Assembly (NCBI RefSeq): GCF_003258295.1
Contig: NZ_QKYN01000007.1
Span: 62,001-126,000, forward strand
Reading direction: 5' to 3'
DNA length: 64,000 nucleotides
DNA from: Streptacidiphilus pinicola
Lineage (GTDB): Bacteria > Actinomycetota > Actinomycetes > Streptomycetales > Streptomycetaceae
Shown here: in pieces, positions 1-64,000 of the stretch
How the letters are laid out: each line of letters starts with the position of its first letter
Position numbering within the stretch: position 1 is the first letter of the stretch
Notes under the pieces: model-generated
The model's input: only the letters and a program-made list of their open reading frames with translations
What the model was told of the DNA's origin: nothing
Databases searched by the model: none
Made by a program: the position numbers and the translations under genes

Positions 1-177
1 TAGGGCAGCATTTAGCTGCTTTTGACCATGGAGGCCACCGAGTGATCTTTATGACCTGATTTGCCGCCACATAAATATGCCCCGTAGGCCGCCGATGACC
101 TTCGAATCTTCGGGTTGAGTGGCGTGATTCATGCAGATCCTACAGTGTGGACATGTGAGCTGGTTCTCAGCGCCCCG
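1..177. other. AT-rich intergenic stretch, no gene seen
   Basis: This edge segment lies downstream of the leftward POT transporter. It is clearly more AT-rich than the coding DNA around it, especially about positions 40-80. I see no convincing reading frame. It may hold the promoter of a gene beyond the left edge, but no -35/-10 pair is good enough to call. Confidence 0.4.
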
Positions 178-1680
178 TCAGCGCACCTCGCCGAGGTGGC
201 TGCGGATCTTGCCGCGGTTCAGCATGATCGCCGCTGCGGCCACCAGGGCCAGTGCGACCTCCGCCGCCACGTAGCCGCGGCTGTTGAGGTCGGCGCCGGC
301 CGTGGTGGCCAGTGAGGTGATGCAGTCGCCGGCCGTCACCGCCAGGAACCAGACGCCCATCATCTGGCTGCCGTACTTCTCCGGCGCCAGCTTGGTGGTG
401 ACCGACAGGCCCACGGGGGAGAGGCAGAGCTCGCCGACGGTCTGGATCAGGTAGATCGCGCAGAGCCACAGCGGCGTCACCTTCGCTCCGCCCGAGGCCG
501 CCGCCAGCGCGCCCAGGAAGACCGCGAAGGAGAGGCCGACCAGCACCAGGCCGATCGAGAACTTGGTCGCGGTCTCCGGTTCGCGCTGCTTCGCCGCCAG
601 CCACTGCCACAGCCAGGCGAAGACCGGGCCGAGCGCCATGATGTAGAGGGGGTTGAGCGACTGGAACCAGCTCGACGGGAAGTGGACCCCGGCCAGACTG
701 CTCGCGGTGTTGTCCTGGGCGAAGATGTTGAGCGTCGAGCCGCCCTGGTCGTAGATCATCCAGAAGATCGCCGCGGCGACGAAGAACCAGATGTAGCCGG
801 TCATCTTCTGGCTCTCCAGCGGTGACAGGTCCCGGTCGTGCTTGATCCGGTACAGCGTCCAGGCCGGGAAGACCAGCCCGATCACCGTCAGCGGGATCGT
901 CGCCCAGTTGAGCGTGAAGTGGCCGGTGCCGGCGACGATCCCATAGAAGACGGCGGCGATCGCCAGCCAGAACAGGCCCTTGCGCAGCACGCTGCGCCGC
1001 TCCTCGGGGCTGAGCGGTGTCGCGACCACGGAGCTCTGCGGGCTCAGCGTCCGCATGCCGAAGAGGTAGATGATCAGGCCGATGCCCATGCCGATGCCGG
1101 CCAGGGCGAAGCCGAGGTGCCAGTTGACCTTCTGGCCCACCGTGCCGATCACCAGCGGCGCGAAGAAGGCGCCGACGTTGATGCCCATGTAGAAGACGGT
1201 GAAGCCGCCGTCCCGGCGCGGGTCGGTCGGCCCTTCGTAGAGCTGGCCGACCATGGTCGAGATGTTGGCCTTCAGCAGCCCGGACCCCAGCGCGATGAAG
1301 ACCAGCCCGCCGAAGAACGACGCCGTCGCGGGCAGTGCCAGCAGGAAGTGCCCGATCATGATCACGCCGCCGGCCACCGCCACCGTCTTGCGCGGACCCC
1401 AGACCCGGTCCGCGACCCAGCCGCCGGGCAGCGTCAGCAGGTAGACCATCGAGACGTAGACGCTGTAGATCGCGGTCGCCGCGCTCGTCGAGAAGCCGAG
1501 CCCGCCGTTGTCGGGCGAGGCCGTCAGATACAGGACGAGCAGCGCGCGCATGCCGTAGTAGCTGAACCGCTCCCACATCTCCGTGGTGAACAGCGTCGCG
1601 AGACCCCAGGGGTGGCCGAAGAAGGTGCGGTGGTGGTGCCCCGGCCCGGTGCCCTGACCCGTCGCCACGTCCTGCGCCAT
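178..1680 (-). CDS. POT/PTR2 family proton-dependent oligopeptide transporter
   Basis: A 500-residue integral membrane protein, the usual size for bacterial POT carriers (DtpT/YdgR type), which import di- and tripeptides with protons. The N-terminal region carries the family signature around MWERFSYYGMRALLVLYL (residues 35-52), followed by about 12 to 14 hydrophobic segments and the central FFAPLVIGTVGQ block. A His-rich stretch (GHHHR) precedes the first helix. The ATG at 1680 follows a GGAG Shine-Dalgarno sequence. The gene diverges from a two-component operon across 170 bp, so a link in regulation is possible but not shown. Peptide specificity is inferred from the family. Confidence 0.93.
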   Translation of the reverse strand: MAQDVATGQGTGPGHHHRTFFGHPWGLATLFTTEMWERFSYYGMRALLVLYLTASPDNGGLGFSTSAATAIYSVYVSMVYLLTLPGGWVADRVWGPRKTVAVAGGVIMIGHFLLALPATASFFGGLVFIALGSGLLKANISTMVGQLYEGPTDPRRDGGFTVFYMGINVGAFFAPLVIGTVGQKVNWHLGFALAGIGMGIGLIIYLFGMRTLSPQSSVVATPLSPEERRSVLRKGLFWLAIAAVFYGIVAGTGHFTLNWATIPLTVIGLVFPAWTLYRIKHDRDLSPLESQKMTGYIWFFVAAAIFWMIYDQGGSTLNIFAQDNTASSLAGVHFPSSWFQSLNPLYIMALGPVFAWLWQWLAAKQREPETATKFSIGLVLVGLSFAVFLGALAAASGGAKVTPLWLCAIYLIQTVGELCLSPVGLSVTTKLAPEKYGSQMMGVWFLAVTAGDCITSLATTAGADLNSRGYVAAEVALALVAAAAIMLNRGKIRSHLGEVR

Positions 1681-1850
1681 CAGCTGCTCCGCCTCTCCCC
1701 GGCCGCGCTGCCGCAGCCCTGCGCTTTGTACTGCTTTCCTGCCTTTTGCCGAGATTAGGGGAGGAGATCGCGATCGGTGCTGAGGAACGCCCGGCTGTGC
1801 TCCGTTCGACGGAAGCCGGTCACCGCCCTGCGGCGCACTACGATCGACAC

Positions 1851-2525
1851 ATGACGCGTGTACTGCTGGCCGAGGACGACATCGCCATCTCCGAGCCGCT
1901 CGCCCGCGCCCTGCGCCGCGAGGGCTACGAGGTGATCGTCCGCGAGGACGGCCCCTCCGCGCTGGAGACCGCCGGCAGCGGTGGCGGCGTCGACCTGCTC
2001 GTGCTCGACCTCGGCCTGCCCGGCATGGACGGGCTGGAGGTCGCCCGCCGGCTGCGCGCCGACGGCCACGGCTTCCCGGTACTCGTGCTGACCGCCCGCG
2101 CCGACGAGGTGGACACCGTCGTCGGCCTCGACGCCGGCGCGGACGACTACGTCACCAAGCCCTTCCGGCTCGCCGAGCTGCTCGCCCGCGTCCGGGCGCT
2201 GCTGCGCCGCGGCACCGGCGACCTCACCACCGGCGCGCACGGCGTCAAGATCGACGTCGAGTCGCACCGGGCCTGGCTCGGCGACGAGGAGATGCAGCTC
2301 TCCGCCAAGGAGTTCGAGCTGCTCCGCGTCCTGGTCCGCGACGCGGGCCGGGTGGTCACCCGCGAGCAGATCATGAGAGAGGTCTGGGACACCACCTGGT
2401 GGACCTCGACCAAGACCCTGGACATGCACATCTCCTGGCTCCGCAAGAAGCTGGGCGACGACGCGGCCAGCCCCCGCTACATCACCACCGTGCGCGGCGT
2501 CGGCTTCCGCTTCGAAAAGGGCTAG
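1851..2525 (+). CDS. OmpR/PhoB-type response regulator
   Basis: A 224-residue regulator with an N-terminal receiver domain (acidic pair D9/D10, phospho-acceptor D53 in LVLDLGLPG, and the K of the VTKPF motif) and a C-terminal winged-helix Trans_reg_C domain from about residue 125. I chose the ATG directly before TRVLLAEDD because the receiver fold starts there; upstream in-frame codons give non-conserved sequence. The cognate histidine kinase starts 11 bp downstream, so the two are co-transcribed. The input signal and target genes cannot be read from the sequence; the divergent peptide transporter is a possible target. Confidence 0.93.
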   Translation: MTRVLLAEDDIAISEPLARALRREGYEVIVREDGPSALETAGSGGGVDLLVLDLGLPGMDGLEVARRLRADGHGFPVLVLTARADEVDTVVGLDAGADDYVTKPFRLAELLARVRALLRRGTGDLTTGAHGVKIDVESHRAWLGDEEMQLSAKEFELLRVLVRDAGRVVTREQIMREVWDTTWWTSTKTLDMHISWLRKKLGDDAASPRYITTVRGVGFRFEKG

Positions 2526-2536
2526 GTCGGTCGTTC

Positions 2537-3784
2537 GTGAAGCGCAGGCTGCTCAACTCCACCCTGGCGGTGGTGCTCGTGACCGTCGCCCTGTTCAGCG
2601 TGCCGCTGGCACTGGTGGAGAAGCGCAGCATCGAGAGCGCCGCGTCGGACGCGGTGAAGACCGAGGCGCTGCACATGATCGGTGTCATCGAGAACCGCCA
2701 CGCGGCGAACGAGCCGATCGACCGGGCCGCGCTCACCGGCCTCAACGACTCCGGCTCCGGCCGCTACGCCGTCGTCCACCTCCCCGGTGACGCGACGCCG
2801 ATCGTCATCGGCAGCAAGCCCGCCGGCTCCGACCCGGTCACCGCGACCGAGACCGGCCCGCACGGCGAGACCGTCGTGGTCCAGGAGTCGAGCGAGCCGG
2901 TCGACAACGCGATCCTGCGGATGCTGCTGCTGCTCGTGGGTGTCGCCGCGCTGACCGTCGCCGCCGCGATGGCCCTGGCGGGGTGGCAGGCCAAGCGGAT
3001 CACCCGCCCGCTGACGGAGCTCGCGGAGACCGCCGAGCGCCTCGGCTCCGGCGACCCGCGTCCGCGCCGACGCCGGTACGGCATGGCCGAGTTGGACCGG
3101 GTCGGCGAGGTGCTGGACCAGAGCGCCGACCGTATCGGCCGGATGCTCACCGCGGAGCGGCGCCTCGCCGCCGACGCATCCCACCAGTTGCGCACTCCGT
3201 TGACCGCGCTGTCGATGCGGCTGGAGGAGATCGTCGAGACCGACGACCTGGACACCGTGAAGGAGGAGGCCGCGATCGCGCTGGGCCAGGTGGAACGCCT
3301 GACCGACGTGGTGCAGCGCCTGCTCACCAACAGCCGCGAGTCCCGCAACACGGCGGCCGTCGCCTTCGACGTGGACGAGGTCATCAAGCAGCAGACGGAG
3401 GAGTGGCGCCCGGCGCTGCGCCGCTACGGCCGCAAGCTGTACATCGAGGGCCCGCCCGGGCTCTGGGCGGTGGGCACGCCGGGTGCGGTCGCGCAGGTGA
3501 TCGCCGCGCTGATCGAGAACTCGCTGATGCACGGGGACGGCAGCGTCACGATCCGCACCCGGGTGCGGGACACCCGCATCGTCATCGAGATCCAGGACGA
3601 GGGCGCGGGCGTCCCGGACGAGCTCGGCGCCCGCGTCTTCGAGCGCGCGGTCAGCGGCCACAACTCCACCGGCATCGGCCTCGCGGTCGCCCGCGACCTG
3701 GCCGAGGCGGACGGCGGCCGCCTCGAACTGCTCTCCCAGCGGCCGCCGGTCTTCGCGCTCTTCCTGGGCCGCCAGGAGAGCTAG
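2537..3784 (+). CDS. Membrane sensor histidine kinase (HAMP-HisKA-HATPase)
   Basis: A 415-residue kinase starting at the GTG of VKRRLLNSTL. It has one N-terminal helix (about residues 7-26), a short extracytoplasmic sensor of about 90 residues, a second helix (ILRMLLLLVGVAALTV), a HAMP segment, the H-box ASHQLRTPLTAL with the phosphorylated His near residue 216, the N-box ENSLMHGDG, and the G-boxes DEGAGV and GIGLAVA. It is paired with the response regulator 11 bp upstream. The extracytoplasmic loop has no domain I recognise, so the signal is unknown. Confidence 0.92.
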   Translation: MKRRLLNSTLAVVLVTVALFSVPLALVEKRSIESAASDAVKTEALHMIGVIENRHAANEPIDRAALTGLNDSGSGRYAVVHLPGDATPIVIGSKPAGSDPVTATETGPHGETVVVQESSEPVDNAILRMLLLLVGVAALTVAAAMALAGWQAKRITRPLTELAETAERLGSGDPRPRRRRYGMAELDRVGEVLDQSADRIGRMLTAERRLAADASHQLRTPLTALSMRLEEIVETDDLDTVKEEAAIALGQVERLTDVVQRLLTNSRESRNTAAVAFDVDEVIKQQTEEWRPALRRYGRKLYIEGPPGLWAVGTPGAVAQVIAALIENSLMHGDGSVTIRTRVRDTRIVIEIQDEGAGVPDELGARVFERAVSGHNSTGIGLAVARDLAEADGGRLELLSQRPPVFALFLGRQES

Positions 3785-3928
3785 GGCCGGCCAGCGCTCC
3801 TGCGGTGTGCCGATCGGATGATTTTCGGCCCACGTGCCCGTCGTGGCGGCGCCGGATCGCGGCCGTGCGCATGTCTGGTTCGTACGATCCTGCGGCGAGG
3901 ATCCGGACATTTCAGACGGGCGGTAGGT

Positions 3929-5521
3929 ATGAGAGCGATGATCCGTCACCGGCTGCGCCCCTGGGCGGCCGCCTGCGTGACACTCGTGGCCATGGTGGGT
4001 GGGACCGCCTTCGCGCCCGCCGTGCCGCCGGGGCCCACCCCGCTGCCGCCCGCCGTCGAGGCGATCATGCACCAGGCCGGGTACGAGCACGCGCAGTGGG
4101 GCCTGCTGGAGGTCGACCCCGCGAACGGGCACGTGATCCACTCCCGGTTCGCGAACCAGTCCTTCGTCCCCGGCTCGGACACCAAGCTGGTCACCCTCTC
4201 CGCGGCCTGGCACACCCTCGGCCCCGACCACCGCTTCACCACCCCCGTCTACGCGGTCGGGAAGAAGCGCGGGACGACCCTGGACGGGAACCTGGCGCTG
4301 GTGGCGCAGGGCGACCTGACCATGGGCGGGCGGACGAAGCCGGACGGCTCGGTGGACTTCACCGACATCGACCACACCTCCGCCAACGACCTGCCCGGCG
4401 CCACGCTCACCCCCGAGAATCCGCTCGCCGGGCTGAACGCGATCGCCCGCCAGGTGCGCGCCGCCGGGCTCACGCACGTCAACGGCAACGTGATCGTCGA
4501 TCCGCGGATCTTCACGCCGCCGGCGCTGGACCCGCAGCCCACCCCGCTGATCATCAACGACAACGTTATCGACCTGCTCACCACGCCCACCAAGGCCGGG
4601 CGCCCGGCCAAGCTGTTCTGGCGTCCGCAGGTCCAGCCGTACCGGGTCACCTCCACGGTGCGCACCGTCGCGGCGGGCGGGACGACCGACATCACGGTCA
4701 CGGCCTCCCGGAACGGCACCAGGATCGCCCTGTCCGGGACCATCGCCGCGGGGTCGCAGCCCGTCCTGCGGATCTCCGGGGTCCGGGACCCCAACGCCTT
4801 CGGCCGCACCGCGCTGATCGAGGCGCTCGCCCGCGCCGGGGTCAGCGTCTCGGCGAGGCCGACCGGTCCGAACCCCCAGGGCGCGCTGCCCGGGTCCTAC
4901 ACCCACGATCCGCGGGTGGCCGCCTTCGTCTCCCCGCAGTACCACGAGTACGCGAAGCTGATCCTCAAGGTCAGCCACAACCTCGGCGCCAACCTGGCCC
5001 TGTGCAACATGGCCGTGCTGCGGGGGAGCAAGGACTGCATCGACGCCGGCTTCACGGCCGAGCACGCGTTCCTGACCAAGGTCGCCCACGTCGACCCGAC
5101 CCAGTTCCAGCTCGACGACGGGCGCGGCGGCGACGCGACCGAGAAGGCCACCCCGACCGGCCTCGTGCAGCTGCTGAGCTACTGGCTGCACACCCGCGAC
5201 GCGACGGCCTTCCGGCTCTCGCTGCCGATCCTCGGGGTCGACGGCTCGAACGCGACCACCTGCCGGCACTGCCCGGCCAAGGGCAAGGTCTTCGCCAAGC
5301 CCGGCACCGTCATCGGCATCGACGACCTCAACCGGCAGTTCGCCGTCGCGGACCAGAGCCAGGCCGGCTACCTGATGACCGACAAGGGGCACCTGCTGGT
5401 CTTCGTCGTCCTGGTCAACTCCGCCACCGCCCCGGACATCCAGGGAGTCCAGAAGGTCTTCGACGACTCCAACAAGATCTCCGCCCTGCTGCAGGAGGAG
5501 GCCTCGGCCCGCCACCTGTAG
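3929..5521 (+). CDS. dacB: PBP4-type D-alanyl-D-alanine carboxypeptidase/endopeptidase
   Basis: A 530-residue exported peptidase S13-family protein acting on peptidoglycan. An N-terminal signal/anchor (RPWAAACVTLVAMVGG) leads into a penicillin-binding fold with SxxK as SDTK (S83, K86) and SxN as SHN. The third motif, normally KTG(T/S), reads K457-P-G-T. I start at the ATG preceded by GGTAGGT; a second ATG three codons later is also possible. A perfect 17-bp hairpin follows the stop. It stands alone downstream of the two-component pair, 144 bp away. Whether the proline in the KTG box affects catalysis is unknown. Confidence 0.88.
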   Translation: MRAMIRHRLRPWAAACVTLVAMVGGTAFAPAVPPGPTPLPPAVEAIMHQAGYEHAQWGLLEVDPANGHVIHSRFANQSFVPGSDTKLVTLSAAWHTLGPDHRFTTPVYAVGKKRGTTLDGNLALVAQGDLTMGGRTKPDGSVDFTDIDHTSANDLPGATLTPENPLAGLNAIARQVRAAGLTHVNGNVIVDPRIFTPPALDPQPTPLIINDNVIDLLTTPTKAGRPAKLFWRPQVQPYRVTSTVRTVAAGGTTDITVTASRNGTRIALSGTIAAGSQPVLRISGVRDPNAFGRTALIEALARAGVSVSARPTGPNPQGALPGSYTHDPRVAAFVSPQYHEYAKLILKVSHNLGANLALCNMAVLRGSKDCIDAGFTAEHAFLTKVAHVDPTQFQLDDGRGGDATEKATPTGLVQLLSYWLHTRDATAFRLSLPILGVDGSNATTCRHCPAKGKVFAKPGTVIGIDDLNRQFAVADQSQAGYLMTDKGHLLVFVVLVNSATAPDIQGVQKVFDDSNKISALLQEEASARHL

Positions 5522-5532
5522 CGGTCCGGACC

Positions 5533-5579
5533 ACGCAGAAGCCCCCGACCGGCGTCGCTGCCGTCGGGGGCTTCTGCGT
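5533..5579. terminator. Strong bidirectional hairpin terminator
   Basis: A perfect 17-bp stem (5533-5549 pairs with 5563-5579) with a 13-nt loop lies between the stop codon of the PBP4 gene and the stop of the convergent GtrA-like gene. It has no long T-run but, as is common in Streptomyces, the stable GC-rich stem should terminate from both sides. Confidence 0.9.
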
Positions 5580-5594
5580 CGTTCGTGAGAGCCG

Positions 5595-6116
5595 CTAGCG
5601 GGCCCGCTGGGCCCTGCTGCGCTTGACCTGCTCGGCGGCCAGGATCTGCTCCGCGGCCTCCAGGGCCTCCTCGGCCTGCGGGACGACCTGGAAGACCCAG
5701 GTGCGGTAGGCCCAGAAGCGGAAGACCGTCGCCACGCCGATGCCGATGACGCTGCAGACCAGGCTCTCCAGCTTGGTGTGGAAGTCCAGGCCGTAGGTGA
5801 GGATGTAGAGCACGCCGTTCTGGATCACCAGGCCGATCGCGCTGAAGACCAGGAAGAGCGAGATCTCGCGCGAGCGCGTCTTCTTGTCCGCGTCCCGGTA
5901 CACCCAGTAGCGGTAGCCGACGTAGTTCGTCGCGATCGCGATCAGCGTTGCCACGATGTTGGCGCGGACGGTCTGCATGAAGTCCAGCAGGATGCCGAAG
6001 CTGACCAGCTGGATGACCACGCCGGATATCCCGACGATGCCGAACTTGGCCACCTCGTTCAGGATGCGACGCAGAGCACTAGGCGTACGTCCGCCAGTGA
6101 GGGGGGAAGCGGTCAT
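5595..6116 (-). CDS. GtrA-like membrane protein
   Basis: A small polytopic membrane protein of the GtrA/DPMS family. The core (EVAKFGIVGISGVVIQLVSF) opens a set of four hydrophobic helices, the family's normal topology; such proteins are thought to move or position polyprenyl-linked sugars. The C-terminal tail is charged and Ala/Glu-rich. The start is uncertain: the ATG at 6116 gives 173 residues and has GGA upstream, while the ATG at 6158 and a GTG at 6179 would lengthen it without a visible ribosome-binding site. It diverges from purK. No glycosyltransferase is adjacent, so its partner is unknown. Confidence 0.85.
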   Translation of the reverse strand: MTASPLTGGRTPSALRRILNEVAKFGIVGISGVVIQLVSFGILLDFMQTVRANIVATLIAIATNYVGYRYWVYRDADKKTRSREISLFLVFSAIGLVIQNGVLYILTYGLDFHTKLESLVCSVIGIGVATVFRFWAYRTWVFQVVPQAEEALEAAEQILAAEQVKRSRAQRAR

Positions 6117-6322
6117 GACTGCAGGATCCGTCTCTACTCGGCTACCCGGCGCGGTCATGGAGTGCCGCGCCCGACGCACAGGTGCGTGTGCCGTACACGA
6201 CGATAGTCGGCTCGCCAGTGTGACAAATACTTCTCCTGTTAAATCCTCATGGAACTTTGGCGCTTGCGCACCTTCACGACCACGCCCACGACCAGGGCGG
6301 ATCCGGTCATTCCGCGGCCGGA

Positions 6323-6334
6323 TATCCTTGCGGT
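6323..6334 (+). promoter_or_regulatory. -10 box of a probable leaderless purK promoter
   Basis: TATCCT (6323-6328) followed by only six nucleotides before the GTG of purK. This spacing puts the transcription start at or next to the start codon. No clear Shine-Dalgarno sequence precedes the GTG, which fits a leaderless mRNA. Confidence 0.5.
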
Positions 6335-7474
6335 GTGACTTTTCCGGTAGTGGGCATGATCGGTGGCGGGCAGCTGGCCCGGATGGCGCACGACGCGGCG
6401 ATCCCGCTGGGCGTGCGGTTCAGGCTGCTGGCGGACACGCCGCAGGACTCGGCGTCGCTGGTGGTGAACGACGTCGTACTCGGTGACTACCGGGACCTGG
6501 AGACGCTGCGCCGCTTCGCGGCCGGCTGCGACGTGATCACCTTCGACCACGAGCACGTGCCCACCGAGCACCTGCGCACCCTCCTCGCCGAGGGCGTCAA
6601 CGTCCGGCCGGGGCCGGACGCGCTGGTGTTCGCCCAGGACAAGGGCCTGATGCGGGCCAAGCTGGACGGCATCGGCGTCCCCTGCCCGCGTCACCGCCTC
6701 GTCGCGGACCCGGCCGACGTGACCCGGTTCGCCCAGGAGGGTGAAGGTTTTCCGGTCGTCCTGAAGACCACCCGAGGGGGGTACGACGGAAAGGGCGTCT
6801 GGGTTGTCAAGGACGAGACCGAGGCCGCCGAGCCGTTCAAGGCCGGGGTGCCGGTGCTCGCCGAGGAGAAGGTCGACTTCGTCCGCGAGCTCGCCGCCGA
6901 CGTCGTGCGCTCCCCGCACGGGCAGGCCGTGGCGTACCCGGTCGTCGAGTCCGTGCAGAAGGACGGCATCTGCCACGAGGTCGTCGCCCCCGCGCCGAAC
7001 CTGTCGGCCGACCTCGCCGCCGAGGCGCAGGCGCTGGCGCTGCGCATCGCGGGCGAGCTGGACATCACCGGCCACCTGGCCGTCGAGCTGTTCGAGACCC
7101 GCGATGGCCGCGTGCTGGTCAACGAGCTCGCGATGCGTCCGCACAACTCCGGCCACTGGAGCATCGACGGCGCGGTCACCTCGCAGTTCGAGAACCACAT
7201 CCGCGCGGTGCTGGACCTGCCGCTCGGCGACCCGCGTCCGCGGCAGCCGTGGACGGTCATGGTGAACGTGCTCGGCGGCGACTACCCGGACATGTACAGC
7301 GCGTACCTGCACTGCATGGCGCGCGATCCCGGGCTGCGCATCCACATGTACGGCAAGGACGTGAAGCCCGGCCGTAAGGTGGGCCACGTCACAGTGTTCG
7401 GCGACGACCTGGAGGACGTGCGCGAGCGCGCCCGCCACGCCGCCGCGTACCTTCGAGGGGACATCACAGAATGA
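6335..7474 (+). CDS. purK: N5-carboxyaminoimidazole ribonucleotide synthase
   Basis: A 379-residue ATP-grasp enzyme that carboxylates AIR with ATP and bicarbonate in purine biosynthesis. The N-terminal [12 protein letters not shown] is the PurK fingerprint; the ATP-grasp core includes [17 protein letters not shown] and the metal-binding [12 protein letters not shown] block. The GTG start six nucleotides after a -10-like box gives the family's usual N-terminus. Its stop overlaps the purE start by four bases (ATGA), so the two are translationally coupled and act in consecutive steps. Confidence 0.96.
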
Positions 7475-7998
7475 GCGAGCAGCCGCTCGTCGGCATCGTC
7501 ATGGGTTCGGACTCCGACTGGCCCGTGATGGAGGCCGCCGCCCAGGCGCTGGAGGAGTTCGAGATCCCCTTCGAGGTGGATGTCGTCTCCGCGCACCGGA
7601 TGCCGCGCGAGATGATCTCCTACGGCGAGGCCGCGGCCGGCCGGGGCCTGAAGGCGATCATCGCGGGCGCGGGCGGTGCGGCGCACCTGCCGGGCATGCT
7701 CGCCTCGGTCACTACGCTGCCGGTCATCGGTGTGCCGGTGCCGCTGAAGTACCTCGACGGCATGGACTCGCTCATGTCCATCGTGCAGATGCCGGCCGGC
7801 GTGCCGGTCGCCACGGTCTCCATCGGCGGCGCCCGCAACGCGGGCCTGCTCGCGGTGCGGCTGCTGGCCGCGTTCGACCCGGATCTCGCCCAGCGGATGG
7901 GCGAGTTCCAGCAGGAGCTGAACGAGCAGGCCTCCGAGAAGGGCCGCAAGCTGCGGTCCAAGGTCGGCAGCGGCGCGAGCTTCGGCTTCGGGGGCTGA
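7471..7998 (+). CDS. purE: N5-carboxyaminoimidazole ribonucleotide mutase
   Basis: A 175-residue class I PurE that converts N5-CAIR to CAIR directly after PurK. Diagnostic motifs are [11 protein letters not shown] near the N-terminus, the active-site VVSAHRMP, and [12 protein letters not shown]. The C-terminal tail is charged and likely disordered. It overlaps purK by ATGA, and the downstream M19 dipeptidase starts 7 bp after its stop, so all three are probably one transcript. Confidence 0.97.
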
Positions 7999-8005
7999 AC
8001 CGGGC

Positions 8006-9205
8006 GTGGCCGATGCCGAACTCCTCGCCGAGGCGCTGGACCTGCTCGCCGAGTACCCCATCGTCGACGGTCACAACGACCTGCCCTGGGCGCTGCGCGA
8101 GCAGGTCCGCTACGACCTGAACCGGCGTGACATCGCCGAGGACCAGCGGGACCACCTGCACACCGACCTCGCCCGGCTGCGCGCCGGCGGCGTCGGCGCG
8201 CAGTTCTGGTCCGTCTACGTCCCCTCCACCGTGTCGCGTCTGGCAGGGCAGGACGCGGTCACCGCGACGCTGGAGCAGGTGGACTTCGTCCACGCCCTGG
8301 TCGCCCGCTACCCCGAGCAGCTGCGGCTGGCGCTGACGGCGGACGACATGGAGGCGGCGCGCGCGGAGGGGCGGATCGCCTCGCTGATGGGCGCCGAGGG
8401 CGGCCACTCCATCAGCAACTCACTTGCGGCGCTGCGGGCGTTGTTCACGCTGGGCGTGCGGTACATGACGCTCACCCACAACGACAACAACGACTGGGCG
8501 GACTCCGCGACCGACGAGCCGAAGGCGGGTGGCCTCACCCGCTTCGGCGAGGAGGTCGTGCGGGAGATGAACCGCCTCGGCATGCTGGTCGACCTCTCCC
8601 ACGTCTCCCCGGACACGATGCGCGCGGCGCTGCGCGTCACCTCGGCGCCGGTGATCTTCTCGCACTCGTCCTCGCGCGCGGTCTGCGACCACGTGCGCAA
8701 CGTCCCCGACGACGTGCTGGCGGGCTTGCCGGCCAACGGCGGTGTGGCGATGGCGACGTTCGTCCCGAAGTTCATCCTCACCGAGGCCGTCGCCTGGACC
8801 GAGCGGGCCGACGAGAACATGGTCGCCCACGGCTTCCACCCGCTCGACCTCTCGGCGGCGGGGCTCGCCGTCCAGTCGGCGTTCGAGGCCGCGAACCCGC
8901 GGCCCGTCGCCACGGAGGCGACGGTCGCCGACCACCTCGACCACATGCGCGAGGTCGCCGGCATCGACCACGTCGGCCTCGGCGGCGACTACGACGGCAC
9001 CGCGTTCACCCCCCAGGGCTTGGAGGACGTGGCCGGCTACCCCAACCTCGTCGCCGAGCTGTTGCGCCGCGGCTGGTCCCGCGACGACGTCGCGAAGCTG
9101 ACGTGGCGCAACGCGCTCCGCGTGTTGCGGGACGCGGAGTCGGTGGCGCGGGGGATGTCCGAGGCGCCACCGTCCATCGCGACCATCGACCAGCTGGACG
9201 GCTGA
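8006..9205 (+). CDS. M19-family membrane (renal-type) dipeptidase
   Basis: A 399-residue zinc dipeptidase. The two-metal site of the family is visible: HxD in DGHNDLPW, the bridging Glu in MGAEGGHS, and later His motifs ([14 protein letters not shown]), plus GGDYDGT near the C-terminus. No signal peptide is seen, so it is probably cytoplasmic. The GTG start is 7 bp after purE. Its link to purine genes is positional only. A bulged hairpin lies 16 bp after the stop. Confidence 0.92.
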
Positions 9206-9220
9206 TCTCTCGCGCCCCTG

Positions 9221-9243
9221 ACGTGTGCAGCTTGCTGACACGT
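9221..9243 (+). terminator. Possible weak terminator hairpin
   Basis: ACGTGT (9221-9226) pairs with ACACGT (9238-9243). One bulged G, a further 3-bp stem and a CTTG tetraloop complete the structure. It lies just after the dipeptidase gene. It is modest in stability and could instead be a regulatory dyad of the next gene. Confidence 0.3.
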
Positions 9244-9329
9244 GATCAAGCAGGCGTCCCCGGCTCCGGGCATATGCCCTGGCAGCGGTTAGCATTCTTC
9301 TGACAACGCCGTTGACAGGGGGAATCCGC

Positions 9330-10964
9330 ATGGCGAACGACATCGACCTACTCTTCGTGGGCGGTCCCGTCATCACGATGGACGCCGCGCGGACCCGGGC
9401 GACCGCCGTCGCCGTGAGCGGGCAGCGGGTCGTGGCCGTGGGGCACGACGACCTGCTGGAGTTGGCCGGGCCGGGGACGGAGATCGTCGACCTGCGGGGG
9501 AAGGCGCTGCTGCCCGGCTTCCAGGACGCGCACGTGCACGCGGTGTACGGCGGTGTGGAGATGGGCGAGTGCGACCTGTCGGGGGTCACCGACCTCGGTG
9601 AGTACCGCCGGCGCATCGCCGCCTACGCGGCCACGCATCCGGCGCAGCCGTGGATCACCGGTGCCGGGTGGGCCATGGAGGCCTTCGACGGCGGGCAGCC
9701 GCACCGCGCGCTGCTGGACGAGATCGTGCCGGACCGTCCGGTCTTCCTGCTGAACCGGGACCACCACGGCGCCTGGGCCAACTCCCGTGCGCTGGAGCTC
9801 GCGGGCATCACCGCGCAGACCCCTGACCCGGCGGACGGCCGGATCGAGCGGGAGCCGGACGGCACCCCGTCCGGCATGCTGCAGGAGGGTGCGACCAACC
9901 TGGTCGCCCGTCTGGTGCCGAAGGCGAGCGTCGAGGACCGGGTCAAGGGGTTGCTGCGCGCACAGGCGTACCTGCACTCACTCGGGATCACCGCCTGGCA
10001 GGACGCGATCCTCGGGGTCTTCAACGGGCAGCCGGACGTCTCCGACGCCTATCTCGCCGCCGCGTCGGACGGGCGGCTGACCGCGCGGGTGAACGGCGCG
10101 CTGTGGTGGGACCGGGAGCGCGGGGCCGAGCAGATCCCCGAACTGGTCGCGCGGCGCGACAAGCTGACGGCGGGCCGGTTCCGGGCCGGGTCGGTGAAGA
10201 TCATGCAGGACGGTATCGCGGAGAACTTCACGGCGGCGATGACCGTGCCGTACAAGGACGCCTGCGGCTGTGCCACCCCCAACAGCGGTCTCAGCTTCGT
10301 GGACCCGCGCGCGCTCGCGGGGCACGTGACGGAGCTGGACGCGCTCGGTTTCCAGGTGCACTTCCACGCGCTGGGCGACCGCGCGGTGCGCGAGGCGCTG
10401 GACGCGGTGGAGGCGGCGATCGCCGCCAACGGGCGGCGCGACAACCGGCACCACCTCGCGCACCTGCAGGTGGTGCACCCGGACGACGTGCCGCGCTTCG
10501 CGCGGCTCGGCGCGGTCGCCAACCTGCAGCCGCTGTGGGCGGCGCACGAGCCGCAGCTGGACGAGCTGTGCATCCCGTTCCTGGGCGGGGAGCTGGCGTC
10601 GTGGCAGTACCCGTTCGGGGACCTGCTGCGCTCGGGCGCGACGCTCGCGGCCGGGAGCGACTGGCCGGTGTCCACGCCCGACCCGTGGCTCGGCATCCAC
10701 GTGGCCGTCAACCGGGTCAACCACCGCGACGACCGCGAGGCCTTCCTGCCGGAGCAGCGGCTGGACCTCACCACGGCGCTCGCCGCCTACACGGCGGGCA
10801 GCGCGCACGTGAACCACCTCGACGACACCGGGGTGATCCGTCCGGGCGCGCTGGCCGACGTCGTCGTCCTGGACCGGGACCCCTACGCGGGCCCGCGCGA
10901 GGAGATCGGCGCGACCCGCGCCCTCCAGACCTTCGTGGGCGGCGAGCGGGTGTACGCCGGATAG
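9330..10964 (+). CDS. YtcJ-type metal-dependent amidohydrolase
   Basis: A 544-residue amidohydrolase-3 superfamily protein. It has an N-terminal beta-sandwich segment, the metal-binding HxH in FQDAHVHAVYGG, a central HHLAHLQVVHPDDV block and the C-terminal AGSDWPVSTPDPW motif with the conserved metal-site Asp. The ATG follows GGGGGAA, a good ribosome-binding site; an in-frame codon six residues earlier is less likely. It stands alone with 124 bp upstream. The substrate is unknown; relatives cleave C-N bonds of cyclic amides, ureas or N-substituted amines. A contiguous, full-length copy. Confidence 0.9.
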   Translation: MANDIDLLFVGGPVITMDAARTRATAVAVSGQRVVAVGHDDLLELAGPGTEIVDLRGKALLPGFQDAHVHAVYGGVEMGECDLSGVTDLGEYRRRIAAYAATHPAQPWITGAGWAMEAFDGGQPHRALLDEIVPDRPVFLLNRDHHGAWANSRALELAGITAQTPDPADGRIEREPDGTPSGMLQEGATNLVARLVPKASVEDRVKGLLRAQAYLHSLGITAWQDAILGVFNGQPDVSDAYLAAASDGRLTARVNGALWWDRERGAEQIPELVARRDKLTAGRFRAGSVKIMQDGIAENFTAAMTVPYKDACGCATPNSGLSFVDPRALAGHVTELDALGFQVHFHALGDRAVREALDAVEAAIAANGRRDNRHHLAHLQVVHPDDVPRFARLGAVANLQPLWAAHEPQLDELCIPFLGGELASWQYPFGDLLRSGATLAAGSDWPVSTPDPWLGIHVAVNRVNHRDDREAFLPEQRLDLTTALAAYTAGSAHVNHLDDTGVIRPGALADVVVLDRDPYAGPREEIGATRALQTFVGGERVYAG

Positions 10965-10974
10965 GGGCTGCCAC

Positions 10975-11616
10975 TCAGCGGCGACGGCGGGCCGAGACGT
11001 CCTCGTGGGCGAGCCGGCGCAGTGACAGCAGTACCGGCTCGTACAGGACGGTGTAGGCGACGACGGCCTCGATGGCCTCGTCGATGGCCGGGTGCTCGTC
11101 GATGACGTCGAGCTCGGCCTCGGCGATCGGGTGGAGGGCGTTCGCGTAGTCGCGCAGGGTTCCCTCGGTCGTGGCGTAGCCGAGGGAGTTCAGCGTCAGC
11201 AGGGCCTCGGTGAGCGCGTCGAGCGCGGGCGCCCCGTCGTGGATCCGCCAGCCCAGTTCGTCGCGGAGCAGCGCGAGCACCTCGGCGCGGCGCTCCTGCC
11301 AGGCGGCGGCCTCCGGCGTTCCCGCCGGGGGCGTGGTGACGCGCGGCGGCAGCAGGTACTGCGCGACGCCGAGCCGGCTGTGCCGGTCGAAGGCCGGGTC
11401 CTGCGCGGCGGCCAGCACGTCGCGCGCCTGCGCGACGGACATGCCGCCGACGGTGAGCAGCGCCCGGACCAGCCGGAGCCGGCGCAGATGGTCCTCGTCG
11501 TACTCGGACCTGCGCGCGCTGACGGCGGCCCCGGGCTGCAGCAGGCCTTCCCGCAGGTAGTACTTGACGCTGGCGACGGAGACGCCGCTGCGTTCGCTCA
11601 ACTCCGAGAGCTGCAC
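10975..11616 (-). CDS. MerR-family transcriptional regulator
   Basis: A MerR-type DNA-binding protein. The helix-turn-helix (VQLSELSERSGVSVASVKYYLREGLL) is at the extreme N-terminus, followed by a coiled-coil region and an effector part of unknown specificity. I prefer the GTG at 11616 because it sits 9 nt after GGAG and begins exactly at the conserved wHTH, as in most relatives. The ATG at 11664 would add 16 residues but overlaps the palindrome between this gene and the divergent DUF4188 gene and has no ribosome-binding site. Divergent arrangement suggests it controls that neighbour and itself. Confidence 0.88.
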   Translation of the reverse strand: MQLSELSERSGVSVASVKYYLREGLLQPGAAVSARRSEYDEDHLRRLRLVRALLTVGGMSVAQARDVLAAAQDPAFDRHSRLGVAQYLLPPRVTTPPAGTPEAAAWQERRAEVLALLRDELGWRIHDGAPALDALTEALLTLNSLGYATTEGTLRDYANALHPIAEAELDVIDEHPAIDEAIEAVVAYTVLYEPVLLSLRRLAHEDVSARRRR

Positions 11617-11662
11617 GGGGGTTGGACTCCGATCCGAATGGGCCGAGGCCTCGACAGGAGTC

Positions 11663-11683
11663 ATGGATAGTGCGACTATCCAT
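11663..11683. promoter_or_regulatory. Perfect palindrome, probable MerR operator
   Basis: Arms ATGGATAGT (11663-11671) and ACTATCCAT (11675-11683) are exact reverse complements separated by GCG. MerR regulators bind dyads of this kind between or over promoter elements. The site lies between the MerR gene and the DUF4188 gene and ends 2 nt before the DUF4188 start codon. Confidence 0.7.
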
Positions 11684-11685
11684 CC

Positions 11686-12321
11686 ATGCCTGACTTCGGC
11701 TCTGCCAGAGGTGCACGCTCTTCCGTCCAGCCCGAATGGGCCCGCCCGGGGCTGCACACAGCCCCGGCCCCCGCCGCACAGGAGGGGATCCTACGCGGCC
11801 GGCACCTGGCCGACAGCGAAGAACCCGTCGCCGTCTTCCTGATCGGCATGCGGGTCAACCGCTGGCGCGCGGTGCGGCAGTGGCTGCCGGTCTTCCGTGC
11901 GATGCCGCGGATGCTGAAGGAGCTCGCCGCCGACCCCGAGAGCGGGCTGCTCAGCTACCGCCTGCTGCTCGGGCCCGGCCCGCGCCAGGTCGCGGCCGTC
12001 CAGTACTGGCGCCGCGCCGGCGACGTCCGCGCCTTCGCCGCGGCCAATGACCGTGAGCACCGCCCCGCCGAGGCCGCGTTCTGGCGCCGTTACAAGGCGG
12101 GCCGGGGGGCGGTGGGCATCTGGCACGAACTGCTCTCCGTCCGCGCCGGGGCCTACGAGGCCGTCTACGCCGACATGCCGCCCATCGGCCTCGGCGCGGC
12201 CGTGGGCCTCACGCCCGCCGTGCACCGCCCGAGCGGCTACGGCTACGTCGCGGCCACCGAGGCCGAGGTGGCGGCAGGCCTGCACGCCGAGGTCAGCGTC
12301 CCAGCCGAGGGATCTCGATAG
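11686..12321 (+). CDS. DUF4188 family protein (putative monooxygenase-like)
   Basis: A 211-residue protein whose conserved part begins near residue 35 (ILRGRHLADSEEPVAVFLIGMRVNRW) and continues through QYWRRAGDVRAFA and FWRRY, matching DUF4188, sometimes labelled a dimeric alpha/beta-barrel monooxygenase-like family. The first 30 residues are Ala/Pro-rich and not conserved; the ATG used starts only 2 nt after the regulatory palindrome, so translation may be leaderless or begin downstream. Its 3' end overlaps the convergent CoA-binding gene by 29 bp. Its reaction is not known to me. Confidence 0.8.
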   Translation: MPDFGSARGARSSVQPEWARPGLHTAPAPAAQEGILRGRHLADSEEPVAVFLIGMRVNRWRAVRQWLPVFRAMPRMLKELAADPESGLLSYRLLLGPGPRQVAAVQYWRRAGDVRAFAAANDREHRPAEAAFWRRYKAGRGAVGIWHELLSVRAGAYEAVYADMPPIGLGAAVGLTPAVHRPSGYGYVAATEAEVAAGLHAEVSVPAEGSR

Positions 12322-12703
12322 CGGGGCACTTGTCCATGACCATCTCCAGCCCGGCCGTCAGCGTCCGGTCGTAGGCGGCCTCGTCGACCACGCCGAGCTG
12401 GAACCAGACCGCCTTCGCCCCGACCGCCGCGGCCTGGTCCGCGACCTCACCCGCCAGCGCGCTGTTCACGAAGACGTCCACGACGTCCACCGGGAACGGG
12501 ATCTCGGCCAGGCTCCGGTAGCCCGGCTCGCCGTGCACCGTCTCCGCCTTGGGATGCACCGGCACCACCCGCTTGCCGAAGCGTTGCAGCACCTGCGCGA
12601 CACCGTAGGCCGCCCGGTCCCGGTTGTTGGACAGGCCCACGACCGCCCACGTGTCCCCGCTCCCGGTGAGGATCCGTCGGACCGTCTCGCTGTCGTCGTA
12701 CAT
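12293..12703 (-). CDS. CoA-binding (YccU-type) Rossmann protein
   Basis: A 136-residue single-domain CoA_binding protein. The nucleotide loop WAVVGLSNNRDRAAYGVA, the HPKAETVHGEPGYRSLAEIP segment and the C-terminal MDKCPAIE are typical of the YccU family, which resembles the N-terminal half of succinyl-CoA synthetase alpha. It overlaps the convergent DUF4188 gene by 29 bp. It lies 76 bp downstream of the nucleotide-sugar dehydrogenase and could be co-transcribed. The physiological role of stand-alone members is unclear. Confidence 0.88.
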   Translation of the reverse strand: MYDDSETVRRILTGSGDTWAVVGLSNNRDRAAYGVAQVLQRFGKRVVPVHPKAETVHGEPGYRSLAEIPFPVDVVDVFVNSALAGEVADQAAAVGAKAVWFQLGVVDEAAYDRTLTAGLEMVMDKCPAIEIPRLGR

Positions 12704-12779
12704 GCTGGCTCCCGTCCTGTGCCGCAGGGTCGTGCAGGGTGGAACGCGGCGCGCGGCGGGCCCATTCCTCGCCGGCGCG

Positions 12780-14108
12780 CTACTCGCCCGGGCGGCCGAG
12801 GGCGCGGTAGGTCCAGCCGGCGGAGCGCCAGCGGTGGGGGTCGAGGGCGTTGCGGCCGTCGAGGATGCGGCGTTCGGCGACGACGGAGCCGAACTCCATC
12901 GGGTCGAGCTCGCGGAACTCCTGCCACTCCGTCAGGTGGAGCACGACGTGGGCGCCGGTCGCGGCCTCGTGCGCGCTCTGGGCGAAGGAGAGGCCGGGGA
13001 AGAGCTTGCGGGCGTTGTCGACGGCCTTGGGGTCGTAGACGGTGACCTGGCCGCCCTGGAGCTGGATCTGGGCCGCCACGTTGAGCGCGGGGGAGTCGCG
13101 GACGTCGTCGGAGTTGGGCTTGAAGGCCGCGCCGAGGACGGCGATGCGGCGGCCGAGGAAGCCGCCGCCGCACTGCTCGCGGGCCAGCTCGACCATCCGC
13201 GAGCGGCGGCGCATGTTGATCGAGTCGACCTCGCGCAGGAAGGTCAGCGCCTGGTCCGCGCCGAGCTCGCCGGCGCGCGCCATGAAGGCGCGGATGTCCT
13301 TGGGCAGGCAGCCGCCGCCGAAGCCGAGGCCGGCGCCGAGGAACTTGCCGCCGATCCGCTCGTCGTAGGCGAGGGCGGCAGAGAGCTGCACCACGTCCGC
13401 GCCGGAGGCCTCGCAGACCTCGGCCATCGCGTTGATGAAGGAGATCTTGGTGGCGAGGAAGGAGTTGGCCGCGGTCTTCACCAGCTCGGCGGTCGGGTAG
13501 TCGGTCACCAGGAACGGCACGCCCGCCGCGATCATCGGCGCGTACAGCTCGCGCAGCAAGCCCTCGGCGCGCCCTCCGCCGCGCACGCCGACGACGAGGC
13601 GGTCCGGGTGCAGGGTGTCCTGCACGGCGTAGCCCTCGCGCAGGAACTCCGGGTTCCAGGCCAGCTCGACGCTGCCCGCGATCGCCGCGGGGGTCCCGGC
13701 GGCGAGCCGCTCCGCGAGACGGGCGGCGCTGCCGACCGGGACCGTGGACTTGCCGACGACCAGCGCGTTCTCCCGCAGGTGCGGCGCGAGCAGGTCGAAC
13801 GCGGACTCGACGTAGCTCATGTCGCAGGCGAACTCGCCCTTGCGCTGCGGTGTGTTGGCGCACACGAAGTGCACGTCGCCGAAGGCGCCGGCCTCGGCCC
13901 AGTCGGTGGTGAAGCGCAGCCGCCCGGAGGCGACGTGCTTCTCCAGCAACGGGTCGAGGCCCGGCTCGTACATCGGGGTCCGGCCCTGGGAGAGCGTCTC
14001 GATCTTCCCGGGGTCGATGTCCAGCCCGAGCACCTCGTACCCCAGCTCGGCCATGCAGGCCGCGTGGGTCGCACCCAGGTATCCGGTTCCGATGACGGTG
14101 ATCCTCAT
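12780..14108 (-). CDS. UDP-glucose/GDP-mannose family 6-dehydrogenase
   Basis: A 442-residue NAD-dependent nucleotide-sugar dehydrogenase, most likely UDP-glucose 6-dehydrogenase making UDP-glucuronate. It opens with the Rossmann motif VIGTGYLGATHA. The catalytic cysteine region is GFGGGCLPKDIRAF, where Cys is the nucleophile, and the C-terminal domain has VLGAAFKPNSDDVRDSPAL. Length and motif order match the family. A relation to envelope polysaccharide is plausible given the GtrA and LCP genes in the window, but no dedicated glycosyltransferase is adjacent. UDP-glucose is preferred by family likeness; GDP-mannose cannot be excluded. Confidence 0.92.
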   Translation of the reverse strand: MRITVIGTGYLGATHAACMAELGYEVLGLDIDPGKIETLSQGRTPMYEPGLDPLLEKHVASGRLRFTTDWAEAGAFGDVHFVCANTPQRKGEFACDMSYVESAFDLLAPHLRENALVVGKSTVPVGSAARLAERLAAGTPAAIAGSVELAWNPEFLREGYAVQDTLHPDRLVVGVRGGGRAEGLLRELYAPMIAAGVPFLVTDYPTAELVKTAANSFLATKISFINAMAEVCEASGADVVQLSAALAYDERIGGKFLGAGLGFGGGCLPKDIRAFMARAGELGADQALTFLREVDSINMRRRSRMVELAREQCGGGFLGRRIAVLGAAFKPNSDDVRDSPALNVAAQIQLQGGQVTVYDPKAVDNARKLFPGLSFAQSAHEAATGAHVVLHLTEWQEFRELDPMEFGSVVAERRILDGRNALDPHRWRSAGWTYRALGRPGE

Positions 14109-14150
14109 GACGACGGAGCCTACCCGCTCCGCCTGGCCCCGCCCCGGCCG

Positions 14151-15518
14151 CTAGTGCGCGGCCATCTCGCGTTCGCGGGGGAGCTCCGGCGCCTCCACGT
14201 CGCCGCGGCGGCCCAGCTGGTTGAAGAACACGTTCAGGGCGACGGCCACCAGGCAGCCCGCGCTGATGCCGCTGTTCATCACCGTCTGCACCAGCGAGGG
14301 GAAGTGGGCGTAGAAGTTCGGCGCGGCGATCGGCAGGACGCCGAAGCCCAGCGCCACCGCGACGGTGAGCAGGTTGCCGCTCTCGTCGAGCCGCGCCGCG
14401 GTCAGGGTGCGGATGCCGCTGGCGGTGACCGTGCCGAACAGGGCCAGGCCCGCGCCGCCGAGGACCGGCTGCGGGACGACGCTGACGACCGCGCCCGCGA
14501 CCGGGAAGAGGCCGAGCAGGATCAGCACGACGCCGCTGGTCGCGACCACGTACCGGCTGCGGACCTTGGTCAGCGCGATCAGCCCGATGTTCTGGGCGAA
14601 GGCGGTGGCGGCGAAGCCGTTGAGGCAGGCGGCGAGGACGGTGGCCGCGCCGTCGGCGCGCAGGCCGCCCTCGATGGTGCGCTCGTCGGCGGGGCGGTCC
14701 ACGATCTCGCCCAGCGCCAGCAGGTCGGCGGTGCTCTCGGTCATCGAGACCAGCATCACGATCAGCATCGAGATGATCGCGCCGAGCTGGAAGGTCGGGG
14801 CGCCGAAGTGGAACGGCGAGGGCATGGAGAAGACCGGCACCTTGCCGAGCGCGCCGAAGTCGGTCTTGCCGAACGGGATCGCCACCAGGGTGCCGACCAC
14901 CAGGCCCAGCAGGATGCTGATGCTGCCGAGGAAGCCGCGCAGGAAGCGGTTGAGCACCAGCACGACGGCCAGCGTCACGCCGGCCAGGGTGATGTTGGCG
15001 ACGGAGCCGTAGTCCGCGGCGGCCGGGTTGCCGCCCTGGGACCAGCCGGCGGCGACGGGGAAGAGCGAGAGGCCGATCAGGGTGATGACCGTGCCGCTGA
15101 CGACCGGTGGGAAGAAGCGGTTGAACCGGGAGAACCAGGGCGCCGCGAGGAAGGCCGCGGCTCCGGCGATGAGCAGGGCACCATAGATCGCGGGCAGGGC
15201 CTGCCCGGGATGGGACTGTTTGACGATGGCCAGCATCGGGGCGACGCCGGCGAAGCTGATGCCGTTGACGAACGGCAGCCGGGAGCCGATTCGCCACAGG
15301 CCGAGCGTCTGGAGCAGGGTGGCCAGACCCGAGGTGAGCAGGGCGGCGCCGATCAGCAGGGTCAGCTCGCCGCTGCTGAGACCGACCGCGGTGCCGATGA
15401 TCAGCGGCGGGGCGACGACTCCGGCGTACATGGCGGCGATGTGCTGGAGGCCGTAGGCGAGCAGTTTGGGCGGGGGTAGCAGTTCGTCGACGGGGTGGGG
15501 CGCGGGAGAGGCGGGCAC
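14151..15518 (-). CDS. NCS2 nucleobase:cation symporter (xanthine/uracil permease)
   Basis: A 455-residue membrane transporter of the NCS2 family importing purine or pyrimidine bases with protons. Conserved pieces include LAYGLQHIAAMYAGVVAPPLI in helix 1, the SMTESTADLLALGEI block, in which a carboxylate contacts the substrate base, and NGFAATAFAQNIGLIALTKV. I start at the GTG at 15518, which has GGAGG 6 nt upstream, rather than at an ATG 38 codons earlier that gives non-conserved sequence. A promoter is visible about 90 bp upstream. The family's xanthine/urate members resemble it most. Confidence 0.92.
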   Translation of the reverse strand: MPASPAPHPVDELLPPPKLLAYGLQHIAAMYAGVVAPPLIIGTAVGLSSGELTLLIGAALLTSGLATLLQTLGLWRIGSRLPFVNGISFAGVAPMLAIVKQSHPGQALPAIYGALLIAGAAAFLAAPWFSRFNRFFPPVVSGTVITLIGLSLFPVAAGWSQGGNPAAADYGSVANITLAGVTLAVVLVLNRFLRGFLGSISILLGLVVGTLVAIPFGKTDFGALGKVPVFSMPSPFHFGAPTFQLGAIISMLIVMLVSMTESTADLLALGEIVDRPADERTIEGGLRADGAATVLAACLNGFAATAFAQNIGLIALTKVRSRYVVATSGVVLILLGLFPVAGAVVSVVPQPVLGGAGLALFGTVTASGIRTLTAARLDESGNLLTVAVALGFGVLPIAAPNFYAHFPSLVQTVMNSGISAGCLVAVALNVFFNQLGRRGDVEAPELPREREMAAH

Positions 15519-15603
15519 TCGGGACCTCCAGGGGGTGGAGCTGGGGCGAGCCGTTCTTCTCTCGAAATTCCGCGATGTGGTATCCGCATTCCGATTGAAG
15601 GAA

Positions 15604-15632
15604 AACGTAGGTCCACCCAAGAGCACCGTCAA
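15604..15632 (-). promoter_or_regulatory. Sigma70-type promoter for the NCS2 permease
   Basis: On the minus strand TTGACG (15627-15632) and TACGTT (15604-15609) are separated by exactly 17 bp inside a locally AT-richer 180-bp gap. This matches the main Streptomyces promoter class and would give a 5' leader of roughly 80 nt before the GTG. Confidence 0.6.
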
Positions 15633-15696
15633 CAGATTGTTGAGCTATTTGGAGGAATCTCCAGTCGGCTCAGCCGAAGAGAGGGGGCGTGCGTGG

Positions 15697-16614
15697 TCAG
15701 GACAGCGTCAGCACGGCGTTGCCGCGGACGCGGCGTTCGCGCAGGGCGGTGAGTGCCTCGGCGGTCTCGGTCCAGTCGCGGACCAGGCCGAGCTCCGGGT
15801 GCAGTCGGTCCTGGGCGACGAGACGGACCAGGGTGGCCAGGTCGGTGCCGTAGGACGTGGCGTCCTCCGCGTAGCTGAAGTGGCGGATCGTGGCGCCGAC
15901 GGGCCCGTACAGCAGGTCGAAGAAGCTGACGGTGGCCGGCTCCCGGCTGGCCTGGCCGAACCAGACCAGCTGCCCCTGCGGGGCGAGCCGGGCCAGCGCC
16001 GCGGCGAGGTTCGGGCCGCCGGTGGACTCCAGCACCACGTCGAACGGTCCGGCCGCGTCCTCGACCCGCCCGACGACGGTCGCGCCGAACTCCGCCAGCC
16101 GCGCGCCGCGTTCCGCGGAGCGGCTGACCACGGTGAGCTCCGCCCCGGCGGCGACCGCGAGCTCGGTGAAGTAGTGCCCGACCCCGCCGGACGCCCCGGT
16201 CAGCAGCACCCGCCGCCCGGCGACCGGGCCCGCCGCGCGCAGCAGCCGCAGCGCCGTCAGGCCGGCCAGCGGCAGCGCCGCCGCCTGCACCGTCGCCACC
16301 TCGTCCGGCAGCTCGGCCAGCGACGAGGTCGGCACCGCGACGTACTCGGCCCAGCCGGCCGCCGGCGGGTGGGCGACCACCCGCCGCCCGATGCCCGGCC
16401 CGCTGCCGTCCGCCGCCGGTTGGACGACCAGCCCGGCCACGTCCTTGCCCGGACGCCAGCCGGCCGGCGGGCTCTCCAGCAGGAAGGTCTCGCCGCGGTT
16501 GACCGAGTAGGCGTCGACCTTCACCAGCGCCTCGTCGGCCCGCAGCTCCGGCTGCGGCACCTCCTCGAGCTCGACCGGACGGTCCGTCCGACCCGTCGCC
16601 GTGAACGCCTTCAT
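15697..16614 (-). CDS. NADPH:quinone oxidoreductase-like MDR family protein
   Basis: A 305-residue medium-chain dehydrogenase/reductase. The N-terminal GroES-like part (DEALVKVDAYSVNRGETFLL) lacks the zinc-binding Cys/His of alcohol dehydrogenases, and the Rossmann motif GASGGVGHYFTELA binds NADPH; together they indicate the zinc-independent quinone/enone reductase branch. The ATG of MKAFTATG has GAGG upstream. It diverges from a LysR regulator by 124 bp, a classic target arrangement. The substrate is unknown. Confidence 0.9.
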   Translation of the reverse strand: MKAFTATGRTDRPVELEEVPQPELRADEALVKVDAYSVNRGETFLLESPPAGWRPGKDVAGLVVQPAADGSGPGIGRRVVAHPPAAGWAEYVAVPTSSLAELPDEVATVQAAALPLAGLTALRLLRAAGPVAGRRVLLTGASGGVGHYFTELAVAAGAELTVVSRSAERGARLAEFGATVVGRVEDAAGPFDVVLESTGGPNLAAALARLAPQGQLVWFGQASREPATVSFFDLLYGPVGATIRHFSYAEDATSYGTDLATLVRLVAQDRLHPELGLVRDWTETAEALTALRERRVRGNAVLTLS

Positions 16615-16738
16615 CGTCCTCAACTCCCTTGCTGGTGCTGACCTTCCGACGAGGAACAGCCAACCCGTCGCAGCTCGGGAGGGTCCAACAACCAAAACCG
16701 GGATGTGACAGCGGGCGGTTGTCGCCCAGGATGGCCGG

Positions 16739-17713
16739 GTGGATGATCTCGACCTCGCGCAGGTGCGCGCCTTCGTGGCCGTGGCCGAGCAGTTGCACTT
16801 CCGCCGGGCGGCGGAGGCGCTGTCGCTGACGCAGCAGGGGCTCTCCAAGCGCGTCGCCCGGCTGGAGGAGGGGCTTGGCGTCCGGCTCTTCGAGCGGGAC
16901 CGGAGCGGCGTCGAACTGACGAACGCCGGAGCGCGGTTCCTCGACCCGGCCCGCGCCGCGCTCGCCGCGGGGGCGGCCGCGGCCGCCGCCGTGCGCGAGC
17001 AGGCCCGTCCGCTGCGGCTGGACGTCTGGGGCCACCTCTTCGAGCCGCTGCGCACCGTGCGGGAGGCCCTCGCCGCGGCGGAGGGCGCGGGCGGCGTCGA
17101 GGTCGGCCCCGGCCGGGACCTGCCGGGCGTCGCGGCGGCGCTGCTGCGGGGCGAGATCGGCGCCGGATTCGGGCGGTTCCACCCCGGGCACACCACCGAC
17201 CGGCCCGACGGCGCGCCCGAACACGCCCTCGCCCACCGCCTCGTCCGGCTCGAACCCGTCGACGCCGTGCTGCGCGCCGACCACCCGCTGGCGCGTGCCG
17301 GACAGGTGCGGCCCGACCAACTGGCGTCGCTGCGTCTGGTGCTGCCCGCGGCGGCCGGACGGCTGGACTTCCTGGCCCGGTTCGCGGAGCAGTTCGGTGT
17401 CCCGCTGCTGGAGGGCGGCGCCAACCTCGGCCTCGACCACCTGTTGGACCGCGTCCGGACCACCGGGGACGGCTTCGTGCTGCTGCCCTCCGAGCTGCCG
17501 CTCGACCCGGGCCCGGAGCTGACGGTGCTGCCGGTGGTCGACCCGACGCCGCTCTACGCCTGGTCGCTGGTCTGGCACCGGGACCGGCCGGACCCTGGCG
17601 TCCCCGCGCTGCTGCGCGCCTTCGCCGAGACCGGCGGCCCGCGCCGCTGGCTCGAGTACCGTCCCGGCCGCGACTGGCTCCCGGAGGCGGACCGGGTCCA
17701 GACGGAGCGCTGA
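16739..17713 (+). CDS. LysR-family transcriptional regulator
   Basis: A 324-residue LTTR. The N-terminal wHTH reads QVRAFVAVAEQLHFRRAAEALSLTQQGLSKRVARLEE, followed by a periplasmic-binding-protein-like effector domain. The GTG start lies 6 nt after CAGGAT, suggesting a leaderless transcript. It diverges from the quinone oxidoreductase gene, its likely target. An inverted pair ACAACC (16688-16693) and GGTTGT (16717-16722) lies in the gap but is too loose to call as its site. Use of QQGLSKRV in the recognition helix rather than the common QPALSRQI places it in an atypical subgroup. Confidence 0.92.
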   Translation: MDDLDLAQVRAFVAVAEQLHFRRAAEALSLTQQGLSKRVARLEEGLGVRLFERDRSGVELTNAGARFLDPARAALAAGAAAAAAVREQARPLRLDVWGHLFEPLRTVREALAAAEGAGGVEVGPGRDLPGVAAALLRGEIGAGFGRFHPGHTTDRPDGAPEHALAHRLVRLEPVDAVLRADHPLARAGQVRPDQLASLRLVLPAAAGRLDFLARFAEQFGVPLLEGGANLGLDHLLDRVRTTGDGFVLLPSELPLDPGPELTVLPVVDPTPLYAWSLVWHRDRPDPGVPALLRAFAETGGPRRWLEYRPGRDWLPEADRVQTER

Positions 17714-17747
17714 GGCGGCCGGAACGCGGACGGTTCGGAACGCCGAC

Positions 17748-18923
17748 TCACACGCGGTGCCGGGCCGAGTGCACCACCCGCCGGTACTCCCACAGGTTCA
17801 GCGCCACCAGCAGCAGCGCCAGCACCACCAGCGCGGACAGCGCGGAGTGCGCGGCGCACAGCGGCAGCGCCGCGAGCGTGGCGGCCGCCGCGGCCAGCCG
17901 GGTCCACGCCATCTGGCGGAACATCCGCCAGCGGGTGTAGCCGAACGCGCCCAGGAACAGCGCGGAGCCCCCGAAGAGCAGCGCCAGCGAGCCCGTGGGC
18001 AGCCGGTCGGACGGGTGCGTCGCGGCGGCCGTGACCCCGGCCGCGAAGGCGATGACGCCGCTGACGAAGGCCAGATGCCCGTAGGAGAGCACCTGGCGGA
18101 CGATGTCGGCCGGCAGGCGGGCGGTGGTCATCGCGTGCCGCATCGCGTCCGCGGCGTAGTTGAAGTAGACCCACCACAGCCCGCAGGCGGCGATGAAGGC
18201 GACGGCGACGGCCAGCACCTCGTCCCCGTGCAGGGTGCGCCCGGCGGCCACCGGGGCGCCGATGGAGACGATCGCCTCGCCCAGCGCGATCAGCAGGAAC
18301 AGCGCGAAGCGCTCCGGCAGGTGGGTGGGGTGGAACCGGATGGAGATCAGCCGGCGCCGCGCCAGCTTCGGGGTGAGCAGGTCGAGCGCCGCCGCCAGCG
18401 CCCACAGCACCGTCCGGGCGCCCCCGTGGACGAACCCGCCGGCCAGCAGCAGCGGACCGGTGACCAGTGCACCGACCCCCATCGGTCCCATCACCACCCC
18501 GCGCCCGTACAGCACCTGACCGAGCAGCAGCCACCGCGTGGCCAGGTATGCCGCGCCGAACAGCAGCCCGCGCGAGCCGTACGCCTGCGGCAGTGCGAGC
18601 GCGAGGAAGAGCCCGCACAGGGCGATGGCGAACAGCCCGATCCGCCGCAGCGGCCGGTCGATGTCACGGGTGTTGGCCAGCACGGTGCTGCCGACCCAGC
18701 ACCAGTAGACGGGGGTCAGCACGATCAGCGCCCGGCCGGCCCCCGCCCAGGTGTGGTCCGTGTGCAGCAGTCCCGAGATCTGGGTGATGCACAGCACCCA
18801 GACCAGGTCGAAGAAGGCCTCCGCGTAGCTGACCCGCTTGTCCGGGAACTCCTCGGCGGGCTCCCCGTCCCGGCCGGCCCCCTCGGCGTCCTCGACGCCC
18901 GTCGGCTCCACCCCGTCGCTCAT
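17748..18923 (-). CDS. Low temperature requirement protein A (LtrA) family membrane protein
   Basis: A 391-residue polytopic protein with the LtrA signature RVSYAEAFFDLVWVLCITQISGLL near residue 30, RHAMTTARLPADIVRQVLSYGHL in the middle and about 10 to 12 helices. The first 28 residues are acidic and cytoplasmic. LtrA proteins are widespread in actinobacteria; the name comes from cold growth in Listeria and no transport substrate is established. It converges with the LysR gene 34 bp away, and the SMR gene lies 27 bp beyond its start on the same strand, upstream in the transcript. Confidence 0.9.
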   Translation of the reverse strand: MSDGVEPTGVEDAEGAGRDGEPAEEFPDKRVSYAEAFFDLVWVLCITQISGLLHTDHTWAGAGRALIVLTPVYWCWVGSTVLANTRDIDRPLRRIGLFAIALCGLFLALALPQAYGSRGLLFGAAYLATRWLLLGQVLYGRGVVMGPMGVGALVTGPLLLAGGFVHGGARTVLWALAAALDLLTPKLARRRLISIRFHPTHLPERFALFLLIALGEAIVSIGAPVAAGRTLHGDEVLAVAVAFIAACGLWWVYFNYAADAMRHAMTTARLPADIVRQVLSYGHLAFVSGVIAFAAGVTAAATHPSDRLPTGSLALLFGGSALFLGAFGYTRWRMFRQMAWTRLAAAAATLAALPLCAAHSALSALVVLALLLVALNLWEYRRVVHSARHRV

Positions 18924-18950
18924 GCGGTCAGCCTAGGATCAGGGCGCGCG

Positions 18951-19274
18951 TCAGTGGGTCGCGCCGCCGAGGTTGAGGGCGATCACGCCGACGATGATCA
19001 GCGCGATCCCGAGGACCTTCCACAGGTTCACGCCCTCGCCGAGGAAGGCGAACCCGATCGCCGCGACGACCGCCGTGCCGACGCCCGACCAGATCGCGTA
19101 GGCGGAGCTCACCGGGATCTGCTTCAGCGCCTGGCTCAGCAACGCGAACGAGGCCACGTAGCCCAGCACCACGATGAGGCTGGGCAGCAGCCGGGTGAAG
19201 CCGTGCGTGTACTTGAGCGAGACGGTGGCGCAGATCTCGGACGAGATCGCGAGGGCGAGGTAGAGCGCGGGCAT
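18951..19274 (-). CDS. Small multidrug resistance (SMR/EmrE-type) efflux protein
   Basis: A 107-residue protein with four helices, exactly the SMR size. The membrane-embedded glutamate is present at position 13 (ALAISSEICATVSLKYTHGF), and helix 3/4 hallmarks AYAIWSGVGTAVVAAIGF and LIIVGVIALNL are intact. These proteins exchange protons for cationic drugs, quaternary ammonium compounds or guanidinium. The ATG at 19274 gives the family N-terminus; a GTG three codons earlier is possible. A single copy here implies a homodimer. It lies immediately upstream of the LtrA gene, with only 27 bp between. Confidence 0.93.
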   Translation of the reverse strand: MPALYLALAISSEICATVSLKYTHGFTRLLPSLIVVLGYVASFALLSQALKQIPVSSAYAIWSGVGTAVVAAIGFAFLGEGVNLWKVLGIALIIVGVIALNLGGATH

Positions 19275-19293
19275 GGCGATCACGCTACCGGGG

Positions 19294-19965
19294 TCAGGCC
19301 GCTTCGGAATCGAGCAGTCCCTGCAGCAGGGAGAGATCGACGTCGAGCAGGCTGCGCACCACCGCGCGCCCCGGAGCAGGCAGGATCGGCGTCAGCGACG
19401 GCACCGCGACGACGGCGACGCCCGCGGCCTCGGCGGAGGCGACGCCGGTGGGGGTGTCCTCCACCGCGACGCAGAGGTCGGGGGAGGCGCCGAGCGCGGC
19501 CACCGCCGCGAGGTACGGGTCCGGGGCGGGCTTGGTCCTCGGGGTCTCCCCGGCGGCGAAGGAGGTCACGAAGCGACGCCGGCCCAGTGCGTCCAGCACC
19601 AGGTCCACGACGTGCCGCGGCGAGGCCGAGACCAGCGCGGTGGCGACGCCCGCTGCGGCGAGCCTGTCCAGCAGCTCCAACGCCCCCGGCAGCGGCACGA
19701 CCTGATGGGCCACCAGCTCGACGAACCGCGCGTCCAGCGCGGTCGCGATCGCCGCCTCGGAGCGGATGCCGTTGCAGCGCCGGTACAGGTGGCCCGCGGT
19801 GTGCTCCACGGCCTGCCCCAGCACGTCCGGCACGTCCTCGTCACCCAGCGTCAGTCCCAGTCTCGCCGCCTCCTCCTCGGCCGTCTGCCACCACAGACCT
19901 TCGGTGTCGACGAGGGTGCCGTCCATGTCAAAGAGAACGGCCTGGAGGTTGGAGCGGGTTGACAC
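19294..19965 (-). CDS. HAD-superfamily phosphatase
   Basis: A 223-residue HAD hydrolase of subfamily IA with a helical cap. Motifs: VLFDMDGTLVDTEGLW (nucleophile Asp), SASPRHV (motif II Ser), KPAPDPYLAA (motif III Lys) and VEDTPTGVASAEAAG (motif IV acids). I take the GTG start of VSTRSNLQAVLFD. It follows the ABC ATPase gene with 79 bp between, a gap filled by a hairpin repeat. Its position suggests dephosphorylation of the imported compound. It lacks features I would expect of phosphonoacetaldehyde hydrolase, so a general sugar- or polyol-phosphatase is more likely. Confidence 0.9.
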   Translation of the reverse strand: MSTRSNLQAVLFDMDGTLVDTEGLWWQTAEEEAARLGLTLGDEDVPDVLGQAVEHTAGHLYRRCNGIRSEAAIATALDARFVELVAHQVVPLPGALELLDRLAAAGVATALVSASPRHVVDLVLDALGRRRFVTSFAAGETPRTKPAPDPYLAAVAALGASPDLCVAVEDTPTGVASAEAAGVAVVAVPSLTPILPAPGRAVVRSLLDVDLSLLQGLLDSEAA

Positions 19966-20003
19966 GAAGAGGACCTTTCGATGAAGAGGGACTTGCACTC
20001 CGC

Positions 20004-20031
20004 CAGGGGCGCGCAGTTCCCCGCGCCCCTG
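20004..20031. repeat. Hairpin repeat, short copy of a dispersed Streptomyces-type element
   Basis: CAGGGGCGCG (20004-20013) and CGCGCCCCTG (20022-20031) form a perfect 10-bp stem around an 8-nt loop. The loop with the right arm (CAGTTCCCCGCGCCCC) matches the arm of the larger copies at 54014-54142 and 56749-56848. It lies between the ABC ATPase gene and the downstream HAD gene and may partly terminate that transcript. Confidence 0.7.
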
Positions 20032-20044
20032 AGGAGGGTGCGAC

Positions 20045-21199
20045 TTAGCGCCGGGTGTCGACGAGGACGGGGCGGTCCGGGAGGGAGAGGGTGACGGCGG
20101 TGCCCGCCGGGAGGGCGGCGGCGTCGTGGGTGGAGAGGTCCGCCTTGACCGAGGTGCCGTCGGGCAGCTGGATGGCAAGGCGGGTGCTGGAGCCGAGGAA
20201 GGTCGTGCCGGTGACGATCGCGCCCTGGCCGCCGCCCGCGGTGACGCGGACGTTCTCCGGGCGGGTGAGCACCTGCACCTCGCCGCGCAGCTCGGTCGCG
20301 CCGTCCACCGGCAGGCGCTGGCCGAGGAGTTCGACGGTCTTGCCGTCCTCCGCGAGCACGCCGTCGATCCGGTTCATGGTGCCGACGAACTCCGCGACGA
20401 ACGCGGTGGTCGGACGCGCGTACAGCTCGGCGGGGGTGTCGCACTGCTCCAGGCGGCCCGCGTGCATGACCGCGACGCGGTCCGCCATGGAGAGGGCCTC
20501 CTCCTGGTCGTGCGTCACGAACAGGGTGGTGATGCCCAGGTCCTGCTGGAGGCGACGGATCTCCTCGCGCAGGTTCTCGCGGACCTTGGCGTCCAGCGCC
20601 GACAGCGGCTCGTCCAGCAGCAGCACACGCGGCCGCAGGGCGAGGGCGCGCGCCAGCGCGATGCGCTGCTGCTGGCCGCCGGAGAGCTGGTGCGGGTAGC
20701 GGTCGCCGTGGGTCGGCAGACCGACCAGCTCCAGCAGCTCGTCGGCACGACGGTGGCGCTCGGCCTTGCCCGTCTTGCGCATCTTCAGGCCGAAGGCGAC
20801 GTTGTCGCGGGCGTTCAGGTGCGGGAAGAGGCTGTAGGACTGGAACACCATGCCCGCGTCACGGCGATGCGCGGGAATGCGGGTGACGTCCTCGCCGTCG
20901 ACCAGGACCTGGCCGGAGTCGGGCATCTCGAAGCCGGCCAGCATCCGCAGTGCCGTGGTCTTGCCGCAGCCGGAGGGGCCGAGCAGGGCCACCAGCTCGC
21001 CGGGGTTGACGGTCAGGTCGAGGCCGTCCAGCGCGGTGGTCGCGCCGAAGGTCCGGCGCAGGCCGACGAACTGCACGGTCGCGCCCGAGGCCTTGTCAGT
21101 GACGGGTGCTGTGCTGGTCGCAGCCGCCGAGGAGTCCGTCGGCCCCGCAGGGGAGGGCACGGCGGCGACGGTCGTCGCGGGCGCGGGGTCGGTGGTCAT
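20045..21199 (-). CDS. ABC transporter ATP-binding protein (PotA/FbpC/PhnT class)
   Basis: A 384-residue ATPase. A low-complexity Ala/Pro/Thr N-terminal extension of about 45 residues precedes the ABC domain: Walker A GPSGCGKTT, signature LSGGQQQR, Walker B LLLDEPLSAL and switch His in FVTHDQEE. A C-terminal TOBE-like regulatory domain follows. AGGAG lies 5 nt before the ATG. Domain make-up matches importers of polyamines, iron(III), thiamine or 2-aminoethylphosphonate. It ends a set of binding protein, two permeases and ATPase. The N-terminal extension is unusual. Confidence 0.93.
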   Translation of the reverse strand: MTTDPAPATTVAAVPSPAGPTDSSAAATSTAPVTDKASGATVQFVGLRRTFGATTALDGLDLTVNPGELVALLGPSGCGKTTALRMLAGFEMPDSGQVLVDGEDVTRIPAHRRDAGMVFQSYSLFPHLNARDNVAFGLKMRKTGKAERHRRADELLELVGLPTHGDRYPHQLSGGQQQRIALARALALRPRVLLLDEPLSALDAKVRENLREEIRRLQQDLGITTLFVTHDQEEALSMADRVAVMHAGRLEQCDTPAELYARPTTAFVAEFVGTMNRIDGVLAEDGKTVELLGQRLPVDGATELRGEVQVLTRPENVRVTAGGGQGAIVTGTTFLGSSTRLAIQLPDGTSVKADLSTHDAAALPAGTAVTLSLPDRPVLVDTRR

Positions 21200-21264
21200 G
21201 GACACTCCTGGGGCTCCTCGGAGGTGGTGCTTCGACAAGATTCGGTGCGCGGTCGGTGCGCGGT

Positions 21265-22188
21265 TCAGTGCGTGGACTGCGCGCGGTTGCGGCGCTCGCT
21301 GCCGATGGAGAGGACGAGCAGCAGCACCCAGGTCAGCAGCAGGCTGACGATGGAGACGGCGACGGTCACCGGCCCCTGGCCGGCGCTGTTGCCGTTGACG
21401 ATCCAGACGGCGAAGGGCACGTAACCGAGGATCGAGGCCACCGTGAACTCGCCCAGCACCAGCGCCAGGGTGATGAACGCGGTGTTCAGCATCGCCGAGC
21501 GCAGGTTCGGCAGGATGACGCTGACGATGGCGCGGGTGCGGCCGGCGCCGTTGTTCTGCGCGGCCTCCAGCAGGGTGCGCACGTCCAGGGCGCGCATGCC
21601 GGCGTCCAGCGTGCGGTAGGCCAGCGGCAGGGCCATCACCACGTAGGCCAGCAGCAGCACGACGGGGAAGTTCGCGTTCTGCGCGTAGAGGAAGGTCGCG
21701 TAGAACGGCGTCGGTGCCAGGTTGTCGTTGCACCAGCGCAGCACGTCCGAGATGCCGGCGGTCAGCGCGATGGTGGGCACCACCAGCGGCAGGGTGCAGG
21801 TCAGCTCGACCACGGTGCGCAGCTTCTGGCTGCCCAGGCGGACCGCGACGACGGCCGGGATGAGCAGCAGGTAGACCAGCACGATGGTGCCGGCGGCCAG
21901 CAGCAGCGACAGCTGCAGCGCGGGCCACAGGCCGGGCACGGTGAAGATCTGGCGGTACGCGTCGAGGCTGAAGCCCTGGGGCGAGTTGTCGACGGTGAAC
22001 CAGAGCGTCGTGGCGATCGGCACCAGGAAGTAGAGCCCGGCCACGAGCAGGACGGTGCCGCGGCCCCAGCGGATCCGGGCGAGCCCGGCCAGCACGCCGC
22101 CGGCGGGGCCCGTCGGGCGGGGACCCTTCGCGGCGCTCGGGGCGGGGCGGCCCTCGGTGGTCAGGGCGGAGGCGGTCACACCAGCCAT
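21265..22188 (-). CDS. ABC transporter permease (second subunit)
   Basis: A 307-residue binding-protein-dependent permease with six helices after a 40-residue cytoplasmic N-terminus rich in Ala/Pro. The EAA loop (TLLEAAQNNGAGRTRAIVSVILPNL) that docks on the ATPase is clear. It starts inside the end of the first permease gene (13-bp overlap), so the two are translationally coupled and form a heterodimeric channel. The CysTW/ThiP/PhnV-like class is inferred from helix layout and neighbours. Confidence 0.92.
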   Translation of the reverse strand: MAGVTASALTTEGRPAPSAAKGPRPTGPAGGVLAGLARIRWGRGTVLLVAGLYFLVPIATTLWFTVDNSPQGFSLDAYRQIFTVPGLWPALQLSLLLAAGTIVLVYLLLIPAVVAVRLGSQKLRTVVELTCTLPLVVPTIALTAGISDVLRWCNDNLAPTPFYATFLYAQNANFPVVLLLAYVVMALPLAYRTLDAGMRALDVRTLLEAAQNNGAGRTRAIVSVILPNLRSAMLNTAFITLALVLGEFTVASILGYVPFAVWIVNGNSAGQGPVTVAVSIVSLLLTWVLLLVLSIGSERRNRAQSTH

Positions 22189-23060
22189 CGGGCGCTCCGG
22201 CGTTGCAGGGGGATGTAGATGACCATCACCAGCGTGGCGATCACCACCATGTCGAGGCTCATCGCCAGGGCGACGTTGGTGGCGTCCGCGGAGACGTTGC
22301 CGCTGAGCGCCGTGGCGATCTGCAGCGTGATCAGCGGGACGGTCGCGCCGACCATGGCGGCGGCGGTCGCGTACGCGGCGAAGGCGCTGCCGAAGAGCAG
22401 CACGAAGCCGCCGAGCAGCGAGGGGGCCAGCACGGGCAGGGCCACGTGGCGCCAGTACTGCCACCCGGTCGCGCCGTTGTTCTGGGCCGCCTCGCGCCAC
22501 TGGCGGCGCAGGCCGTCCAGCGAGGGGATGATGCTCAGCACCATCAGCGGGATCAGGAAGTACAGGTAGACCAGCGTCAGGCCGTTGAAGGAGTAGAGAC
22601 TCCAGCCGTGCTGGTCCAGGTGCAGGCGCGAGGTCAGCATTCCGGCATTGCCGAGTGTGGCGATGAACGCGAAGGCCAACGGCACGCCACCGAAGTTGGC
22701 GAGCACGCCGGAGGCGCTCAGCACGGCCTTGCGCAGGAAGGCGAACCGGGAGGTCACCACGGCCTGCGCCAGCAGCAGCCCGGCCACCACGGCGATCAGC
22801 GCGGACAGCGCGGACAGCTTGACGCTGCCGATCAGCGCGTCGAGGTAGCCGCCCTGCAGCGAGGCGGTCAGGTTGCCCATCGTGTAGGCGCTGGGCTTGC
22901 CGGGGTTGTACGTGGTGAACGCACCGTAGGCCATGGCCAGGGCGGGAACCCCGAAGGCCACGGCGACGAAGAGCAGCAGCGGGACGACGGCGAGCCGGCC
23001 CGCCGCCGCCCCCTTGGGGCGGCGGCGAGCAGGCGTCGCGCTCAGCGGAGCGGTACTCAC
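22176..23060 (-). CDS. ABC transporter permease (first subunit)
   Basis: A 294-residue permease with six predicted helices and the ATPase-docking EAA loop REAAQNNGATGWQYWRHVALPVLAP. Its GTG start overlaps the stop of the binding-protein gene (GTGA), and its 3' end overlaps the next permease by 13 bp, so binding protein, both permeases and probably the ATPase are made from one mRNA. The large periplasmic-side loop around LHLDQHGWSLYSFNG resembles 2-aminoethylphosphonate and iron importers. Confidence 0.92.
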   Translation of the reverse strand: MSTAPLSATPARRRPKGAAAGRLAVVPLLLFVAVAFGVPALAMAYGAFTTYNPGKPSAYTMGNLTASLQGGYLDALIGSVKLSALSALIAVVAGLLLAQAVVTSRFAFLRKAVLSASGVLANFGGVPLAFAFIATLGNAGMLTSRLHLDQHGWSLYSFNGLTLVYLYFLIPLMVLSIIPSLDGLRRQWREAAQNNGATGWQYWRHVALPVLAPSLLGGFVLLFGSAFAAYATAAAMVGATVPLITLQIATALSGNVSADATNVALAMSLDMVVIATLVMVIYIPLQRRSARWLV

Positions 23061-24220
23061 CCGGCGATGGCCTTCGACCAGCCGGCGGCGACGGCGGCCT
23101 TGGCCTTGGTGATCTGGTCCTGGCTCGGGACCGGGGCGGAGCCGGTGACCGCGGCCAGCTTGGAGGCCAGCGAGGTGTCCAGGGTGCCGGCCGACTTCAT
23201 CGAGTCCATCAGGATCGGGCGGGCGTAGCCGGCGAGGAAGCCGTTCTGGCCGTCGGCGGAGTAGAGGAACTCCTCCCACAGGCGGGCGGCGGCCGGGTGC
23301 GGCGCCCACTTGTTGATGGCCTGGTTGTAGTAGCCGGCGTACTGGCCGTCCGTCGGGACGTTGACCTGCCAGTTGATGCCCTTGGACTTGAACTCGTCGG
23401 CGTACTGCGAGTTCAGGTAGTCCCAGTCGATCGTGATCGGGGTCTCGCCCGACTCGACGGTGGACTGCTTGGCCTGGACCGGGTTGAAGTTGCCGGCCTT
23501 CTTCAGCTTGCCGAAGAAGTCGATGCCCGGCTGGACGTTGTCCAGCGAGCCTCCGTTGGCCAGCGCGGCCGCGTAGACGCCGGAGAAGGCGGCGTTGGCC
23601 TGCGTCGGGTCGCCGTTGAGGGCGACCTGGCCCTTGTACTCCGGCTTGAGCAGGTCGGCGAAGGTCTTCGGGCACTCCTTGACCTTGCCGGCGTTGCAGC
23701 CGATGGAGATGTAGCCGCCGTAGTCGTTGTACCAGGTGCCGTCGGTGGCGGCGTGGCCCGAGGGGATCTCGGCGAAGTTGGCGACCTTGTAGGACGCGAA
23801 GAGGCCCTGCTGCTGGCCCTGGACGGCGAAGGCGCCACCCACGTCGACCGCGTCGGGCGCGCGGTCCTGGTTCTTGCGGGTCGTGATCGCGTTGATCTCG
23901 TCCTGCGAGGAGCCCTCGGGGTTCTCGTCGTTGATCTTGATGCCGTACTTGGCCGTGAAGGCGTCCATGAGCTTGCCGTAGCCGGCCCAGTCGCGGGGGA
24001 GGGTGATCAGGTTGAGCTGGCCCTCCTTCTTGGCGGCCGCGACGAGCGCGTCCATCCCGCCGAGGTCCTGGGCGGAGGTGGCCGAGGCGGCCTTGGCCGA
24101 GTCGGAGGAACCGCCGGAGCCGGCGTTGACAGAGGCGGCAGAGCCACAGGCGCTCAATGCGAGGGCGGAAGCGACCAGTACGCCGGTCAGCGCGGCGGCC
24201 CGAGCGGGGGTGGAGGTCAC
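23057..24220 (-). CDS. Lipoprotein substrate-binding protein of an ABC importer
   Basis: A 387-residue extracytoplasmic solute-binding protein. The signal peptide ends in the lipobox LSAC, so Cys becomes lipidated. A Gly/Ser/Ala linker follows, then a type 2 periplasmic-binding fold (GGMDALVAAAKKEGQLNLITLPRDWAG; DVGGAFAVQGQQQGLF; WYNDYGGYISIGCNAG). The family includes iron(III), thiamine, polyamine and 2-aminoethylphosphonate binders; I cannot assign the ligand. It heads the operon, facing the GntR regulator across 202 bp containing a 16-bp operator-like palindrome. Confidence 0.91.
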   Translation of the reverse strand: MTSTPARAAALTGVLVASALALSACGSAASVNAGSGGSSDSAKAASATSAQDLGGMDALVAAAKKEGQLNLITLPRDWAGYGKLMDAFTAKYGIKINDENPEGSSQDEINAITTRKNQDRAPDAVDVGGAFAVQGQQQGLFASYKVANFAEIPSGHAATDGTWYNDYGGYISIGCNAGKVKECPKTFADLLKPEYKGQVALNGDPTQANAAFSGVYAAALANGGSLDNVQPGIDFFGKLKKAGNFNPVQAKQSTVESGETPITIDWDYLNSQYADEFKSKGINWQVNVPTDGQYAGYYNQAINKWAPHPAAARLWEEFLYSADGQNGFLAGYARPILMDSMKSAGTLDTSLASKLAAVTGSAPVPSQDQITKAKAAVAAGWSKAIAG

Positions 24221-24262
24221 GATGGTCTCCTGAGGAGGCGTCAGAGCAGTCGGATCGGAATC

Positions 24263-24278
24263 ACTTGTCCGAACAAGT
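24263..24278. promoter_or_regulatory. HutC/GntR-type operator in the ABC operon promoter
   Basis: The 16-mer ACTTGTCC GAACAAGT is a palindrome with one mismatched pair. Length and the AC..GT....AC..GT framework match sites of HutC-subfamily GntR regulators such as the DasR site of Streptomyces. It lies between the binding-protein gene and the divergent GntR gene. Confidence 0.7.
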
Positions 24279-24422
24279 CGATGACAGTACGCCCGAGAAG
24301 GGTGTCCTTTTGGTTAACGGGGGGTCAATACCCGCGTGCTATTCCGCGTCGGAATCCCCCTTTGCGGTCCGACGTTTCGTCGACCGTGCACGTAACGGTA
24401 CGATCACGCCGGTGCTGCCAGG

Positions 24423-25208
24423 GTGAACGACCGAGCGGCGACGATCGGACAGGGAGTGCGCACAGTGGCCGCACGGCACGAGGAGATCGCGGAGGAGCTG
24501 CGGCGGGCCATCGACCGCGGCGAGTACCCGGTGGGCGGAACGCTGCCGACCGAGACCGAGCTGTCGGCCCGCTACGAGGTCTCCCGTGGCACGGTCCGCC
24601 AGGCCGTGGCCGCGCTGACCGCGGAGGGCCGGATCGGCTCGCGCCAGGGCGCGCGTCGCGTCGTCCTCGGTAACCGGCGCAGCCAGAGCTTTGCCGAGCT
24701 GCGCAGTTTCGCCCAGTGGGCGCGGGCCATGGGCCGCACCGCGACCGGCCGGGTGCTGGATCAGCATCGCCGCCCGGCCACCGCGGAGGACGCCGAGAAG
24801 CTGCAGATCCAGCCGGGGGACGAGGTCCTGCAGGTGCTGCGCGTGCGCGGTCTGGACGGCGAGCCGGTGCTGCTGGAGCGCAACGTCTACGCCGCCTGGA
24901 TGGCCGACTCGGTGGAGCGGCTCCCCGCCGACTGCACCTCCGTGGTGCAGGCGCTCTTCGAGGACATCGGCATGATCTTCGCCTACGGCGAGCACGTCAT
25001 CGACGCGGTCGCGGCCGGCGCCGAGGACGCGCGCCTGCTGGAGGTCCGCCGCGGCAGCCCGCTGCTGCGCATCCGCCGGGTGACCACGACCCCGGCCGGC
25101 CGTCCCATCGAGTGGTCCGACGACCGTTACGTCTCCGGCACGGTGAGCTTCACCGTGGCCAACTCCATCGGCTCCAACCCGCTGGCGCGCCAGGCCGGTC
25201 CGGCCTGA
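24423..25208 (+). CDS. GntR/HutC-family regulator with UTRA domain
   Basis: A 261-residue regulator. Winged helix-turn-helix at about residues 17-80 (HEEIAEELRRAIDRGEYPVGG, then TELSARYEVSRGTVRQAVAAL), and a UTRA effector-binding domain from about residue 90 to the end. It is divergent from the ABC importer and is the likely repressor of that operon and itself. The start is uncertain: GTG codons at 24423, 24456 and 24465 are all in frame, and GGACAGGGA precedes the second. In Salmonella a UTRA regulator (PhnR) accompanies phnSTUV, an organisation like this one. Confidence 0.9.
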   Translation: MNDRAATIGQGVRTVAARHEEIAEELRRAIDRGEYPVGGTLPTETELSARYEVSRGTVRQAVAALTAEGRIGSRQGARRVVLGNRRSQSFAELRSFAQWARAMGRTATGRVLDQHRRPATAEDAEKLQIQPGDEVLQVLRVRGLDGEPVLLERNVYAAWMADSVERLPADCTSVVQALFEDIGMIFAYGEHVIDAVAAGAEDARLLEVRRGSPLLRIRRVTTTPAGRPIEWSDDRYVSGTVSFTVANSIGSNPLARQAGPA

Positions 25209-25255
25209 GACCCGCTCGGGCGGGGCCGCCGGCCGTGGGTCGTCGATTCTGTAAC

Positions 25256-25271
25256 TACTAGTATGTACACT
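25256..25271 (+). promoter_or_regulatory. Leaderless promoter with embedded TetR-type dyad
   Basis: The 8-bp palindrome TACTAGTA (25256-25263) abuts TACACT (25266-25271), a -10 box 7 nt before the ATG of the TetR gene. TA dinucleotides on both flanks extend the symmetry imperfectly. An operator in this place would let the TetR protein repress its own operon. Confidence 0.5.
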
Positions 25272-25278
25272 GCTGCGT

Positions 25279-25848
25279 ATGAGCACCGACACCGCCCGTC
25301 GACTCGTCGACTCCATGCGCGAACTGCTGTGGGAGCGCGGCTACACCGGCACCAGCCCCAAGGCCGTGCTGCAGCGCGCCGGGGCCGGGCAGGGCAGCAT
25401 GTACCACCACTTCTCCGGCAAGGCCGACCTCGCGCAGTCCGCCGTCACCGCCACCGCGGCGGAGCTGCGCGCCACGGTGGACGCCCAGCTCTCCGCTCCG
25501 GGCTCGGCCCGCGACCGGATCACCGGCTACCTGTGCCGCGAGCGCGAGGTGCTGCGCGGCTGCCCGATCGGCGGCCTCACCCAGGACGCCGAGCTGATGG
25601 CCGATCCGGCGCTGCGCGCGCCGGTCGCCGAGACGCTGGCCTGGCTGCGCGGGCGGCTCGCCGAGGTGCTCGCGGAGGGCGTCGCCGCGGGCGAGTGGCG
25701 GTCGTCGCTGGATCCGGACACCACCGCGACGACGCTCGTCGCCACGCTGCAGGGCGGCTACGTCCTCGCCCGCGCCGCGGGCTCGCCGGAGCCGTTCGAC
25801 CAGGCCGTCGCCGGCGCGCTCGGTCTGCTTGCCGCATTCCAGGTCTGA
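25279..25848 (+). CDS. TetR/AcrR-family transcriptional regulator
   Basis: A 189-residue regulator. The N-terminal TetR HTH (RELLWERGYTGTSPKAVLQRAGAGQGSMYHHFSGKADL) is canonical; the C-terminal domain with GCPIGGLTQDAELMADPALR belongs to the YxaF/LmrA-like group. It heads a two-gene operon with the DUF4865 gene 12 bp downstream and probably represses both through the dyad in its promoter. The ligand is unknown. Confidence 0.93.
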   Translation: MSTDTARRLVDSMRELLWERGYTGTSPKAVLQRAGAGQGSMYHHFSGKADLAQSAVTATAAELRATVDAQLSAPGSARDRITGYLCREREVLRGCPIGGLTQDAELMADPALRAPVAETLAWLRGRLAEVLAEGVAAGEWRSSLDPDTTATTLVATLQGGYVLARAAGSPEPFDQAVAGALGLLAAFQV

Positions 25849-25860
25849 CAAGGGGATTTC

Positions 25861-26460
25861 ATGTTCGCGATGCAGTACCCGATCACCCTGCCCTCCGACT
25901 ACGACATGGAGATCCTGCGCAAGCGCGTCCAGGCCGCGTCCTCGATGCTGGACGACCGCGCCGGGCTCGGCTTCAAGGCGTACCTGCTGCGCGAACGCGG
26001 TGTGGCGGGCTCGTCGGTCAACGAGTACGCGCCGTTCTACGTGTGGCGTGATCCCGCGGCCGCGGCGGACTTCCTGCTGCGCGGCGGGGGCTTCCAGAAC
26101 ATCATCCGCAGCTTCGGGCGCGTCCCGGTCCGGACCTGGCTCGGCGCGTCCGTCCTCGCGGGCCCGGCCCGCGGCGAGCGTGCCGCCGTCGCGACGCGCA
26201 GGACGGCGCTGCTGCCCGCGGACGAGTCCCAGGACGGCACGGGGCTCCAGGAACTGATGGCCCGTGAGACCGAGGCGCTGCGCGCGCACGCGGCCCACCC
26301 GGACGTCCACACCGCCGTGCTCGCGGTCGATCCGCAGAGCTGGCAGTCGGTCCGTCTCACCCTCTGGCGCGAGGGCGCCGAGCCCGTCGACGCGGCGGAG
26401 ACGGACCGCTACGCGGTGCCTCACGTGTCCGCGCCGGAGTTGGAGCTGCTGGGAGTGTGA
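25861..26460 (+). CDS. DUF4865 family protein
   Basis: A 199-residue protein starting MFAMQYPITLPSDYDMEILRKRV, the characteristic opening of DUF4865, with VNEYAPFYVWRDPAAAADFLL in the middle and a variable C-terminus. I know of no tested function. It is co-transcribed with the TetR regulator 12 bp upstream, a pairing common in actinobacteria, and is probably the gene induced when that regulator senses its ligand. GGGGA precedes the ATG. Confidence 0.87.
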   Translation: MFAMQYPITLPSDYDMEILRKRVQAASSMLDDRAGLGFKAYLLRERGVAGSSVNEYAPFYVWRDPAAAADFLLRGGGFQNIIRSFGRVPVRTWLGASVLAGPARGERAAVATRRTALLPADESQDGTGLQELMARETEALRAHAAHPDVHTAVLAVDPQSWQSVRLTLWREGAEPVDAAETDRYAVPHVSAPELELLGV

Positions 26461-26494
26461 CGCAGGCCGCGCTGGGGCAGGTATCGCGGCGAGA

Positions 26495-26513
26495 GTTGCT
26501 TAGGCTAACCTAA
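26495..26513. promoter_or_regulatory. IdeR/DmdR1-type iron box upstream of the ZIP transporter
   Basis: The segment ending in CTTAGGCTAACCTAA matches the 19-bp actinobacterial iron box (two arms read TTAGGTTAG and CTAACCTAA around a central G) at 16 of 19 positions by my count; all three mismatches are in the outer left arm. It lies 42 nt before the ATG of the ZIP gene, where a DtxR-family repressor could block transcription when iron is plentiful. Confidence 0.75.
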
Positions 26514-26555
26514 CTCGCCGCAAGCCTTCCCGTCCTAGAGAGGCCACCCGCCGAC

Positions 26556-27353
26556 ATGTCGTCCTCCGAGATCGCGCTGCTGGGCGCCATCGCCGGGTTC
26601 ACCATCTACCTGGGCCTGCCGATCGGTCGCCTGCGCGCGCCCCTCCCGCGGACGCGGGTCCTGCTGAACGCGGTCGCGATCGGCATCCTGGTCTTCCTGC
26701 TCTGGGACGTGCTGACGCACGCCTGGGAGCCGATCGACAACGCGCTCTCGGACCACCACTACGGCCCTGCGGTCGGCAACGGCCTGTTCTTCTTCGCCTG
26801 CTTCGGCCTCGGCCTGCTGGGCCTGGTCTACTTCGACCGCCTGATGGCCCGGAAGGCCGCCGCCGCGGGCGACGCGGGTGCGACCGGTGGGCGGTCGCGG
26901 TTCGACACGCTCGCGCTGATGATCGCGATCGGGATCGGCCTGCACAACTTCGCCGAGGGCCTGGCCATCGGCAACAGCGCGGCCGCCGGCCAGCTCCAGC
27001 TGGCCGTGCTGCTGATCATCGGCTTCGGCCTGCACAACGCCACCGAGGGCTTCGGCATCGTCGCGCCGCTGGCCGCCGAGGGCACCCGGCCGTCCTGGGG
27101 ACGCCTGGGGCTGCTCGGACTGATCGGCGGCGGCCCGACCTTCCTCGGCACCCTGGTCGGCCAGTCGGTCACCAACGACACGCTGTCGATCGGCTTCCTG
27201 ACCCTGGCCGCCGGCTCGATCCTCTACGTGGTGATCGAGCTGCTCTCGGTGGCCCGCAAGTCCGGCATGAAGGAGCTCGTCACCTGGGGCATCTTCGCGG
27301 GCGTGGTGGCCGGCTTCGTGACCGACGCGATCGTGACCGCGGCCGGGGCCTGA
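26556..27353 (+). CDS. ZIP-family divalent metal transporter
   Basis: A 265-residue membrane protein with about eight helices. The metal-binding ZIP motifs are present: HNFAEGLAIG in helix 4 and HNATEGFGI in helix 5; a charged cytoplasmic loop (residues about 97-120) lacks the His-rich cluster of many ZIPs. ZIPs carry zinc, iron or manganese inward. The iron box upstream suggests ferrous iron or iron-responsive use rather than Zur control. The gene converges with an LCP gene 34 bp away. Confidence 0.9.
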   Translation: MSSSEIALLGAIAGFTIYLGLPIGRLRAPLPRTRVLLNAVAIGILVFLLWDVLTHAWEPIDNALSDHHYGPAVGNGLFFFACFGLGLLGLVYFDRLMARKAAAAGDAGATGGRSRFDTLALMIAIGIGLHNFAEGLAIGNSAAAGQLQLAVLLIIGFGLHNATEGFGIVAPLAAEGTRPSWGRLGLLGLIGGGPTFLGTLVGQSVTNDTLSIGFLTLAAGSILYVVIELLSVARKSGMKELVTWGIFAGVVAGFVTDAIVTAAGA

Positions 27354-27387
27354 GCCCGGCCGCGGTACGCGGTCGCGGCGCGGTGCC

Positions 27388-28563
27388 TCAGTTCGAGAAC
27401 GACGGCACGGGCGTGTCGTTCTTGAACGCGTCGAAGACCTGCTGGGCCTCGGACATGTTCCACTTCACCGCGTCGCCGTCCGACGGCGTCATGTAGTTGG
27501 CGTCGGCGATCGGCACGGTGATGGTCTTGCCGTTGCCGCTCTTGAGGCCCTTCATCGCGAAGAACATCGAGCCCAGGTCGGTCAGTCCGGTGTTGTTGTC
27601 GACCTGCAGCATCGACAGCCCGCTGTTCATCGTCGGGTAGAGCGTGAACGGGTTGAGGAAGGTGCCGGGCGAGGTCGCCTTGTGCGCGAGGGCGTTCAGG
27701 AACTGCTGCTGGTGCTGCATGCGGGCGAGGTCCTGGGTGGCCTCCTGGTGCCGCTCGCGGACGAAGGCGAGCGCCTGGGTGCCGTTCAGGGTCTGGCAGC
27801 CGGCCTTGAGGTTCGCGCCGGACGCCTTGTCGACGATCGCGTGGTCGATGCACATGTCCACGCCGCCCAGGTCGTCCACCACGTTGACGAAGCCGGAGAA
27901 GCCGATCTCGGCGTAGTGGTCGATGTGGATGCCGGTGTTGTACTCGATCGTCTTGACCAGCAGCGGGCCGTCGCCGTCGGCGAAGGCCGCGTTGATCTTG
28001 TGCCGGGACTGGCCGTGCTGGACGCCGTGGCTGTCCGTCCAGGCCGGGATGGTGACGTAGGAGTCGCGGGGGATGCTCATCAGCGTGTCCCCGTTGGCGC
28101 CGATGTGCAGCACCATCATCGAGTCGGTGCGTGCGCCGGTGTCGTAACCCGTGTGCAGGCGCTGCTGGTCCGAGGTGGACAGGCCCTGGCGGCTGTCGGA
28201 GCCGAGGATCAGCCAGTTGGTGCCCTTGCCCGCCGGCGGGCGCCCGGCGTAGTCGGCGAGGACGTCGCTCTTGTTCAGCTTGGTGCTGGCCCAGGCGTAG
28301 GTGCCGCCGCCGACCGCGAGCACGGTGAGGACGAGCACCGTCGCCGTCACGCGGATCTTGCGGCCGCGCGACCACCGGCGCCGTCCGTCGACGTCGGGCA
28401 GCCCGCCGCCGGGCGGGCCCACGCGGTTTCCGGACGGCCTGGGTGCGCCCACGGCGGTCCCCGAGGGCGATGGGGTGCGCCGGCGACCGGGCGCGGCGTT
28501 GCGCGGGTTCAGCTCGGGCGGCAGCGTCGGCTCGTTCCCCGGCCACTGGGACATGTCACTCAT
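27388..28563 (-). CDS. LytR-CpsA-Psr (LCP) family wall-polymer ligase
   Basis: A 391-residue membrane-anchored protein. A cytoplasmic Pro/Arg-rich N-terminus (about 75 residues) precedes one helix (VTATVLVLTVLAVGGGTYAW) and the extracytoplasmic LCP domain: LILGSDSR, RTDSMMVLHIG, LMSIPRDSYV, LGGVDMCI and FVRERHQEATQDLARMQHQQ, carrying the catalytic Asp/Arg residues. LCP enzymes move polyprenyl-phosphate-linked glycopolymers onto peptidoglycan. The ATG of MSDMSQWPG has GGTGG upstream. It is divergent from a GT2 glycosyltransferase by 158 bp. Confidence 0.92.
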   Translation of the reverse strand: MSDMSQWPGNEPTLPPELNPRNAAPGRRRTPSPSGTAVGAPRPSGNRVGPPGGGLPDVDGRRRWSRGRKIRVTATVLVLTVLAVGGGTYAWASTKLNKSDVLADYAGRPPAGKGTNWLILGSDSRQGLSTSDQQRLHTGYDTGARTDSMMVLHIGANGDTLMSIPRDSYVTIPAWTDSHGVQHGQSRHKINAAFADGDGPLLVKTIEYNTGIHIDHYAEIGFSGFVNVVDDLGGVDMCIDHAIVDKASGANLKAGCQTLNGTQALAFVRERHQEATQDLARMQHQQQFLNALAHKATSPGTFLNPFTLYPTMNSGLSMLQVDNNTGLTDLGSMFFAMKGLKSGNGKTITVPIADANYMTPSDGDAVKWNMSEAQQVFDAFKNDTPVPSFSN

Positions 28564-28721
28564 GCCACCCGAGCATGCACGCTCGCCCGGTCGTTCGGTA
28601 GGACAAAACAGTGCATAAGGGGAACCTGTAGCAAACCTGATGCGAACCGTCCATAGGATCCACACGTCTGTTCCCGGCCCGTTTTAACCGGCCGGGCGAC
28701 CCGCTGTACGGTGGCGGGACT

Positions 28722-29744
28722 ATGGTCGCCACGCCTCTCCCCGCCGTCTCCGTGATCATGCCGGTCCTCAACGAGGAGCGGCATCTGCGCACCGCCGTCG
28801 AGCGCATCCTGGAACAGGAGTACGACGGCGCGATCGAGGTCGTCATCGCCCTGGGCCCGTCCGCGGACCGCACCGACGAGATCGCCGCCGAGCTCGTCGC
28901 GGAGACCGCCGGCACCGCGCGCGAGGTGCACACCGTCCCGAACCCGACCGGCCGCACGCCCGCCGCGCTCAACGCGGCGATCAAGGGCTCGCGCTTCCCC
29001 GTCGTGGTCCGCGTCGACGGCCACGGCCTGCTGACCCCCGGCTACATCGCCACCGCCGTCCGGCTGCTCGACGAGCACGGCGCCGCCAACGTCGGCGGCA
29101 TCATGGCCGCCGAGGGCGAGACGGAGTGGGAGAAGGCCGTCGCGGCCGCGATGACCTCCCGGATCGGCGTCGGCAACGCCGCCTTCCACACCGGCGGCGA
29201 GGCCGCCCCCGCCGACACCGTCTACCTCGGCGTCTTCCGCCGTGAGGTGCTGGAGCAGCAGGGCGGCTACAACGAGGAGTTCGTCCGTGCCCAGGACTGG
29301 GAGCTGAACTACCGCATCCGCGAGGCCGGCGGCCTGATCTGGTTCACCCCGGAGCTCGAGGTCACCTACCGCCCGCGCCCCAACGTGCGCGCGCTGGCCA
29401 AGCAGTACAAGGACTACGGCCGCTGGCGCCGGGTGGTCACCCGCTACCACCGCGGCTCGGTCAACCTGCGCTACCTCGCCCCGCCGGCGGCGCTGGTCGG
29501 CTGCGCGGCCGGCCTGGTCGCGGGCGTCGCGCTCACGCCCGTCGCCCTGGTGGTCCCCGGCGGCTACGCGGCGGCGATCCTGCTCGGCTCGCTCAAGGAG
29601 GGCAAGGGCCTGTCGCCCGCCGCCCGCGCGCAGCTGCCCGTGGCGCTCGCCACCATGCACATGTCCTGGGGCTGGGGCTTCCTGACCAGCCCGCGCTCCC
29701 TGGCCCGCAGGGTCATCGCGAGCACGGCGCCCCGACCGGAGTGA
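28722..29744 (+). CDS. GT2-family glycosyltransferase with C-terminal membrane segment
   Basis: A 340-residue GT-A fold enzyme: VSVIMPVLNEERHLRTAVERIL at the start, the acidic VDGHG in place of DxD, and the acceptor motif AQDWELNYRIREAGG. Two hydrophobic stretches (LVGCAAGLVAGVALTPVALV and GGYAAAIL) attach it to the membrane. The ExoA/succinoglycan-like subgroup fits best. It lies between two LCP genes and probably builds a polymer that they attach to the wall. TACGGT lies 9 nt before the ATG. The 158-bp upstream gap also holds a 7-bp hairpin (28673-28679 with 28690-28696). Confidence 0.9.
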   Translation: MVATPLPAVSVIMPVLNEERHLRTAVERILEQEYDGAIEVVIALGPSADRTDEIAAELVAETAGTAREVHTVPNPTGRTPAALNAAIKGSRFPVVVRVDGHGLLTPGYIATAVRLLDEHGAANVGGIMAAEGETEWEKAVAAAMTSRIGVGNAAFHTGGEAAPADTVYLGVFRREVLEQQGGYNEEFVRAQDWELNYRIREAGGLIWFTPELEVTYRPRPNVRALAKQYKDYGRWRRVVTRYHRGSVNLRYLAPPAALVGCAAGLVAGVALTPVALVVPGGYAAAILLGSLKEGKGLSPAARAQLPVALATMHMSWGWGFLTSPRSLARRVIASTAPRPE

Positions 29745-29778
29745 CCCGGCCGGGACGTCGTGGGCCCCGGATGGTCTC

Positions 29779-31470
29779 CTACGGCGTCGAGTAGGGCTGG
29801 TAGCCGGGCGGCTGCGGCACGTTCGGCGGCGTCGTGCCCTTCCACACATAGGGCGCGTAGACGTCCATGCACTGGTTGCTGTCGGTCCCGGCGTTCTGCG
29901 TGACGGCCGTCGTCGGCATGGCCCCCTGCTGGGGCAGGGTGGTGCGGTAGTCGTAGCCGCTCGGCCACTCGCTGCCGACGCGCAGCACCAGCTGCGTCAC
30001 CGACGGGTCCTCCTTGAGCACGCTCGGCGTCAGGTCCAGCGCGGCGGCGACGGCCTCGGCCTGCGCCTTGTCCGCGGCCGGGTAGCTGAGCTGGGTGGCG
30101 CCGCTGACGGTGCTGGTGTCCCGGACGGCGCTGGTGAAGCCGGCCGCGACCAGATGGTCCGTCATCTGCTTGCCCCGGCCGTCGACGCTGGCGTTCTGGA
30201 CGGAGATCCGCACCCTGGCCTTGTCGACCGGCGCGCTGGTGGCGGGCGGGGCCGAGGGGGAGGGGGTGCTGCTCGGCGTCGCCGACGTGCCGCCCGAGCC
30301 GCCCTTGTCGAGCGGGATGTCGTTGGCGATCATCGAGAAGACCTTGTCGCTGTCGGTGTTCAGCGTCGGCACCCAGTTGTTCGGGTCGCTCTGCCCCGGC
30401 TCGGTCATGTGGTCGAACGGGATGGTCACCGTGGTGACCCGGCTCGCCGGGACCTTGTTGAAGTCCAGCGCCAGCGAGCTCATCGCCTCGATGCTCTTCA
30501 GGCTCGGGTCCACGGTGAGCGCCGAGGTCGCCGCCTGGGCCAGGCCGTTGAGCTTGCCCGGGTCCAGCAGCGTGTTGGCCGACTTCATCTTGCGGATCAT
30601 CGAGTTCAGGTACAGGTGCTGCGCGTGGGTGCGCCCGATGTCGGTGCCGTCCTCGAAGGCGTGCCGGGTGCGCAGCCACTCCAGCGCCTGGACGCCGTAG
30701 ATGGTGTGGAAGCCCTGCGGCAGCACGAGGTGGGAGCCCTCCTCGTGCACCCCGTCCGAGGCGGTGTAGACGTGGTAGTCCGCCACGTTCTGCTTGGTGC
30801 ACACCTGCACGCCGCCGATGGCGTCGGCCATCTTCACCACACCGCCGAAGTCCAGCATGACGAAGTGGTCGATCTGGATGTGCGTCAGGCTCTCCCAGGT
30901 GTCCACCACGCAACTGGGCCCGTAGGCCAGTGTGTCGGTGATGTTCTGGTGGCTGAGCTGCTTGCCCTGGCAGGCGTAGGGCTTGACCCAGGTGTCACGC
31001 GGCATGCTGGTGATCGAGGCGTTGGTGCGGTCGGCGGATATGTGGATCAGCATCTCCACGTCCGCGTGCGGCGGCCCGCCGACGGAGGTCTGCGAACCGC
31101 CGAGGCTCAGGTCGTCCGAGGTGTCGCGCGAGTCCGAGCCGATCACCAGCACGTTGATCGGGGTGCCGCCGCCGGAGGCGGGCTTCTCGGCCACGGTGGA
31201 CGGGGCTGGACCGCCGCCCGAGTGCAGCGGCTCCGAGTGGATGTTGCTGTCCAGCACCTTGACGTAGATGTAGAGGCCCGCCGCGGACAGCAGCACCGTG
31301 GACGAGAGCGCGATGGCCGTCCACTTGAGGAGGCGTCGCTTGCGCCCCGGCCTCCTGCGGTGGCCGCCGCCCGTCGCGGCCTCCGGCTGACGGTCCGTCA
31401 TGGTGTCGCCGCCGCCCCCGCGGCTGCGGGCGACACTGGCGTCGAAGCCGCGGTCGAAATCGTCGCTCAT
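29779..31470 (-). CDS. LCP-family protein with C-terminal LytR_C domain
   Basis: A 563-residue type II membrane protein. After a charged cytoplasmic N-terminus and one helix (WTAIALSSTVLLSAAGLYIYV), the LCP domain shows LVIGSDSRD, ADVEMLIHISADR, ITSMPRDTWV, IGGVQVCTKQ and LRTRHAFEDGTDIGRTHAQ. A Pro/Ser linker leads to a LytR_C domain (VRISVQNASVDGRG, LVAAGF) near residue 415 and a Pro/Gly tail. The start MSDDFDRGF at 31470 lies 15 nt from a GGAAC/CGTC pair. It is the largest of three LCP proteins here. Confidence 0.91.
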   Translation of the reverse strand: MSDDFDRGFDASVARSRGGGGDTMTDRQPEAATGGGHRRRPGRKRRLLKWTAIALSSTVLLSAAGLYIYVKVLDSNIHSEPLHSGGGPAPSTVAEKPASGGGTPINVLVIGSDSRDTSDDLSLGGSQTSVGGPPHADVEMLIHISADRTNASITSMPRDTWVKPYACQGKQLSHQNITDTLAYGPSCVVDTWESLTHIQIDHFVMLDFGGVVKMADAIGGVQVCTKQNVADYHVYTASDGVHEEGSHLVLPQGFHTIYGVQALEWLRTRHAFEDGTDIGRTHAQHLYLNSMIRKMKSANTLLDPGKLNGLAQAATSALTVDPSLKSIEAMSSLALDFNKVPASRVTTVTIPFDHMTEPGQSDPNNWVPTLNTDSDKVFSMIANDIPLDKGGSGGTSATPSSTPSPSAPPATSAPVDKARVRISVQNASVDGRGKQMTDHLVAAGFTSAVRDTSTVSGATQLSYPAADKAQAEAVAAALDLTPSVLKEDPSVTQLVLRVGSEWPSGYDYRTTLPQQGAMPTTAVTQNAGTDSNQCMDVYAPYVWKGTTPPNVPQPPGYQPYSTP

Positions 31471-31484
31471 ATTCGTCGCCCCCC

Positions 31485-31510
31485 GACGGTCAGAATGCCG
31501 GCGGCGTTCC
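31485..31510 (-). promoter_or_regulatory. Candidate ECF sigma-E-type promoter for the LCP gene
   Basis: On the minus strand GGAAC (31506-31510) and CGTC (31485-31488) are 17 bp apart, close to the cell-envelope-stress sigma-E consensus of Streptomyces. The expected transcription start would be within about 8 nt of the ATG. Short motifs like these arise easily by chance in GC-rich DNA. Confidence 0.3.
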
Positions 31511-31772
31511 ACTTCGGAATTCGTCGGCTGCGGGGCGCCTTTTTGTGGCCACCCGACCCGGCTTTGCCCGATATGGGCACGGCCGCGCGGCGGTCCTCCT
31601 GGTTCACGGGATGTTCCCCCCTCGGGAATGTCCGATCCGTGGCCCTGCCCCCGCGCTCCACGTCCGGATGACTTCGGTCATTCAGTTGGTTCCTGTGCGT
31701 CCTGTCACGCACCGTGCCCGAGGAATTCCGCTCGGTCTTCGGCGCGGAAAGCTCCTCGGGCAGCACGGACGC

Positions 31773-31791
31773 AACCGTTCGGTGAACGGTT
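31773..31791. terminator. Short perfect hairpin after the LytR_C gene
   Basis: AACCGTTC (31773-31780) and GAACGGTT (31784-31791) pair perfectly around GGT, beginning 12 nt beyond the stop of the leftward LytR_C gene. A three-base loop and no T-run make it a modest terminator; the same symmetry would also suit a protein-binding site. Confidence 0.45.
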
Positions 31792-31803
31792 CCCGACGCC
31801 GGG

Positions 31804-32445
31804 TCAGCAGTGGGAGAAAGGCTTCCCGATCCCGTGGAAGTCGGCGCCCAGCGTCAGCACCATCGGATCGCGGGCGCCGCTCGCGGTGCCCTCGCCGTGC
31901 AGCGCGGAGGCGGGCAGACCGAGCGCGGCGACCAGGGTGCGGGCCTGGTCGGCGTGGTCGGGCGCGTACACGAGCGTGGTGTCCGGCTGGTTGTGGGCGG
32001 CCGGGCCGCCGTTGCTGGTGCGCAGGTACTTCTCGGTGTTCTGCATCCAGCTCAGCACCGTCTCCGCCTGCCCGAAGGTACCGCTCCCGTTCAGCACCGT
32101 CACCCGCACGTCGAGCGGCTTCGCCTTCGCCCCGGAGGAGGGGAAGGCGCTGTCCGGGGCCTCGGGGCCGCAGCTCGGCGAGGCCGACGCGGACACGGCC
32201 GTGGACGCCGAGGGCGAGGCCGCGTCCTGGGCCCGGGCACTGGTGGCGCCGCCGCCGTGGAACAGCACGAAGCCGCCGACGCCCATCAGCGCGAGGAAGG
32301 CCACCGCGGCCGCCAGCCACGCGCCGCTGCTCGCCCCGCCGCGTCCGCGCGCCCGGCCTTTGGCCCGCGCGCGGGACCCCGTGGACGCTCCGGCGCCGGG
32401 CGCACCCGCCCGTCGCCTGCTGCCGCCCTTGCCGCGCGTGCCCAC
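31804..32445 (-). CDS. Membrane-anchored LytR_C-domain protein
   Basis: A 213-residue protein with a highly basic Arg/Gly/Ala N-terminus, one helix (WLAAAVAFLALMGVGGFVLF), a Ser/Ala linker and a single LytR_C domain (VRVTVLNGSGTFGQAETVLSWM, TTLVYAPDHADQARTLVAAL, ending in GIGKPFSHC). It has no LCP catalytic domain. Lying between two LCP genes on the same strand, it probably helps an LCP enzyme in the wall, but the role of stand-alone LytR_C proteins is not settled. The Cys at the last residue is notable. Confidence 0.85.
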   Translation of the reverse strand: MGTRGKGGSRRRAGAPGAGASTGSRARAKGRARGRGGASSGAWLAAAVAFLALMGVGGFVLFHGGGATSARAQDAASPSASTAVSASASPSCGPEAPDSAFPSSGAKAKPLDVRVTVLNGSGTFGQAETVLSWMQNTEKYLRTSNGGPAAHNQPDTTLVYAPDHADQARTLVAALGLPASALHGEGTASGARDPMVLTLGADFHGIGKPFSHC

Positions 32446-32518
32446 CTGTCGCTCCGTTCCCCGCCGGCGGCCGGCCGACCGCCGGCCCGACCCGCGGCGC
32501 CAGCGTAACCGGCGCGGC

Positions 32519-33751
32519 CTACGGAGCGGCGCAGACCTCCTGCGCCGCCGTCCGTCCGGAGTACCTGGGCGCCGGGCTCGCCACCGTGGATCCCGCCGTG
32601 GATCCCAACGCGGGCCCCAGCGCGGCGGCCGCGTTGGCGTTCACCGGGCCGGGTGACGGCGGCGCGGTGGGAGCGGCGGCGACCGTCACCGGCACGTCGT
32701 CGCGCAGCTGACGGAACAGCTCGTCCGCCTCCGGCTGCTTGAGCTGGTCCCGGTTGCGGTCGTGGGCGTACGGCTCCCGGGGTGCGGTCAGGAAGGTCAC
32801 CCGGCCCGCCGGCAGGTTCGACAGGCTCGACGTCAGGTCGTACAGCTTGCTGAGCGAGTCGAGGCCCGGATCGACCGTCAGCGCCGAGGTCGCCGCGTCC
32901 AGCAGCGGGTAGAGCCGGGTCGGGTTGAGCAGCACCCCGGAGCTGTCGACCTTGCGGACCAGCGAGGAGAGGAAGTCCTGCTGACGCCCCATCCGCTGGG
33001 TGTCACTGCCGTCGCCGAGCGCGTAGCGCGCCCGCACGAACCCGAGCGCCTGCTCGCCGTCGAGGGTCTGCCGCCCCGCGGGCAGGTCCAGTTCGGCGTC
33101 CTTGTCCACGACCGGCTGCGCCAGACAGACCTCCACCCCGCCGACCGCGTCGACCATCTTCTTGAACCCGGTGAAGTCCGCCACCACGAAGTGGTCGATC
33201 CGGATGTCGGTGAGCCGCTCGACGGTGCGGATGGTGCAGGCCGTGCCGCCCTTCTCGAAGGCCGAGTCGAAGATGCCGGTGTACGCCGGGTCGACCGTGC
33301 CGTTCGGCAGGGTGCAGGCGGGCACGTCCACCACCGCGTCGCGCGGCAGGCTGACCGCGACGGCGCGCCTCCGGTCGCCGGCGATGTGCAGCAGGATCGT
33401 GGTGTCCGATCGCGCGCCGACGGCCGCGCCGTACACGGCGTTCGCGCCCGCGCGCGAGTCGGAGCCGATGATCAGGATGTTCTGGGCGCTGTTGACCTGC
33501 GTCGGCCGGGAGGAGCCGGGCCCGAGCAGACGGTCGGTCAGGGTGTCGGCGTGGATGTTGCCGTTCAGTTTGGTGTAGCCGAGCCAGACCGTGCCGACGG
33601 CCAGGAGCAGCATCGTCCCCAGGCCGAGCGAGAGCCAGAACGCCAGCCGACGCCGCCTGCCGTCGCCGCCACCCACGGGACCCCCTGCCGGTCTGCCGGT
33701 CGACCGCTCGCCGGAGCCGACGACGGAGGGCGGCCCGGTGCCGCCGTCCAT
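32519..33751 (-). CDS. LytR-CpsA-Psr (LCP) family wall-polymer ligase
   Basis: A 410-residue protein with a Gly/Arg-rich cytoplasmic N-terminus, a helix (LAFWLSLGLGTMLLLAVGTVWL) and an LCP domain: ILIIGSDSRAG, ARSDTTILLHI, VSLPRDAVVDVPAC, VGGVEVCLAQPV, GFVRARYALGDGSDTQRMGRQQ. The C-terminal 60 residues are Ala/Pro-rich and end at EVCAAP. It has no LytR_C domain of its own; the LytR_C-only gene starts 73 bp downstream and may supply it. The start ATG at 33751 has no strong ribosome-binding site. Confidence 0.9.
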   Translation of the reverse strand: MDGGTGPPSVVGSGERSTGRPAGGPVGGGDGRRRRLAFWLSLGLGTMLLLAVGTVWLGYTKLNGNIHADTLTDRLLGPGSSRPTQVNSAQNILIIGSDSRAGANAVYGAAVGARSDTTILLHIAGDRRRAVAVSLPRDAVVDVPACTLPNGTVDPAYTGIFDSAFEKGGTACTIRTVERLTDIRIDHFVVADFTGFKKMVDAVGGVEVCLAQPVVDKDAELDLPAGRQTLDGEQALGFVRARYALGDGSDTQRMGRQQDFLSSLVRKVDSSGVLLNPTRLYPLLDAATSALTVDPGLDSLSKLYDLTSSLSNLPAGRVTFLTAPREPYAHDRNRDQLKQPEADELFRQLRDDVPVTVAAAPTAPPSPGPVNANAAAALGPALGSTAGSTVASPAPRYSGRTAAQEVCAAP

Positions 33752-33817
33752 CGATCATGTCCGGGGGCCGGTGACCGCACCGGCGGGGTGATCCGTCCGG
33801 GGGACGGGCTGCGGGCC

Positions 33818-33846
33818 GGAGACCGCAGAAAGCGGAGACCGCAGAA
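33818..33846. repeat. Short tandem direct repeat
   Basis: The 13-mer GGAGACCGCAGAA occurs at 33818-33830 and again at 33834-33846 (16-bp period), between the TIGR03089 gene and the third LCP gene. No function is evident. Confidence 0.6.
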
Positions 33847-33864
33847 GCCGCAGACCCGGGCCGC

Positions 33865-34629
33865 TCAGCCGAGCCGGCGGGTGACGCGCTCGTCCGCGAT
33901 GCGGCGGGCCATCGTCTCCGGGGCCACCGACCCGCTGTGCCGGCACAGCACCACGCTGCCGCCGACCACCAGCGGTGCCAGCAGCCCGCCGGCCAGGCCG
34001 TCCCAGTCGCTGAAGCCGAGCGTGGACAGGACCCGGTCCTCCTCGCCCAGCCCCAGCTGCTTCGCCTGCTCCGCCGCCAGCGACACCACGTGCGAGCCGC
34101 TCAACTGCTCGCCGTCGATCTCCAGCGCGGGACGCGCCGGGTCCACCGGCGCGTACGGCACGAAGCGGTCGCCCTGCGCCGGGACCTCGACCGCGTAGTC
34201 CACGAAGCCGTCCGGCAGCTGCGGGAAGCGGCCGCCGAGCGGCCGCAGCGCCAGCGCCACCCGTTCGCCCTCGCAGGCCAGCGCCTCCTCCAGCGAGTCC
34301 GGCCCGCTCACCACCAGCTGCGCCTTGGCCGGATCGCCGCCCGGACAGGCCAGCACCCCCAGCGACCAGCAGGCGAACAGCCAGATCGCACTCTGCCAGT
34401 GCGCGGGCAGCAGCAGCGCGCACCGGTCGTCCGGTGCGGCCAGCAGCTCGTCCTGCAGCAGGTTCGCGGTCTTGGCCACCCAGTTGTCGAACGTCTTGAC
34501 GGAGAGCTCGACCCGCTCGCCCGTCGCGTCGTCGTAGAAGGTGATGAGTGGGCGGGCCGGATCGGATTCGAGGAGGGAGCGCAGCAGATCGGCGGGGGAC
34601 TCTGCGCCGCTGAAGGGTGTCTGGCTCAT
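33865..34629 (-). CDS. TIGR03089 family protein
   Basis: A 254-residue protein matching TIGR03089, an actinobacterial family related to the N-terminal half of acyl-CoA synthetases (LITFYDDATGERVELSVKTFDNWVAKTANLL). The adenylation core motifs and the C-terminal domain of true ligases are absent, so catalysis is doubtful. In Streptomyces this gene usually sits between LCP genes and the F420 genes, as here. Its function is not known. It diverges from the DNA glycosylase gene by 82 bp. Confidence 0.88.
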   Translation of the reverse strand: MSQTPFSGAESPADLLRSLLESDPARPLITFYDDATGERVELSVKTFDNWVAKTANLLQDELLAAPDDRCALLLPAHWQSAIWLFACWSLGVLACPGGDPAKAQLVVSGPDSLEEALACEGERVALALRPLGGRFPQLPDGFVDYAVEVPAQGDRFVPYAPVDPARPALEIDGEQLSGSHVVSLAAEQAKQLGLGEEDRVLSTLGFSDWDGLAGGLLAPLVVGGSVVLCRHSGSVAPETMARRIADERVTRRLG

Positions 34630-34699
34630 GGTGGTGCCCAGCCTACGGCGTGAGCGGGGTGAAGGGACCAGACCCCCCGCCGCTAACTTTGCGTGCCGG

Positions 34700-34711
34700 T
34701 AACCTGGCCGA
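34700..34711 (+). promoter_or_regulatory. -10 box of a probable leaderless promoter
   Basis: TAACCT (34700-34705) lies six nucleotides before the GTG of the DNA glycosylase gene, so transcription probably starts at the start codon. Confidence 0.5.
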
Positions 34712-35668
34712 GTGAGAAGCGGGACAGGCGCGACGACGGGGACCAGTGAGTCCGTGCGGGTCTGGAAGCCCGACGGGCCGCTCGACCTCGCGATGACCTT
34801 CGGTTTCCTGCGGCGCGGCCCCCTCGACCCCGCCTACCGGCGCACCCGCGACGGCGCGCTCTGGCGTGTCTCGCGCACCCCCGCCGGCGTCGGCACGCTC
34901 CGGCTCCGCACCCGCCCCGCCGAGGGCTCCGTCGAGGCGACGGCCTGGGGCCCGGGTGCGTCCTGGCTCCTCGACGCCGTGCCGCGCCTGCTCGGCGCGG
35001 AGGACGACCCCTCCTCCTTCGACCCGCGCGACCAGCGCCTGCTGCGCGACGCGCACCGCCGGAATCCAGGCCTCCGGATCGGCCGCACGGGCCTGGTGAT
35101 GGAGTCGTTGGTCCCCGCGATCCTGGAACAGAAGGTCACCACCGGTGAGGCGTACGAGGCGTGGCGCACCCTGCTGCGCGCCTACGGCGAGCCGGCGCCC
35201 GGGGGCGCCGCGGTGCCCCCCGTGATGTACGCGCCGCCCGCGGCGCGCGACTGGGCGATGATCCCCACCTGGGCCTGGCACCGCGCGCGCGTCGACGGCA
35301 AGCGCGCGGCCACCGTCGTGCGCGCGGCGAAGCTCGCTCCGCGCCTGGAGGAGGCCTCCGTCATGCCCCCGGCCGACGCGGTGGCCCGGCTGACCACCGT
35401 CCCCGGCATCGGCGCCTGGACGGCGGCGGAGACCCTCCAGCGCAGCAACGGCGACGCGGACGCCGTGTCCGTCGGCGACCTCCACCTCCCCAACACGGTC
35501 GGCTGGGCGCTGGCCGGCCGCGAGCGGAGCGACGACGCGGTGATGCTCGAGCTCCTGGAGCCGTATCGCCCCCACCGCTACCGCGTCTGCCGCCTGCTGT
35601 ACACGCTCCGCGTCGCCGCGCCACGGCGTGCACCGAGGTACGCGCCGCACGATTTCAGGGACATGTAG
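34712..35668 (+). CDS. AlkA/HhH-GPD-type DNA-3-methyladenine glycosylase
   Basis: A 318-residue base-excision glycosylase. The helix-hairpin-helix plus GPD signature is LTTVPGIGAWTAAETLQRSNGDADAVSVGDLHL, with the catalytic Asp in VSVGDLHL. The N-terminal part (GPLDLAMTFGFLRRGPLDPAY) matches actinobacterial members. It should remove alkylated purines. The GTG start is leaderless by position. The 3' end is 19 bp from the convergent fbiB stop. No Fe-S cysteine cluster is present, separating it from MutY/Nth types. Confidence 0.92.
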   Translation: MRSGTGATTGTSESVRVWKPDGPLDLAMTFGFLRRGPLDPAYRRTRDGALWRVSRTPAGVGTLRLRTRPAEGSVEATAWGPGASWLLDAVPRLLGAEDDPSSFDPRDQRLLRDAHRRNPGLRIGRTGLVMESLVPAILEQKVTTGEAYEAWRTLLRAYGEPAPGGAAVPPVMYAPPAARDWAMIPTWAWHRARVDGKRAATVVRAAKLAPRLEEASVMPPADAVARLTTVPGIGAWTAAETLQRSNGDADAVSVGDLHLPNTVGWALAGRERSDDAVMLELLEPYRPHRYRVCRLLYTLRVAAPRRAPRYAPHDFRDM

Positions 35669-35687
35669 TCGCATCGCCCCTGGCGAA

Positions 35688-37001
35688 CTACCGCACCGTC
35701 AGAAAGTGTTCCGGGTCGCGGGGTGGGCGCGACGGCGCCGGAGCTGCCGGGCGGCCGACGGCGACGGCGCCCATCGGGTCCCAGTCCGAGGGCAGGTCCA
35801 GGACCTCGCGCACGGTGTCGCGACAGAACATCGTCGAGGAGACCCACGCCGAGCCCAGACCCTCACCCGCGAGTGTCACGAGCATGTTCTCGACCGCCGC
35901 CCCCATCGCCACCACGAACATCTCCCGCTCCGCGGCGGCGCGGCGCGCGTCGGGGTAGGCGTGGGAGCCGTCCATGACGAGGCACGGGACGACCAGGTAC
36001 GGCGCGTTGCGCAGGACGTCACCCCGGCGGACGCGGCGGGCGACGCGCTCGGGGGGCCAGCCGTCGAGGTCGACGAGGTCGCGGTTCCAGGCGGCGAGCA
36101 TCGCGTCGAGGAGGCGGGTCCGGCTCGCCTCCGACTCCAGGAGGACGAAGCGCCACGGCGTGGTGTGGTGCGGGGCGGGAGCCGCGATCGCCGCGGCGAC
36201 CGCGCGGCGGACCGCGCCGACGTCGACCGGCTCGTCGGTGAACGCACGGACCGTGCGCCGGCCGTGGACGGCCTCGCGGACGGACTCGGAGGTGCCGAGG
36301 CGGAAGAGGTCCTCCTCGGCGGGACGGATCAGCGGGCGGACGCCGTCGCCGTCGTCCTCCGTCACGACGTGGGCGAGGCCGCGCACGATCGCGACCGGGC
36401 GGCCGGAGGTCTTGCCCTTCACCAGGTCGGCCGCCGCGGCCAGTTCGTCGGCGGTGGCGGTGACTGTCAGGGACAGCTCGTTGCCGTGGCGGTCGACGCG
36501 GCCGCGGTGGTCCTCCAGGACCGCGACGCCCGCGGCGCCGATCGCGACGTCGGTGAGGCCGTTGCGCCACGGGCGGCCGAAGGTGTCGGTGACCAGCACG
36601 CCCACGCGGGCGCCGGTCAGTTCGTGCAGGCGCTTCCGCAGCGCGCGCGCCGAGGCGTCCGGGTCCTCCGGGAGCAACAGCACGGTGCCGGGCGGCGTGT
36701 TGGACGCGTCGACGCCGGCCGCGGCCATGACCAGGCCCTGACGGTTCTCCACGATCCGGGTGCGGCCGCGCCGGGCGACGACGCGGACGGACTCCGCGTC
36801 GATCGCGGCCTCGCGGTCGACGGCCTGCACGATCCGGCCTTCGGCCTTGCTGACGACCTTGGAGGTGACCACGACCAGGTCGCCGTCGCGCAGCGCGAAA
36901 CCGTCCGTGCCGACGAGCAGCGCGGCGAGGTCGTCGCCCGCCGCGATCTCCGGCAGGCCGTCGACGGCGACGATCTCGACGGAGTCGGCGACGCCGCTCA
37001 C
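35688..37001 (-). CDS. fbiB: Coenzyme F420:L-glutamate ligase fused to an FMN oxidoreductase
   Basis: A 437-residue bifunctional actinobacterial FbiB. Residues about 1-240 are CofE-like gamma-glutamyl ligase ([37 protein letters not shown]). Residues about 250-437 are a nitroreductase-fold domain ([29 protein letters not shown]) that reduces dehydro-F420-0 in mycobacterial FbiB. GTG start overlaps the fbiA stop (GTGA), so the two are coupled and act in sequence. No fbiC or fbiD homologue lies in the window, so they must be encoded elsewhere. Confidence 0.95.
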
Positions 37002-37966
37002 GCGCGCACCTGCTCGGCCAGCTCCAGCGCCTGACGGGCCATCGCCGCCGAGGCGTCGAGGTCGGTCATCAGCAGCGGCACCGCGCGGCAGGCGATGCCC
37101 GCGGCCTCGACCTCGGCGACCGCCGACTCGTCGCCGGTGTGCACGAGCCAGCCGTCGAGGAGCTCGGAGCCGTAGTGCAGGGCGACGGCTGCCGCGGTCG
37201 TCTCCACGCCGACGGCCTCCAGCACCTTGTCGGCCATGCCGCGCACCGGCGCGCCGCCGACGATGGGGGAGAGACCGACGACCGGCGCCTGCGCGGCGAC
37301 CAGCGCCTCGCGCACGCCGGGGACGGCGAGGATCGTGCCGATCGAGACGACCGGGTTGGACGGCGGCAGCAGGATCACGTCCGCCTCGGCGATCGCCTCG
37401 ACCACGCCGGGTGCCGGCTTCGCCGTCTCGGCGCCGACGGGCAGGATCGCCTGGGCGGGGACGGAGGCGTGGAGCTTGACCCAGTACTCCTGGAAGTGGA
37501 CCGCGCGGCGCTTGCCGTCCTGCTCGGGGTCCTCGATGACGACATGGGTCTCCACGCGGTCGTCGGTCATCGGGAGCAGCCGCACGCCCGGCTGCCAGCG
37601 GTCGCACAGCGCCTCGGTGACCGCGCTGAGCGGGTAGCCCGCGCCGAGCATCTGGGTGCGGACGATGTGGGTGGCGAAGTCGCGGTCGCCCAGCCCGAAC
37701 CAGGACGGACCGACGCCGTAGGCGGCGAGCTCCTCCTTGACCGACCAGGTCTCGTCCGCGCGGCCCCAGCCCTGCTCCTCGTGGATGCCCCCGCCGAGGG
37801 TGTACATCACGGTGTCCAGGTCGGGGCAGACCTTCAGCCCGAACAGATGGATGTCGTCGCCGGTGTTCCCGATGACGATGATCTCGTCGGCGGGGCCGAC
37901 CGCCGCCTTGAGCCCGCGCAGGAAGCGGGCCCCGCCGATCCCTCCGGCCAGAACGGTGATGCGCAT
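36998..37966 (-). CDS. fbiA: 2-phospho-L-lactate (phosphoenolpyruvyl) transferase of F420 synthesis
   Basis: A 322-residue CofD/FbiA enzyme that joins the activated phospho-C3 unit to the deazaflavin Fo. Hallmarks: [42 protein letters not shown], and [26 protein letters not shown] lies 7 nt before the ATG. It is followed by fbiB with a four-base overlap. The 112-bp upstream gap contains a repeated 11-mer and an inverted pair. Confidence 0.96.
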
Positions 37967-37982
37967 GCGGCTGCTTCCTCTG

Positions 37983-38036
37983 TGAGACCCACGGCTGTGC
38001 GATTCAGGCTGTGCGATGTCGGGACGTGAGGTCTCA
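37983..38036. repeat. Direct 11-bp repeat inside an inverted pair, fbiA upstream region
   Basis: GGCTGTGCGAT occurs at 37993-38003 and 38007-38017 (14-bp period). Around it, TGAGACC (37983-37989) and GGTCTCA (38030-38036) are exact reverse complements. The spacing of the direct repeats is not far from a helical turn and a half, so a regulator-binding site is possible. Confidence 0.5.
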
Positions 38037-38078
38037 GGATAGATCGACAGCCCGCCTGCGCCGCCGTGTGGTTCGCGC

Positions 38079-38804
38079 TCAGTCGAGGGTGAGGCCGAGC
38101 AGGCGGTGCAGGGCGTCCGCGCCGGGAGGGGTGACCCGCAACGCGCGGCCCGTCCCGATCGGTTCGACCCAGCCGGCGTCCCGCGCGTGGGCGCAGAGCG
38201 CCGAGCCGAGCACGCCGGCGAGATGCGGACGGCGCTCGGTCCAGTCGAGGCAGCTGCGCACCAGCGGACGCGAGCCGCGGCGCGGCCCGTCCAGGTCGAC
38301 GCCGATCCCGGCCAGCCAGGCGCGGCCGGGCGGGGTGACGGCGAGACCCGTGTCGTCCGCGACCACGCCGCGCGCCACCAGCGCGTCGGCGATGCCGACG
38401 CCGAGCCGGCCGGCGAGGTGGTCGTAGCAGGTGCGGGCGCGGGCCTCCGCGCTGCGGCGGACGCTCTCGCGCAGGTTGCGCGGCGCGGGCGCGGGTCCGG
38501 GGGCCGATGTGTTCGCGAAGGCGGCCAGGCCCTCGACCAGCGCGGCGGTGTCGGGCCCGGCCAGCCGCAGATAGCGGTGCCGGCCCTGGCGCTCCTCGAC
38601 CAGCAGGCCGCCGGCGACCAGCCGGGACAGCTGCTCGCTCGCGGTGGAGGCCACGACGCCCACGTGGTGGGCCAGTTCGCTCGCGGTCCAGGCCCGGCCG
38701 TCGAGCAGGGCGAGGCAGATCGCGGCCCGGGTCGGGTCGGCCAGCAGCCCGGCGAACCGGGCCAGGGGTTGCGCGGAGGGTTGCGCGGGGGGTTGCGCGG
38801 ACAT
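38079..38804 (-). CDS. ArsR-type winged-helix regulator with C-terminal effector domain
   Basis: A 241-residue protein. The N-terminal wHTH (LARFAGLLADPTRAAICLALLDGRAWTASELAHHVGV, then STASEQLSRLVAGGLLVEERQGRHRYLRL) is ArsR-like; the extra about 140 residues form a conserved C-terminal domain (YDHLAGRLGVGIADALVARGVV) found with this subtype in actinobacteria. No metal-binding CxC is seen in the DNA-binding part. The start has a short QPPAQPSAQP repeat. It faces the PEP-mutase-like gene across a perfect palindrome, its likely operator. Confidence 0.9.
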   Translation of the reverse strand: MSAQPPAQPSAQPLARFAGLLADPTRAAICLALLDGRAWTASELAHHVGVVASTASEQLSRLVAGGLLVEERQGRHRYLRLAGPDTAALVEGLAAFANTSAPGPAPAPRNLRESVRRSAEARARTCYDHLAGRLGVGIADALVARGVVADDTGLAVTPPGRAWLAGIGVDLDGPRRGSRPLVRSCLDWTERRPHLAGVLGSALCAHARDAGWVEPIGTGRALRVTPPGADALHRLLGLTLD

Positions 38805-38824
38805 ACCGCCATGATGCCCGCGCC

Positions 38825-38848
38825 ACGGTTCGGCGCCCGCCGAACCGT
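38825..38848. promoter_or_regulatory. Perfect 11-2-11 palindrome, probable ArsR-type operator
   Basis: Arms ACGGTTCGGCG (38825-38835) and CGCCGAACCGT (38838-38848) are exact reverse complements separated by CC. The site lies over the -35 region of the rightward gene, whose -10 box TAGCGT is at 38857-38862, and 20 bp upstream of the start codon of the leftward regulator gene. Size and position fit binding by the dimeric regulator and repression of both genes. Confidence 0.8.
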
Positions 38849-38856
38849 CCCGCGCC

Positions 38857-38868
38857 TAGCGTGGCCGT
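38857..38868 (+). promoter_or_regulatory. -10 box of a leaderless promoter
   Basis: TAGCGT (38857-38862) lies six nucleotides before the ATG of the next gene. The same CCTAGCGT-to-ATG arrangement recurs before the epimerase gene and the GT2-DUF2064 gene. Confidence 0.6.
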
Positions 38869-39702
38869 ATGACGATCTCCGATCCGTCCGTGCCCGTGAG
38901 CTCGGTCGCCTCCGCCGATGCCTTCCGCGAGCTGCACCACCGGCCTGGGGAGCCGCTGCTGCTGCCGAACGCCTGGGACCACGCCTCCGCGTGCGCGCTG
39001 GCCGAGGCCGGGTTCGCCGCCGTCGGCACCACCAGCCTCGGCGTCGCCGCCGCGGCCGGGCTGCCGGACGGGGCCGGGCGGACCCGCGGGGAGACGCTCC
39101 GGCTGGTCCGGCAGCTCGCCCGACCGATCAGGAGCGGTCGCCTCCTGCTGACGGTCGACATCGAGGGCGGCTTCAGCGACGACCCGGCCGAGGTCGCCGC
39201 GCTCGCGGGCGAACTCGCCGGGGCGGGCGCGGTCGGCGTCAACCTGGAGGACGGCCGCGCCGACGGCGGCCTGACGCCCGCGCCGCTGCACGCGGCGAAG
39301 ATCCGGGCCGTCAAGGCGGCCGTGCCCTGGCTCTTCGTCAACGCGCGCACGGACACGCACTGGCTGCGGCGCGGCGACCTCGCCGAGACGACGTCCCGGT
39401 TGGCGGCCTATCAGGACGCGGGCGCGGACGGCGTGTTCGTGCCGGGGCTGGCCGAGGAGGGGTCCGTCGTGGCGGCGGTGGGCGCGACCGGGTTGCCGCT
39501 CAACGTGCTGGCCGTTCCGGGCGGGCCCTCGCTCGCCCGTCTCGCCGAGCTGGGAGTGCGCCGCGTCAGCCTCGGCTCGCTGCTCTTCCGGCTGGGCCTC
39601 GGCACGGCCGTCGACGCCGCGGTCCGCCTGCGCGCCGGGGATGCCCTGCCGTCCGCCCCCCGGGCCCTCGACTACGGCGCGGTGCAGGCCCTTACGGAGT
39701 GA
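38869..39702 (+). CDS. Isocitrate lyase/PEP mutase superfamily enzyme
   Basis: A 277-residue protein of the PEP mutase/ICL superfamily. Conserved blocks: LLLPNAWDHASACALAEAGF, LLLTVDIEGGFSDDP (metal-binding acids), VGVNLEDG and LFVNARTDTHW. The lyase KKCGH motif of isocitrate lyase is missing. Stand-alone members are often annotated carboxyphosphonoenolpyruvate phosphonomutase-like or oxaloacetate hydrolase-like; the reaction cannot be fixed. It is likely repressed by the divergent ArsR-type protein. Confidence 0.88.
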   Translation: MTISDPSVPVSSVASADAFRELHHRPGEPLLLPNAWDHASACALAEAGFAAVGTTSLGVAAAAGLPDGAGRTRGETLRLVRQLARPIRSGRLLLTVDIEGGFSDDPAEVAALAGELAGAGAVGVNLEDGRADGGLTPAPLHAAKIRAVKAAVPWLFVNARTDTHWLRRGDLAETTSRLAAYQDAGADGVFVPGLAEEGSVVAAVGATGLPLNVLAVPGGPSLARLAELGVRRVSLGSLLFRLGLGTAVDAAVRLRAGDALPSAPRALDYGAVQALTE

Positions 39703-39719
39703 TGACGCGACGGCGTTCC
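39691..39719. promoter_or_regulatory. Half-sites related to the glycosylation-module motif
   Basis: CTTACGGA (39691-39698) and GCGTTCC (39713-39719) match the two ends of the 17-nt motif found at 43235-43251 and 45379-45395. The pair is centred about 54 nt before the epimerase start codon, the same distance as the motif before the GT2-DUF2064 gene. Confidence 0.4.
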
Positions 39720-39745
39720 CTGCTGCTTTGCCGCTCGGGCGGGCC

Positions 39746-39758
39746 TAGCGTCGACGGC
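39746..39758 (+). promoter_or_regulatory. -10 box of a leaderless promoter
   Basis: TAGCGT (39746-39751) lies seven nucleotides before the ATG of the epimerase gene, in the context GGGCCTAGCGT. No Shine-Dalgarno sequence is present. Confidence 0.55.
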
Positions 39759-40811
39759 ATGGAGGTACTGCTGACCGGCGGAGCCGGCTTCATCGGAACG
39801 GCGATCGCGAGAGCACTGCTCGCGGACGGGCACACCGTTCACGTTTTTGATCGGTGCAGCCTGGATCGGCGGTTCACATCGGTGCCGGGGGTCACCTCGG
39901 TGATCGGTGATCTCCGCGACCCCGGCGTCGTCGCGGTCGCGCTGCGCGGCGTCGACGCGGTCTGCCACCAGGCCGCGAAGGTCGGCCTCGGTGTGGACTT
40001 CGCCGACGCGCCCGACTACGCCGCCGCCAACGACCTCGGCACCGCCGTGCTGCTCGCCGCGATGGCGCGAGCGCACGTCCGGCGCCTGGTGCTGGCCGGC
40101 TCGATGGTCGTCTACGGCGAGGGCCGCTACGACTGCGCCGAGCACGGCACGGTCCCGGCTCCGCCGCGCCGCGTCGCCGACCTCGACGCGGGCCGCTTCG
40201 AGCCGCGCTGCCCGCGCTGCGGCGCGGAACTGACGCCCGGTCTGGTTGACGAGGATGCCCCGGCCGACCCGCGCAATGTCTACGCGGCGACCAAGCTCCA
40301 CCAGGAGCACCTGGCCTCCGCATGGGCCCGCTCCTGCGCCGGCACGGCGGTCTCGCTGCGCTACCACAACGTCTACGGCCCCGGCCTGCCCCGGGACACC
40401 CCGTACGCCGGGGTTGCCGCGCTCTTCCGCTCGGCGCTGGCGCGCGGCGAGTCCCCGCGCGTCTTCGAGGACGGCGGGCAGCGCCGCGACTTCGTCCACG
40501 TCACGGACGTCGCCTCGGCGAACGCCGCGGCGCTCGCGTCCCTGGACGACCGCGAGCCCGGCTCCTTCCGCGCCTACAACGTCGGCAGCGGCGAGGTCCG
40601 CACGGTCGGCGACCTCGCCTCCGCGCTCGCCGACGCGTACGGCGGCCCCGCGCCGACCGTTACGGGGGAGTACCGCCTCGGCGACGTCCGCCACATCACG
40701 GCGGACTCCCGCCGCCTGCGCGCGGACCTGGGCTGGCGCCCCCGGGTCTCCTTCGCGGACGGCATGGCGGAACTGGTCACGGAGAGCCTGGATTCCTACG
40801 CGAGGAACTGA
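39759..40811 (+). CDS. NAD-dependent sugar epimerase/dehydratase with probable zinc site
   Basis: A 350-residue extended short-chain dehydrogenase. It has the NAD motif GGAGFIGTAIARALL, the active-site YxxxK as NVYAATK, and RRDFVHVTDVA. Inserted between strand and active site is a segment with C126-x2-H129 and C151-x2-C154 (YDCAEHG and CPRCG) that looks like a zinc ribbon. Its promoter shows a leaderless -10 box and half-sites shared with the GT2-DUF2064 operon. The 3' end overlaps the convergent cupin gene by 16 bp. The nucleotide sugar is unknown; dTDP- or GDP-sugars are both possible. Confidence 0.88.
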   Translation: MEVLLTGGAGFIGTAIARALLADGHTVHVFDRCSLDRRFTSVPGVTSVIGDLRDPGVVAVALRGVDAVCHQAAKVGLGVDFADAPDYAAANDLGTAVLLAAMARAHVRRLVLAGSMVVYGEGRYDCAEHGTVPAPPRRVADLDAGRFEPRCPRCGAELTPGLVDEDAPADPRNVYAATKLHQEHLASAWARSCAGTAVSLRYHNVYGPGLPRDTPYAGVAALFRSALARGESPRVFEDGGQRRDFVHVTDVASANAAALASLDDREPGSFRAYNVGSGEVRTVGDLASALADAYGGPAPTVTGEYRLGDVRHITADSRRLRADLGWRPRVSFADGMAELVTESLDSYARN

Positions 40812-41257
40812 CGCAGCGCGTCCCGGTGCCCGGCCGGCAGGTCCGCCTCGACGGCGAACTCGTGGTCCGCGAAGTCGAACCCCGGCGTCACGACCTCCGC
40901 GACCAGCGCGTACCGGGCTCCGTCCGGCAGCCGCGACGCCTTCCACCAGCCGCCGGGGACGAGCAGATGCCGCTCGTCCCCGCCCCCGAGCACCCGCACC
41001 CGCAGCCGCCCCTCGCGGTCGACCGTGTGGTACTCGACGGGGTCGCCCTCCAGGAAGAAGTGCAGGATGTCGCTCCGGTTCCGGTGCAGCCGTCCGCACG
41101 GCTGCTCGGCCGTCATCAGGTAGTAGATCGACGTCGCCGTCGGCCGTTCGCCGCCCGGGTGGGGATGTGGATGCGGGCTCGTGTAGATCCGCCGGAAGTA
41201 CCCGCCCTCGGGGTGCGGCTCCAAGCCGAGTGACTCGATCAGCTCGCGGTCGCGCAT
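40796..41257 (-). CDS. DUF985-type cupin protein
   Basis: A 153-residue single-cupin protein. The opening IESLGLEPHPEGGYFRRIY and the core LHRNRSDILHFFLEGDPVEYH are characteristic of DUF985, which resembles RmlC-like sugar epimerases in fold. It lies 17 bp downstream of the histidine kinase, in the same operon, and overlaps the convergent epimerase gene by 16 bp. A role in sugar modification would fit the neighbours but is inference. Confidence 0.87.
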   Translation of the reverse strand: MRDRELIESLGLEPHPEGGYFRRIYTSPHPHPHPGGERPTATSIYYLMTAEQPCGRLHRNRSDILHFFLEGDPVEYHTVDREGRLRVRVLGGGDERHLLVPGGWWKASRLPDGARYALVAEVVTPGFDFADHEFAVEADLPAGHRDALRQFLA

Positions 41258-41274
41258 GCCTTCACGTGAGGCCG

Positions 41275-42408
41275 TCACCAGGCCGCCGTGGGCAGCGCGA
41301 TCTCGAAGCGGCAGCCGCCGTCGACGTTGTGGACGGAGGCGCGGCCGTCGTGGGCTTCGACGATGCCGCGGACGATGGCGAGGCCGAGGCCCGCGCCGGC
41401 CTCGCCGGCGGCGGGGGTGGCTCGGGGGGTGCGCGCCGTCGCGCCGCGGAAGCCGGTCTCGAAGACGCGGGGGAGGTCGGCCTCCGGGATGCCGCCGCAG
41501 CCGTCGGTCACGGAGACGACCACCTCCCGTTCCAGCTGCCACGCCGCGACCGCGACCGTCCCGTCCATCGGTGTCGCGCGGATCGCGTTGACCAGCAGGT
41601 TGGCCAGCACGCGGGTGATCTCGCGCGGGTCGACCTCCACCGGGACCGGCGCGATGCCGTGGCCGACCAGCCGCACGCCCCGCTCCTGCGCCAGCGGGTA
41701 TGCGCCGGCTATCGCGTCGCCGACCAGGTCGTAGACGGAGACCCGGGACAGCGTCAGCGTCAGCGCGCCCGCCTGGATCCGGGAGAGCTCGAAGAGGTCG
41801 TCGACCATGCCGGTGAGGCGGTCCACCTCGGTGCGGATCCACCGGTGGTAGCGGGCGGGGTCCTGCGCGACGCCGTCCTCCAGGGCCTCGGCCATCGCCC
41901 GCAGCCCCGCCAGCGGGGTGCGCAGGTCGTGGGAGATCCAGGCGATCAGCTCGCGCCGCGAGGACTCCAGCGCGCGTTCGCGCTGCCGCGACTCGGCCAG
42001 CCGCGCGCTGGTCGCGGCCAGCTCCGCGCCCAGCGCCTGCAGCTCCGAGCTGAGCGGTACGGCCGGCGCCGTGAAGCCGGCGTCGCTGCCGACGGTCCGC
42101 ACCGCGCGCCGCAACTCCTGGCTGCCGATCGCGACCTGACGCGCCAGCAGCCAGGCCACCAGCAGCGACACCACCGAGCCCATCGCCAGCACCACCACGA
42201 CCACCCCGTAGTCGTGCCGGGACAGGAACATCGCCTGCGCCACCGCGATCGTCCCGGCCGCCACCGCCAGCACGGTCACCAGCGCGACCGTGAACAGCGA
42301 CCAGGACAGCGAGCGGCGGCGCAGCAGCACCACCGCGGGCCACCCCGCGAGCCCGGCCGCTCCCGCGCCGAGCGCCGCGTAGGAGGCCATCACCAGCAGG
42401 TCAGGCAT
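41275..42408 (-). CDS. Sensor histidine kinase with two membrane helices
   Basis: A 377-residue kinase. After a short N-terminal helix, further hydrophobic segments (FTVALVTVLAVAAGTIAVA and YGVVVVVLAMGSVVSLLVAWLLA) leave almost no extracytoplasmic loop, so sensing is likely within the membrane or by a partner. H-box WISHDLRTPLAGL, N-box LANLLVNAI and G-boxes DGCGGIP and GAGLGLAIVRG are intact. It overlaps the upstream response-regulator gene by 8 bp and precedes the cupin gene by 17 bp. It probably senses envelope or lipid-linked sugar state. Confidence 0.92.
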   Translation of the reverse strand: MPDLLVMASYAALGAGAAGLAGWPAVVLLRRRSLSWSLFTVALVTVLAVAAGTIAVAQAMFLSRHDYGVVVVVLAMGSVVSLLVAWLLARQVAIGSQELRRAVRTVGSDAGFTAPAVPLSSELQALGAELAATSARLAESRQRERALESSRRELIAWISHDLRTPLAGLRAMAEALEDGVAQDPARYHRWIRTEVDRLTGMVDDLFELSRIQAGALTLTLSRVSVYDLVGDAIAGAYPLAQERGVRLVGHGIAPVPVEVDPREITRVLANLLVNAIRATPMDGTVAVAAWQLEREVVVSVTDGCGGIPEADLPRVFETGFRGATARTPRATPAAGEAGAGLGLAIVRGIVEAHDGRASVHNVDGGCRFEIALPTAAW

Positions 42409-43183
42409 CGGGCACCGCCGTCTCCAGGGCGCGGCCCGGCGCGTCCGAGGGGTCGAAGCGATAGCCGACGCCCCACACCGTGGTGATCAGGCGCGGCGCG
42501 GCCGGGTCGTCCTCGATCTTCTCCCGCAGCCGCCGCACGTGGACGGTGACCGTGGAGAGGTCGCCGAACTCCCAGCCCCAGACCCGGCGCATCAGCTCCT
42601 CCCGGCCGAAGGCCGTGCCGGGGTGCGCCAGCAGGAACGACAGCAGGTCGAACTCGCGGAGCGTCAGCATCAGTTCGCGCGGACCGCGCCAGGCCCGCCG
42701 GGCCGCCGGGTCCACCCGCAGGTCGCCCGCGGCGAACTCGGGGACCTCGTCGGCGGGCGCAGGCGCGCCCGCCGCGCGGCGCAGCACCGACTGGATCCGC
42801 AGCACCAGCTCGCGCGGCGAGAACGGCTTGGTCACGTAGTCGTCCGCGCCCAGCTCCAGCCCGAGGATCCGGTCGTGCTCGTCGCCCTTGGCCGTCAGCA
42901 TGACGATCGGCACGGCGTGCGAGAACGGCTCGGCGCGCAGCCGCCGGCACACCTCCAGCCCGTCGATCTCCGGCAGCATCAGGTCCAGTACGACCAGGTC
43001 CGGCCGCCGCGCGGCGGCCTGCTCCAGCGCGGCGCGGCCGTCGGCCGCGTGGTCGACGGTGTAGCCGGCGCGCTGCAGGTAGCCCGAGACGACCTCGGCC
43101 ACGGTCGGGTCGTCGTCCACGACCAGGATCCGGCGCGACACCGGGGCGGGCAGGCCGGCCGGTGCGTCGAGTGTTTCGCTCAC
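42401..43183 (-). CDS. OmpR-family response regulator
   Basis: A 260-residue regulator. Receiver with D23-D25 and phospho-acceptor D67 (LVVLDLMLPEIDG), the invariant Lys in VTKPFSPREL, and a C-terminal winged helix ending VWGVGYRFD. The GTG of VSETLDAPAG is chosen although its GGAGGG is very close; a start at the later GTG of VSRRILVVDDD is possible. It is divergent from the GT2-DUF2064 operon across 115 bp that contains the 17-nt motif, the obvious candidate for its binding site. Confidence 0.92.
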   Translation of the reverse strand: MSETLDAPAGLPAPVSRRILVVDDDPTVAEVVSGYLQRAGYTVDHAADGRAALEQAAARRPDLVVLDLMLPEIDGLEVCRRLRAEPFSHAVPIVMLTAKGDEHDRILGLELGADDYVTKPFSPRELVLRIQSVLRRAAGAPAPADEVPEFAAGDLRVDPAARRAWRGPRELMLTLREFDLLSFLLAHPGTAFGREELMRRVWGWEFGDLSTVTVHVRRLREKIEDDPAAPRLITTVWGVGYRFDPSDAPGRALETAVPDA

Positions 43184-43234
43184 CCCTCCACCGTAGGAGC
43201 TTCCGGCCTGCGGTGACGGCTGGGGTGGCGGCGA

Positions 43235-43251
43235 CGTTCGCGTTCCGTAAG
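43235..43251. promoter_or_regulatory. 17-nt motif, candidate response-regulator binding site (copy 1)
   Basis: CGTTCGCGTTCCGTAAG lies between the response-regulator gene and the divergent GT2-DUF2064 gene. It matches 16 of 17 positions of the inverted copy at 45379-45395. The leading CGTTCG/CGTTCC is a 6-bp direct repeat, as OmpR-type regulators often bind. The centre lies near -55 relative to the predicted leaderless start at 43299, a typical activator position. Confidence 0.6.
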
Positions 43252-43285
43252 GTGCCGCTCGGACCGGTCGGGGCCCTGCCGCTCC

Positions 43286-43298
43286 TAGCGTGAGTGCC
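43286..43298 (+). promoter_or_regulatory. -10 box of a leaderless promoter
   Basis: TAGCGT (43286-43291) lies seven nucleotides before the ATG, in the same CCTAGCGT context as the epimerase promoter. No ribosome-binding site is visible. Confidence 0.55.
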
Positions 43299-44684
43299 AT
43301 GGACAACGCTGACGGACCTCACCGGGACGCCACCGTCGATCTCGTGCTGCCCTGCCTCGACGAGGCGAGGGCGCTGCCGTGGGTGCTCGGCCGGGTGCCG
43401 CGCGGCGTGCGGCCGATCGTCGTGGACAACGGCTCGACGGACGGCTCGGCCGAGCTCGCCGCCTCCCTCGGGGCGACCGTGGTCCGCGAGGCGCGGCGCG
43501 GCTTCGGCGCCGCCTGCCACGCCGGCCTGCTCGCGGCCCGCGCCCCCTACGTCGCCTTCTGCGACTGCGACGCCTCACTGGACCCCGCGGAGCTGCCAAG
43601 GCTGCTCGCGCCGCTGGCCACCGGCCACGCCGAGCTCGTGCTCGGGCGCCGGGTGCCCTCCGGACGCGGCGCGTGGCCCGCGCACGCGCGGCTGGCCAAC
43701 GCCGAGTTGGCGCGCCGGCTGCGGGCACGCACCGGCGCGCCGCTGCACGACCTCGGCCCGATGCGGATCGCCCCCCGCGAGCGACTGCTGGCCCTCGGCC
43801 TGGGCGACCGGCGCTCGGGCTACCCGCTGGAGATGGTCCTCGCCGCGGCCGCCGCCGGCATGCGGCTGGCCGAGGTGCCGGTCGGCTACCGTCCGCGCGC
43901 CGGACGCTCCAAGGTGACCGGCACGCTGCGCGGCACCCGGCAGGCCGTGCGGGACATGAGCGCGATCCTCGCCGCGCCCGCGCCGGTGCTGCTGCTCCTG
44001 GCGAAGGCGCCGGCGCCGGGACGGGTCAAGACCCGCCTGACGGCGGCGGTCACCCCCGAGCAGGCGGCGTCGGTCGCCGAGGCGGCGCTGGTGGACACGA
44101 TGGTGACGCTGGAACAGATCCCGGCGTCCCGACGGCTGCTGGTCCTGGACGGGCTCCCGGGCCGCTGGCTGCGCCCCGGCTGGGAGGTGGTCCCGCAGGC
44201 CGAGGGGGGCCTCGACCGCCGCCTGGCCGCGGCGTTCGCGGCGGTGACCGGTCCTGCCCCCGCGCTGCTCGTCGGCATGGACACCCCGCAGCTCGCCGCC
44301 CGCACCCTCGCCGAACCCCTGGCCCCGGCCCGGCGGGCCGACGTCGACGCCTGGTTCGGCCCGGCGACGGACGGCGGCTTCTGGGCCTTCGGCCTCGCCC
44401 GCCCCGACCCGGACCTGGCCGCCCGCCTGCTCTGGGACGTGCCGATGTCCATGCCCACCACAGGCGCGGCCCTCCGAGCCCGCCTCGCCGCCGAGGGCCT
44501 GCACGTCCACGACCTCCCCCCGCTGACGGACGTGGACACCCCGCCCACAGCCGACGAGGTCGCCGCCCTGGCCCCGACCTCCCACTTCGCGACCGCCTGG
44601 CGCGCCGCCCGCACCCCGGTTTCCACGCCTGCGGCAGCCGGGACCGCGCGCAGCGCCGCGGCAGGTGGGGTGGGGGTCAGGTGA
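43299..44684 (+). CDS. GT2 glycosyltransferase fused to a DUF2064 (TIGR04282) domain
   Basis: A 461-residue two-domain protein. Residues about 8-225 are a dolichyl-phosphate-mannose-synthase-like GT2 domain (DLVLPCLDEARALPWVL, CDCDASLDP acids, GYPLEMVLAAAAAGMRLAEVPVGYRPR). Residues about 230-430 are DUF2064 (LLLLAKAPAPGRVKTRLTAAVTPEQAA; GMDTPQL; DGGFWAFGL), a nucleotidyltransferase-like family named for arsenosugar clusters. Its stop overlaps the methyltransferase start (GTGA). The fusion suggests that one protein makes and transfers an activated sugar. The acceptor may be polyprenyl phosphate. Confidence 0.9.
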   Translation: MDNADGPHRDATVDLVLPCLDEARALPWVLGRVPRGVRPIVVDNGSTDGSAELAASLGATVVREARRGFGAACHAGLLAARAPYVAFCDCDASLDPAELPRLLAPLATGHAELVLGRRVPSGRGAWPAHARLANAELARRLRARTGAPLHDLGPMRIAPRERLLALGLGDRRSGYPLEMVLAAAAAGMRLAEVPVGYRPRAGRSKVTGTLRGTRQAVRDMSAILAAPAPVLLLLAKAPAPGRVKTRLTAAVTPEQAASVAEAALVDTMVTLEQIPASRRLLVLDGLPGRWLRPGWEVVPQAEGGLDRRLAAAFAAVTGPAPALLVGMDTPQLAARTLAEPLAPARRADVDAWFGPATDGGFWAFGLARPDPDLAARLLWDVPMSMPTTGAALRARLAAEGLHVHDLPPLTDVDTPPTADEVAALAPTSHFATAWRAARTPVSTPAAAGTARSAAAGGVGVR

Positions 44685-45376
44685 GCGCGTATCTCGTCAC
44701 GGCGCCGGTCCTTGGGTGGGGGCGCGCCGACGATCTGTTCGCGGCGGCGATCCGGACCGGTCGGGGGCCGCTGTGGTTTCGTCGGGAGGACGGGCGTGGG
44801 CGGATCCCGCTCCACGTCGAGCGATGGTGCGCGGCGCCGGATCGCGCCGACCTCACCCTGCTCGACCGGGCCGCGGGACGCGGTCTGCCGACGCTCGACA
44901 TCGGCTGCGGTCCGGGCCGTCTCGTGACGGCCCTGCAACGCCGCGGCCTGCCCGCGCTCGGCGTCGACGTGACCCGCGCGGCGGTCACCCGCACCATCGG
45001 GCTCGGTGGCAGCGCGCTCTGCCGGTCGGTCTTCGACCGCCTCCCGGGCGAGGGCCGATGGGGGACCGGCCTGCTGGCCGACGGCAACCTCGGGATCGGC
45101 GGCGACCCGGCCGCCCTGCTCCGCCGCGTCGCCGAACTGCTGGCATGGGACGGAAGGCTGCTGGTCGAGGTCGAACCCGCCGAGGTCGACGAACGCCTGA
45201 CGGTCCGTCTGGAGGACGGCCGCGGTCGCCTCGGCCCCGCCTTCCCCTGGGCCCGCCTGGGCGCGTCCGCGGCCACCCGCGTCGCGGAGACCTGCGGCTT
45301 CACCGCCGTCGGCGACTGGCGGTCGGACGGCCGCGTCTTCCTGGAGCTCGCAGTGCAGCGCGCCGCCCCCGCGTAG
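44681..45376 (+). CDS. Class I SAM-dependent methyltransferase
   Basis: A 231-residue methyltransferase. The SAM-binding motif LPTLDIGCGPGRLVTALQRRGL and motif II (GVDVTRAAV) are clear; the N-terminal VTAPVLGWGRADDLFAAAIRTGRGPLW is found in members that sit with DUF2064 proteins. It is translationally coupled to the upstream gene by GTGA. Methylation of a sugar or lipid-linked intermediate is likely from context; the target atom is unknown. The 17-nt motif begins 2 nt after its stop. Confidence 0.88.
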   Translation: MSAYLVTAPVLGWGRADDLFAAAIRTGRGPLWFRREDGRGRIPLHVERWCAAPDRADLTLLDRAAGRGLPTLDIGCGPGRLVTALQRRGLPALGVDVTRAAVTRTIGLGGSALCRSVFDRLPGEGRWGTGLLADGNLGIGGDPAALLRRVAELLAWDGRLLVEVEPAEVDERLTVRLEDGRGRLGPAFPWARLGASAATRVAETCGFTAVGDWRSDGRVFLELAVQRAAPA

Positions 45377-45378
45377 GT

Positions 45379-45395
45379 CTTACGGAACGCGGACG
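45379..45395. promoter_or_regulatory. 17-nt motif, candidate response-regulator binding site (copy 2)
   Basis: CTTACGGAACGCGGACG is the reverse complement of the site at 43235-43251 with one mismatch. It lies 50 nt before the GTG of the membrane glycosyltransferase gene, which suggests that this gene has its own regulated promoter. Its orientation is opposite to copy 1 relative to the gene. Confidence 0.6.
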
Positions 45396-45445
45396 AAGGG
45401 CCGTCAGCGCTCCCCGGCGGGCTCGCGTAATGCCACGGTGGGGGC

Positions 45446-46891
45446 GTGGCCCCCAAGTTCCGCGTTCTCGCCTGCTCGCTCGTGCTCACCGCCCTCGTGC
45501 TCGCGCTCGCGCGAAGCTTCACCGGGGGCGGGACGCTCGGGCGGCGCGGGCCGCTGCACGGGTGGTACCTCGCCGACGGGGTGCTGTTCGCGCTCGCGCT
45601 GCTGCTCGCCCTGCTCGGCCGGGGTCTGCCCGAACGCGCCGCGCGCCTGCTGGTGCTGGTCGGCGGCGCCGCCGTCGCCGGGACGGGGCTGCTCGCCCCG
45701 CCGCGCACCAGCGACGACGTCTACCGCTACGTGTGGGACGGCCAGGTGCAGGCGTCCGGGATCTCGCCGTACGCCTACACGCCCGTCGACCCGGCGCTGG
45801 CCGGCCTGCGGGCCCAGGCGCCCGCGCTCTTCCCGCCGCACGGCGGGACCGCCGCCTGCACGGGGTGGGACCTGCACCAGGCCGCGCAGATCTGCACCCA
45901 CATCAACCGCCCGACCGTGCACACCATCTACCCTCCCCTCGCCGAGGTCTGGTTCCTGCTGCTGCACGCGCTCGGCGGCACGGTCCGGGTCGCCCAACTG
46001 CTCGGCGCGCTGCTCGCGTGCGCCGTGACGGCCGTGCTGCTGCGCACGCTGCGGGTCCGGCGTGCGCCGCTCGCGTGGGCCGGGCTGTGGGCGTGGTGTC
46101 CGGGCGTGGCGATCTGGTCGGTCAACGACGCGCACATCGACACCCTCGGGGTGCTGCTCGCGCTGCTCGGTCTGACCGCGGCGGCCTCGGGGCGGCGGCC
46201 GGGGGTGGCCGGGGCGCTGCTCGGCGCCGCGACGGCGGTGAAGCTGATCCCGGCGGTGGTGATCCCGGGCGCGCTGGCCCGCCGCGGCGGGCGGCTGCGG
46301 CTCACGGCGGCCGCGCTCGCGACCTTCGCTGTCGCTTACCTGCCGTACGTGCTCGCCTCCGGCCTCGGTGTCATCGGCTTCCTGCCCGGCTACCTGCAGG
46401 AGGAGGGGTACGACCAGGGCCGCCGCTTCGGCCTGCTGGCGCTGTTGCCGCTGCCGCAGGCGCAACTCGGGCTGCTGGCGGCCGTCGTGCTGGCGGGCGT
46501 CGCCCTCGCGGTCACCCTGCGCGGCGATCCGGAGCGGCCCTGGCGCGGTGCGTTGACGGTGGTGGGAACGGCGCTGCTGCTCGCGACGCCCAGCTACCCC
46601 TGGTACAGCCTGCTGCTGCTCGCGCTCGCCGCCCTGGAGGGGCGCTGGGAGTGGCTCGGCGTCCCGGTGGCCGGCCTGCTCGACTACGTCTACGGCGGTG
46701 CCCTGCAGCAGCCGGCCTATCTGGCCGCGCTCGGGCTGGTCCTCGCTGTCTCCGCCGGGCGGCGGTTCGCGGAACCGGGCGACGGGTTCAGCCGAGCAGC
46801 GCGCCCCGTCCCTCGGTCGTCTCCTGTCGCAGCGGCTGCTTCGGGTACGGCGTCATCTGCGTCAGGCCCGGGAAGTACACGTGCAGGCTGA
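45446..46891 (+). CDS. Polytopic GT87-like glycosyltransferase (polyprenyl-phosphate-sugar dependent)
   Basis: A 481-residue membrane protein with about 10 to 12 helices of the GT-C type. The first loop carries RTSDDVYRYVWDGQVQASGISPYAY, with the double acid expected at a GT-C active site; NDAHIDTLGVLLALLGL and ATAVKLIPAVVIPGA are other family blocks. It should use a lipid-linked sugar, possibly supplied by the DPM-like domain upstream. The last 104 bp overlap the convergent cysteine dioxygenase gene and encode a low-complexity Ser/Ala tail. Confidence 0.87.
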   Translation: MAPKFRVLACSLVLTALVLALARSFTGGGTLGRRGPLHGWYLADGVLFALALLLALLGRGLPERAARLLVLVGGAAVAGTGLLAPPRTSDDVYRYVWDGQVQASGISPYAYTPVDPALAGLRAQAPALFPPHGGTAACTGWDLHQAAQICTHINRPTVHTIYPPLAEVWFLLLHALGGTVRVAQLLGALLACAVTAVLLRTLRVRRAPLAWAGLWAWCPGVAIWSVNDAHIDTLGVLLALLGLTAAASGRRPGVAGALLGAATAVKLIPAVVIPGALARRGGRLRLTAAALATFAVAYLPYVLASGLGVIGFLPGYLQEEGYDQGRRFGLLALLPLPQAQLGLLAAVVLAGVALAVTLRGDPERPWRGALTVVGTALLLATPSYPWYSLLLLALAALEGRWEWLGVPVAGLLDYVYGGALQQPAYLAALGLVLAVSAGRRFAEPGDGFSRAARPVPRSSPVAAAASGTASSASGPGSTRAG

Positions 46892-47363
46892 CGGCGGGTT
46901 CCAGGGTGTCGTTGACGACCTCGTGCACGTAGCCCGGCGCGATGACGCGCTGCGTGCCCGGCGTCAGCGCGCGCGGGTCGCGGCCCGCGCCGAGCTCGGT
47001 GAGCTCGCCGCTGAGCACGGTCATCACGGCGGAGGAGCGGCCGTGGTCGTGGGCGCCGCTGCCCTGGCCGGGCAGCCAGCTGAGCAGCCAGACCTCGTAG
47101 CCGGGGCCGGTCTCGAGCCGGGCGTACCAGCGCGTCAGCGCGTCGTAGCGGACCAGCGGCTCCCAGCGCTCGCGGTCGGCGGCGACGCGGCGGGCCAGCG
47201 CGGCGAAGTCGCCGACGGTGGTCGGGTGGGCGAGCGGCTGGGGCGCGAGGTGCGGCCAGGCGAGCGGGTCGCCGGCGATGCTGACGTCGCTGAGCCCGTC
47301 GGGGAACGCTGCGGGTGCGGTCGCGATGACGGGTGCGGTCGCGGAGAAGTGCGGGGCGGTCAC
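46788..47363 (-). CDS. Cysteine dioxygenase
   Basis: A 191-residue cupin enzyme that oxidises cysteine to cysteine sulfinate. Iron ligands: HDHG in SGAHDHGRSSAVMTVLSGELTE and the third His in APGYVHEVVN. The Cys of the mammalian Cys-Tyr cofactor is replaced in this region, as in many bacterial forms. GTG start. It is preceded by a 28-codon leader peptide ending in a Cys-rich run, 78 nt upstream. The 3' end overlaps the convergent glycosyltransferase gene by 104 bp. Confidence 0.92.
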   Translation of the reverse strand: MTAPHFSATAPVIATAPAAFPDGLSDVSIAGDPLAWPHLAPQPLAHPTTVGDFAALARRVAADRERWEPLVRYDALTRWYARLETGPGYEVWLLSWLPGQGSGAHDHGRSSAVMTVLSGELTELGAGRDPRALTPGTQRVIAPGYVHEVVNDTLEPAVSLHVYFPGLTQMTPYPKQPLRQETTEGRGALLG

Positions 47364-47441
47364 GGCTGTGTCGTCCTAGGAGGTGTCGCCCGCGGAGGCA
47401 TGCACGCGCTCGGGGCTGTCGGCTGGGGGAGGAATGAGGCC

Positions 47442-47528
47442 CTAGCGACAGCGACAACACAGCGCACTGGCGGCACGGCGAAGCGAGCCGTGGAGACGGC
47501 TGCTCGACGAGACGCGGTGCGTAGACAT
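47442..47528 (-). CDS. Cys-rich leader peptide upstream of cysteine dioxygenase
   Basis: A 28-codon frame starting at ATG 47528 and ending in AASALCCRCR. The layout (Ser/Arg-rich start, RLHGSLRRAASALC, then Cys codons next to the stop) resembles the short actinobacterial leader peptides that sit upstream of sulfur genes and respond to cysteine through translation. Three Cys codons occur in the last five. It lies 78 nt before the cysteine dioxygenase start on the same strand. The intervening RNA has CCTCC runs that could mask a ribosome-binding site. Function is inferred from known mycobacterial examples. Confidence 0.75.
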   Translation of the reverse strand: MSTHRVSSSSRLHGSLRRAASALCCRCR

Positions 47529-47543
47529 GCCGCAAGCAGACCT

Positions 47544-47564
47544 TGTCAAGACCACCTTTGTCAA
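47544..47564 (-). promoter_or_regulatory. Duplicated TTGACA boxes upstream of the leader peptide
   Basis: On the minus strand TTGACA occurs at 47559-47564 and 47544-47549, 15 bp apart. The upstream one has a weak -10 (GTCTGC) 17 bp away that would start transcription near the leader ATG. They are good -35 candidates for the cysteine dioxygenase transcript. Confidence 0.45.
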
Positions 47565-47788
47565 CTTCCGGTCCGTTTCGCGGGGGGCGTGTGGGGCTGG
47601 ATCACCTGATCGGTGGATAAAGCACCTTCTGGGTTTGGAGGTGCGGATGAGCGGGAACGCCGCCCTCGACACACCCTGACGCGCTTTCGCTCAGCGGGAG
47701 CTGCCGCTCCGGTTTGTCCGGATTTGCACACTTATGGTGACCGCTTGGTTCCGGGGAGTGAATCCGGGACCCAATACCAGACCACGGC

Positions 47789-47818
47789 TTGACGGCGGCG
47801 AAAGAACGCACATGTAAT
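47789..47818 (+). promoter_or_regulatory. Candidate vegetative promoter of whiB
   Basis: TTGACG (47789-47794) and TGTAAT (47813-47818) are 18 bp apart in an AT-richer patch, giving a leader of about 70 nt before whiB. Confidence 0.45.
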
Positions 47819-47897
47819 TTCACCCGTGTCCAAAGCCTCATCAGGTCACGGACGCATCACGGGGACGCACGAAGCACGAGGGGTAGGAGGCGCGCGC

Positions 47898-48170
47898 ATG
47901 AGCGAGCTCTTTGATCTGTTGGTCGTCGGCGACGAGGCAGGGGTCGAGGAGGAGCTCGGCTGGCAGGAGCGCGCGCTGTGCGCCCAGACCGACCCGGAGT
48001 CCTTCTTCCCGGAGAAGGGCGGATCCACGCGAGAGGCCAAGAAGGTCTGCCTCGCCTGCGAGGTCCGCAACGAGTGCCTCGAGTACGCCCTCGCCAACGA
48101 CGAGCGCTTCGGCATCTGGGGCGGGCTCTCGGAGCGTGAGCGCCGCCGCCTGAAGAAGGCCGTCGTCTGA
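47898..48170 (+). CDS. whiB: WhiB, iron-sulfur sporulation regulator
   Basis: A 90-residue Wbl protein nearly identical in the core to Streptomyces WhiB. Four cluster-binding cysteines C28, C51, C54 and C60, the GIWGG turn at 72-76 and a basic tail (RERRRLKK) are all present. With WhiA it controls the switch from aerial growth to sporulation septation in Streptomyces. AGGAGG lies 7 nt before the ATG; a 24-codon upstream in-frame extension is not conserved. The next gene (giant glycosyltransferase) begins 288 bp downstream with its own probable promoter. Confidence 0.97.
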   Translation: MSELFDLLVVGDEAGVEEELGWQERALCAQTDPESFFPEKGGSTREAKKVCLACEVRNECLEYALANDERFGIWGGLSERERRRLKKAVV

Positions 48171-48458
48171 CCGTCCGTCAACAGGCCACGTCCGATTCCT
48201 CCGCATATCGCACGCTTGCTCGGCAGGTGAAGGGCAAACGAACAGCGCGGAACCGGTCGGACGCGAGCGAACACGGACACCCGTCACAGAGCAGGACGTC
48301 GATTCGCAGGTGAGGGGTTCCCTCGGGTTCCGGGTATGTCCCAATCGCCCGATGGCCCTCACCGCGCCCCGCGACAACCCGTTAGTGTGGTCCGCCAGCG
48401 GTGCGCCTGACGCGCGCACGCGTCGTAGCGATCAGCGAACCGGGGTCCGTCACAAGCG

Positions 48459-51400
48459 ATGTCTGCCTACACCCATCAGCCCCCAGGGCACCCGGGCGCG
48501 GGGCGCCCGCCGGCTTATCCCCGGCACCTGGTGACCGCCGTCGTCGTGGCCCACGACGGAGCCCGCTGGCTGCCGCAGACGCTGCGCGGCCTGCTCGAAC
48601 AGGACCGGCCGGTCCAGCGCGTCGTCGCCGCCGACACCGGGTCCACCGACGCCACCCCGCGCCTGCTCGCCGACGCGCTCGGCCAGGACGCCGTGCTGCA
48701 GTACGGGCGGCGCACCGGCTTCGGCACCGCCGTCAACGAGAGCGTGCGCGGCCTCTCGCCGCTGTACACCGAGAACCTGCCGTACGCCATCCCGAACGGC
48801 TACGACCCGCTCGACCCGGAGCAGGGCGAGCACGACCAGTTCGGCGACCCGCTCGGGCACCACGACGAGCTCGCCGCCGAGCAGTTGCGCGGCGCGCGTC
48901 GCACCGAGCCCGTCGAATGGCTCTGGCTGCTGCACGACGACTGCGAGCCGGCCCCCGACGCGCTGCGCAAGCTGCTCCAGGTCGCCGAGACCACCCCGAC
49001 CGCGGCCGTGGTGGGGCCGAAGATCCGCTCCTGGTACGACCGCCGCCAGCTGCTCGAGGTCGGCGTCAGCATCGCGCGCTCCGGCCGCCGTTGGACCGGC
49101 CTCGACCGCCGCGAGCAGGACCAGGGCCAGCGCGACCAGGTCCGCCCCGTCCTCTCCGTCTCCAGCGCGGGCATGCTGATCCGCCGGGACGTCTTCGAGG
49201 CACTGGGCGGCTTCGACAAGCAGCTGCCGCTGATGCGCGACGACGTCGACCTGTGCTGGCGCGTCGCCGCCGCGGGCCACCGCACCGTCGTCGCGCCCGA
49301 CGCCGTCGTCCGGCACGCGGAGGCCGCCAGCCGCGAGCGCCGCCCCATCGACTGCGCCCGGCCCGGCCGCCCGCACCGCGTCGACAAGGCCGGCGGCGTC
49401 TACACGCTGCTCGCCAACTCGGGCGCCGCGAAGCTGCCCTACCTGCTGCTGCGGATCCACATCAGCACCGTGCTTCGCGCGCTCGGCTACCTGCTCGCCA
49501 AGACCCCCCACCTCGCGCTCGACGAGATCGGCGGCCTCGGGCACGTCATGCTGCGCTTCGGCTCGCTGCTCACCGGGCGCACCCGGCGCGGCCGCGGCCG
49601 GACCGGCGACGCCCTCGACGACCGCACGCTCTTTCCGGCCATGGGCGCCACCACCCGGGCCGCCGTCGAGAACCTCGTCGCCGAGCTCGGCGGCGCCCGG
49701 GCCAACGAGGCCTTCTCGTCCCGGCACGGTGCCGTCGAGTCCGGACCGGGCGACGACGACAACGACAACTTCGAGATCGAGCAGTTCGCCACGCTCAAGC
49801 GGATCGCGCGCAAGCCCGCCCCGGTGCTCTTCGTCGGCCTGCTGGCGCTGACGCTGATCGCCTGCCGCTCGCTGCTCAGCGGCGGCTCGATCTACGGCGG
49901 CGCGCTGCTGCCGACCCCCGGCGGCGCCACCGACCTGTGGCAGCAGTACGCCAGCGGCTGGCAGTCCGTCGGCGTCGGCTCCGCCGGCAGCGCCCCGCCC
50001 TACCTCGGCGTGCTCGCCACGCTCTCCAGCATCACCTTCGGCAACCCCGGCCTGGCCGTCTCGCTGCTGTTGCTGCTGACCGTGCCGCTGTCGGGCGTCT
50101 CCGCCTACCTGGTCTCCCGGCCGCTGATCGACTCCCGCCTGGTCCGCGCCTGGGCCAGCGCCACCTACGCGCTGCTGCCCGCCGCGACCGGCGCCATCGC
50201 GCAGGGCCGTATCGGCACCGCCGTGCTCGCCGTGCTGCTGCCGCCGCTGGCCCGCGCCGCCGCCGTCGCCTTCGGCCTCGGCATCCGCCGCGAGACCGCC
50301 GCCCGCGGCGGCCGTCCCGGTTGGCGCAGCGCCTGGGTCGCCGCGTTCGCGCTCACCCTGTCCACCGCGTTCGTGCCGCTCGCCTGGCTGCTCGGGGTGC
50401 TGCTCGCCGTCGCCGCGCTGATCGGCGCGTTCCTGCGCGGCGGTGCCTTCGGCCAGGGCGTCGGCGCGCTGCGCGCACTGGCCCCGCGGGTGGCGGCCAT
50501 GCTCGGCACGCCGCTGCTGGTGCTCGCGCCGTGGTCGCTCGGCGTACTGACGCACCCCGGCCGGTTCCTGCTGGAGGCCGGCATCCCCGGTCTCGTCGGC
50601 TCGCCCGCGACGCCGGTGGACCTGCTCACCCTCGACCCCGGCGGCAACGGCACCGTTCCCGGTCTGCTGATCGTGGGCGTCCCGCTGGCCGCGCTCGCCG
50701 CGCTGCTGCGCGGAGACCGCCGTCGCGCCGTGGTCGCCGCCTGGGGTGCGGCGGCCGTCGGCCTGGTCGGCACGGTCGTCGTCGCCGGCACCACCGTGGC
50801 CCCCGGCACCGGTCAGACGCCCGTCCCGGTCTGGGGCGGCCCGACCACGCTGATCGCGGGCGTCGCGATGCTCGCGGCCGCCGCCACCGGCGCCGACGGC
50901 GCCCGCGCCCGCGTCGCCGCCATCAACTTCGGCTGGCGTCAGCCCGTCGCCGCCCTGGTCCTGTTCGCCGCCGCGCTCGCGCCGATCGCCGCCGCCGGCT
51001 GGTGGCTGATCCGCGGGGCGGCCGGTCCGCTCCAGCGCGGCGACGGCACGCTGGTGCCCGCGTTCATCGCCCAGCAGTCCCAGAGCGGCGACCAGATCCG
51101 CACGCTGGTGCTGCGCACCGGCGACCAGGGCCAGGTCGTCTCCTACAGCCTGGTGCGGGGCTCCGGACCGACCGTCGGCGGCGGCGAGGGAGCCGCGGCC
51201 GACGCCCCCTCGCCGCAGCTGGCCCAGCTCGTCGGCGACCTCACCGCCGGCGCGGGCGGCGACCAGGCCACCGAGCTGGCGAACTTCGGCATCCAGTACG
51301 TCGAGGTGCTCGCGCCCGTCGACGACACCCTGGCCGCCACGCTCAGCTCCACCGCCGGCCTGGCCCGCCTCAACCAGCAGCAGTCGGACAGCCTCTGGCG

Positions 51401-52367
51401 GCTCCAGCAGAACACCGGCCGGGTCCTGATCCGCACCGCCGGCAGCCCCGACGTCACCGTCCCCTCCGGACCGGTCGACGCCAGCGCAACCATCCCGGCC
51501 GGGGCCGACGGACGCGTGCTGCGTCTCGCCGACACCGCCGACCCGGGCTGGTCCGCGACCCTCGACGGCCAGGCGCTGACGCCGAAGACCGTCGACGGCT
51601 GGGCCCAGGGTTTCTCGTTGCCCGCCTCCGGCGGAAAGCTGGAGATCAGCTACCACGAGAGCCTGGTCCACACCGGTTGGATCGCCGTGCAGTGCGTGCT
51701 CGCCGCCGCGCTGGTCGTCCTCGCCCTGCCGGGCCGTCGCCGCAGCATGGACGACGACCAGCCGGACGAGGGCGAGCTGGCGGCCGCCGCGGCCGCCGCC
51801 GAGCAGCCGATCGTCCCCGGCTCCCGCCGCGCCCGCCGCATGGCCGCGGCCGGTGCGGAGGGCGCCCAGGCCGCCGAGGAGGAGGCCGCCCAGCAGGGCG
51901 TCTACGCGCCCGCGGGGGCGGGTGAGGGCCACGACGGCGGTGGCGCTGACGGTGTGTCCGACGGCGGCCAGGGCGTGCCCGACCCCGCGTACGCGGCGCA
52001 CGGCGCCGACCCCAACGGCTACGGCGGGGGCTACGGCACCTACACGCCGGACGGCTACGCCGAATACTCGTCGGGCTACGGCCCCGGGTACGACACCGGC
52101 GCGGGCACCCACCAGGGCGCCTCCTACGGCTACGAGGGCTACGAGCAGCAGTCCGGCCAGCCCGGCTACGGCCAGCCCTACGCCGACCCGGCCCACCAGG
52201 CCTACCAGCAGCACGGCTACCAGCAGCAGCCGCAGTCGCAGCCGCAGCCCGACGAGTCCGGCGTGCCCGGCCAGGTCTACGGCTGGCACGACGCGAGCGG
52301 GGGCCAGGGCCAGTACGGCTCGCTGGGCGCCGACGACCCGTGGCTCAACGGCCGCGACGAGCAGTGA
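48459..52367 (+). CDS. Giant multi-domain GT2 membrane glycosyltransferase
   Basis: A 1302-residue protein. Residues about 25-300 are a GT2 domain (VTAVVVAHDGARWLPQTLRGLLEQ; WLWLLHDDCEPAPDAL with the DxD-like acids; RDDVDLCWRVAAAGH). Residues about 440-840 hold a dozen helices. A large extracytoplasmic part follows, then a last helix (VLAAALVVLALPGRR). The C-terminal 190 residues are low complexity, Gly/Tyr/Gln-rich repeats such as GYGQPYA. TAGTGT at 48383-48388 may be its promoter. It is followed 23 bp later by the DUF5719 gene. Substrate unknown; cell-wall or arabinan-like polymers are guesses. Confidence 0.9.
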   Translation: MSAYTHQPPGHPGAGRPPAYPRHLVTAVVVAHDGARWLPQTLRGLLEQDRPVQRVVAADTGSTDATPRLLADALGQDAVLQYGRRTGFGTAVNESVRGLSPLYTENLPYAIPNGYDPLDPEQGEHDQFGDPLGHHDELAAEQLRGARRTEPVEWLWLLHDDCEPAPDALRKLLQVAETTPTAAVVGPKIRSWYDRRQLLEVGVSIARSGRRWTGLDRREQDQGQRDQVRPVLSVSSAGMLIRRDVFEALGGFDKQLPLMRDDVDLCWRVAAAGHRTVVAPDAVVRHAEAASRERRPIDCARPGRPHRVDKAGGVYTLLANSGAAKLPYLLLRIHISTVLRALGYLLAKTPHLALDEIGGLGHVMLRFGSLLTGRTRRGRGRTGDALDDRTLFPAMGATTRAAVENLVAELGGARANEAFSSRHGAVESGPGDDDNDNFEIEQFATLKRIARKPAPVLFVGLLALTLIACRSLLSGGSIYGGALLPTPGGATDLWQQYASGWQSVGVGSAGSAPPYLGVLATLSSITFGNPGLAVSLLLLLTVPLSGVSAYLVSRPLIDSRLVRAWASATYALLPAATGAIAQGRIGTAVLAVLLPPLARAAAVAFGLGIRRETAARGGRPGWRSAWVAAFALTLSTAFVPLAWLLGVLLAVAALIGAFLRGGAFGQGVGALRALAPRVAAMLGTPLLVLAPWSLGVLTHPGRFLLEAGIPGLVGSPATPVDLLTLDPGGNGTVPGLLIVGVPLAALAALLRGDRRRAVVAAWGAAAVGLVGTVVVAGTTVAPGTGQTPVPVWGGPTTLIAGVAMLAAAATGADGARARVAAINFGWRQPVAALVLFAAALAPIAAAGWWLIRGAAGPLQRGDGTLVPAFIAQQSQSGDQIRTLVLRTGDQGQVVSYSLVRGSGPTVGGGEGAAADAPSPQLAQLVGDLTAGAGGDQATELANFGIQYVEVLAPVDDTLAATLSSTAGLARLNQQQSDSLWRLQQNTGRVLIRTAGSPDVTVPSGPVDASATIPAGADGRVLRLADTADPGWSATLDGQALTPKTVDGWAQGFSLPASGGKLEISYHESLVHTGWIAVQCVLAAALVVLALPGRRRSMDDDQPDEGELAAAAAAAEQPIVPGSRRARRMAAAGAEGAQAAEEEAAQQGVYAPAGAGEGHDGGGADGVSDGGQGVPDPAYAAHGADPNGYGGGYGTYTPDGYAEYSSGYGPGYDTGAGTHQGASYGYEGYEQQSGQPGYGQPYADPAHQAYQQHGYQQQPQSQPQPDESGVPGQVYGWHDASGGQGQYGSLGADDPWLNGRDEQ

Positions 52368-52389
52368 CGAGCAGGGAGCTGACCACCAG

Positions 52390-54009
52390 ATGATCAACCG
52401 GACCACCCAGTCCCTGCTGGGCGCGCTCGGGGTCCTCGCGCTCGCCCTCGGCATCGCCGAAGCGCAGCCGCCCAAGGGCCAGGCCGCCGCGACCGGCGAC
52501 AGCGTCCGCACCGCGGTGCAGCAGACCAGCCTGGTCTGCCCGCCGCCGGTGCAGGGCTCCTCCGGATCCACCCAGTACAGCCTCGCGGTCCCGGGCGGGA
52601 CCGGCGGCTCCAGCGCGACCGGCTCGGGCTCGGGCGCCGCGGGGGCGAAGCTGACGCCGCTCGCCGACCCGATCAACGGCTCGGCGACGTCGGGTTCCGG
52701 CAGCTCCGCCGCGCCGTCGCCGTCCGCCTCGGGCAGCGCGTCGGCGTCCGCCTCGGCCTCCCCGCACTCCTCGGCCTCCGCGCACTCCTCGTCGTCCGCG
52801 CAGGCCTCGCCGTCGACGGCCGCGGGCGGGCCCGGTGCGGGCCCCTCCGCCTCACCGATCGCGCAGCAGTCGCAGCCGGGCGGCACCACGACCGCCAAGG
52901 GCCCGTCCGGCAGCAACGCGCCCGGCATGGCGGCCACCGCCGGCGGCGCCCTCGCCCCCGGCTTCGCCGTCCAGCAGACGACCCTCACCGGCGTGGGCCT
53001 GTCCGGCACCGGCTGCACCCAGGCCGGCACCGACTTCTGGTTCGCGGGCGCCGACACCAACAAGGGCACCAGCGCCTACCTGGAGCTCTCCAACGCCCAG
53101 GACGCGAACGCCGACGCGGACATCCAGATCTACGGCACCAACGGCGAGATCGACGACACCTCGGCCGCCAGCATCAACATCCCGGCCCACGGCACCAGCC
53201 AGCTGCTGCTCTCCTCGCTGGTCCAGCCGGGCAACGACGGCCAGAACCTCGCGATCCACGTGCTCGTCCGCAGCGGCCAGATCGCCGCGGCGCTGCACGA
53301 GACCCAGGACAACACCGGCGCCGACTGGATCCCGTCGACGGCCCTCAGCCCCACCGCGGTGATCCCGGGCCTCCCGGGCGACGCCTCCAAGTACGGCCTC
53401 ACCCTGGCCGTCCCCGGCGACGTGGACGCCGACCTCAAGGTCCAGCTCTCCTCCCAGGGCGGCTGGATCACCCCCGCCGGCCACGAGACCATCCACATCA
53501 AGGCCGGCATGGTCGACTACGTGGACCTCGGCAACGTGACCCGCGGTCAGCCAGGCACGCTCCGGCTCACGCCGACCGACCCCAAGGTGGCCACGCCCTT
53601 CGTGGCCACGGTGCAGGCCTCCGGCGACAACGACATCGCCTACGTGACGGGCACCTCGCCGGTCACCCGCCGCGGCACGGTCGCCGGGAACCCGTCCGGC
53701 GCGTCGATCCTGCTGACCGCGCCCTCCGGCGCGGCCACGGTCACCGTGAGCTCCCTCGGCGGCAACGGCGGCAGCCCGACGGACAAGACCGTCCACATCA
53801 CCGCCGGCTCCACCGTCGCCATCCAGCCCCAGGCCCCCTCCGGAGCCTCCACCTTCGCCGTCACCATCACCCCGACCTCGGGCGGCCCGGTCTACGCCGC
53901 CCGGGAGCTCGGCGACAAGCGCGGCCTGACCATCCAACAGATCGCCGACGACGGCTCCACGGTCCTCATCCCGACCGTCATCCAGAACCCGGCCATTTTG
54001 GTGCAGTAG
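52390..54009 (+). CDS. DUF5719 family secreted or membrane-tethered protein
   Basis: A 539-residue exported protein. An N-terminal hydrophobic segment (LLGALGVLALALGIAEA) precedes a Ser/Ala-rich linker of about 90 residues (52690-52860), then a DUF5719 beta-rich domain (DFWFAGADTNKGTSAYLELSNAQDANADADI; AIHVLVRSGQIAAAL). The DUF5719 gene follows the giant GT2 gene in many actinobacteria, so it is probably its extracytoplasmic partner. GGGAG lies before the ATG. A long hairpin repeat follows the stop. Function is unknown. Confidence 0.86.
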   Translation: MINRTTQSLLGALGVLALALGIAEAQPPKGQAAATGDSVRTAVQQTSLVCPPPVQGSSGSTQYSLAVPGGTGGSSATGSGSGAAGAKLTPLADPINGSATSGSGSSAAPSPSASGSASASASASPHSSASAHSSSSAQASPSTAAGGPGAGPSASPIAQQSQPGGTTTAKGPSGSNAPGMAATAGGALAPGFAVQQTTLTGVGLSGTGCTQAGTDFWFAGADTNKGTSAYLELSNAQDANADADIQIYGTNGEIDDTSAASINIPAHGTSQLLLSSLVQPGNDGQNLAIHVLVRSGQIAAALHETQDNTGADWIPSTALSPTAVIPGLPGDASKYGLTLAVPGDVDADLKVQLSSQGGWITPAGHETIHIKAGMVDYVDLGNVTRGQPGTLRLTPTDPKVATPFVATVQASGDNDIAYVTGTSPVTRRGTVAGNPSGASILLTAPSGAATVTVSSLGGNGGSPTDKTVHITAGSTVAIQPQAPSGASTFAVTITPTSGGPVYAARELGDKRGLTIQQIADDGSTVLIPTVIQNPAILVQ

Positions 54010-54013
54010 GGAC

Positions 54014-54142
54014 GTTGCACCACCCAGGGGCGCGAGGAACTGCGCGACAAGCCACCCTCGCGGCTGGCAGACCGAACGCGCAGGGCCATCCGCATGTCGT
54101 TGGTTTCTCGCGCAGAGCCTCGTGCCCCTGGGTGAGTGCAAC
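54014..54142. repeat. Dispersed hairpin repeat (129 bp), copy with nested arms
   Basis: The whole gap between convergent genes folds into one long hairpin. GTTGCAC pairs at 54014-54020 and 54136-54142, ACCCAGGGG/CCCCTGGGT at 54022-54030 and 54125-54133, CGAGG/CCTCG further in, and CTGCGCGA/TCGCGCAG at 54040-54047 and 54108-54115. The interior GCAGGGCCATCCGCA and GCGCGACAAGCCACCC are shared with the copy at 56749-56848. It probably terminates both flanking genes and belongs to a repeat family abundant in Streptomyces-type genomes. Confidence 0.85.
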
Positions 54143-54157
54143 GACCCGCGGGAGCGT

Positions 54158-54655
54158 TCAGTCTTCCCCGTAGCGCGGGTCGACCGCTTCGGGGTCGACG
54201 CCGAGGAGCTCGGCGACCTGTTCGACCATCACGTCGTGGACCAGCGCGGCGCGCTCGTCGCGGCTCTTGGCGCGGATCTCCACCGGGCGGCGGTAGACGA
54301 CGATGCGGGCGGGGCGGCCCTTCGCCGCCTCCAGGAGGCGGCCCAGCGGGACCTCGTCCGGACGGGCGTCCTCGATCTCCGGCTCGGGCTCACCCGGCAG
54401 CGGCGCCGGCACGTCCTGGACCGCGAACTCCACCTCTTCCAGCTGCGGCCACCGCCGCTCCAGCCGCTCCACGGACTCCCGCACGTACTCGTCGAAGACC
54501 TCCGAGCGACTGAGCGAGATCGGTACCTGGCGCGGAGCCAGCGGTCCGCGCATGCCCCGGCCGTGCCGGTCCCGACGCCGACGTGGCGTCGCACCTGCCC
54601 CGGAGGCCCCCGGAGTCGCTCCGGAGGCGGACGTGGATACGGGTGGTCTCTCCAT
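54158..54655 (-). CDS. Zincin-like (DUF1025/pfam06262) protein lacking zinc ligands
   Basis: A 165-residue protein of the actinobacterial metallopeptidase family that normally carries HExxH near the C-terminus. The first 60 residues are Arg/Pro/Gly-rich. The core (SRSEVFDEYVRESVERLERRWPQLEEVEFAVQDVP; RIVVYRRPVEI) aligns with the family, but the expected HEVAHH is replaced by EQVAEL in MVEQVAELLGVDPE. A protease activity is therefore doubtful. It converges with DUF5719 across the hairpin repeat and diverges from DUF3499. The ATG at 54655 gives the most compact product. Confidence 0.8.
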   Translation of the reverse strand: MERPPVSTSASGATPGASGAGATPRRRRDRHGRGMRGPLAPRQVPISLSRSEVFDEYVRESVERLERRWPQLEEVEFAVQDVPAPLPGEPEPEIEDARPDEVPLGRLLEAAKGRPARIVVYRRPVEIRAKSRDERAALVHDVMVEQVAELLGVDPEAVDPRYGED

Positions 54656-54809
54656 CACGACCAAGCGTATCCGCTGCCACCGGCACCAACCCCCGCTCGC
54701 GGGCAAACCCCCTCCGAGCGGGGGGAACGCACGTCTTCCGGACGACACGGGACCCGATCCGGGGCAGAGTCTTCGCGGCCCGGTCAGGAGTGCGGTACCG
54801 TCCAACGTC

Positions 54810-55190
54810 GTGAGCCCTGTCCGTCGTTGTTCGCGCACCGCCTGCGGCCGTCCCGCGGTGGCGACCTTGACGTACGTCTACGCGGACTCGACCGCGGTGC
54901 TCGGCCCCCTCGCGACCTACGCGGAACCGCACTGCTACGACCTGTGCGCCGAGCACTCCGAGCGCCTCACCGCCCCGCGCGGCTGGGAGGTCGTCCGGCT
55001 GAACGTGCAGACCGGCCCGATCCGGCCCTCCGGCGACGATCTGGAGGCGCTGGCCAACGCCGTCCGCGAGGTCGCCCGCCCGCCGGCGCGCCGCCAGGAC
55101 GGCGGCTCCGAGGCGGACCCCACCGAGGTCGGCCGCCGCGGCCACCTGCGTGTGCTGCGTACTCCCGACGAGTTCTCACCCGAGCTCTGA
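54810..55190 (+). CDS. DUF3499 family cysteine-rich protein
   Basis: A 126-residue protein starting at a GTG eight nucleotides after TACCGT (leaderless-like). CSRTACGRPAVATLTYVYADSTAVLGPL at the N-terminus and CYDLCAEHSERLTAPRGWEVV after it provide C-x4-C and C-x3-C-x2-H, a likely zinc-binding set. Residues after 95 are acidic and variable. DUF3499 is confined to actinobacteria and typically sits beside manB. The function is unknown; nucleic-acid binding would be a guess. Confidence 0.86.
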   Translation: MSPVRRCSRTACGRPAVATLTYVYADSTAVLGPLATYAEPHCYDLCAEHSERLTAPRGWEVVRLNVQTGPIRPSGDDLEALANAVREVARPPARRQDGGSEADPTEVGRRGHLRVLRTPDEFSPEL

Positions 55191-55344
55191 GAACCCTCTC
55201 CCCGGGCGACTCCACGCCGCTTCTGACCAGCTCCTACGCCCTTGCGTCACGCGGCGCTAACTTCGTGCTCACGCACAGCCGGTATCGTGCCTTGCGCAGG
55301 GCCGAGGAAGTGTGACCAGGACCACAGAATGGCGGAGAGCCGCA

Positions 55345-56730
55345 GTGCGTGACCTCAAGCAGATCGTGAAGGCGTACGACGTCCGCGGAGTCGTGCCGGA
55401 CCAGTGGGACGCCGACCTGTCCCGGGCGTTCGGAGCGGCCTTCGTCCAGGTCATCGGTGCGGAGGCGATCGTCGTCGGCCACGACATGCGCCCGTCCTCC
55501 CCGGGCCTGGCCCGCGCCTTCGCCGAGGGCGCGGCCTCGCGCGGCGCCGACGTCGTGGAGATCGGCCTCTGCTCCACCGACCAGCTGTACTTCGCCAGCG
55601 GCAAGCTCGACCTGCCGGGCGCGATGTTCACCGCCAGCCACAACCCGGCCCAGTACAACGGCATCAAGATGTGCCGTAAGGGTGCCGCGCCGGTCGGCGA
55701 GTCCACCGGCCTGGTGGAGATCCGCCAGCTGGTCCAGTCCTGGGTCAACGAGGACGACAGCGTCACCATCCCGGACACCGGCGCCACCGTCGGCACCATC
55801 ACCCAGCAGGACGAGCTGCGGCCCTACGCCGACCACCTGCGCGGTCTGGTCGACCTGACCACGATCCGCCCGCTGAAGGTCGCGGTCGACGCGGGCAACG
55901 GCATGGGCGGCCACACCGTCCCGACCGTCCTCGGCGGCCTGCCGCTGGACATCGTCCCGATGTACTTCGAGCTGGACGGCACCTTCCCGAACCACGAGGC
56001 CAACCCGCTCGACCCGAAGAACCTGGTCGACCTGCAGGCCAAGGTCCGCGAGGTCGGCGCCGACATCGGCCTCGCCTTCGACGGCGACGCCGACCGCTGC
56101 TTCGTCGTCGACGAGAAGGGCAACCCGGTCAGCCCCAGCGCGATCACCGCGCTGGTCGCGGTCCGCGAGCTCGCCAAGGCGCAGGCCGCGGGCGAGACCG
56201 AGCCGGTGATCATCCACAACCTGATCACCTCGTGGGCGGTCCCCGAGATCGTCGCCGAGAACGGCGGCCGCGCGGTCCGCACCCGCGTGGGCCACTCCTT
56301 CATCAAGGAGGAGATGGCGACCTCCGGCGCGATCTTCGGCGGCGAGCACTCGGCGCACTACTACTTCCGCGACTTCTGGCGTGCGGACACCGGCATGCTG
56401 GCCGCGCTGCACGTGCTGGCAGCTTTGGGCGAGCAGACCAAGCCGCTGTCCGAGCTGGTCGAGGTCTTCGACCGCTACGTCCAGTCCGGCGAGATCAACA
56501 GCACCGTCGCCGACCAGGCGGAGCGCGTCGCCGCGGTCCGTGCGGCGTTCGCCGACGAGCCGGGCGTCAGCCTCGACGAGCTCGACGGCCTCACCGTGGC
56601 CGGCGCGGACTGGTGGTTCAACCTCCGCGCCTCCAACACCGAGCCCCTCCTTCGACTGAACGTCGAGGCCCGCGAGGAGTCCAAGATGTCCGCGCTGCGC
56701 GACCAGGTCCTCGCCCTCGTCCGCGCCTGA
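55345..56730 (+). CDS. manB: Phosphomannomutase/phosphoglucomutase
   Basis: A 461-residue alpha-D-phosphohexomutase making mannose-1-phosphate from mannose-6-phosphate. Active-site Ser98 in TASHNP, metal loop D246-x-D248-x-D250 (DGDADRC), sugar-binding GGEHS and the phosphate loop RASNTEPLLRLNVE are all present. I start at the GTG with GGAGAG upstream, giving KQIVKAYDVRG near the N-terminus as in Streptomyces ManB; an ATG 11 codons earlier is weaker. A perfect hairpin overlaps the stop codon. It works with manA downstream to supply GDP-mannose for glycosylation. Confidence 0.96.
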   Translation: MRDLKQIVKAYDVRGVVPDQWDADLSRAFGAAFVQVIGAEAIVVGHDMRPSSPGLARAFAEGAASRGADVVEIGLCSTDQLYFASGKLDLPGAMFTASHNPAQYNGIKMCRKGAAPVGESTGLVEIRQLVQSWVNEDDSVTIPDTGATVGTITQQDELRPYADHLRGLVDLTTIRPLKVAVDAGNGMGGHTVPTVLGGLPLDIVPMYFELDGTFPNHEANPLDPKNLVDLQAKVREVGADIGLAFDGDADRCFVVDEKGNPVSPSAITALVAVRELAKAQAAGETEPVIIHNLITSWAVPEIVAENGGRAVRTRVGHSFIKEEMATSGAIFGGEHSAHYYFRDFWRADTGMLAALHVLAALGEQTKPLSELVEVFDRYVQSGEINSTVADQAERVAAVRAAFADEPGVSLDELDGLTVAGADWWFNLRASNTEPLLRLNVEAREESKMSALRDQVLALVRA

Positions 56731-56750
56731 GTGCGCGTAGCGCACTCAGG
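56726..56750. terminator. Perfect hairpin overlapping the manB stop codon
   Basis: CCTGAGTGCGC (56726-56736) pairs with GCGCACTCAGG (56740-56750) around GTA. The TGA stop of manB lies in the left arm. An 11-bp perfect stem with a three-base loop should be very stable and probably terminates or attenuates transcription toward trm112. Confidence 0.8.
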
Positions 56751-56848
56751 GGCGCGGGGAACTGCGCGACAAGCCACCCAGGTGGTGAGTCGCCGCTCGA
56801 GCAGGGCCATCCGCACAGGGTGGTCTCTCGGGCAGAGCCTCGCGCCCC
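56749..56848. repeat. Dispersed hairpin repeat, second large copy
   Basis: GGGGCGCG (56749-56756) and CGCGCCCC (56841-56848) form the ends; GGGGAACTGCGCGACAAGCC on the left and GGCAGAGCCTCGCGCCCC on the right match the copy at 54014-54142, with the same GCAGGGCCATCCGCA interior. The loop regions differ, so the stem, not the loop, is conserved. It lies between manB and trm112 in the same orientation as the other copy. Confidence 0.8.
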
Positions 56849-56850
56849 CG

Positions 56851-56877
56851 GTGGTGCAAGTAACCTTCTTGCACCAC
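56851..56877 (+). terminator. Perfect 10-bp hairpin before trm112
   Basis: GTGGTGCAAG (56851-56860) pairs with CTTGCACCAC (56868-56877) around TAACCTT, ending 33 nt before the trm112 ATG. It may be a terminator of the upstream transcript or an operator/attenuator for the trm112-manA genes. Confidence 0.6.
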
Positions 56878-56910
56878 AGATCCGTCCCAGACTTCCGGAG
56901 CGCCAGCGAC

Positions 56911-57087
56911 ATGAGCATCGACCCCGCACTGCTGGAGATCTTCGCCTGCCCGGCGTGCCACGCGCCGCTGCGTGAGGACGAGGAGGCGTCGGAGCTGGTC
57001 TGCACCGGCGGCGACTGCGGGCTCGCGTACCCGGTGCGGGACGGGATTCCCGTCCTGCTCGTCGACGAGGCCCGTCGCCCGGCATGA
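56911..57087 (+). CDS. Trm112-like zinc-ribbon protein
   Basis: A 58-residue protein with CPAC at residues 11-14 (EIFACPACHAPL) and a second Cys pair in CTGGDCGLAYPVRDGIPVLL, forming the Trm112 fold. In eukaryotes Trm112 activates methyltransferases; in Streptomyces the gene constantly precedes the SIS gene and manA. The stop overlaps the next start (ATGA), so they are coupled. The partner enzyme is not known. Confidence 0.93.
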   Translation: MSIDPALLEIFACPACHAPLREDEEASELVCTGGDCGLAYPVRDGIPVLLVDEARRPA

Positions 57088-58319
57088 TCGACGAGCGGCT
57101 GCTCGACGACGCGGAGCGGCTCACGCGCGCCGACACGCGCGGCGCGCTGCTCGCGCTCGCGTCCGCGGGGGCGCGCATGCGCACCGCGCTGCGAGCCGCG
57201 GACGACGCGGGGCTCGGCGGCCTGCGACCGGAGGGACGGCCGCGTGCTGTCCTGGTCGCAGGACACGGGAGCGCGGCGACCGCCGGAGACGTGTTCGCCG
57301 CGCTCTGCGGTGGCGTCTGTCAGGTCGCGGTGCTGCGGCCCGGGCCGGGTGAGGACGCCGGACCGGAGTGGACCCTGCCGGGCTGGGCGGGGCCGTCCGA
57401 CCTGGTGGTCGCGGTGGCCACCGACGGCGAGGTGCCTGGGCTGGTCAAGCTCGTCGAGCGCGCCTATGCGCGCGGCTGCTCGCTCGTGGTGATTGCGCCG
57501 ACCGACTCCCACCTCGGCCAGGCCGCGCTGCAGGTGCGCGCGCTGCCGCTGCCGTACGTCCCGGGCACCGAGCCCGACGAGCGGCGGCCGCTGCACGAGG
57601 ACGCGGACCTGCCGCGGGAGGACCCGTCGGACTTCTGGGGCGTGCTGACCCCTCTGCTGGGGCTCGCGCTGCGCATAGGCCTGCTGCCGGGCGAGCCGCG
57701 GGCCCTGAACGACGCCGCCGACCGCCTCGACGAGGCGGCGGTGCGCTGCCGGCCCGCTGCCGCCGCGTACGACAACCCGGCCAAGACGCTGGCGGTCCAG
57801 CTCGACGGGACGCTGCCCCTGCTCTGGAGCCTCGGCCCCTGTGGGACGGCCGTGGCCGGCCGGTTCACCGCCATGCTCGCCGACCACGCCGGCCGGGCCG
57901 CGCTCAGCGGCGTGCTGCCGGAGGCGATGGCCGCCCAACGCGGCCTGTTCAGTGGCGGGTTGGGAACGGGTCCGGCCGAACCCGACGACTTCTTCCGGGA
58001 CCGCGTCGAGGACGAGGGCACGCTGCGGCTCCAGGTCGTGCTGCTGCGCCACCGTCCCGGCCCGGAGACCGCGGCCGACGCGGCGGCGAACGGCACCCCC
58101 GACGTCACCGGGGAGCCACCCGCCGATCACCTGGCGGACAACGATTCACCCGGCACGCGCCGTACCGTGGCGCGGGCTCACCGCCTCGCGGCGGACCATC
58201 AGGTCGCCCTGCGCGAGCTCGGCTCCTCCAGGACCGACCAGGTCGAGGCCCTGGCCGAACTCGTGGCACTGACCGACTTCGCGGCCGTCTATCTCGGGCT
58301 GGCCGCTGAGAGGACCTAG
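57084..58319 (+). CDS. SIS-domain phosphosugar isomerase-like protein
   Basis: A 411-residue protein with two SIS-like halves related to bifunctional phosphoglucose/phosphomannose isomerases. Recognisable pieces include VLVAGHGSAATAGDVFAAL, LVVAVATDGEVPGLVKLVERAYARG and, in the second half, LDGTLPLLWSLGPCGTAVAGRFTAMLADHAG. The exact catalytic Glu/His are not obvious. It is coupled to trm112 by ATGA and lies 7 bp before manA, so a role in hexose-phosphate metabolism is likely. Confidence 0.85.
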   Translation: MIDERLLDDAERLTRADTRGALLALASAGARMRTALRAADDAGLGGLRPEGRPRAVLVAGHGSAATAGDVFAALCGGVCQVAVLRPGPGEDAGPEWTLPGWAGPSDLVVAVATDGEVPGLVKLVERAYARGCSLVVIAPTDSHLGQAALQVRALPLPYVPGTEPDERRPLHEDADLPREDPSDFWGVLTPLLGLALRIGLLPGEPRALNDAADRLDEAAVRCRPAAAAYDNPAKTLAVQLDGTLPLLWSLGPCGTAVAGRFTAMLADHAGRAALSGVLPEAMAAQRGLFSGGLGTGPAEPDDFFRDRVEDEGTLRLQVVLLRHRPGPETAADAAANGTPDVTGEPPADHLADNDSPGTRRTVARAHRLAADHQVALRELGSSRTDQVEALAELVALTDFAAVYLGLAAERT

Positions 58320-58326
58320 AGAGTAC

Positions 58327-59550
58327 ATGGATCGTCTGGAGAACACCGTCCGTCCGTATGCCTGGGGCTCGCGCACGGCGATTCCCGCACTGCTGGGCGT
58401 GACGCCCAGCGGTGAGCCGCAGGCGGAGCTGTGGATGGGCGCGCACCCGGGGTCACCGTCGGGGGTGGACCGCGGGGAGGGCGGTTCGTCGCTCGACCGG
58501 GTGATCGCGGCGGACCCGGAGGCGGAGCTGGGCGCGGCGGTCGTGGACCGGTTCGGTCCGGCCCTGCCGTTCCTGTTCAAGGTGCTGGCGGCGGGTGAGC
58601 CGCTGTCGGTGCAGGTGCATCCGGACCTGGCGCAGGCGAAGGCGGGCTTCGCGGCGGAGGAGGCGGCCGGGGTGCCGCTGGACGCCCGCGAGCGCAACTA
58701 CAAGGACGCGAACCACAAGCCCGAGATGCTGTGCGCGCTCGACGAGTTCTCCGGCGTCTGCGGCTTCCGCGCCCCGGCCCTGACCGTGGCCCTGCTGGAG
58801 CGGCTCGCGGTGCCGGGCCTGGCCCCGGTCGTGGAGGTGCTGCGGGCCAAGCCCGAGCCCGAGGCACTGCGCGAGGCCCTGACCTGGGCGCTCACCCTGG
58901 ACGAGGCCACGGTCGTCCCGCTGGTGGCCGCCACCCGGGATGCGCTGCTGCGCGAGGCCGGGAGCAGCGGTGACGCGGCGGACGCGGGCATGCTGCGGGA
59001 CTACGCGGCGCTGGCGGACGTCTACCCGGCCGACCCGGGCCTGCTGTCGGCGCTGCTGCTGAACCACGTGGTGCTGCGGCCCGGAGAGGCGTGCTACCTC
59101 GGCGCGGGCGTGCCGCACGCGTACTTCCGGGGCCTGGGCGTGGAGTTGATGGCCAACTCCGACAACGTACTGCGGGCCGGGCTGACGCCGAAGCACATCG
59201 ACGTGCCGGAGCTGCTGCGGGTCGTGGAGTTCGTGGCGAGCGAGCCGGCGGTCATCCGCCCCCGCTCGGTGGTGGAGCACCCGGGGGAGGAGCTCTACCC
59301 CGCTCCCATCGACGAATTCCGGCTCTCCCGCTACCGCCTCGGAGCCGAGGGCGGCCGGCCGCTGCCGACCGACACCCCGCAGATCGTGCTCTGCACCGAG
59401 GGCCGGGTGACGCTGACCGACGTGACCGGCGAGCAGCTGACCCTGGCGCCCGGCGAGTCCTGCTTCCTCGCCGCCGGCAGCCCGGCCGTCACCGCCAGCG
59501 TCGAGGACGGCGCGCACGCCAACCTCTTCCGCGCCACGGTCTCCCTCTGA
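58327..59550 (+). CDS. manA: Mannose-6-phosphate isomerase, class I
   Basis: A 407-residue type I PMI interconverting fructose-6-P and mannose-6-P. It starts MDRLENTVRPYAWGSRTAIP, has the zinc-binding LSVQVHPDLAQAK and DANHKPEM, and the third His in GAGVPHAYFRGLGVELMANSDN. The start follows the SIS gene by 7 bp with GAGAG before the ATG. A perfect terminator hairpin follows. With manB it provides mannose-1-phosphate. Confidence 0.97.
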   Translation: MDRLENTVRPYAWGSRTAIPALLGVTPSGEPQAELWMGAHPGSPSGVDRGEGGSSLDRVIAADPEAELGAAVVDRFGPALPFLFKVLAAGEPLSVQVHPDLAQAKAGFAAEEAAGVPLDARERNYKDANHKPEMLCALDEFSGVCGFRAPALTVALLERLAVPGLAPVVEVLRAKPEPEALREALTWALTLDEATVVPLVAATRDALLREAGSSGDAADAGMLRDYAALADVYPADPGLLSALLLNHVVLRPGEACYLGAGVPHAYFRGLGVELMANSDNVLRAGLTPKHIDVPELLRVVEFVASEPAVIRPRSVVEHPGEELYPAPIDEFRLSRYRLGAEGGRPLPTDTPQIVLCTEGRVTLTDVTGEQLTLAPGESCFLAAGSPAVTASVEDGAHANLFRATVSL

Positions 59551-59570
59551 CGGACCGTGCTGCGCCGGTA

Positions 59571-59599
59571 GGAGCGCCGGGCACCTGGCCCGGCGCTCC
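59571..59599. terminator. Bidirectional terminator between manA and the YbjQ operon
   Basis: GGAGCGCCGGG (59571-59581) and CCCGGCGCTCC (59589-59599) form a perfect 11-bp stem with a 7-nt loop in the 65-bp gap between convergent genes. Confidence 0.88.
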
Positions 59600-59615
59600 G
59601 CGCCCTGCAGGGCTC

Positions 59616-60008
59616 TCAGAGGCCCATCACGAGCTTCTCCAGGGCCGCGCGGGCCCTGGCGTCGGACTCGGCGCGCGCCGCGACGGCCGTCGCGAGCTCG
59701 TGGACCCACTCGTCCAGCGCCACCTGCCGACGGGACAGCACCACGCCGCGCACCACCGTGGCCACCTCCCCCTGCGGGCGGCCGTGGGCGAGCACCAGGA
59801 TCAGCCGGCGGTCGTCCAGGCTCACCTCCAGCCGCTCCACCGTGCCGGGACGGCCCGACAGGCGGTCCGAGACGGACCGCTTGCGCGAGAGCTCGACGGA
59901 GCCCGGAGGCAGGGCGTCCGCGAGCGAACCCGTCAGCACCTGGGCATACATGTCCAGATCTGCCGCGTCCCGGCGCAGCGCCGCCGCCAGCAGCTCGATC
60001 TCGCTCAT
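59616..60008 (-). CDS. Uncharacterised protein at the end of the YbjQ-like operon
   Basis: A 130-residue soluble protein I do not recognise by name. It starts MSEIELLAAALRRDAADLDMYAQVLTG, has a central beta-rich part (VERLEVSLDDRRLILVLAHGRPQGEVATVV) and a C-terminal amphipathic helix rich in Ala/Arg. It follows the tandem YbjQ-like gene by 55 bp and probably shares its transcript. No signal peptide or metal motif. The N-terminal helix could mediate oligomerisation. Confidence 0.78.
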   Translation of the reverse strand: MSEIELLAAALRRDAADLDMYAQVLTGSLADALPPGSVELSRKRSVSDRLSGRPGTVERLEVSLDDRRLILVLAHGRPQGEVATVVRGVVLSRRQVALDEWVHELATAVAARAESDARARAALEKLVMGL

Positions 60009-60063
60009 CTACGTTCGCTCCCTCATCCGTCCTGGCTCATCCGTCCGAGCTCACCGTCCAGTC

Positions 60064-60894
60064 TCAGCCGTCCAGGCTCAGCACCATGGTGGGCCGCTCG
60101 ATCTCGTGGTCCGAACGCAGCGGGCGGACCGCCGTGCCGATCGAGAAGAACTCCGTGGTGTGGCCACCCCACCGGTGGTTGTGGGCGTTCAGCTGGACGC
60201 CCACCACGCCCTCGGCGTGCAGCGCCTCGGCCTCGGCCTGCATCCGCGACATCGCCAGCTCGCGCGCGTCGTAGAGAGCCTGCGTGAACTGTTCGATCTC
60301 CACATTCTTGCCGATGTTCGAGAACACGGCGCCCATCCGCTGGTGCGCGATGTGGTAGACACAGGTGCCCATCACCATGCCGAGCGGCGCGTAGCCCGCG
60401 CGGATCAGCGTCCAGAAGTCCTGGCCCGACAGGTCCGAGGTGAAGGGCAGGTTCTTGTTGTTGCGCCAGCTCGCGCCGCCCGGGGCCGGCTGGTCGGCCT
60501 TGACGGCCGTGCCGATGGCGATGAACTCGGCGATGTCGTTGCCGAACTCGCGGGCCTCGACCGAGAGCCGCACGCCGACGATGCCGTCCGCGCCCAGCGC
60601 CGCCGCCTCCGCCTCCATGCGGGCCATCGCCAGCTCGCGGGCGTGGTACATCGCCTGGCTCAGCGTCTCCAGCTCCTGGTTCTTGCCCCAGCGGCCGAGC
60701 TGGATGCCCACGTGGTAGATCGAGCTGCCCAGCACCAGGCCGATCGGCTTGAAGCCGGCCTCGCGCACGAGCAGGAACTCGTTGACCGACAGGTCGCTGG
60801 TGAAGATCGACCCGGCGCGACCGGGCTGCAGTTCCTGCAGCCGCTTCATCGCGTCGGCGGGCACACCCTGGGCGGTCGGGTCCATGGTGCTCAT
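60064..60894 (-). CDS. Tandem YbjQ-like (heavy-metal-binding domain) protein
   Basis: A 276-residue protein with two copies of a YbjQ/pfam01906-like domain. Copy one (residues about 28-135) has HARELAMARMEAEAAALGADGIVGVRLSVE and copy two (about 150-260) DARELAMSRMQAEAEALHAEGVVGVQLNAH, so the halves arose by duplication. Each ends in an IGTAV strand. YbjQ proteins form pentameric rings in structures I recall; the metal role in the family name is weakly supported. Its ATG overlaps the stop of a 33-codon gene (ATGA). Confidence 0.85.
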   Translation of the reverse strand: MSTMDPTAQGVPADAMKRLQELQPGRAGSIFTSDLSVNEFLLVREAGFKPIGLVLGSSIYHVGIQLGRWGKNQELETLSQAMYHARELAMARMEAEAAALGADGIVGVRLSVEAREFGNDIAEFIAIGTAVKADQPAPGGASWRNNKNLPFTSDLSGQDFWTLIRAGYAPLGMVMGTCVYHIAHQRMGAVFSNIGKNVEIEQFTQALYDARELAMSRMQAEAEALHAEGVVGVQLNAHNHRWGGHTTEFFSIGTAVRPLRSDHEIERPTMVLSLDG

Positions 60895-60992
60895 CGGGCA
60901 GCTCCCCTTGCGTGGGTCAGATCGGTGGTGGTGCGGATCGACTGCGTCATGCGGGTGGTCGGGGTCGTGCGTCTGGTCCGGCGACGGGTCAT
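60891..60992 (-). CDS. 33-codon basic gene coupled to both YbjQ-like genes
   Basis: A short frame of 33 residues beginning MTRRRTRRTT and ending THARGAAR. Its ATG overlaps the stop of the upstream gene (ATGA), and its stop overlaps the start of the downstream gene (ATGA again). The composition is Arg/Thr-rich with no hydrophobic segment. GGGGAG near its end serves as the ribosome-binding site of the next gene. It may be a real small protein or only a translated coupling device. Confidence 0.6.
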   Translation of the reverse strand: MTRRRTRRTTPTTRMTQSIRTTTDLTHARGAAR

Positions 60993-61999
60993 CCCTGGTC
61001 TCCCAGGTCCTGGAGTTCGGTGAGCAGGCGCCGGTACTCGTCCCGGTCGCCGTACGGGCTGGAGGCGACCGCCGCCAGCCGCTGCCGCAGCCGGTCGCTG
61101 CGCTTGCCCAGCGGCATCACGGACAGCGTCCGCGGCGGCTCGGCCCTCGTCCGGAAGCGGGCGATGCTGGTGCCGATCATCGTGGCCTCGGCCACGTGGT
61201 CGTGCTGCTCGGAGTTGGCGGAGCGGATGCAGGACTCCTCCCACACCCGCAGATCACCACTGGCCATGATCACGCCGTCCCCACCCAGCCGGGACGCCTG
61301 GCGTCGCAGCTGCTCCCGCGCGTCCGCGCGGATCGCGTGGATCAGATCGCTCCAGCCCGTCACCTCGTTGTTCTGCCACGAGTACAGCTGGGACTGGGTG
61401 CGGTAGTCGTTGTGGCGCACGCCGATCGACATGCCGACCAGCAGCTCGGCGGGCACCCAGCCGGCGCTGACCAGCTTGGCGAAGCCCTGCCCGTCCAGAT
61501 GGCAGGTGAACGGGTGCTTCGGCCGCACGTCGCCCTGCGCCCGGACCGCCGTGCCGATCACCTTGAACTCCAGGCAGTTCGGCGCGTTCGGGAACGGCTG
61601 CATGGTGAGCTCGGCGGCCACCACCCCATCGCCGCCCAGCGCCGCGCACTCCTGGGTCATCCGTCCGAGCGCCGTGTGCCGCGCCTGGTCGAAGACGCTC
61701 ACCAGCGCCTGCGAGGGCGCCCCGCGCCCGGACAACGCGATCGGGGCGTCGCCGTATCCCCCGAACGAGTAGCCCGCGCCGGGGAAGAGGCAGTCGTGAT
61801 AGCCCCAGTAGCGCCCGCTGCGCGCGATCTGGAACACCGCCGAGCCCATCACCTGGCCCACCGGCTCGAAGCCGACCGACCGCACCGAGGCGAACTCGCC
61901 GGTGGACAACGCGGATGTCCAGGTGCCGCTCTGCCGCACCTCCGCCATGCGCTCGGCGGCGACAGGTGGCAGCCCGCCGCCGCTCCAGGGAACCGTCAT
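60989..61999 (-). CDS. YbjQ-like (heavy-metal-binding domain) protein, larger paralogue
   Basis: A 336-residue protein with two YbjQ-like repeats: EFASVRSVGFEPVGQVMGSAVFQIARSG with ALGRMTQECAALGGDGVVAAELTMQ, and GFAKLVSAGWVPAELLVGMSIG with LRRQASRLGGDGVIMASGDL. A Gly/Tyr segment (PGAGYSFGGYGD) interrupts the first. The C-terminal 50 residues are charged. The ATG at 61999 begins after a GTGGGG run; longer frames upstream are not conserved. First gene of the operon, divergent from ahcY by 329 bp. Function unknown. Confidence 0.82.
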   Translation of the reverse strand: MTVPWSGGGLPPVAAERMAEVRQSGTWTSALSTGEFASVRSVGFEPVGQVMGSAVFQIARSGRYWGYHDCLFPGAGYSFGGYGDAPIALSGRGAPSQALVSVFDQARHTALGRMTQECAALGGDGVVAAELTMQPFPNAPNCLEFKVIGTAVRAQGDVRPKHPFTCHLDGQGFAKLVSAGWVPAELLVGMSIGVRHNDYRTQSQLYSWQNNEVTGWSDLIHAIRADAREQLRRQASRLGGDGVIMASGDLRVWEESCIRSANSEQHDHVAEATMIGTSIARFRTRAEPPRTLSVMPLGKRSDRLRQRLAAVASSPYGDRDEYRRLLTELQDLGDQG

Positions 62000-63777
<1,778 letters not shown>

Positions 63778-63825
63778 TACCGGTAGCGGTACCGATCGAC
63801 TGATCGACCCGCGGCCGCTGGCGCA

Positions 63826-63837
63826 TAGGCTCGCCCT
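63826..63837 (+). promoter_or_regulatory. -10 box of a leaderless promoter
   Basis: TAGGCT (63826-63831) lies six nucleotides before the ATG of the last gene, the cleanest leaderless arrangement in the window. Confidence 0.55.
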
Positions 63838-64000
63838 ATGCCCAGCGGCCGTTACTCGTTCCACGACACCCACGACGACACCCCCCTCGGTGAAGAGCGC
63901 TTCAGCTGCGCCGCCGGACCCTCCGGCTGGCGCTACACGGCACAGACCTTCTCCGCCGACGGGACGGTCGACGGCGCCGTCGACCTGACCCTCGACTCCC
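63838..64000 (+). CDS. Start of an uncharacterised gene, cut by the window edge
   Basis: Fifty-four codons of a frame starting MPSGRYSFHDTHDDTPLGEE and still open at the end of the window. It contains SGWRYTAQTFSADGTVDGAVDLTLDS, beta-rich and without a signal peptide. It resembles hypothetical proteins often found after ahcY in Streptomyces; I cannot name it. The leaderless -10 box supports the start. Confidence 0.7.
   Translation, partial: MPSGRYSFHDTHDDTPLGEERFSCAAGPSGWRYTAQTFSADGTVDGAVDLTLDS

Follow-up and report, generated by a model that had tools for sequence, protein, structure and literature searches.

Why is a gene for a cysteine-degrading enzyme preceded by a short open reading frame that ends in cysteine codons, and in which direction would such a leader switch the enzyme? 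The question is raised by a locus within the 64,000-nucleotide stretch of DNA analysed here (the window). The host genome is Streptacidiphilus-like, and its nearest named relatives by the cysteine dioxygenase (CDO) protein, among the best 80 of 572 matches kept, are S. anmyonensis, S. jiangxiensis, S. melanogenes and S. neutrinimicus. A reading made from the letters alone (the sequence-only reading) had placed a 28-codon leader ending in ASALCCRCR at 47442..47528, and translation of the minus strand (47528-47442) bears this out. The frame encodes MSTHRVSSSSRLHGSLRRAASALCCRCR, with ASALCCRCR as its C-terminal end and a TAG stop directly after; the plus strand of the same interval holds another frame. 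The cysteine codons TGT TGT (CGC) TGT are leader codons 24, 25 and 27 (47448..47459, minus strand), and one codon more follows before TAG. An inverted repeat, CACGGC-TCGCTTC-GCCGTG, was spotted by eye within the leader codons for LHGSLRR (47474..47492, minus strand); the LHGS codons, which form part of it, are absent in three other loci (L009, L011 and L012). A divergent WhiB-type gene is the neighbour on the upstream side of the leader. Downstream, a C-rich gap of 78 nt (47364..47441, minus strand), which might serve for Rho loading, separates the leader stop from the CDO start. No Rfam family matched anywhere in the window at gathering score.

The enzyme that the sequence-only reading had placed 78 nt downstream on the same strand is confirmed as a CDO. 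The gene (46788..47363, minus strand, GTG start at 47363) matches the Pfam profile CDO_I (PF05995) with an E-value of 1.8e-17. Residues H105, H107, H147, H161 and Y163, which we take to be the iron-binding histidines and the His/Tyr pair, align with the same residues in CDO1 chain 9t7v and are unchanged across 18 aligned CDO proteins. R78 is also invariant in these 18 proteins, and its alignment to the 9t7v chain is ambiguous; in CDO, an arginine that binds the substrate carboxylate goes with cysteine rather than another thiol. CDO is closely followed in some relatives (L018-L022, L024, L027-L031) by a gene that we presume to be CofD-like. Instead of such a neighbour, the window has a convergent GT87 gene (45446-46891, plus strand), the frame of which overlaps the end of CDO.

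To see how widely the leader occurs, CDO loci were pooled from 61 genomes (30 loci; 55 of the genomes have a CDO match), from the best 80 of 572 matches of named genomes and from 20 more stretches. A locus was scored as having a leader when an ORF on the CDO strand, 10-60 residues long and with three or more cysteines among the last 12, lay between 450 nt upstream of CDO and 90 nt inside it. Such an ORF is present at 116 of 130 loci, 114/120 in the Streptomyces family and 2/10 outside it, and on the reverse strand at 1/130; about ten of the 130 loci duplicate another, and the loci are related rather than independent. With 116 matches on one strand and a single one on the other, a chance origin of the leader is ruled out. 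The 14 loci without a match are L103, L110, L143, L144, L145, L147-L151, L156, L158, L160 and L161. L110 was counted among them though no upstream DNA is present, and at L103 no such ORF was found. L156 has a two-Cys leader behind a perfect TTGACA, which the three-Cys threshold missed, and L144 and L145 have a different two-Cys frame (read by eye). Among the 116, the match at L146 runs into CDO and has no promoter. L142, from another family of the same order, has the Cys leader MYQRADRLHHVKLRRVASALCCCLCCRPSL.

A separate, even draw from the class (196 genomes, 104 with a CDO profile match, 30 loci examined) gave a plausible Cys leader at 18 of 19 family loci, the window included and a few of them also seen in the first set. 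The remaining family locus, L198, has only a doubtful 11-residue match, and by the same criterion no Cys leader is found at any of the ten readable loci outside the order. The sequence-only reading had called the frame a Cys-rich leader peptide, had set it beside the Cys-codon leaders of mycobacteria and had asked for conservation of the frame and its Cys codons in relatives; both withstand the comparison. The leader appears to be old in the Streptomyces family and tied to this CDO lineage, as judged by sequence comparison and a small sample outside the family, and the frame has the look of a genuine regulatory element retained throughout that family. A pattern for the Cys tail alone is uninformative, with 187 matches in the genome versus 165 for a reversed control.

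Conservation is uneven along the locus. Across six loci of the window's genus, the mean pairwise identity is 95% for the leader, 56% for the gap and 53% for the opening 42 nt of CDO. The residues that lead up to the Cys codons vary little within the genus (mostly LRRAASALCC). Between clades the peptide shows wide differences apart from its Cys codons, as in MSEFASPRSGSTLRRAVNSCCRLCSCCI, MLANLALTSTRTAGFLGAARARCSCCCPGC and MSVTHAPLPTRDHGFRCAVRARCRCSSC. Further counts were made on 100 loci, which leave out identical copies, L146 and five loci lacking a clear Shine-Dalgarno motif or start. TGT accounts for 350 of their 456 leader Cys codons, compared with 12 of 112 Cys codons across 33 window ORFs that are long and high in GC3. 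Their gaps range from 49 to 275 nt in length.

The leader is also tied to a promoter-like element. TTGACA, the candidate -35 box, lies 36 nt before the leader ATG (47559..47564, minus strand), and a perfect TTGACA is found 35-37 nt before the leader start at 94/96 loci, a figure raised by our choice of start as the in-frame ATG or GTG with the best TTGACA 32-42 nt upstream; the 96-locus set leaves out ten loci without a placed CDO start and identical copies. The candidate -10 region, TCTGCT (47535..47540, minus strand), fits the usual TAnnnT box poorly, and it would make transcription begin on the leader ATG or right beside it. Because the spacing of the perfect TTGACA is so widely kept, the leader is probably translated leaderless. 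The window and its near relatives have another TTGACA, 21 nt ahead of the ATG, that most other loci lack. The arrangement TTGACA-N30/31-ATG is found at only 19 places in the genome, at least two of which are leader peptides, namely this leader and MRTRILVLGGRVG (L168, contig C57). The latter, with a perfect TTGACA at the same spacing, is this genome's counterpart of the S. lividans IlvL leader MRTRILVLGKRVG, which is reported to be leaderless (PMC8079986); none of the eight leader peptides in the portion of that paper available to us precedes CDO. Elsewhere in this genome, a short frame with two adjacent Cys codons, MQGLSRVGSCCLRVAQP (L178, contig C249), has the same spacing from a perfect TTGACA.

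How the leader might act on CDO is suggested by RNA complementarity. In the window, the segment GCTGTGTTGTC over the first two Cys codons (47453..47463, minus strand) is complementary to GACGACACAGC (47375-47365, i.e. 47365..47375 on the minus strand) over 11 bp with one G-U pair. This partner shares bases with the Shine-Dalgarno-like motif AGGA, and a single base separates its end from the GTG of CDO. The minimum-energy fold of the window includes this pairing, and the stability of that fold is only modest (z = -1.72, with 12 of 200 shuffles scoring as well). In L015, from the same genus, the helix is made by a different pair of segments, GTCCTTGCTG and CAGCAAGGAC. For two Streptomyces types, the pairing is between GTCGCTGTTC in the tail and ATGAACAGCGAC, the first codons of CDO; it holds in 114/120 and 170/170 cells, compared with 22-71% in a slid control. 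All 13 positions of this helix are paired in 11/42 loci, and its covariation is thin, as most pairs never vary and one clear double change is seen (L106).

When contiguous helices were compared with those of random segments of each locus, p ≤ 0.05 was reached at 11/12 and 19/19 loci in these two Streptomyces types, 5/14 in the window's genus, 6/33 in others and 0/22 in the Kitasatospora types. By duplex energy, the same threshold against random local segments was reached at 1/14 loci in the window's genus and at 0/12, 0/19, 1/33 and 0/22 in the remaining groups, 2/100 in total. Duplex energy is a poor test because random GC-rich segments score well too, and the contiguous-helix and stall tests were used instead. 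For the tail against the Shine-Dalgarno region alone, the window's genus is the only group whose average pairing exceeds that of shuffles (4/14 at p ≤ 0.05), and RNAalifold found no common tail-to-start structure in that genus. Taken together, a Cys-codon segment complementary to the CDO ribosome-binding or start region recurs with sequences that differ by clade, and some of the tests are non-significant. This suggests that the sequestering contact was re-invented, since its partner is the Shine-Dalgarno region in one genus and the start of the CDO coding sequence in Streptomyces. Inverted repeats that begin at the leader stop were seen by eye in L010, L013, L015 and L159 and likewise in the Kitasatospora types (TAGGGCCTG..CAGGCCC; TAGGCGC..GCGCC).

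The consequence of a stalled ribosome was simulated for 72 of the 100 loci (those of at most 300 nt). The measure was the energy required to open the CDO region that spans the Shine-Dalgarno motif to codon 4, and it was computed for four states: the free RNA, the RNA with a ribosome footprint placed over the middle Cys codon, the RNA with an early ribosome, and the RNA with a shuffled tail. Among the 50 loci that are not of the Kitasatospora types, a stall reduces this opening cost by more than 1 kcal/mol in 40 and raises it in 3; in the window's genus the figures are 10/14 and 2. Mean costs for the free, stalled and shuffled states are 13.0, 9.5 and 9.6 kcal/mol in the window's genus (n = 14), 16.2, 9.1 and 10.0 (n = 11) and 14.5, 9.2 and 10.3 (n = 11) in the Streptomyces types, and 13.8, 9.7 and 10.5 in the others (n = 14). 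The window itself gives 12.9 free, 8.2 stalled and 7.7-9.7 kcal/mol shuffled. When the tail is shuffled, most of this extra cost disappears outside the Kitasatospora types. With an early ribosome the mean cost stays about the same in two clades, and in another two it goes up. Opening of the Shine-Dalgarno motif alone shows a weaker effect, lowered by more than 0.5 in 37/82 loci (at most 330 nt) and raised in 9. The Kitasatospora types display no stall effect (11.55 vs 11.53 kcal/mol; lowered in 3/22, raised in 2). Where an effect is seen, the predicted sign mostly points one way, namely that a stall for lack of Cys-tRNA would free the CDO start.

We therefore favour, with a probability of roughly 0.6, a reading in which the leader is the sensor of a cysteine-responsive translational attenuator before CDO. 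In sequence it is supported by the TTGACA at leaderless spacing, the ORF end in mostly TGT cysteine codons, the C-rich gap and the complementarity to the CDO start. Transcription would begin at the leader ATG, so that ribosomes would load directly on it. With enough Cys-tRNA they would run through and leave at the leader stop; the Cys-codon segment, now vacated, would pair with the ribosome-binding and start region of CDO, which would be little translated, and termination by Rho in the C-rich gap may come on top. A shortage of Cys-tRNA would make a ribosome stall on the Cys codons and cover the sequestering segment, and CDO would be translated. CDO would thus be expected to rise in cysteine shortage.

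The opposite switch, in which the leader turns CDO on at plentiful cysteine, had been proposed by the sequence-only reading as one way out of the conflict with a catabolic gene. It could operate by translational coupling or by arrest of the nascent peptide close to the stop codon, in the way TnaC responds to tryptophan. It would suit the catabolic role of CDO, the residues ahead of the Cys codons vary little within the genus, and stable-looking hairpins were seen by eye to start at the leader stop in some members of the genus as well as in the Kitasatospora types. A further point in its favour is the rise of cdo genes in one Streptomyces growing on Cys-rich feather (PMC7181669, as far as its accessible text goes). 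However, the divergence of the peptide beyond the Cys codons between clades speaks against an arrest peptide, gaps of such variable length are ill-suited to coupling, and in most loci other than the Kitasatospora types the effect of the simulated stall is to expose the start of CDO and not to hide it. The computed RNA logic has the same sign as reported for mycobacteria, in which a stall is described as freeing the downstream start, so the inverted mechanism is not supported and we consider it unlikely. Of the two options that the sequence-only reading had offered, the other, an enzyme that serves a different need, would then be the better.

Transcription attenuation by Rho would have the same sign by different means, since a stalled ribosome would shield the C-rich gap from the factor. 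C exceeds G in 100/100 gaps (on average 49% C and 26% G), and for this reason Rho may add to or replace the pairing, although such C-richness may be ordinary, the count covering gaps that follow a leader. A role of Rho at the Cys leaders of mycobacteria has been put forward as a weak prediction (PMC1262725, in the part accessible). As this mechanism leaves the results of the pairing and stall simulations unexplained, it appears improbable as the general explanation, if a little less so than the inverted switch, and in the Kitasatospora types it may be the main means. Finally, an ORF devoid of regulatory role, be it a chance frame or a small protein acting alone, is very hard to reconcile with the conservation, the placement of the Cys codons and a promoter spacing that is kept while the rest of the peptide varies between clades; we give it next to no weight.

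A translational attenuator of the favoured kind leaves the puzzle of the sequence-only reading over the direction for a catabolic gene real, and it becomes one of physiology. The release of cysteine-degrading CDO when cysteine is short, as predicted by the models, seems the opposite of what a breakdown enzyme would be expected to need. One guess is that CDO supplies sulfite to break disulfides outside the cell, or that it acts on other thiols. In Streptomyces sp. SCUT-3 grown on feather, cdo1 rises 50.2-fold and cdo2 8.3-fold, and the sulfite released is read as a means to break keratin disulfides (PMC7181669, accessible portion). Feather is a Cys-rich food, and we do not equate the cdo1 of SCUT-3 with the window CDO. 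A tentative proposal, which we hold less likely than the attenuator itself, is that cysteine shortage switches CDO on across the Streptomyces family as a scavenging response and not as a simple overflow drain: some cysteine or another thiol would be spent on sulfite, which would open disulfides (keratin, cystine) and allow more cysteine to be regained. A Cys leader fixed before a cysteine-degrading enzyme across a family, together with a logic of release in starvation, makes a direct prediction on the role of bacterial CDO.

In the accessible parts of the reports, the Cys-codon leaders described so far precede cys operons, cbs, cysA2, nirA and one gene of unknown role (PMC1262725, PMC4633059, PMC13236596, PMC9031893, PMC9094748). 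A search that mostly excluded subscription papers found, among the matches listed (10 of 728 for uORF and attenuation), no report of a leader peptide, uORF or attenuation before cysteine dioxygenase, or of this Cys uORF in Streptomyces. The closest systems are the polycysteine leaderless short ORFs of Mycobacterium (Ms5788/cysA2 and others; Shell 2015, PMC4633059, seen in part), in which a stall at the Cys codons is predicted to unmask the downstream ribosome-binding site (PMC13236596, partial text; see also PMC4633059, PMC9031893, PMC9094748). The window leader resembles these attenuators in its short length, leaderless spacing, Cys-codon end and downstream sulfur gene, and in the predicted sign, as a stall at the Cys codons would free the downstream start; it differs in its peptide family, its cysteine-degrading target and a pairing partner that changes by clade. 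Like the Cys leaders described for the cys operons of Mycobacterium and P. acnes and for cbs of B. longum (Seliverstov 2005, PMC1262725, accessible part), it has a run of Cys codons near the stop. The targets named in that part of the paper are cys and cbs; it mentions neither CDO nor a Cys leader of Streptomyces, and reports no conserved terminator hairpin.

In kind and size the window leader is also like the members of NF042933 (leader_Ms5788A) and NF042934 (cis_reg_atten). It matches neither profile at E ≤ 1, for which reason membership was rejected, and seven related CDO leaders likewise give no NF042934 match. The two-Cys leader of L156 reaches only E = 0.02, below the cut-off, and the frame of L144, transcribed by eye, scores below the NF042934 cut-off. 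From sequence, the window leader is best described as a family of the known Cys-attenuator kind that lies outside the coverage of these two profiles. A tandem-rhodanese gene of the same genome (L217:1192-1270, contig C117) is preceded by the Cys leader MKRQADLTKRRAVDLCRVAACLCRMR, with a one-mismatch -35 box 36 nt upstream, which matches both NF042933 (Ms5788A family; 47.3 bits, cut-off 45) and NF042934 (35.8 bits, cut-off 27). By these profile scores, a leader of the mycobacterial cysA2 type appears to exist in Streptacidiphilus. Cys-containing frames such as VTDTELRLVRRVHLDLVRYAGCVCRPSR and MGITVLRPARSTRRPDAVRRPHLCCTSFCASFCTQG are found upstream of a second, distant CDO paralog in several relatives (L226-L245, L002), and 3/6 of those tested score above the NF042934 cut-off. 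The S. lividans ‘metL’ leader MSTTSDRTPATEATTTPGARCMCRRMCAF, which lies ahead of metNIQ and is described as a methionine leader (PMC8079986, available portion), has three cysteines in its last nine residues and could be a cysteine leader.
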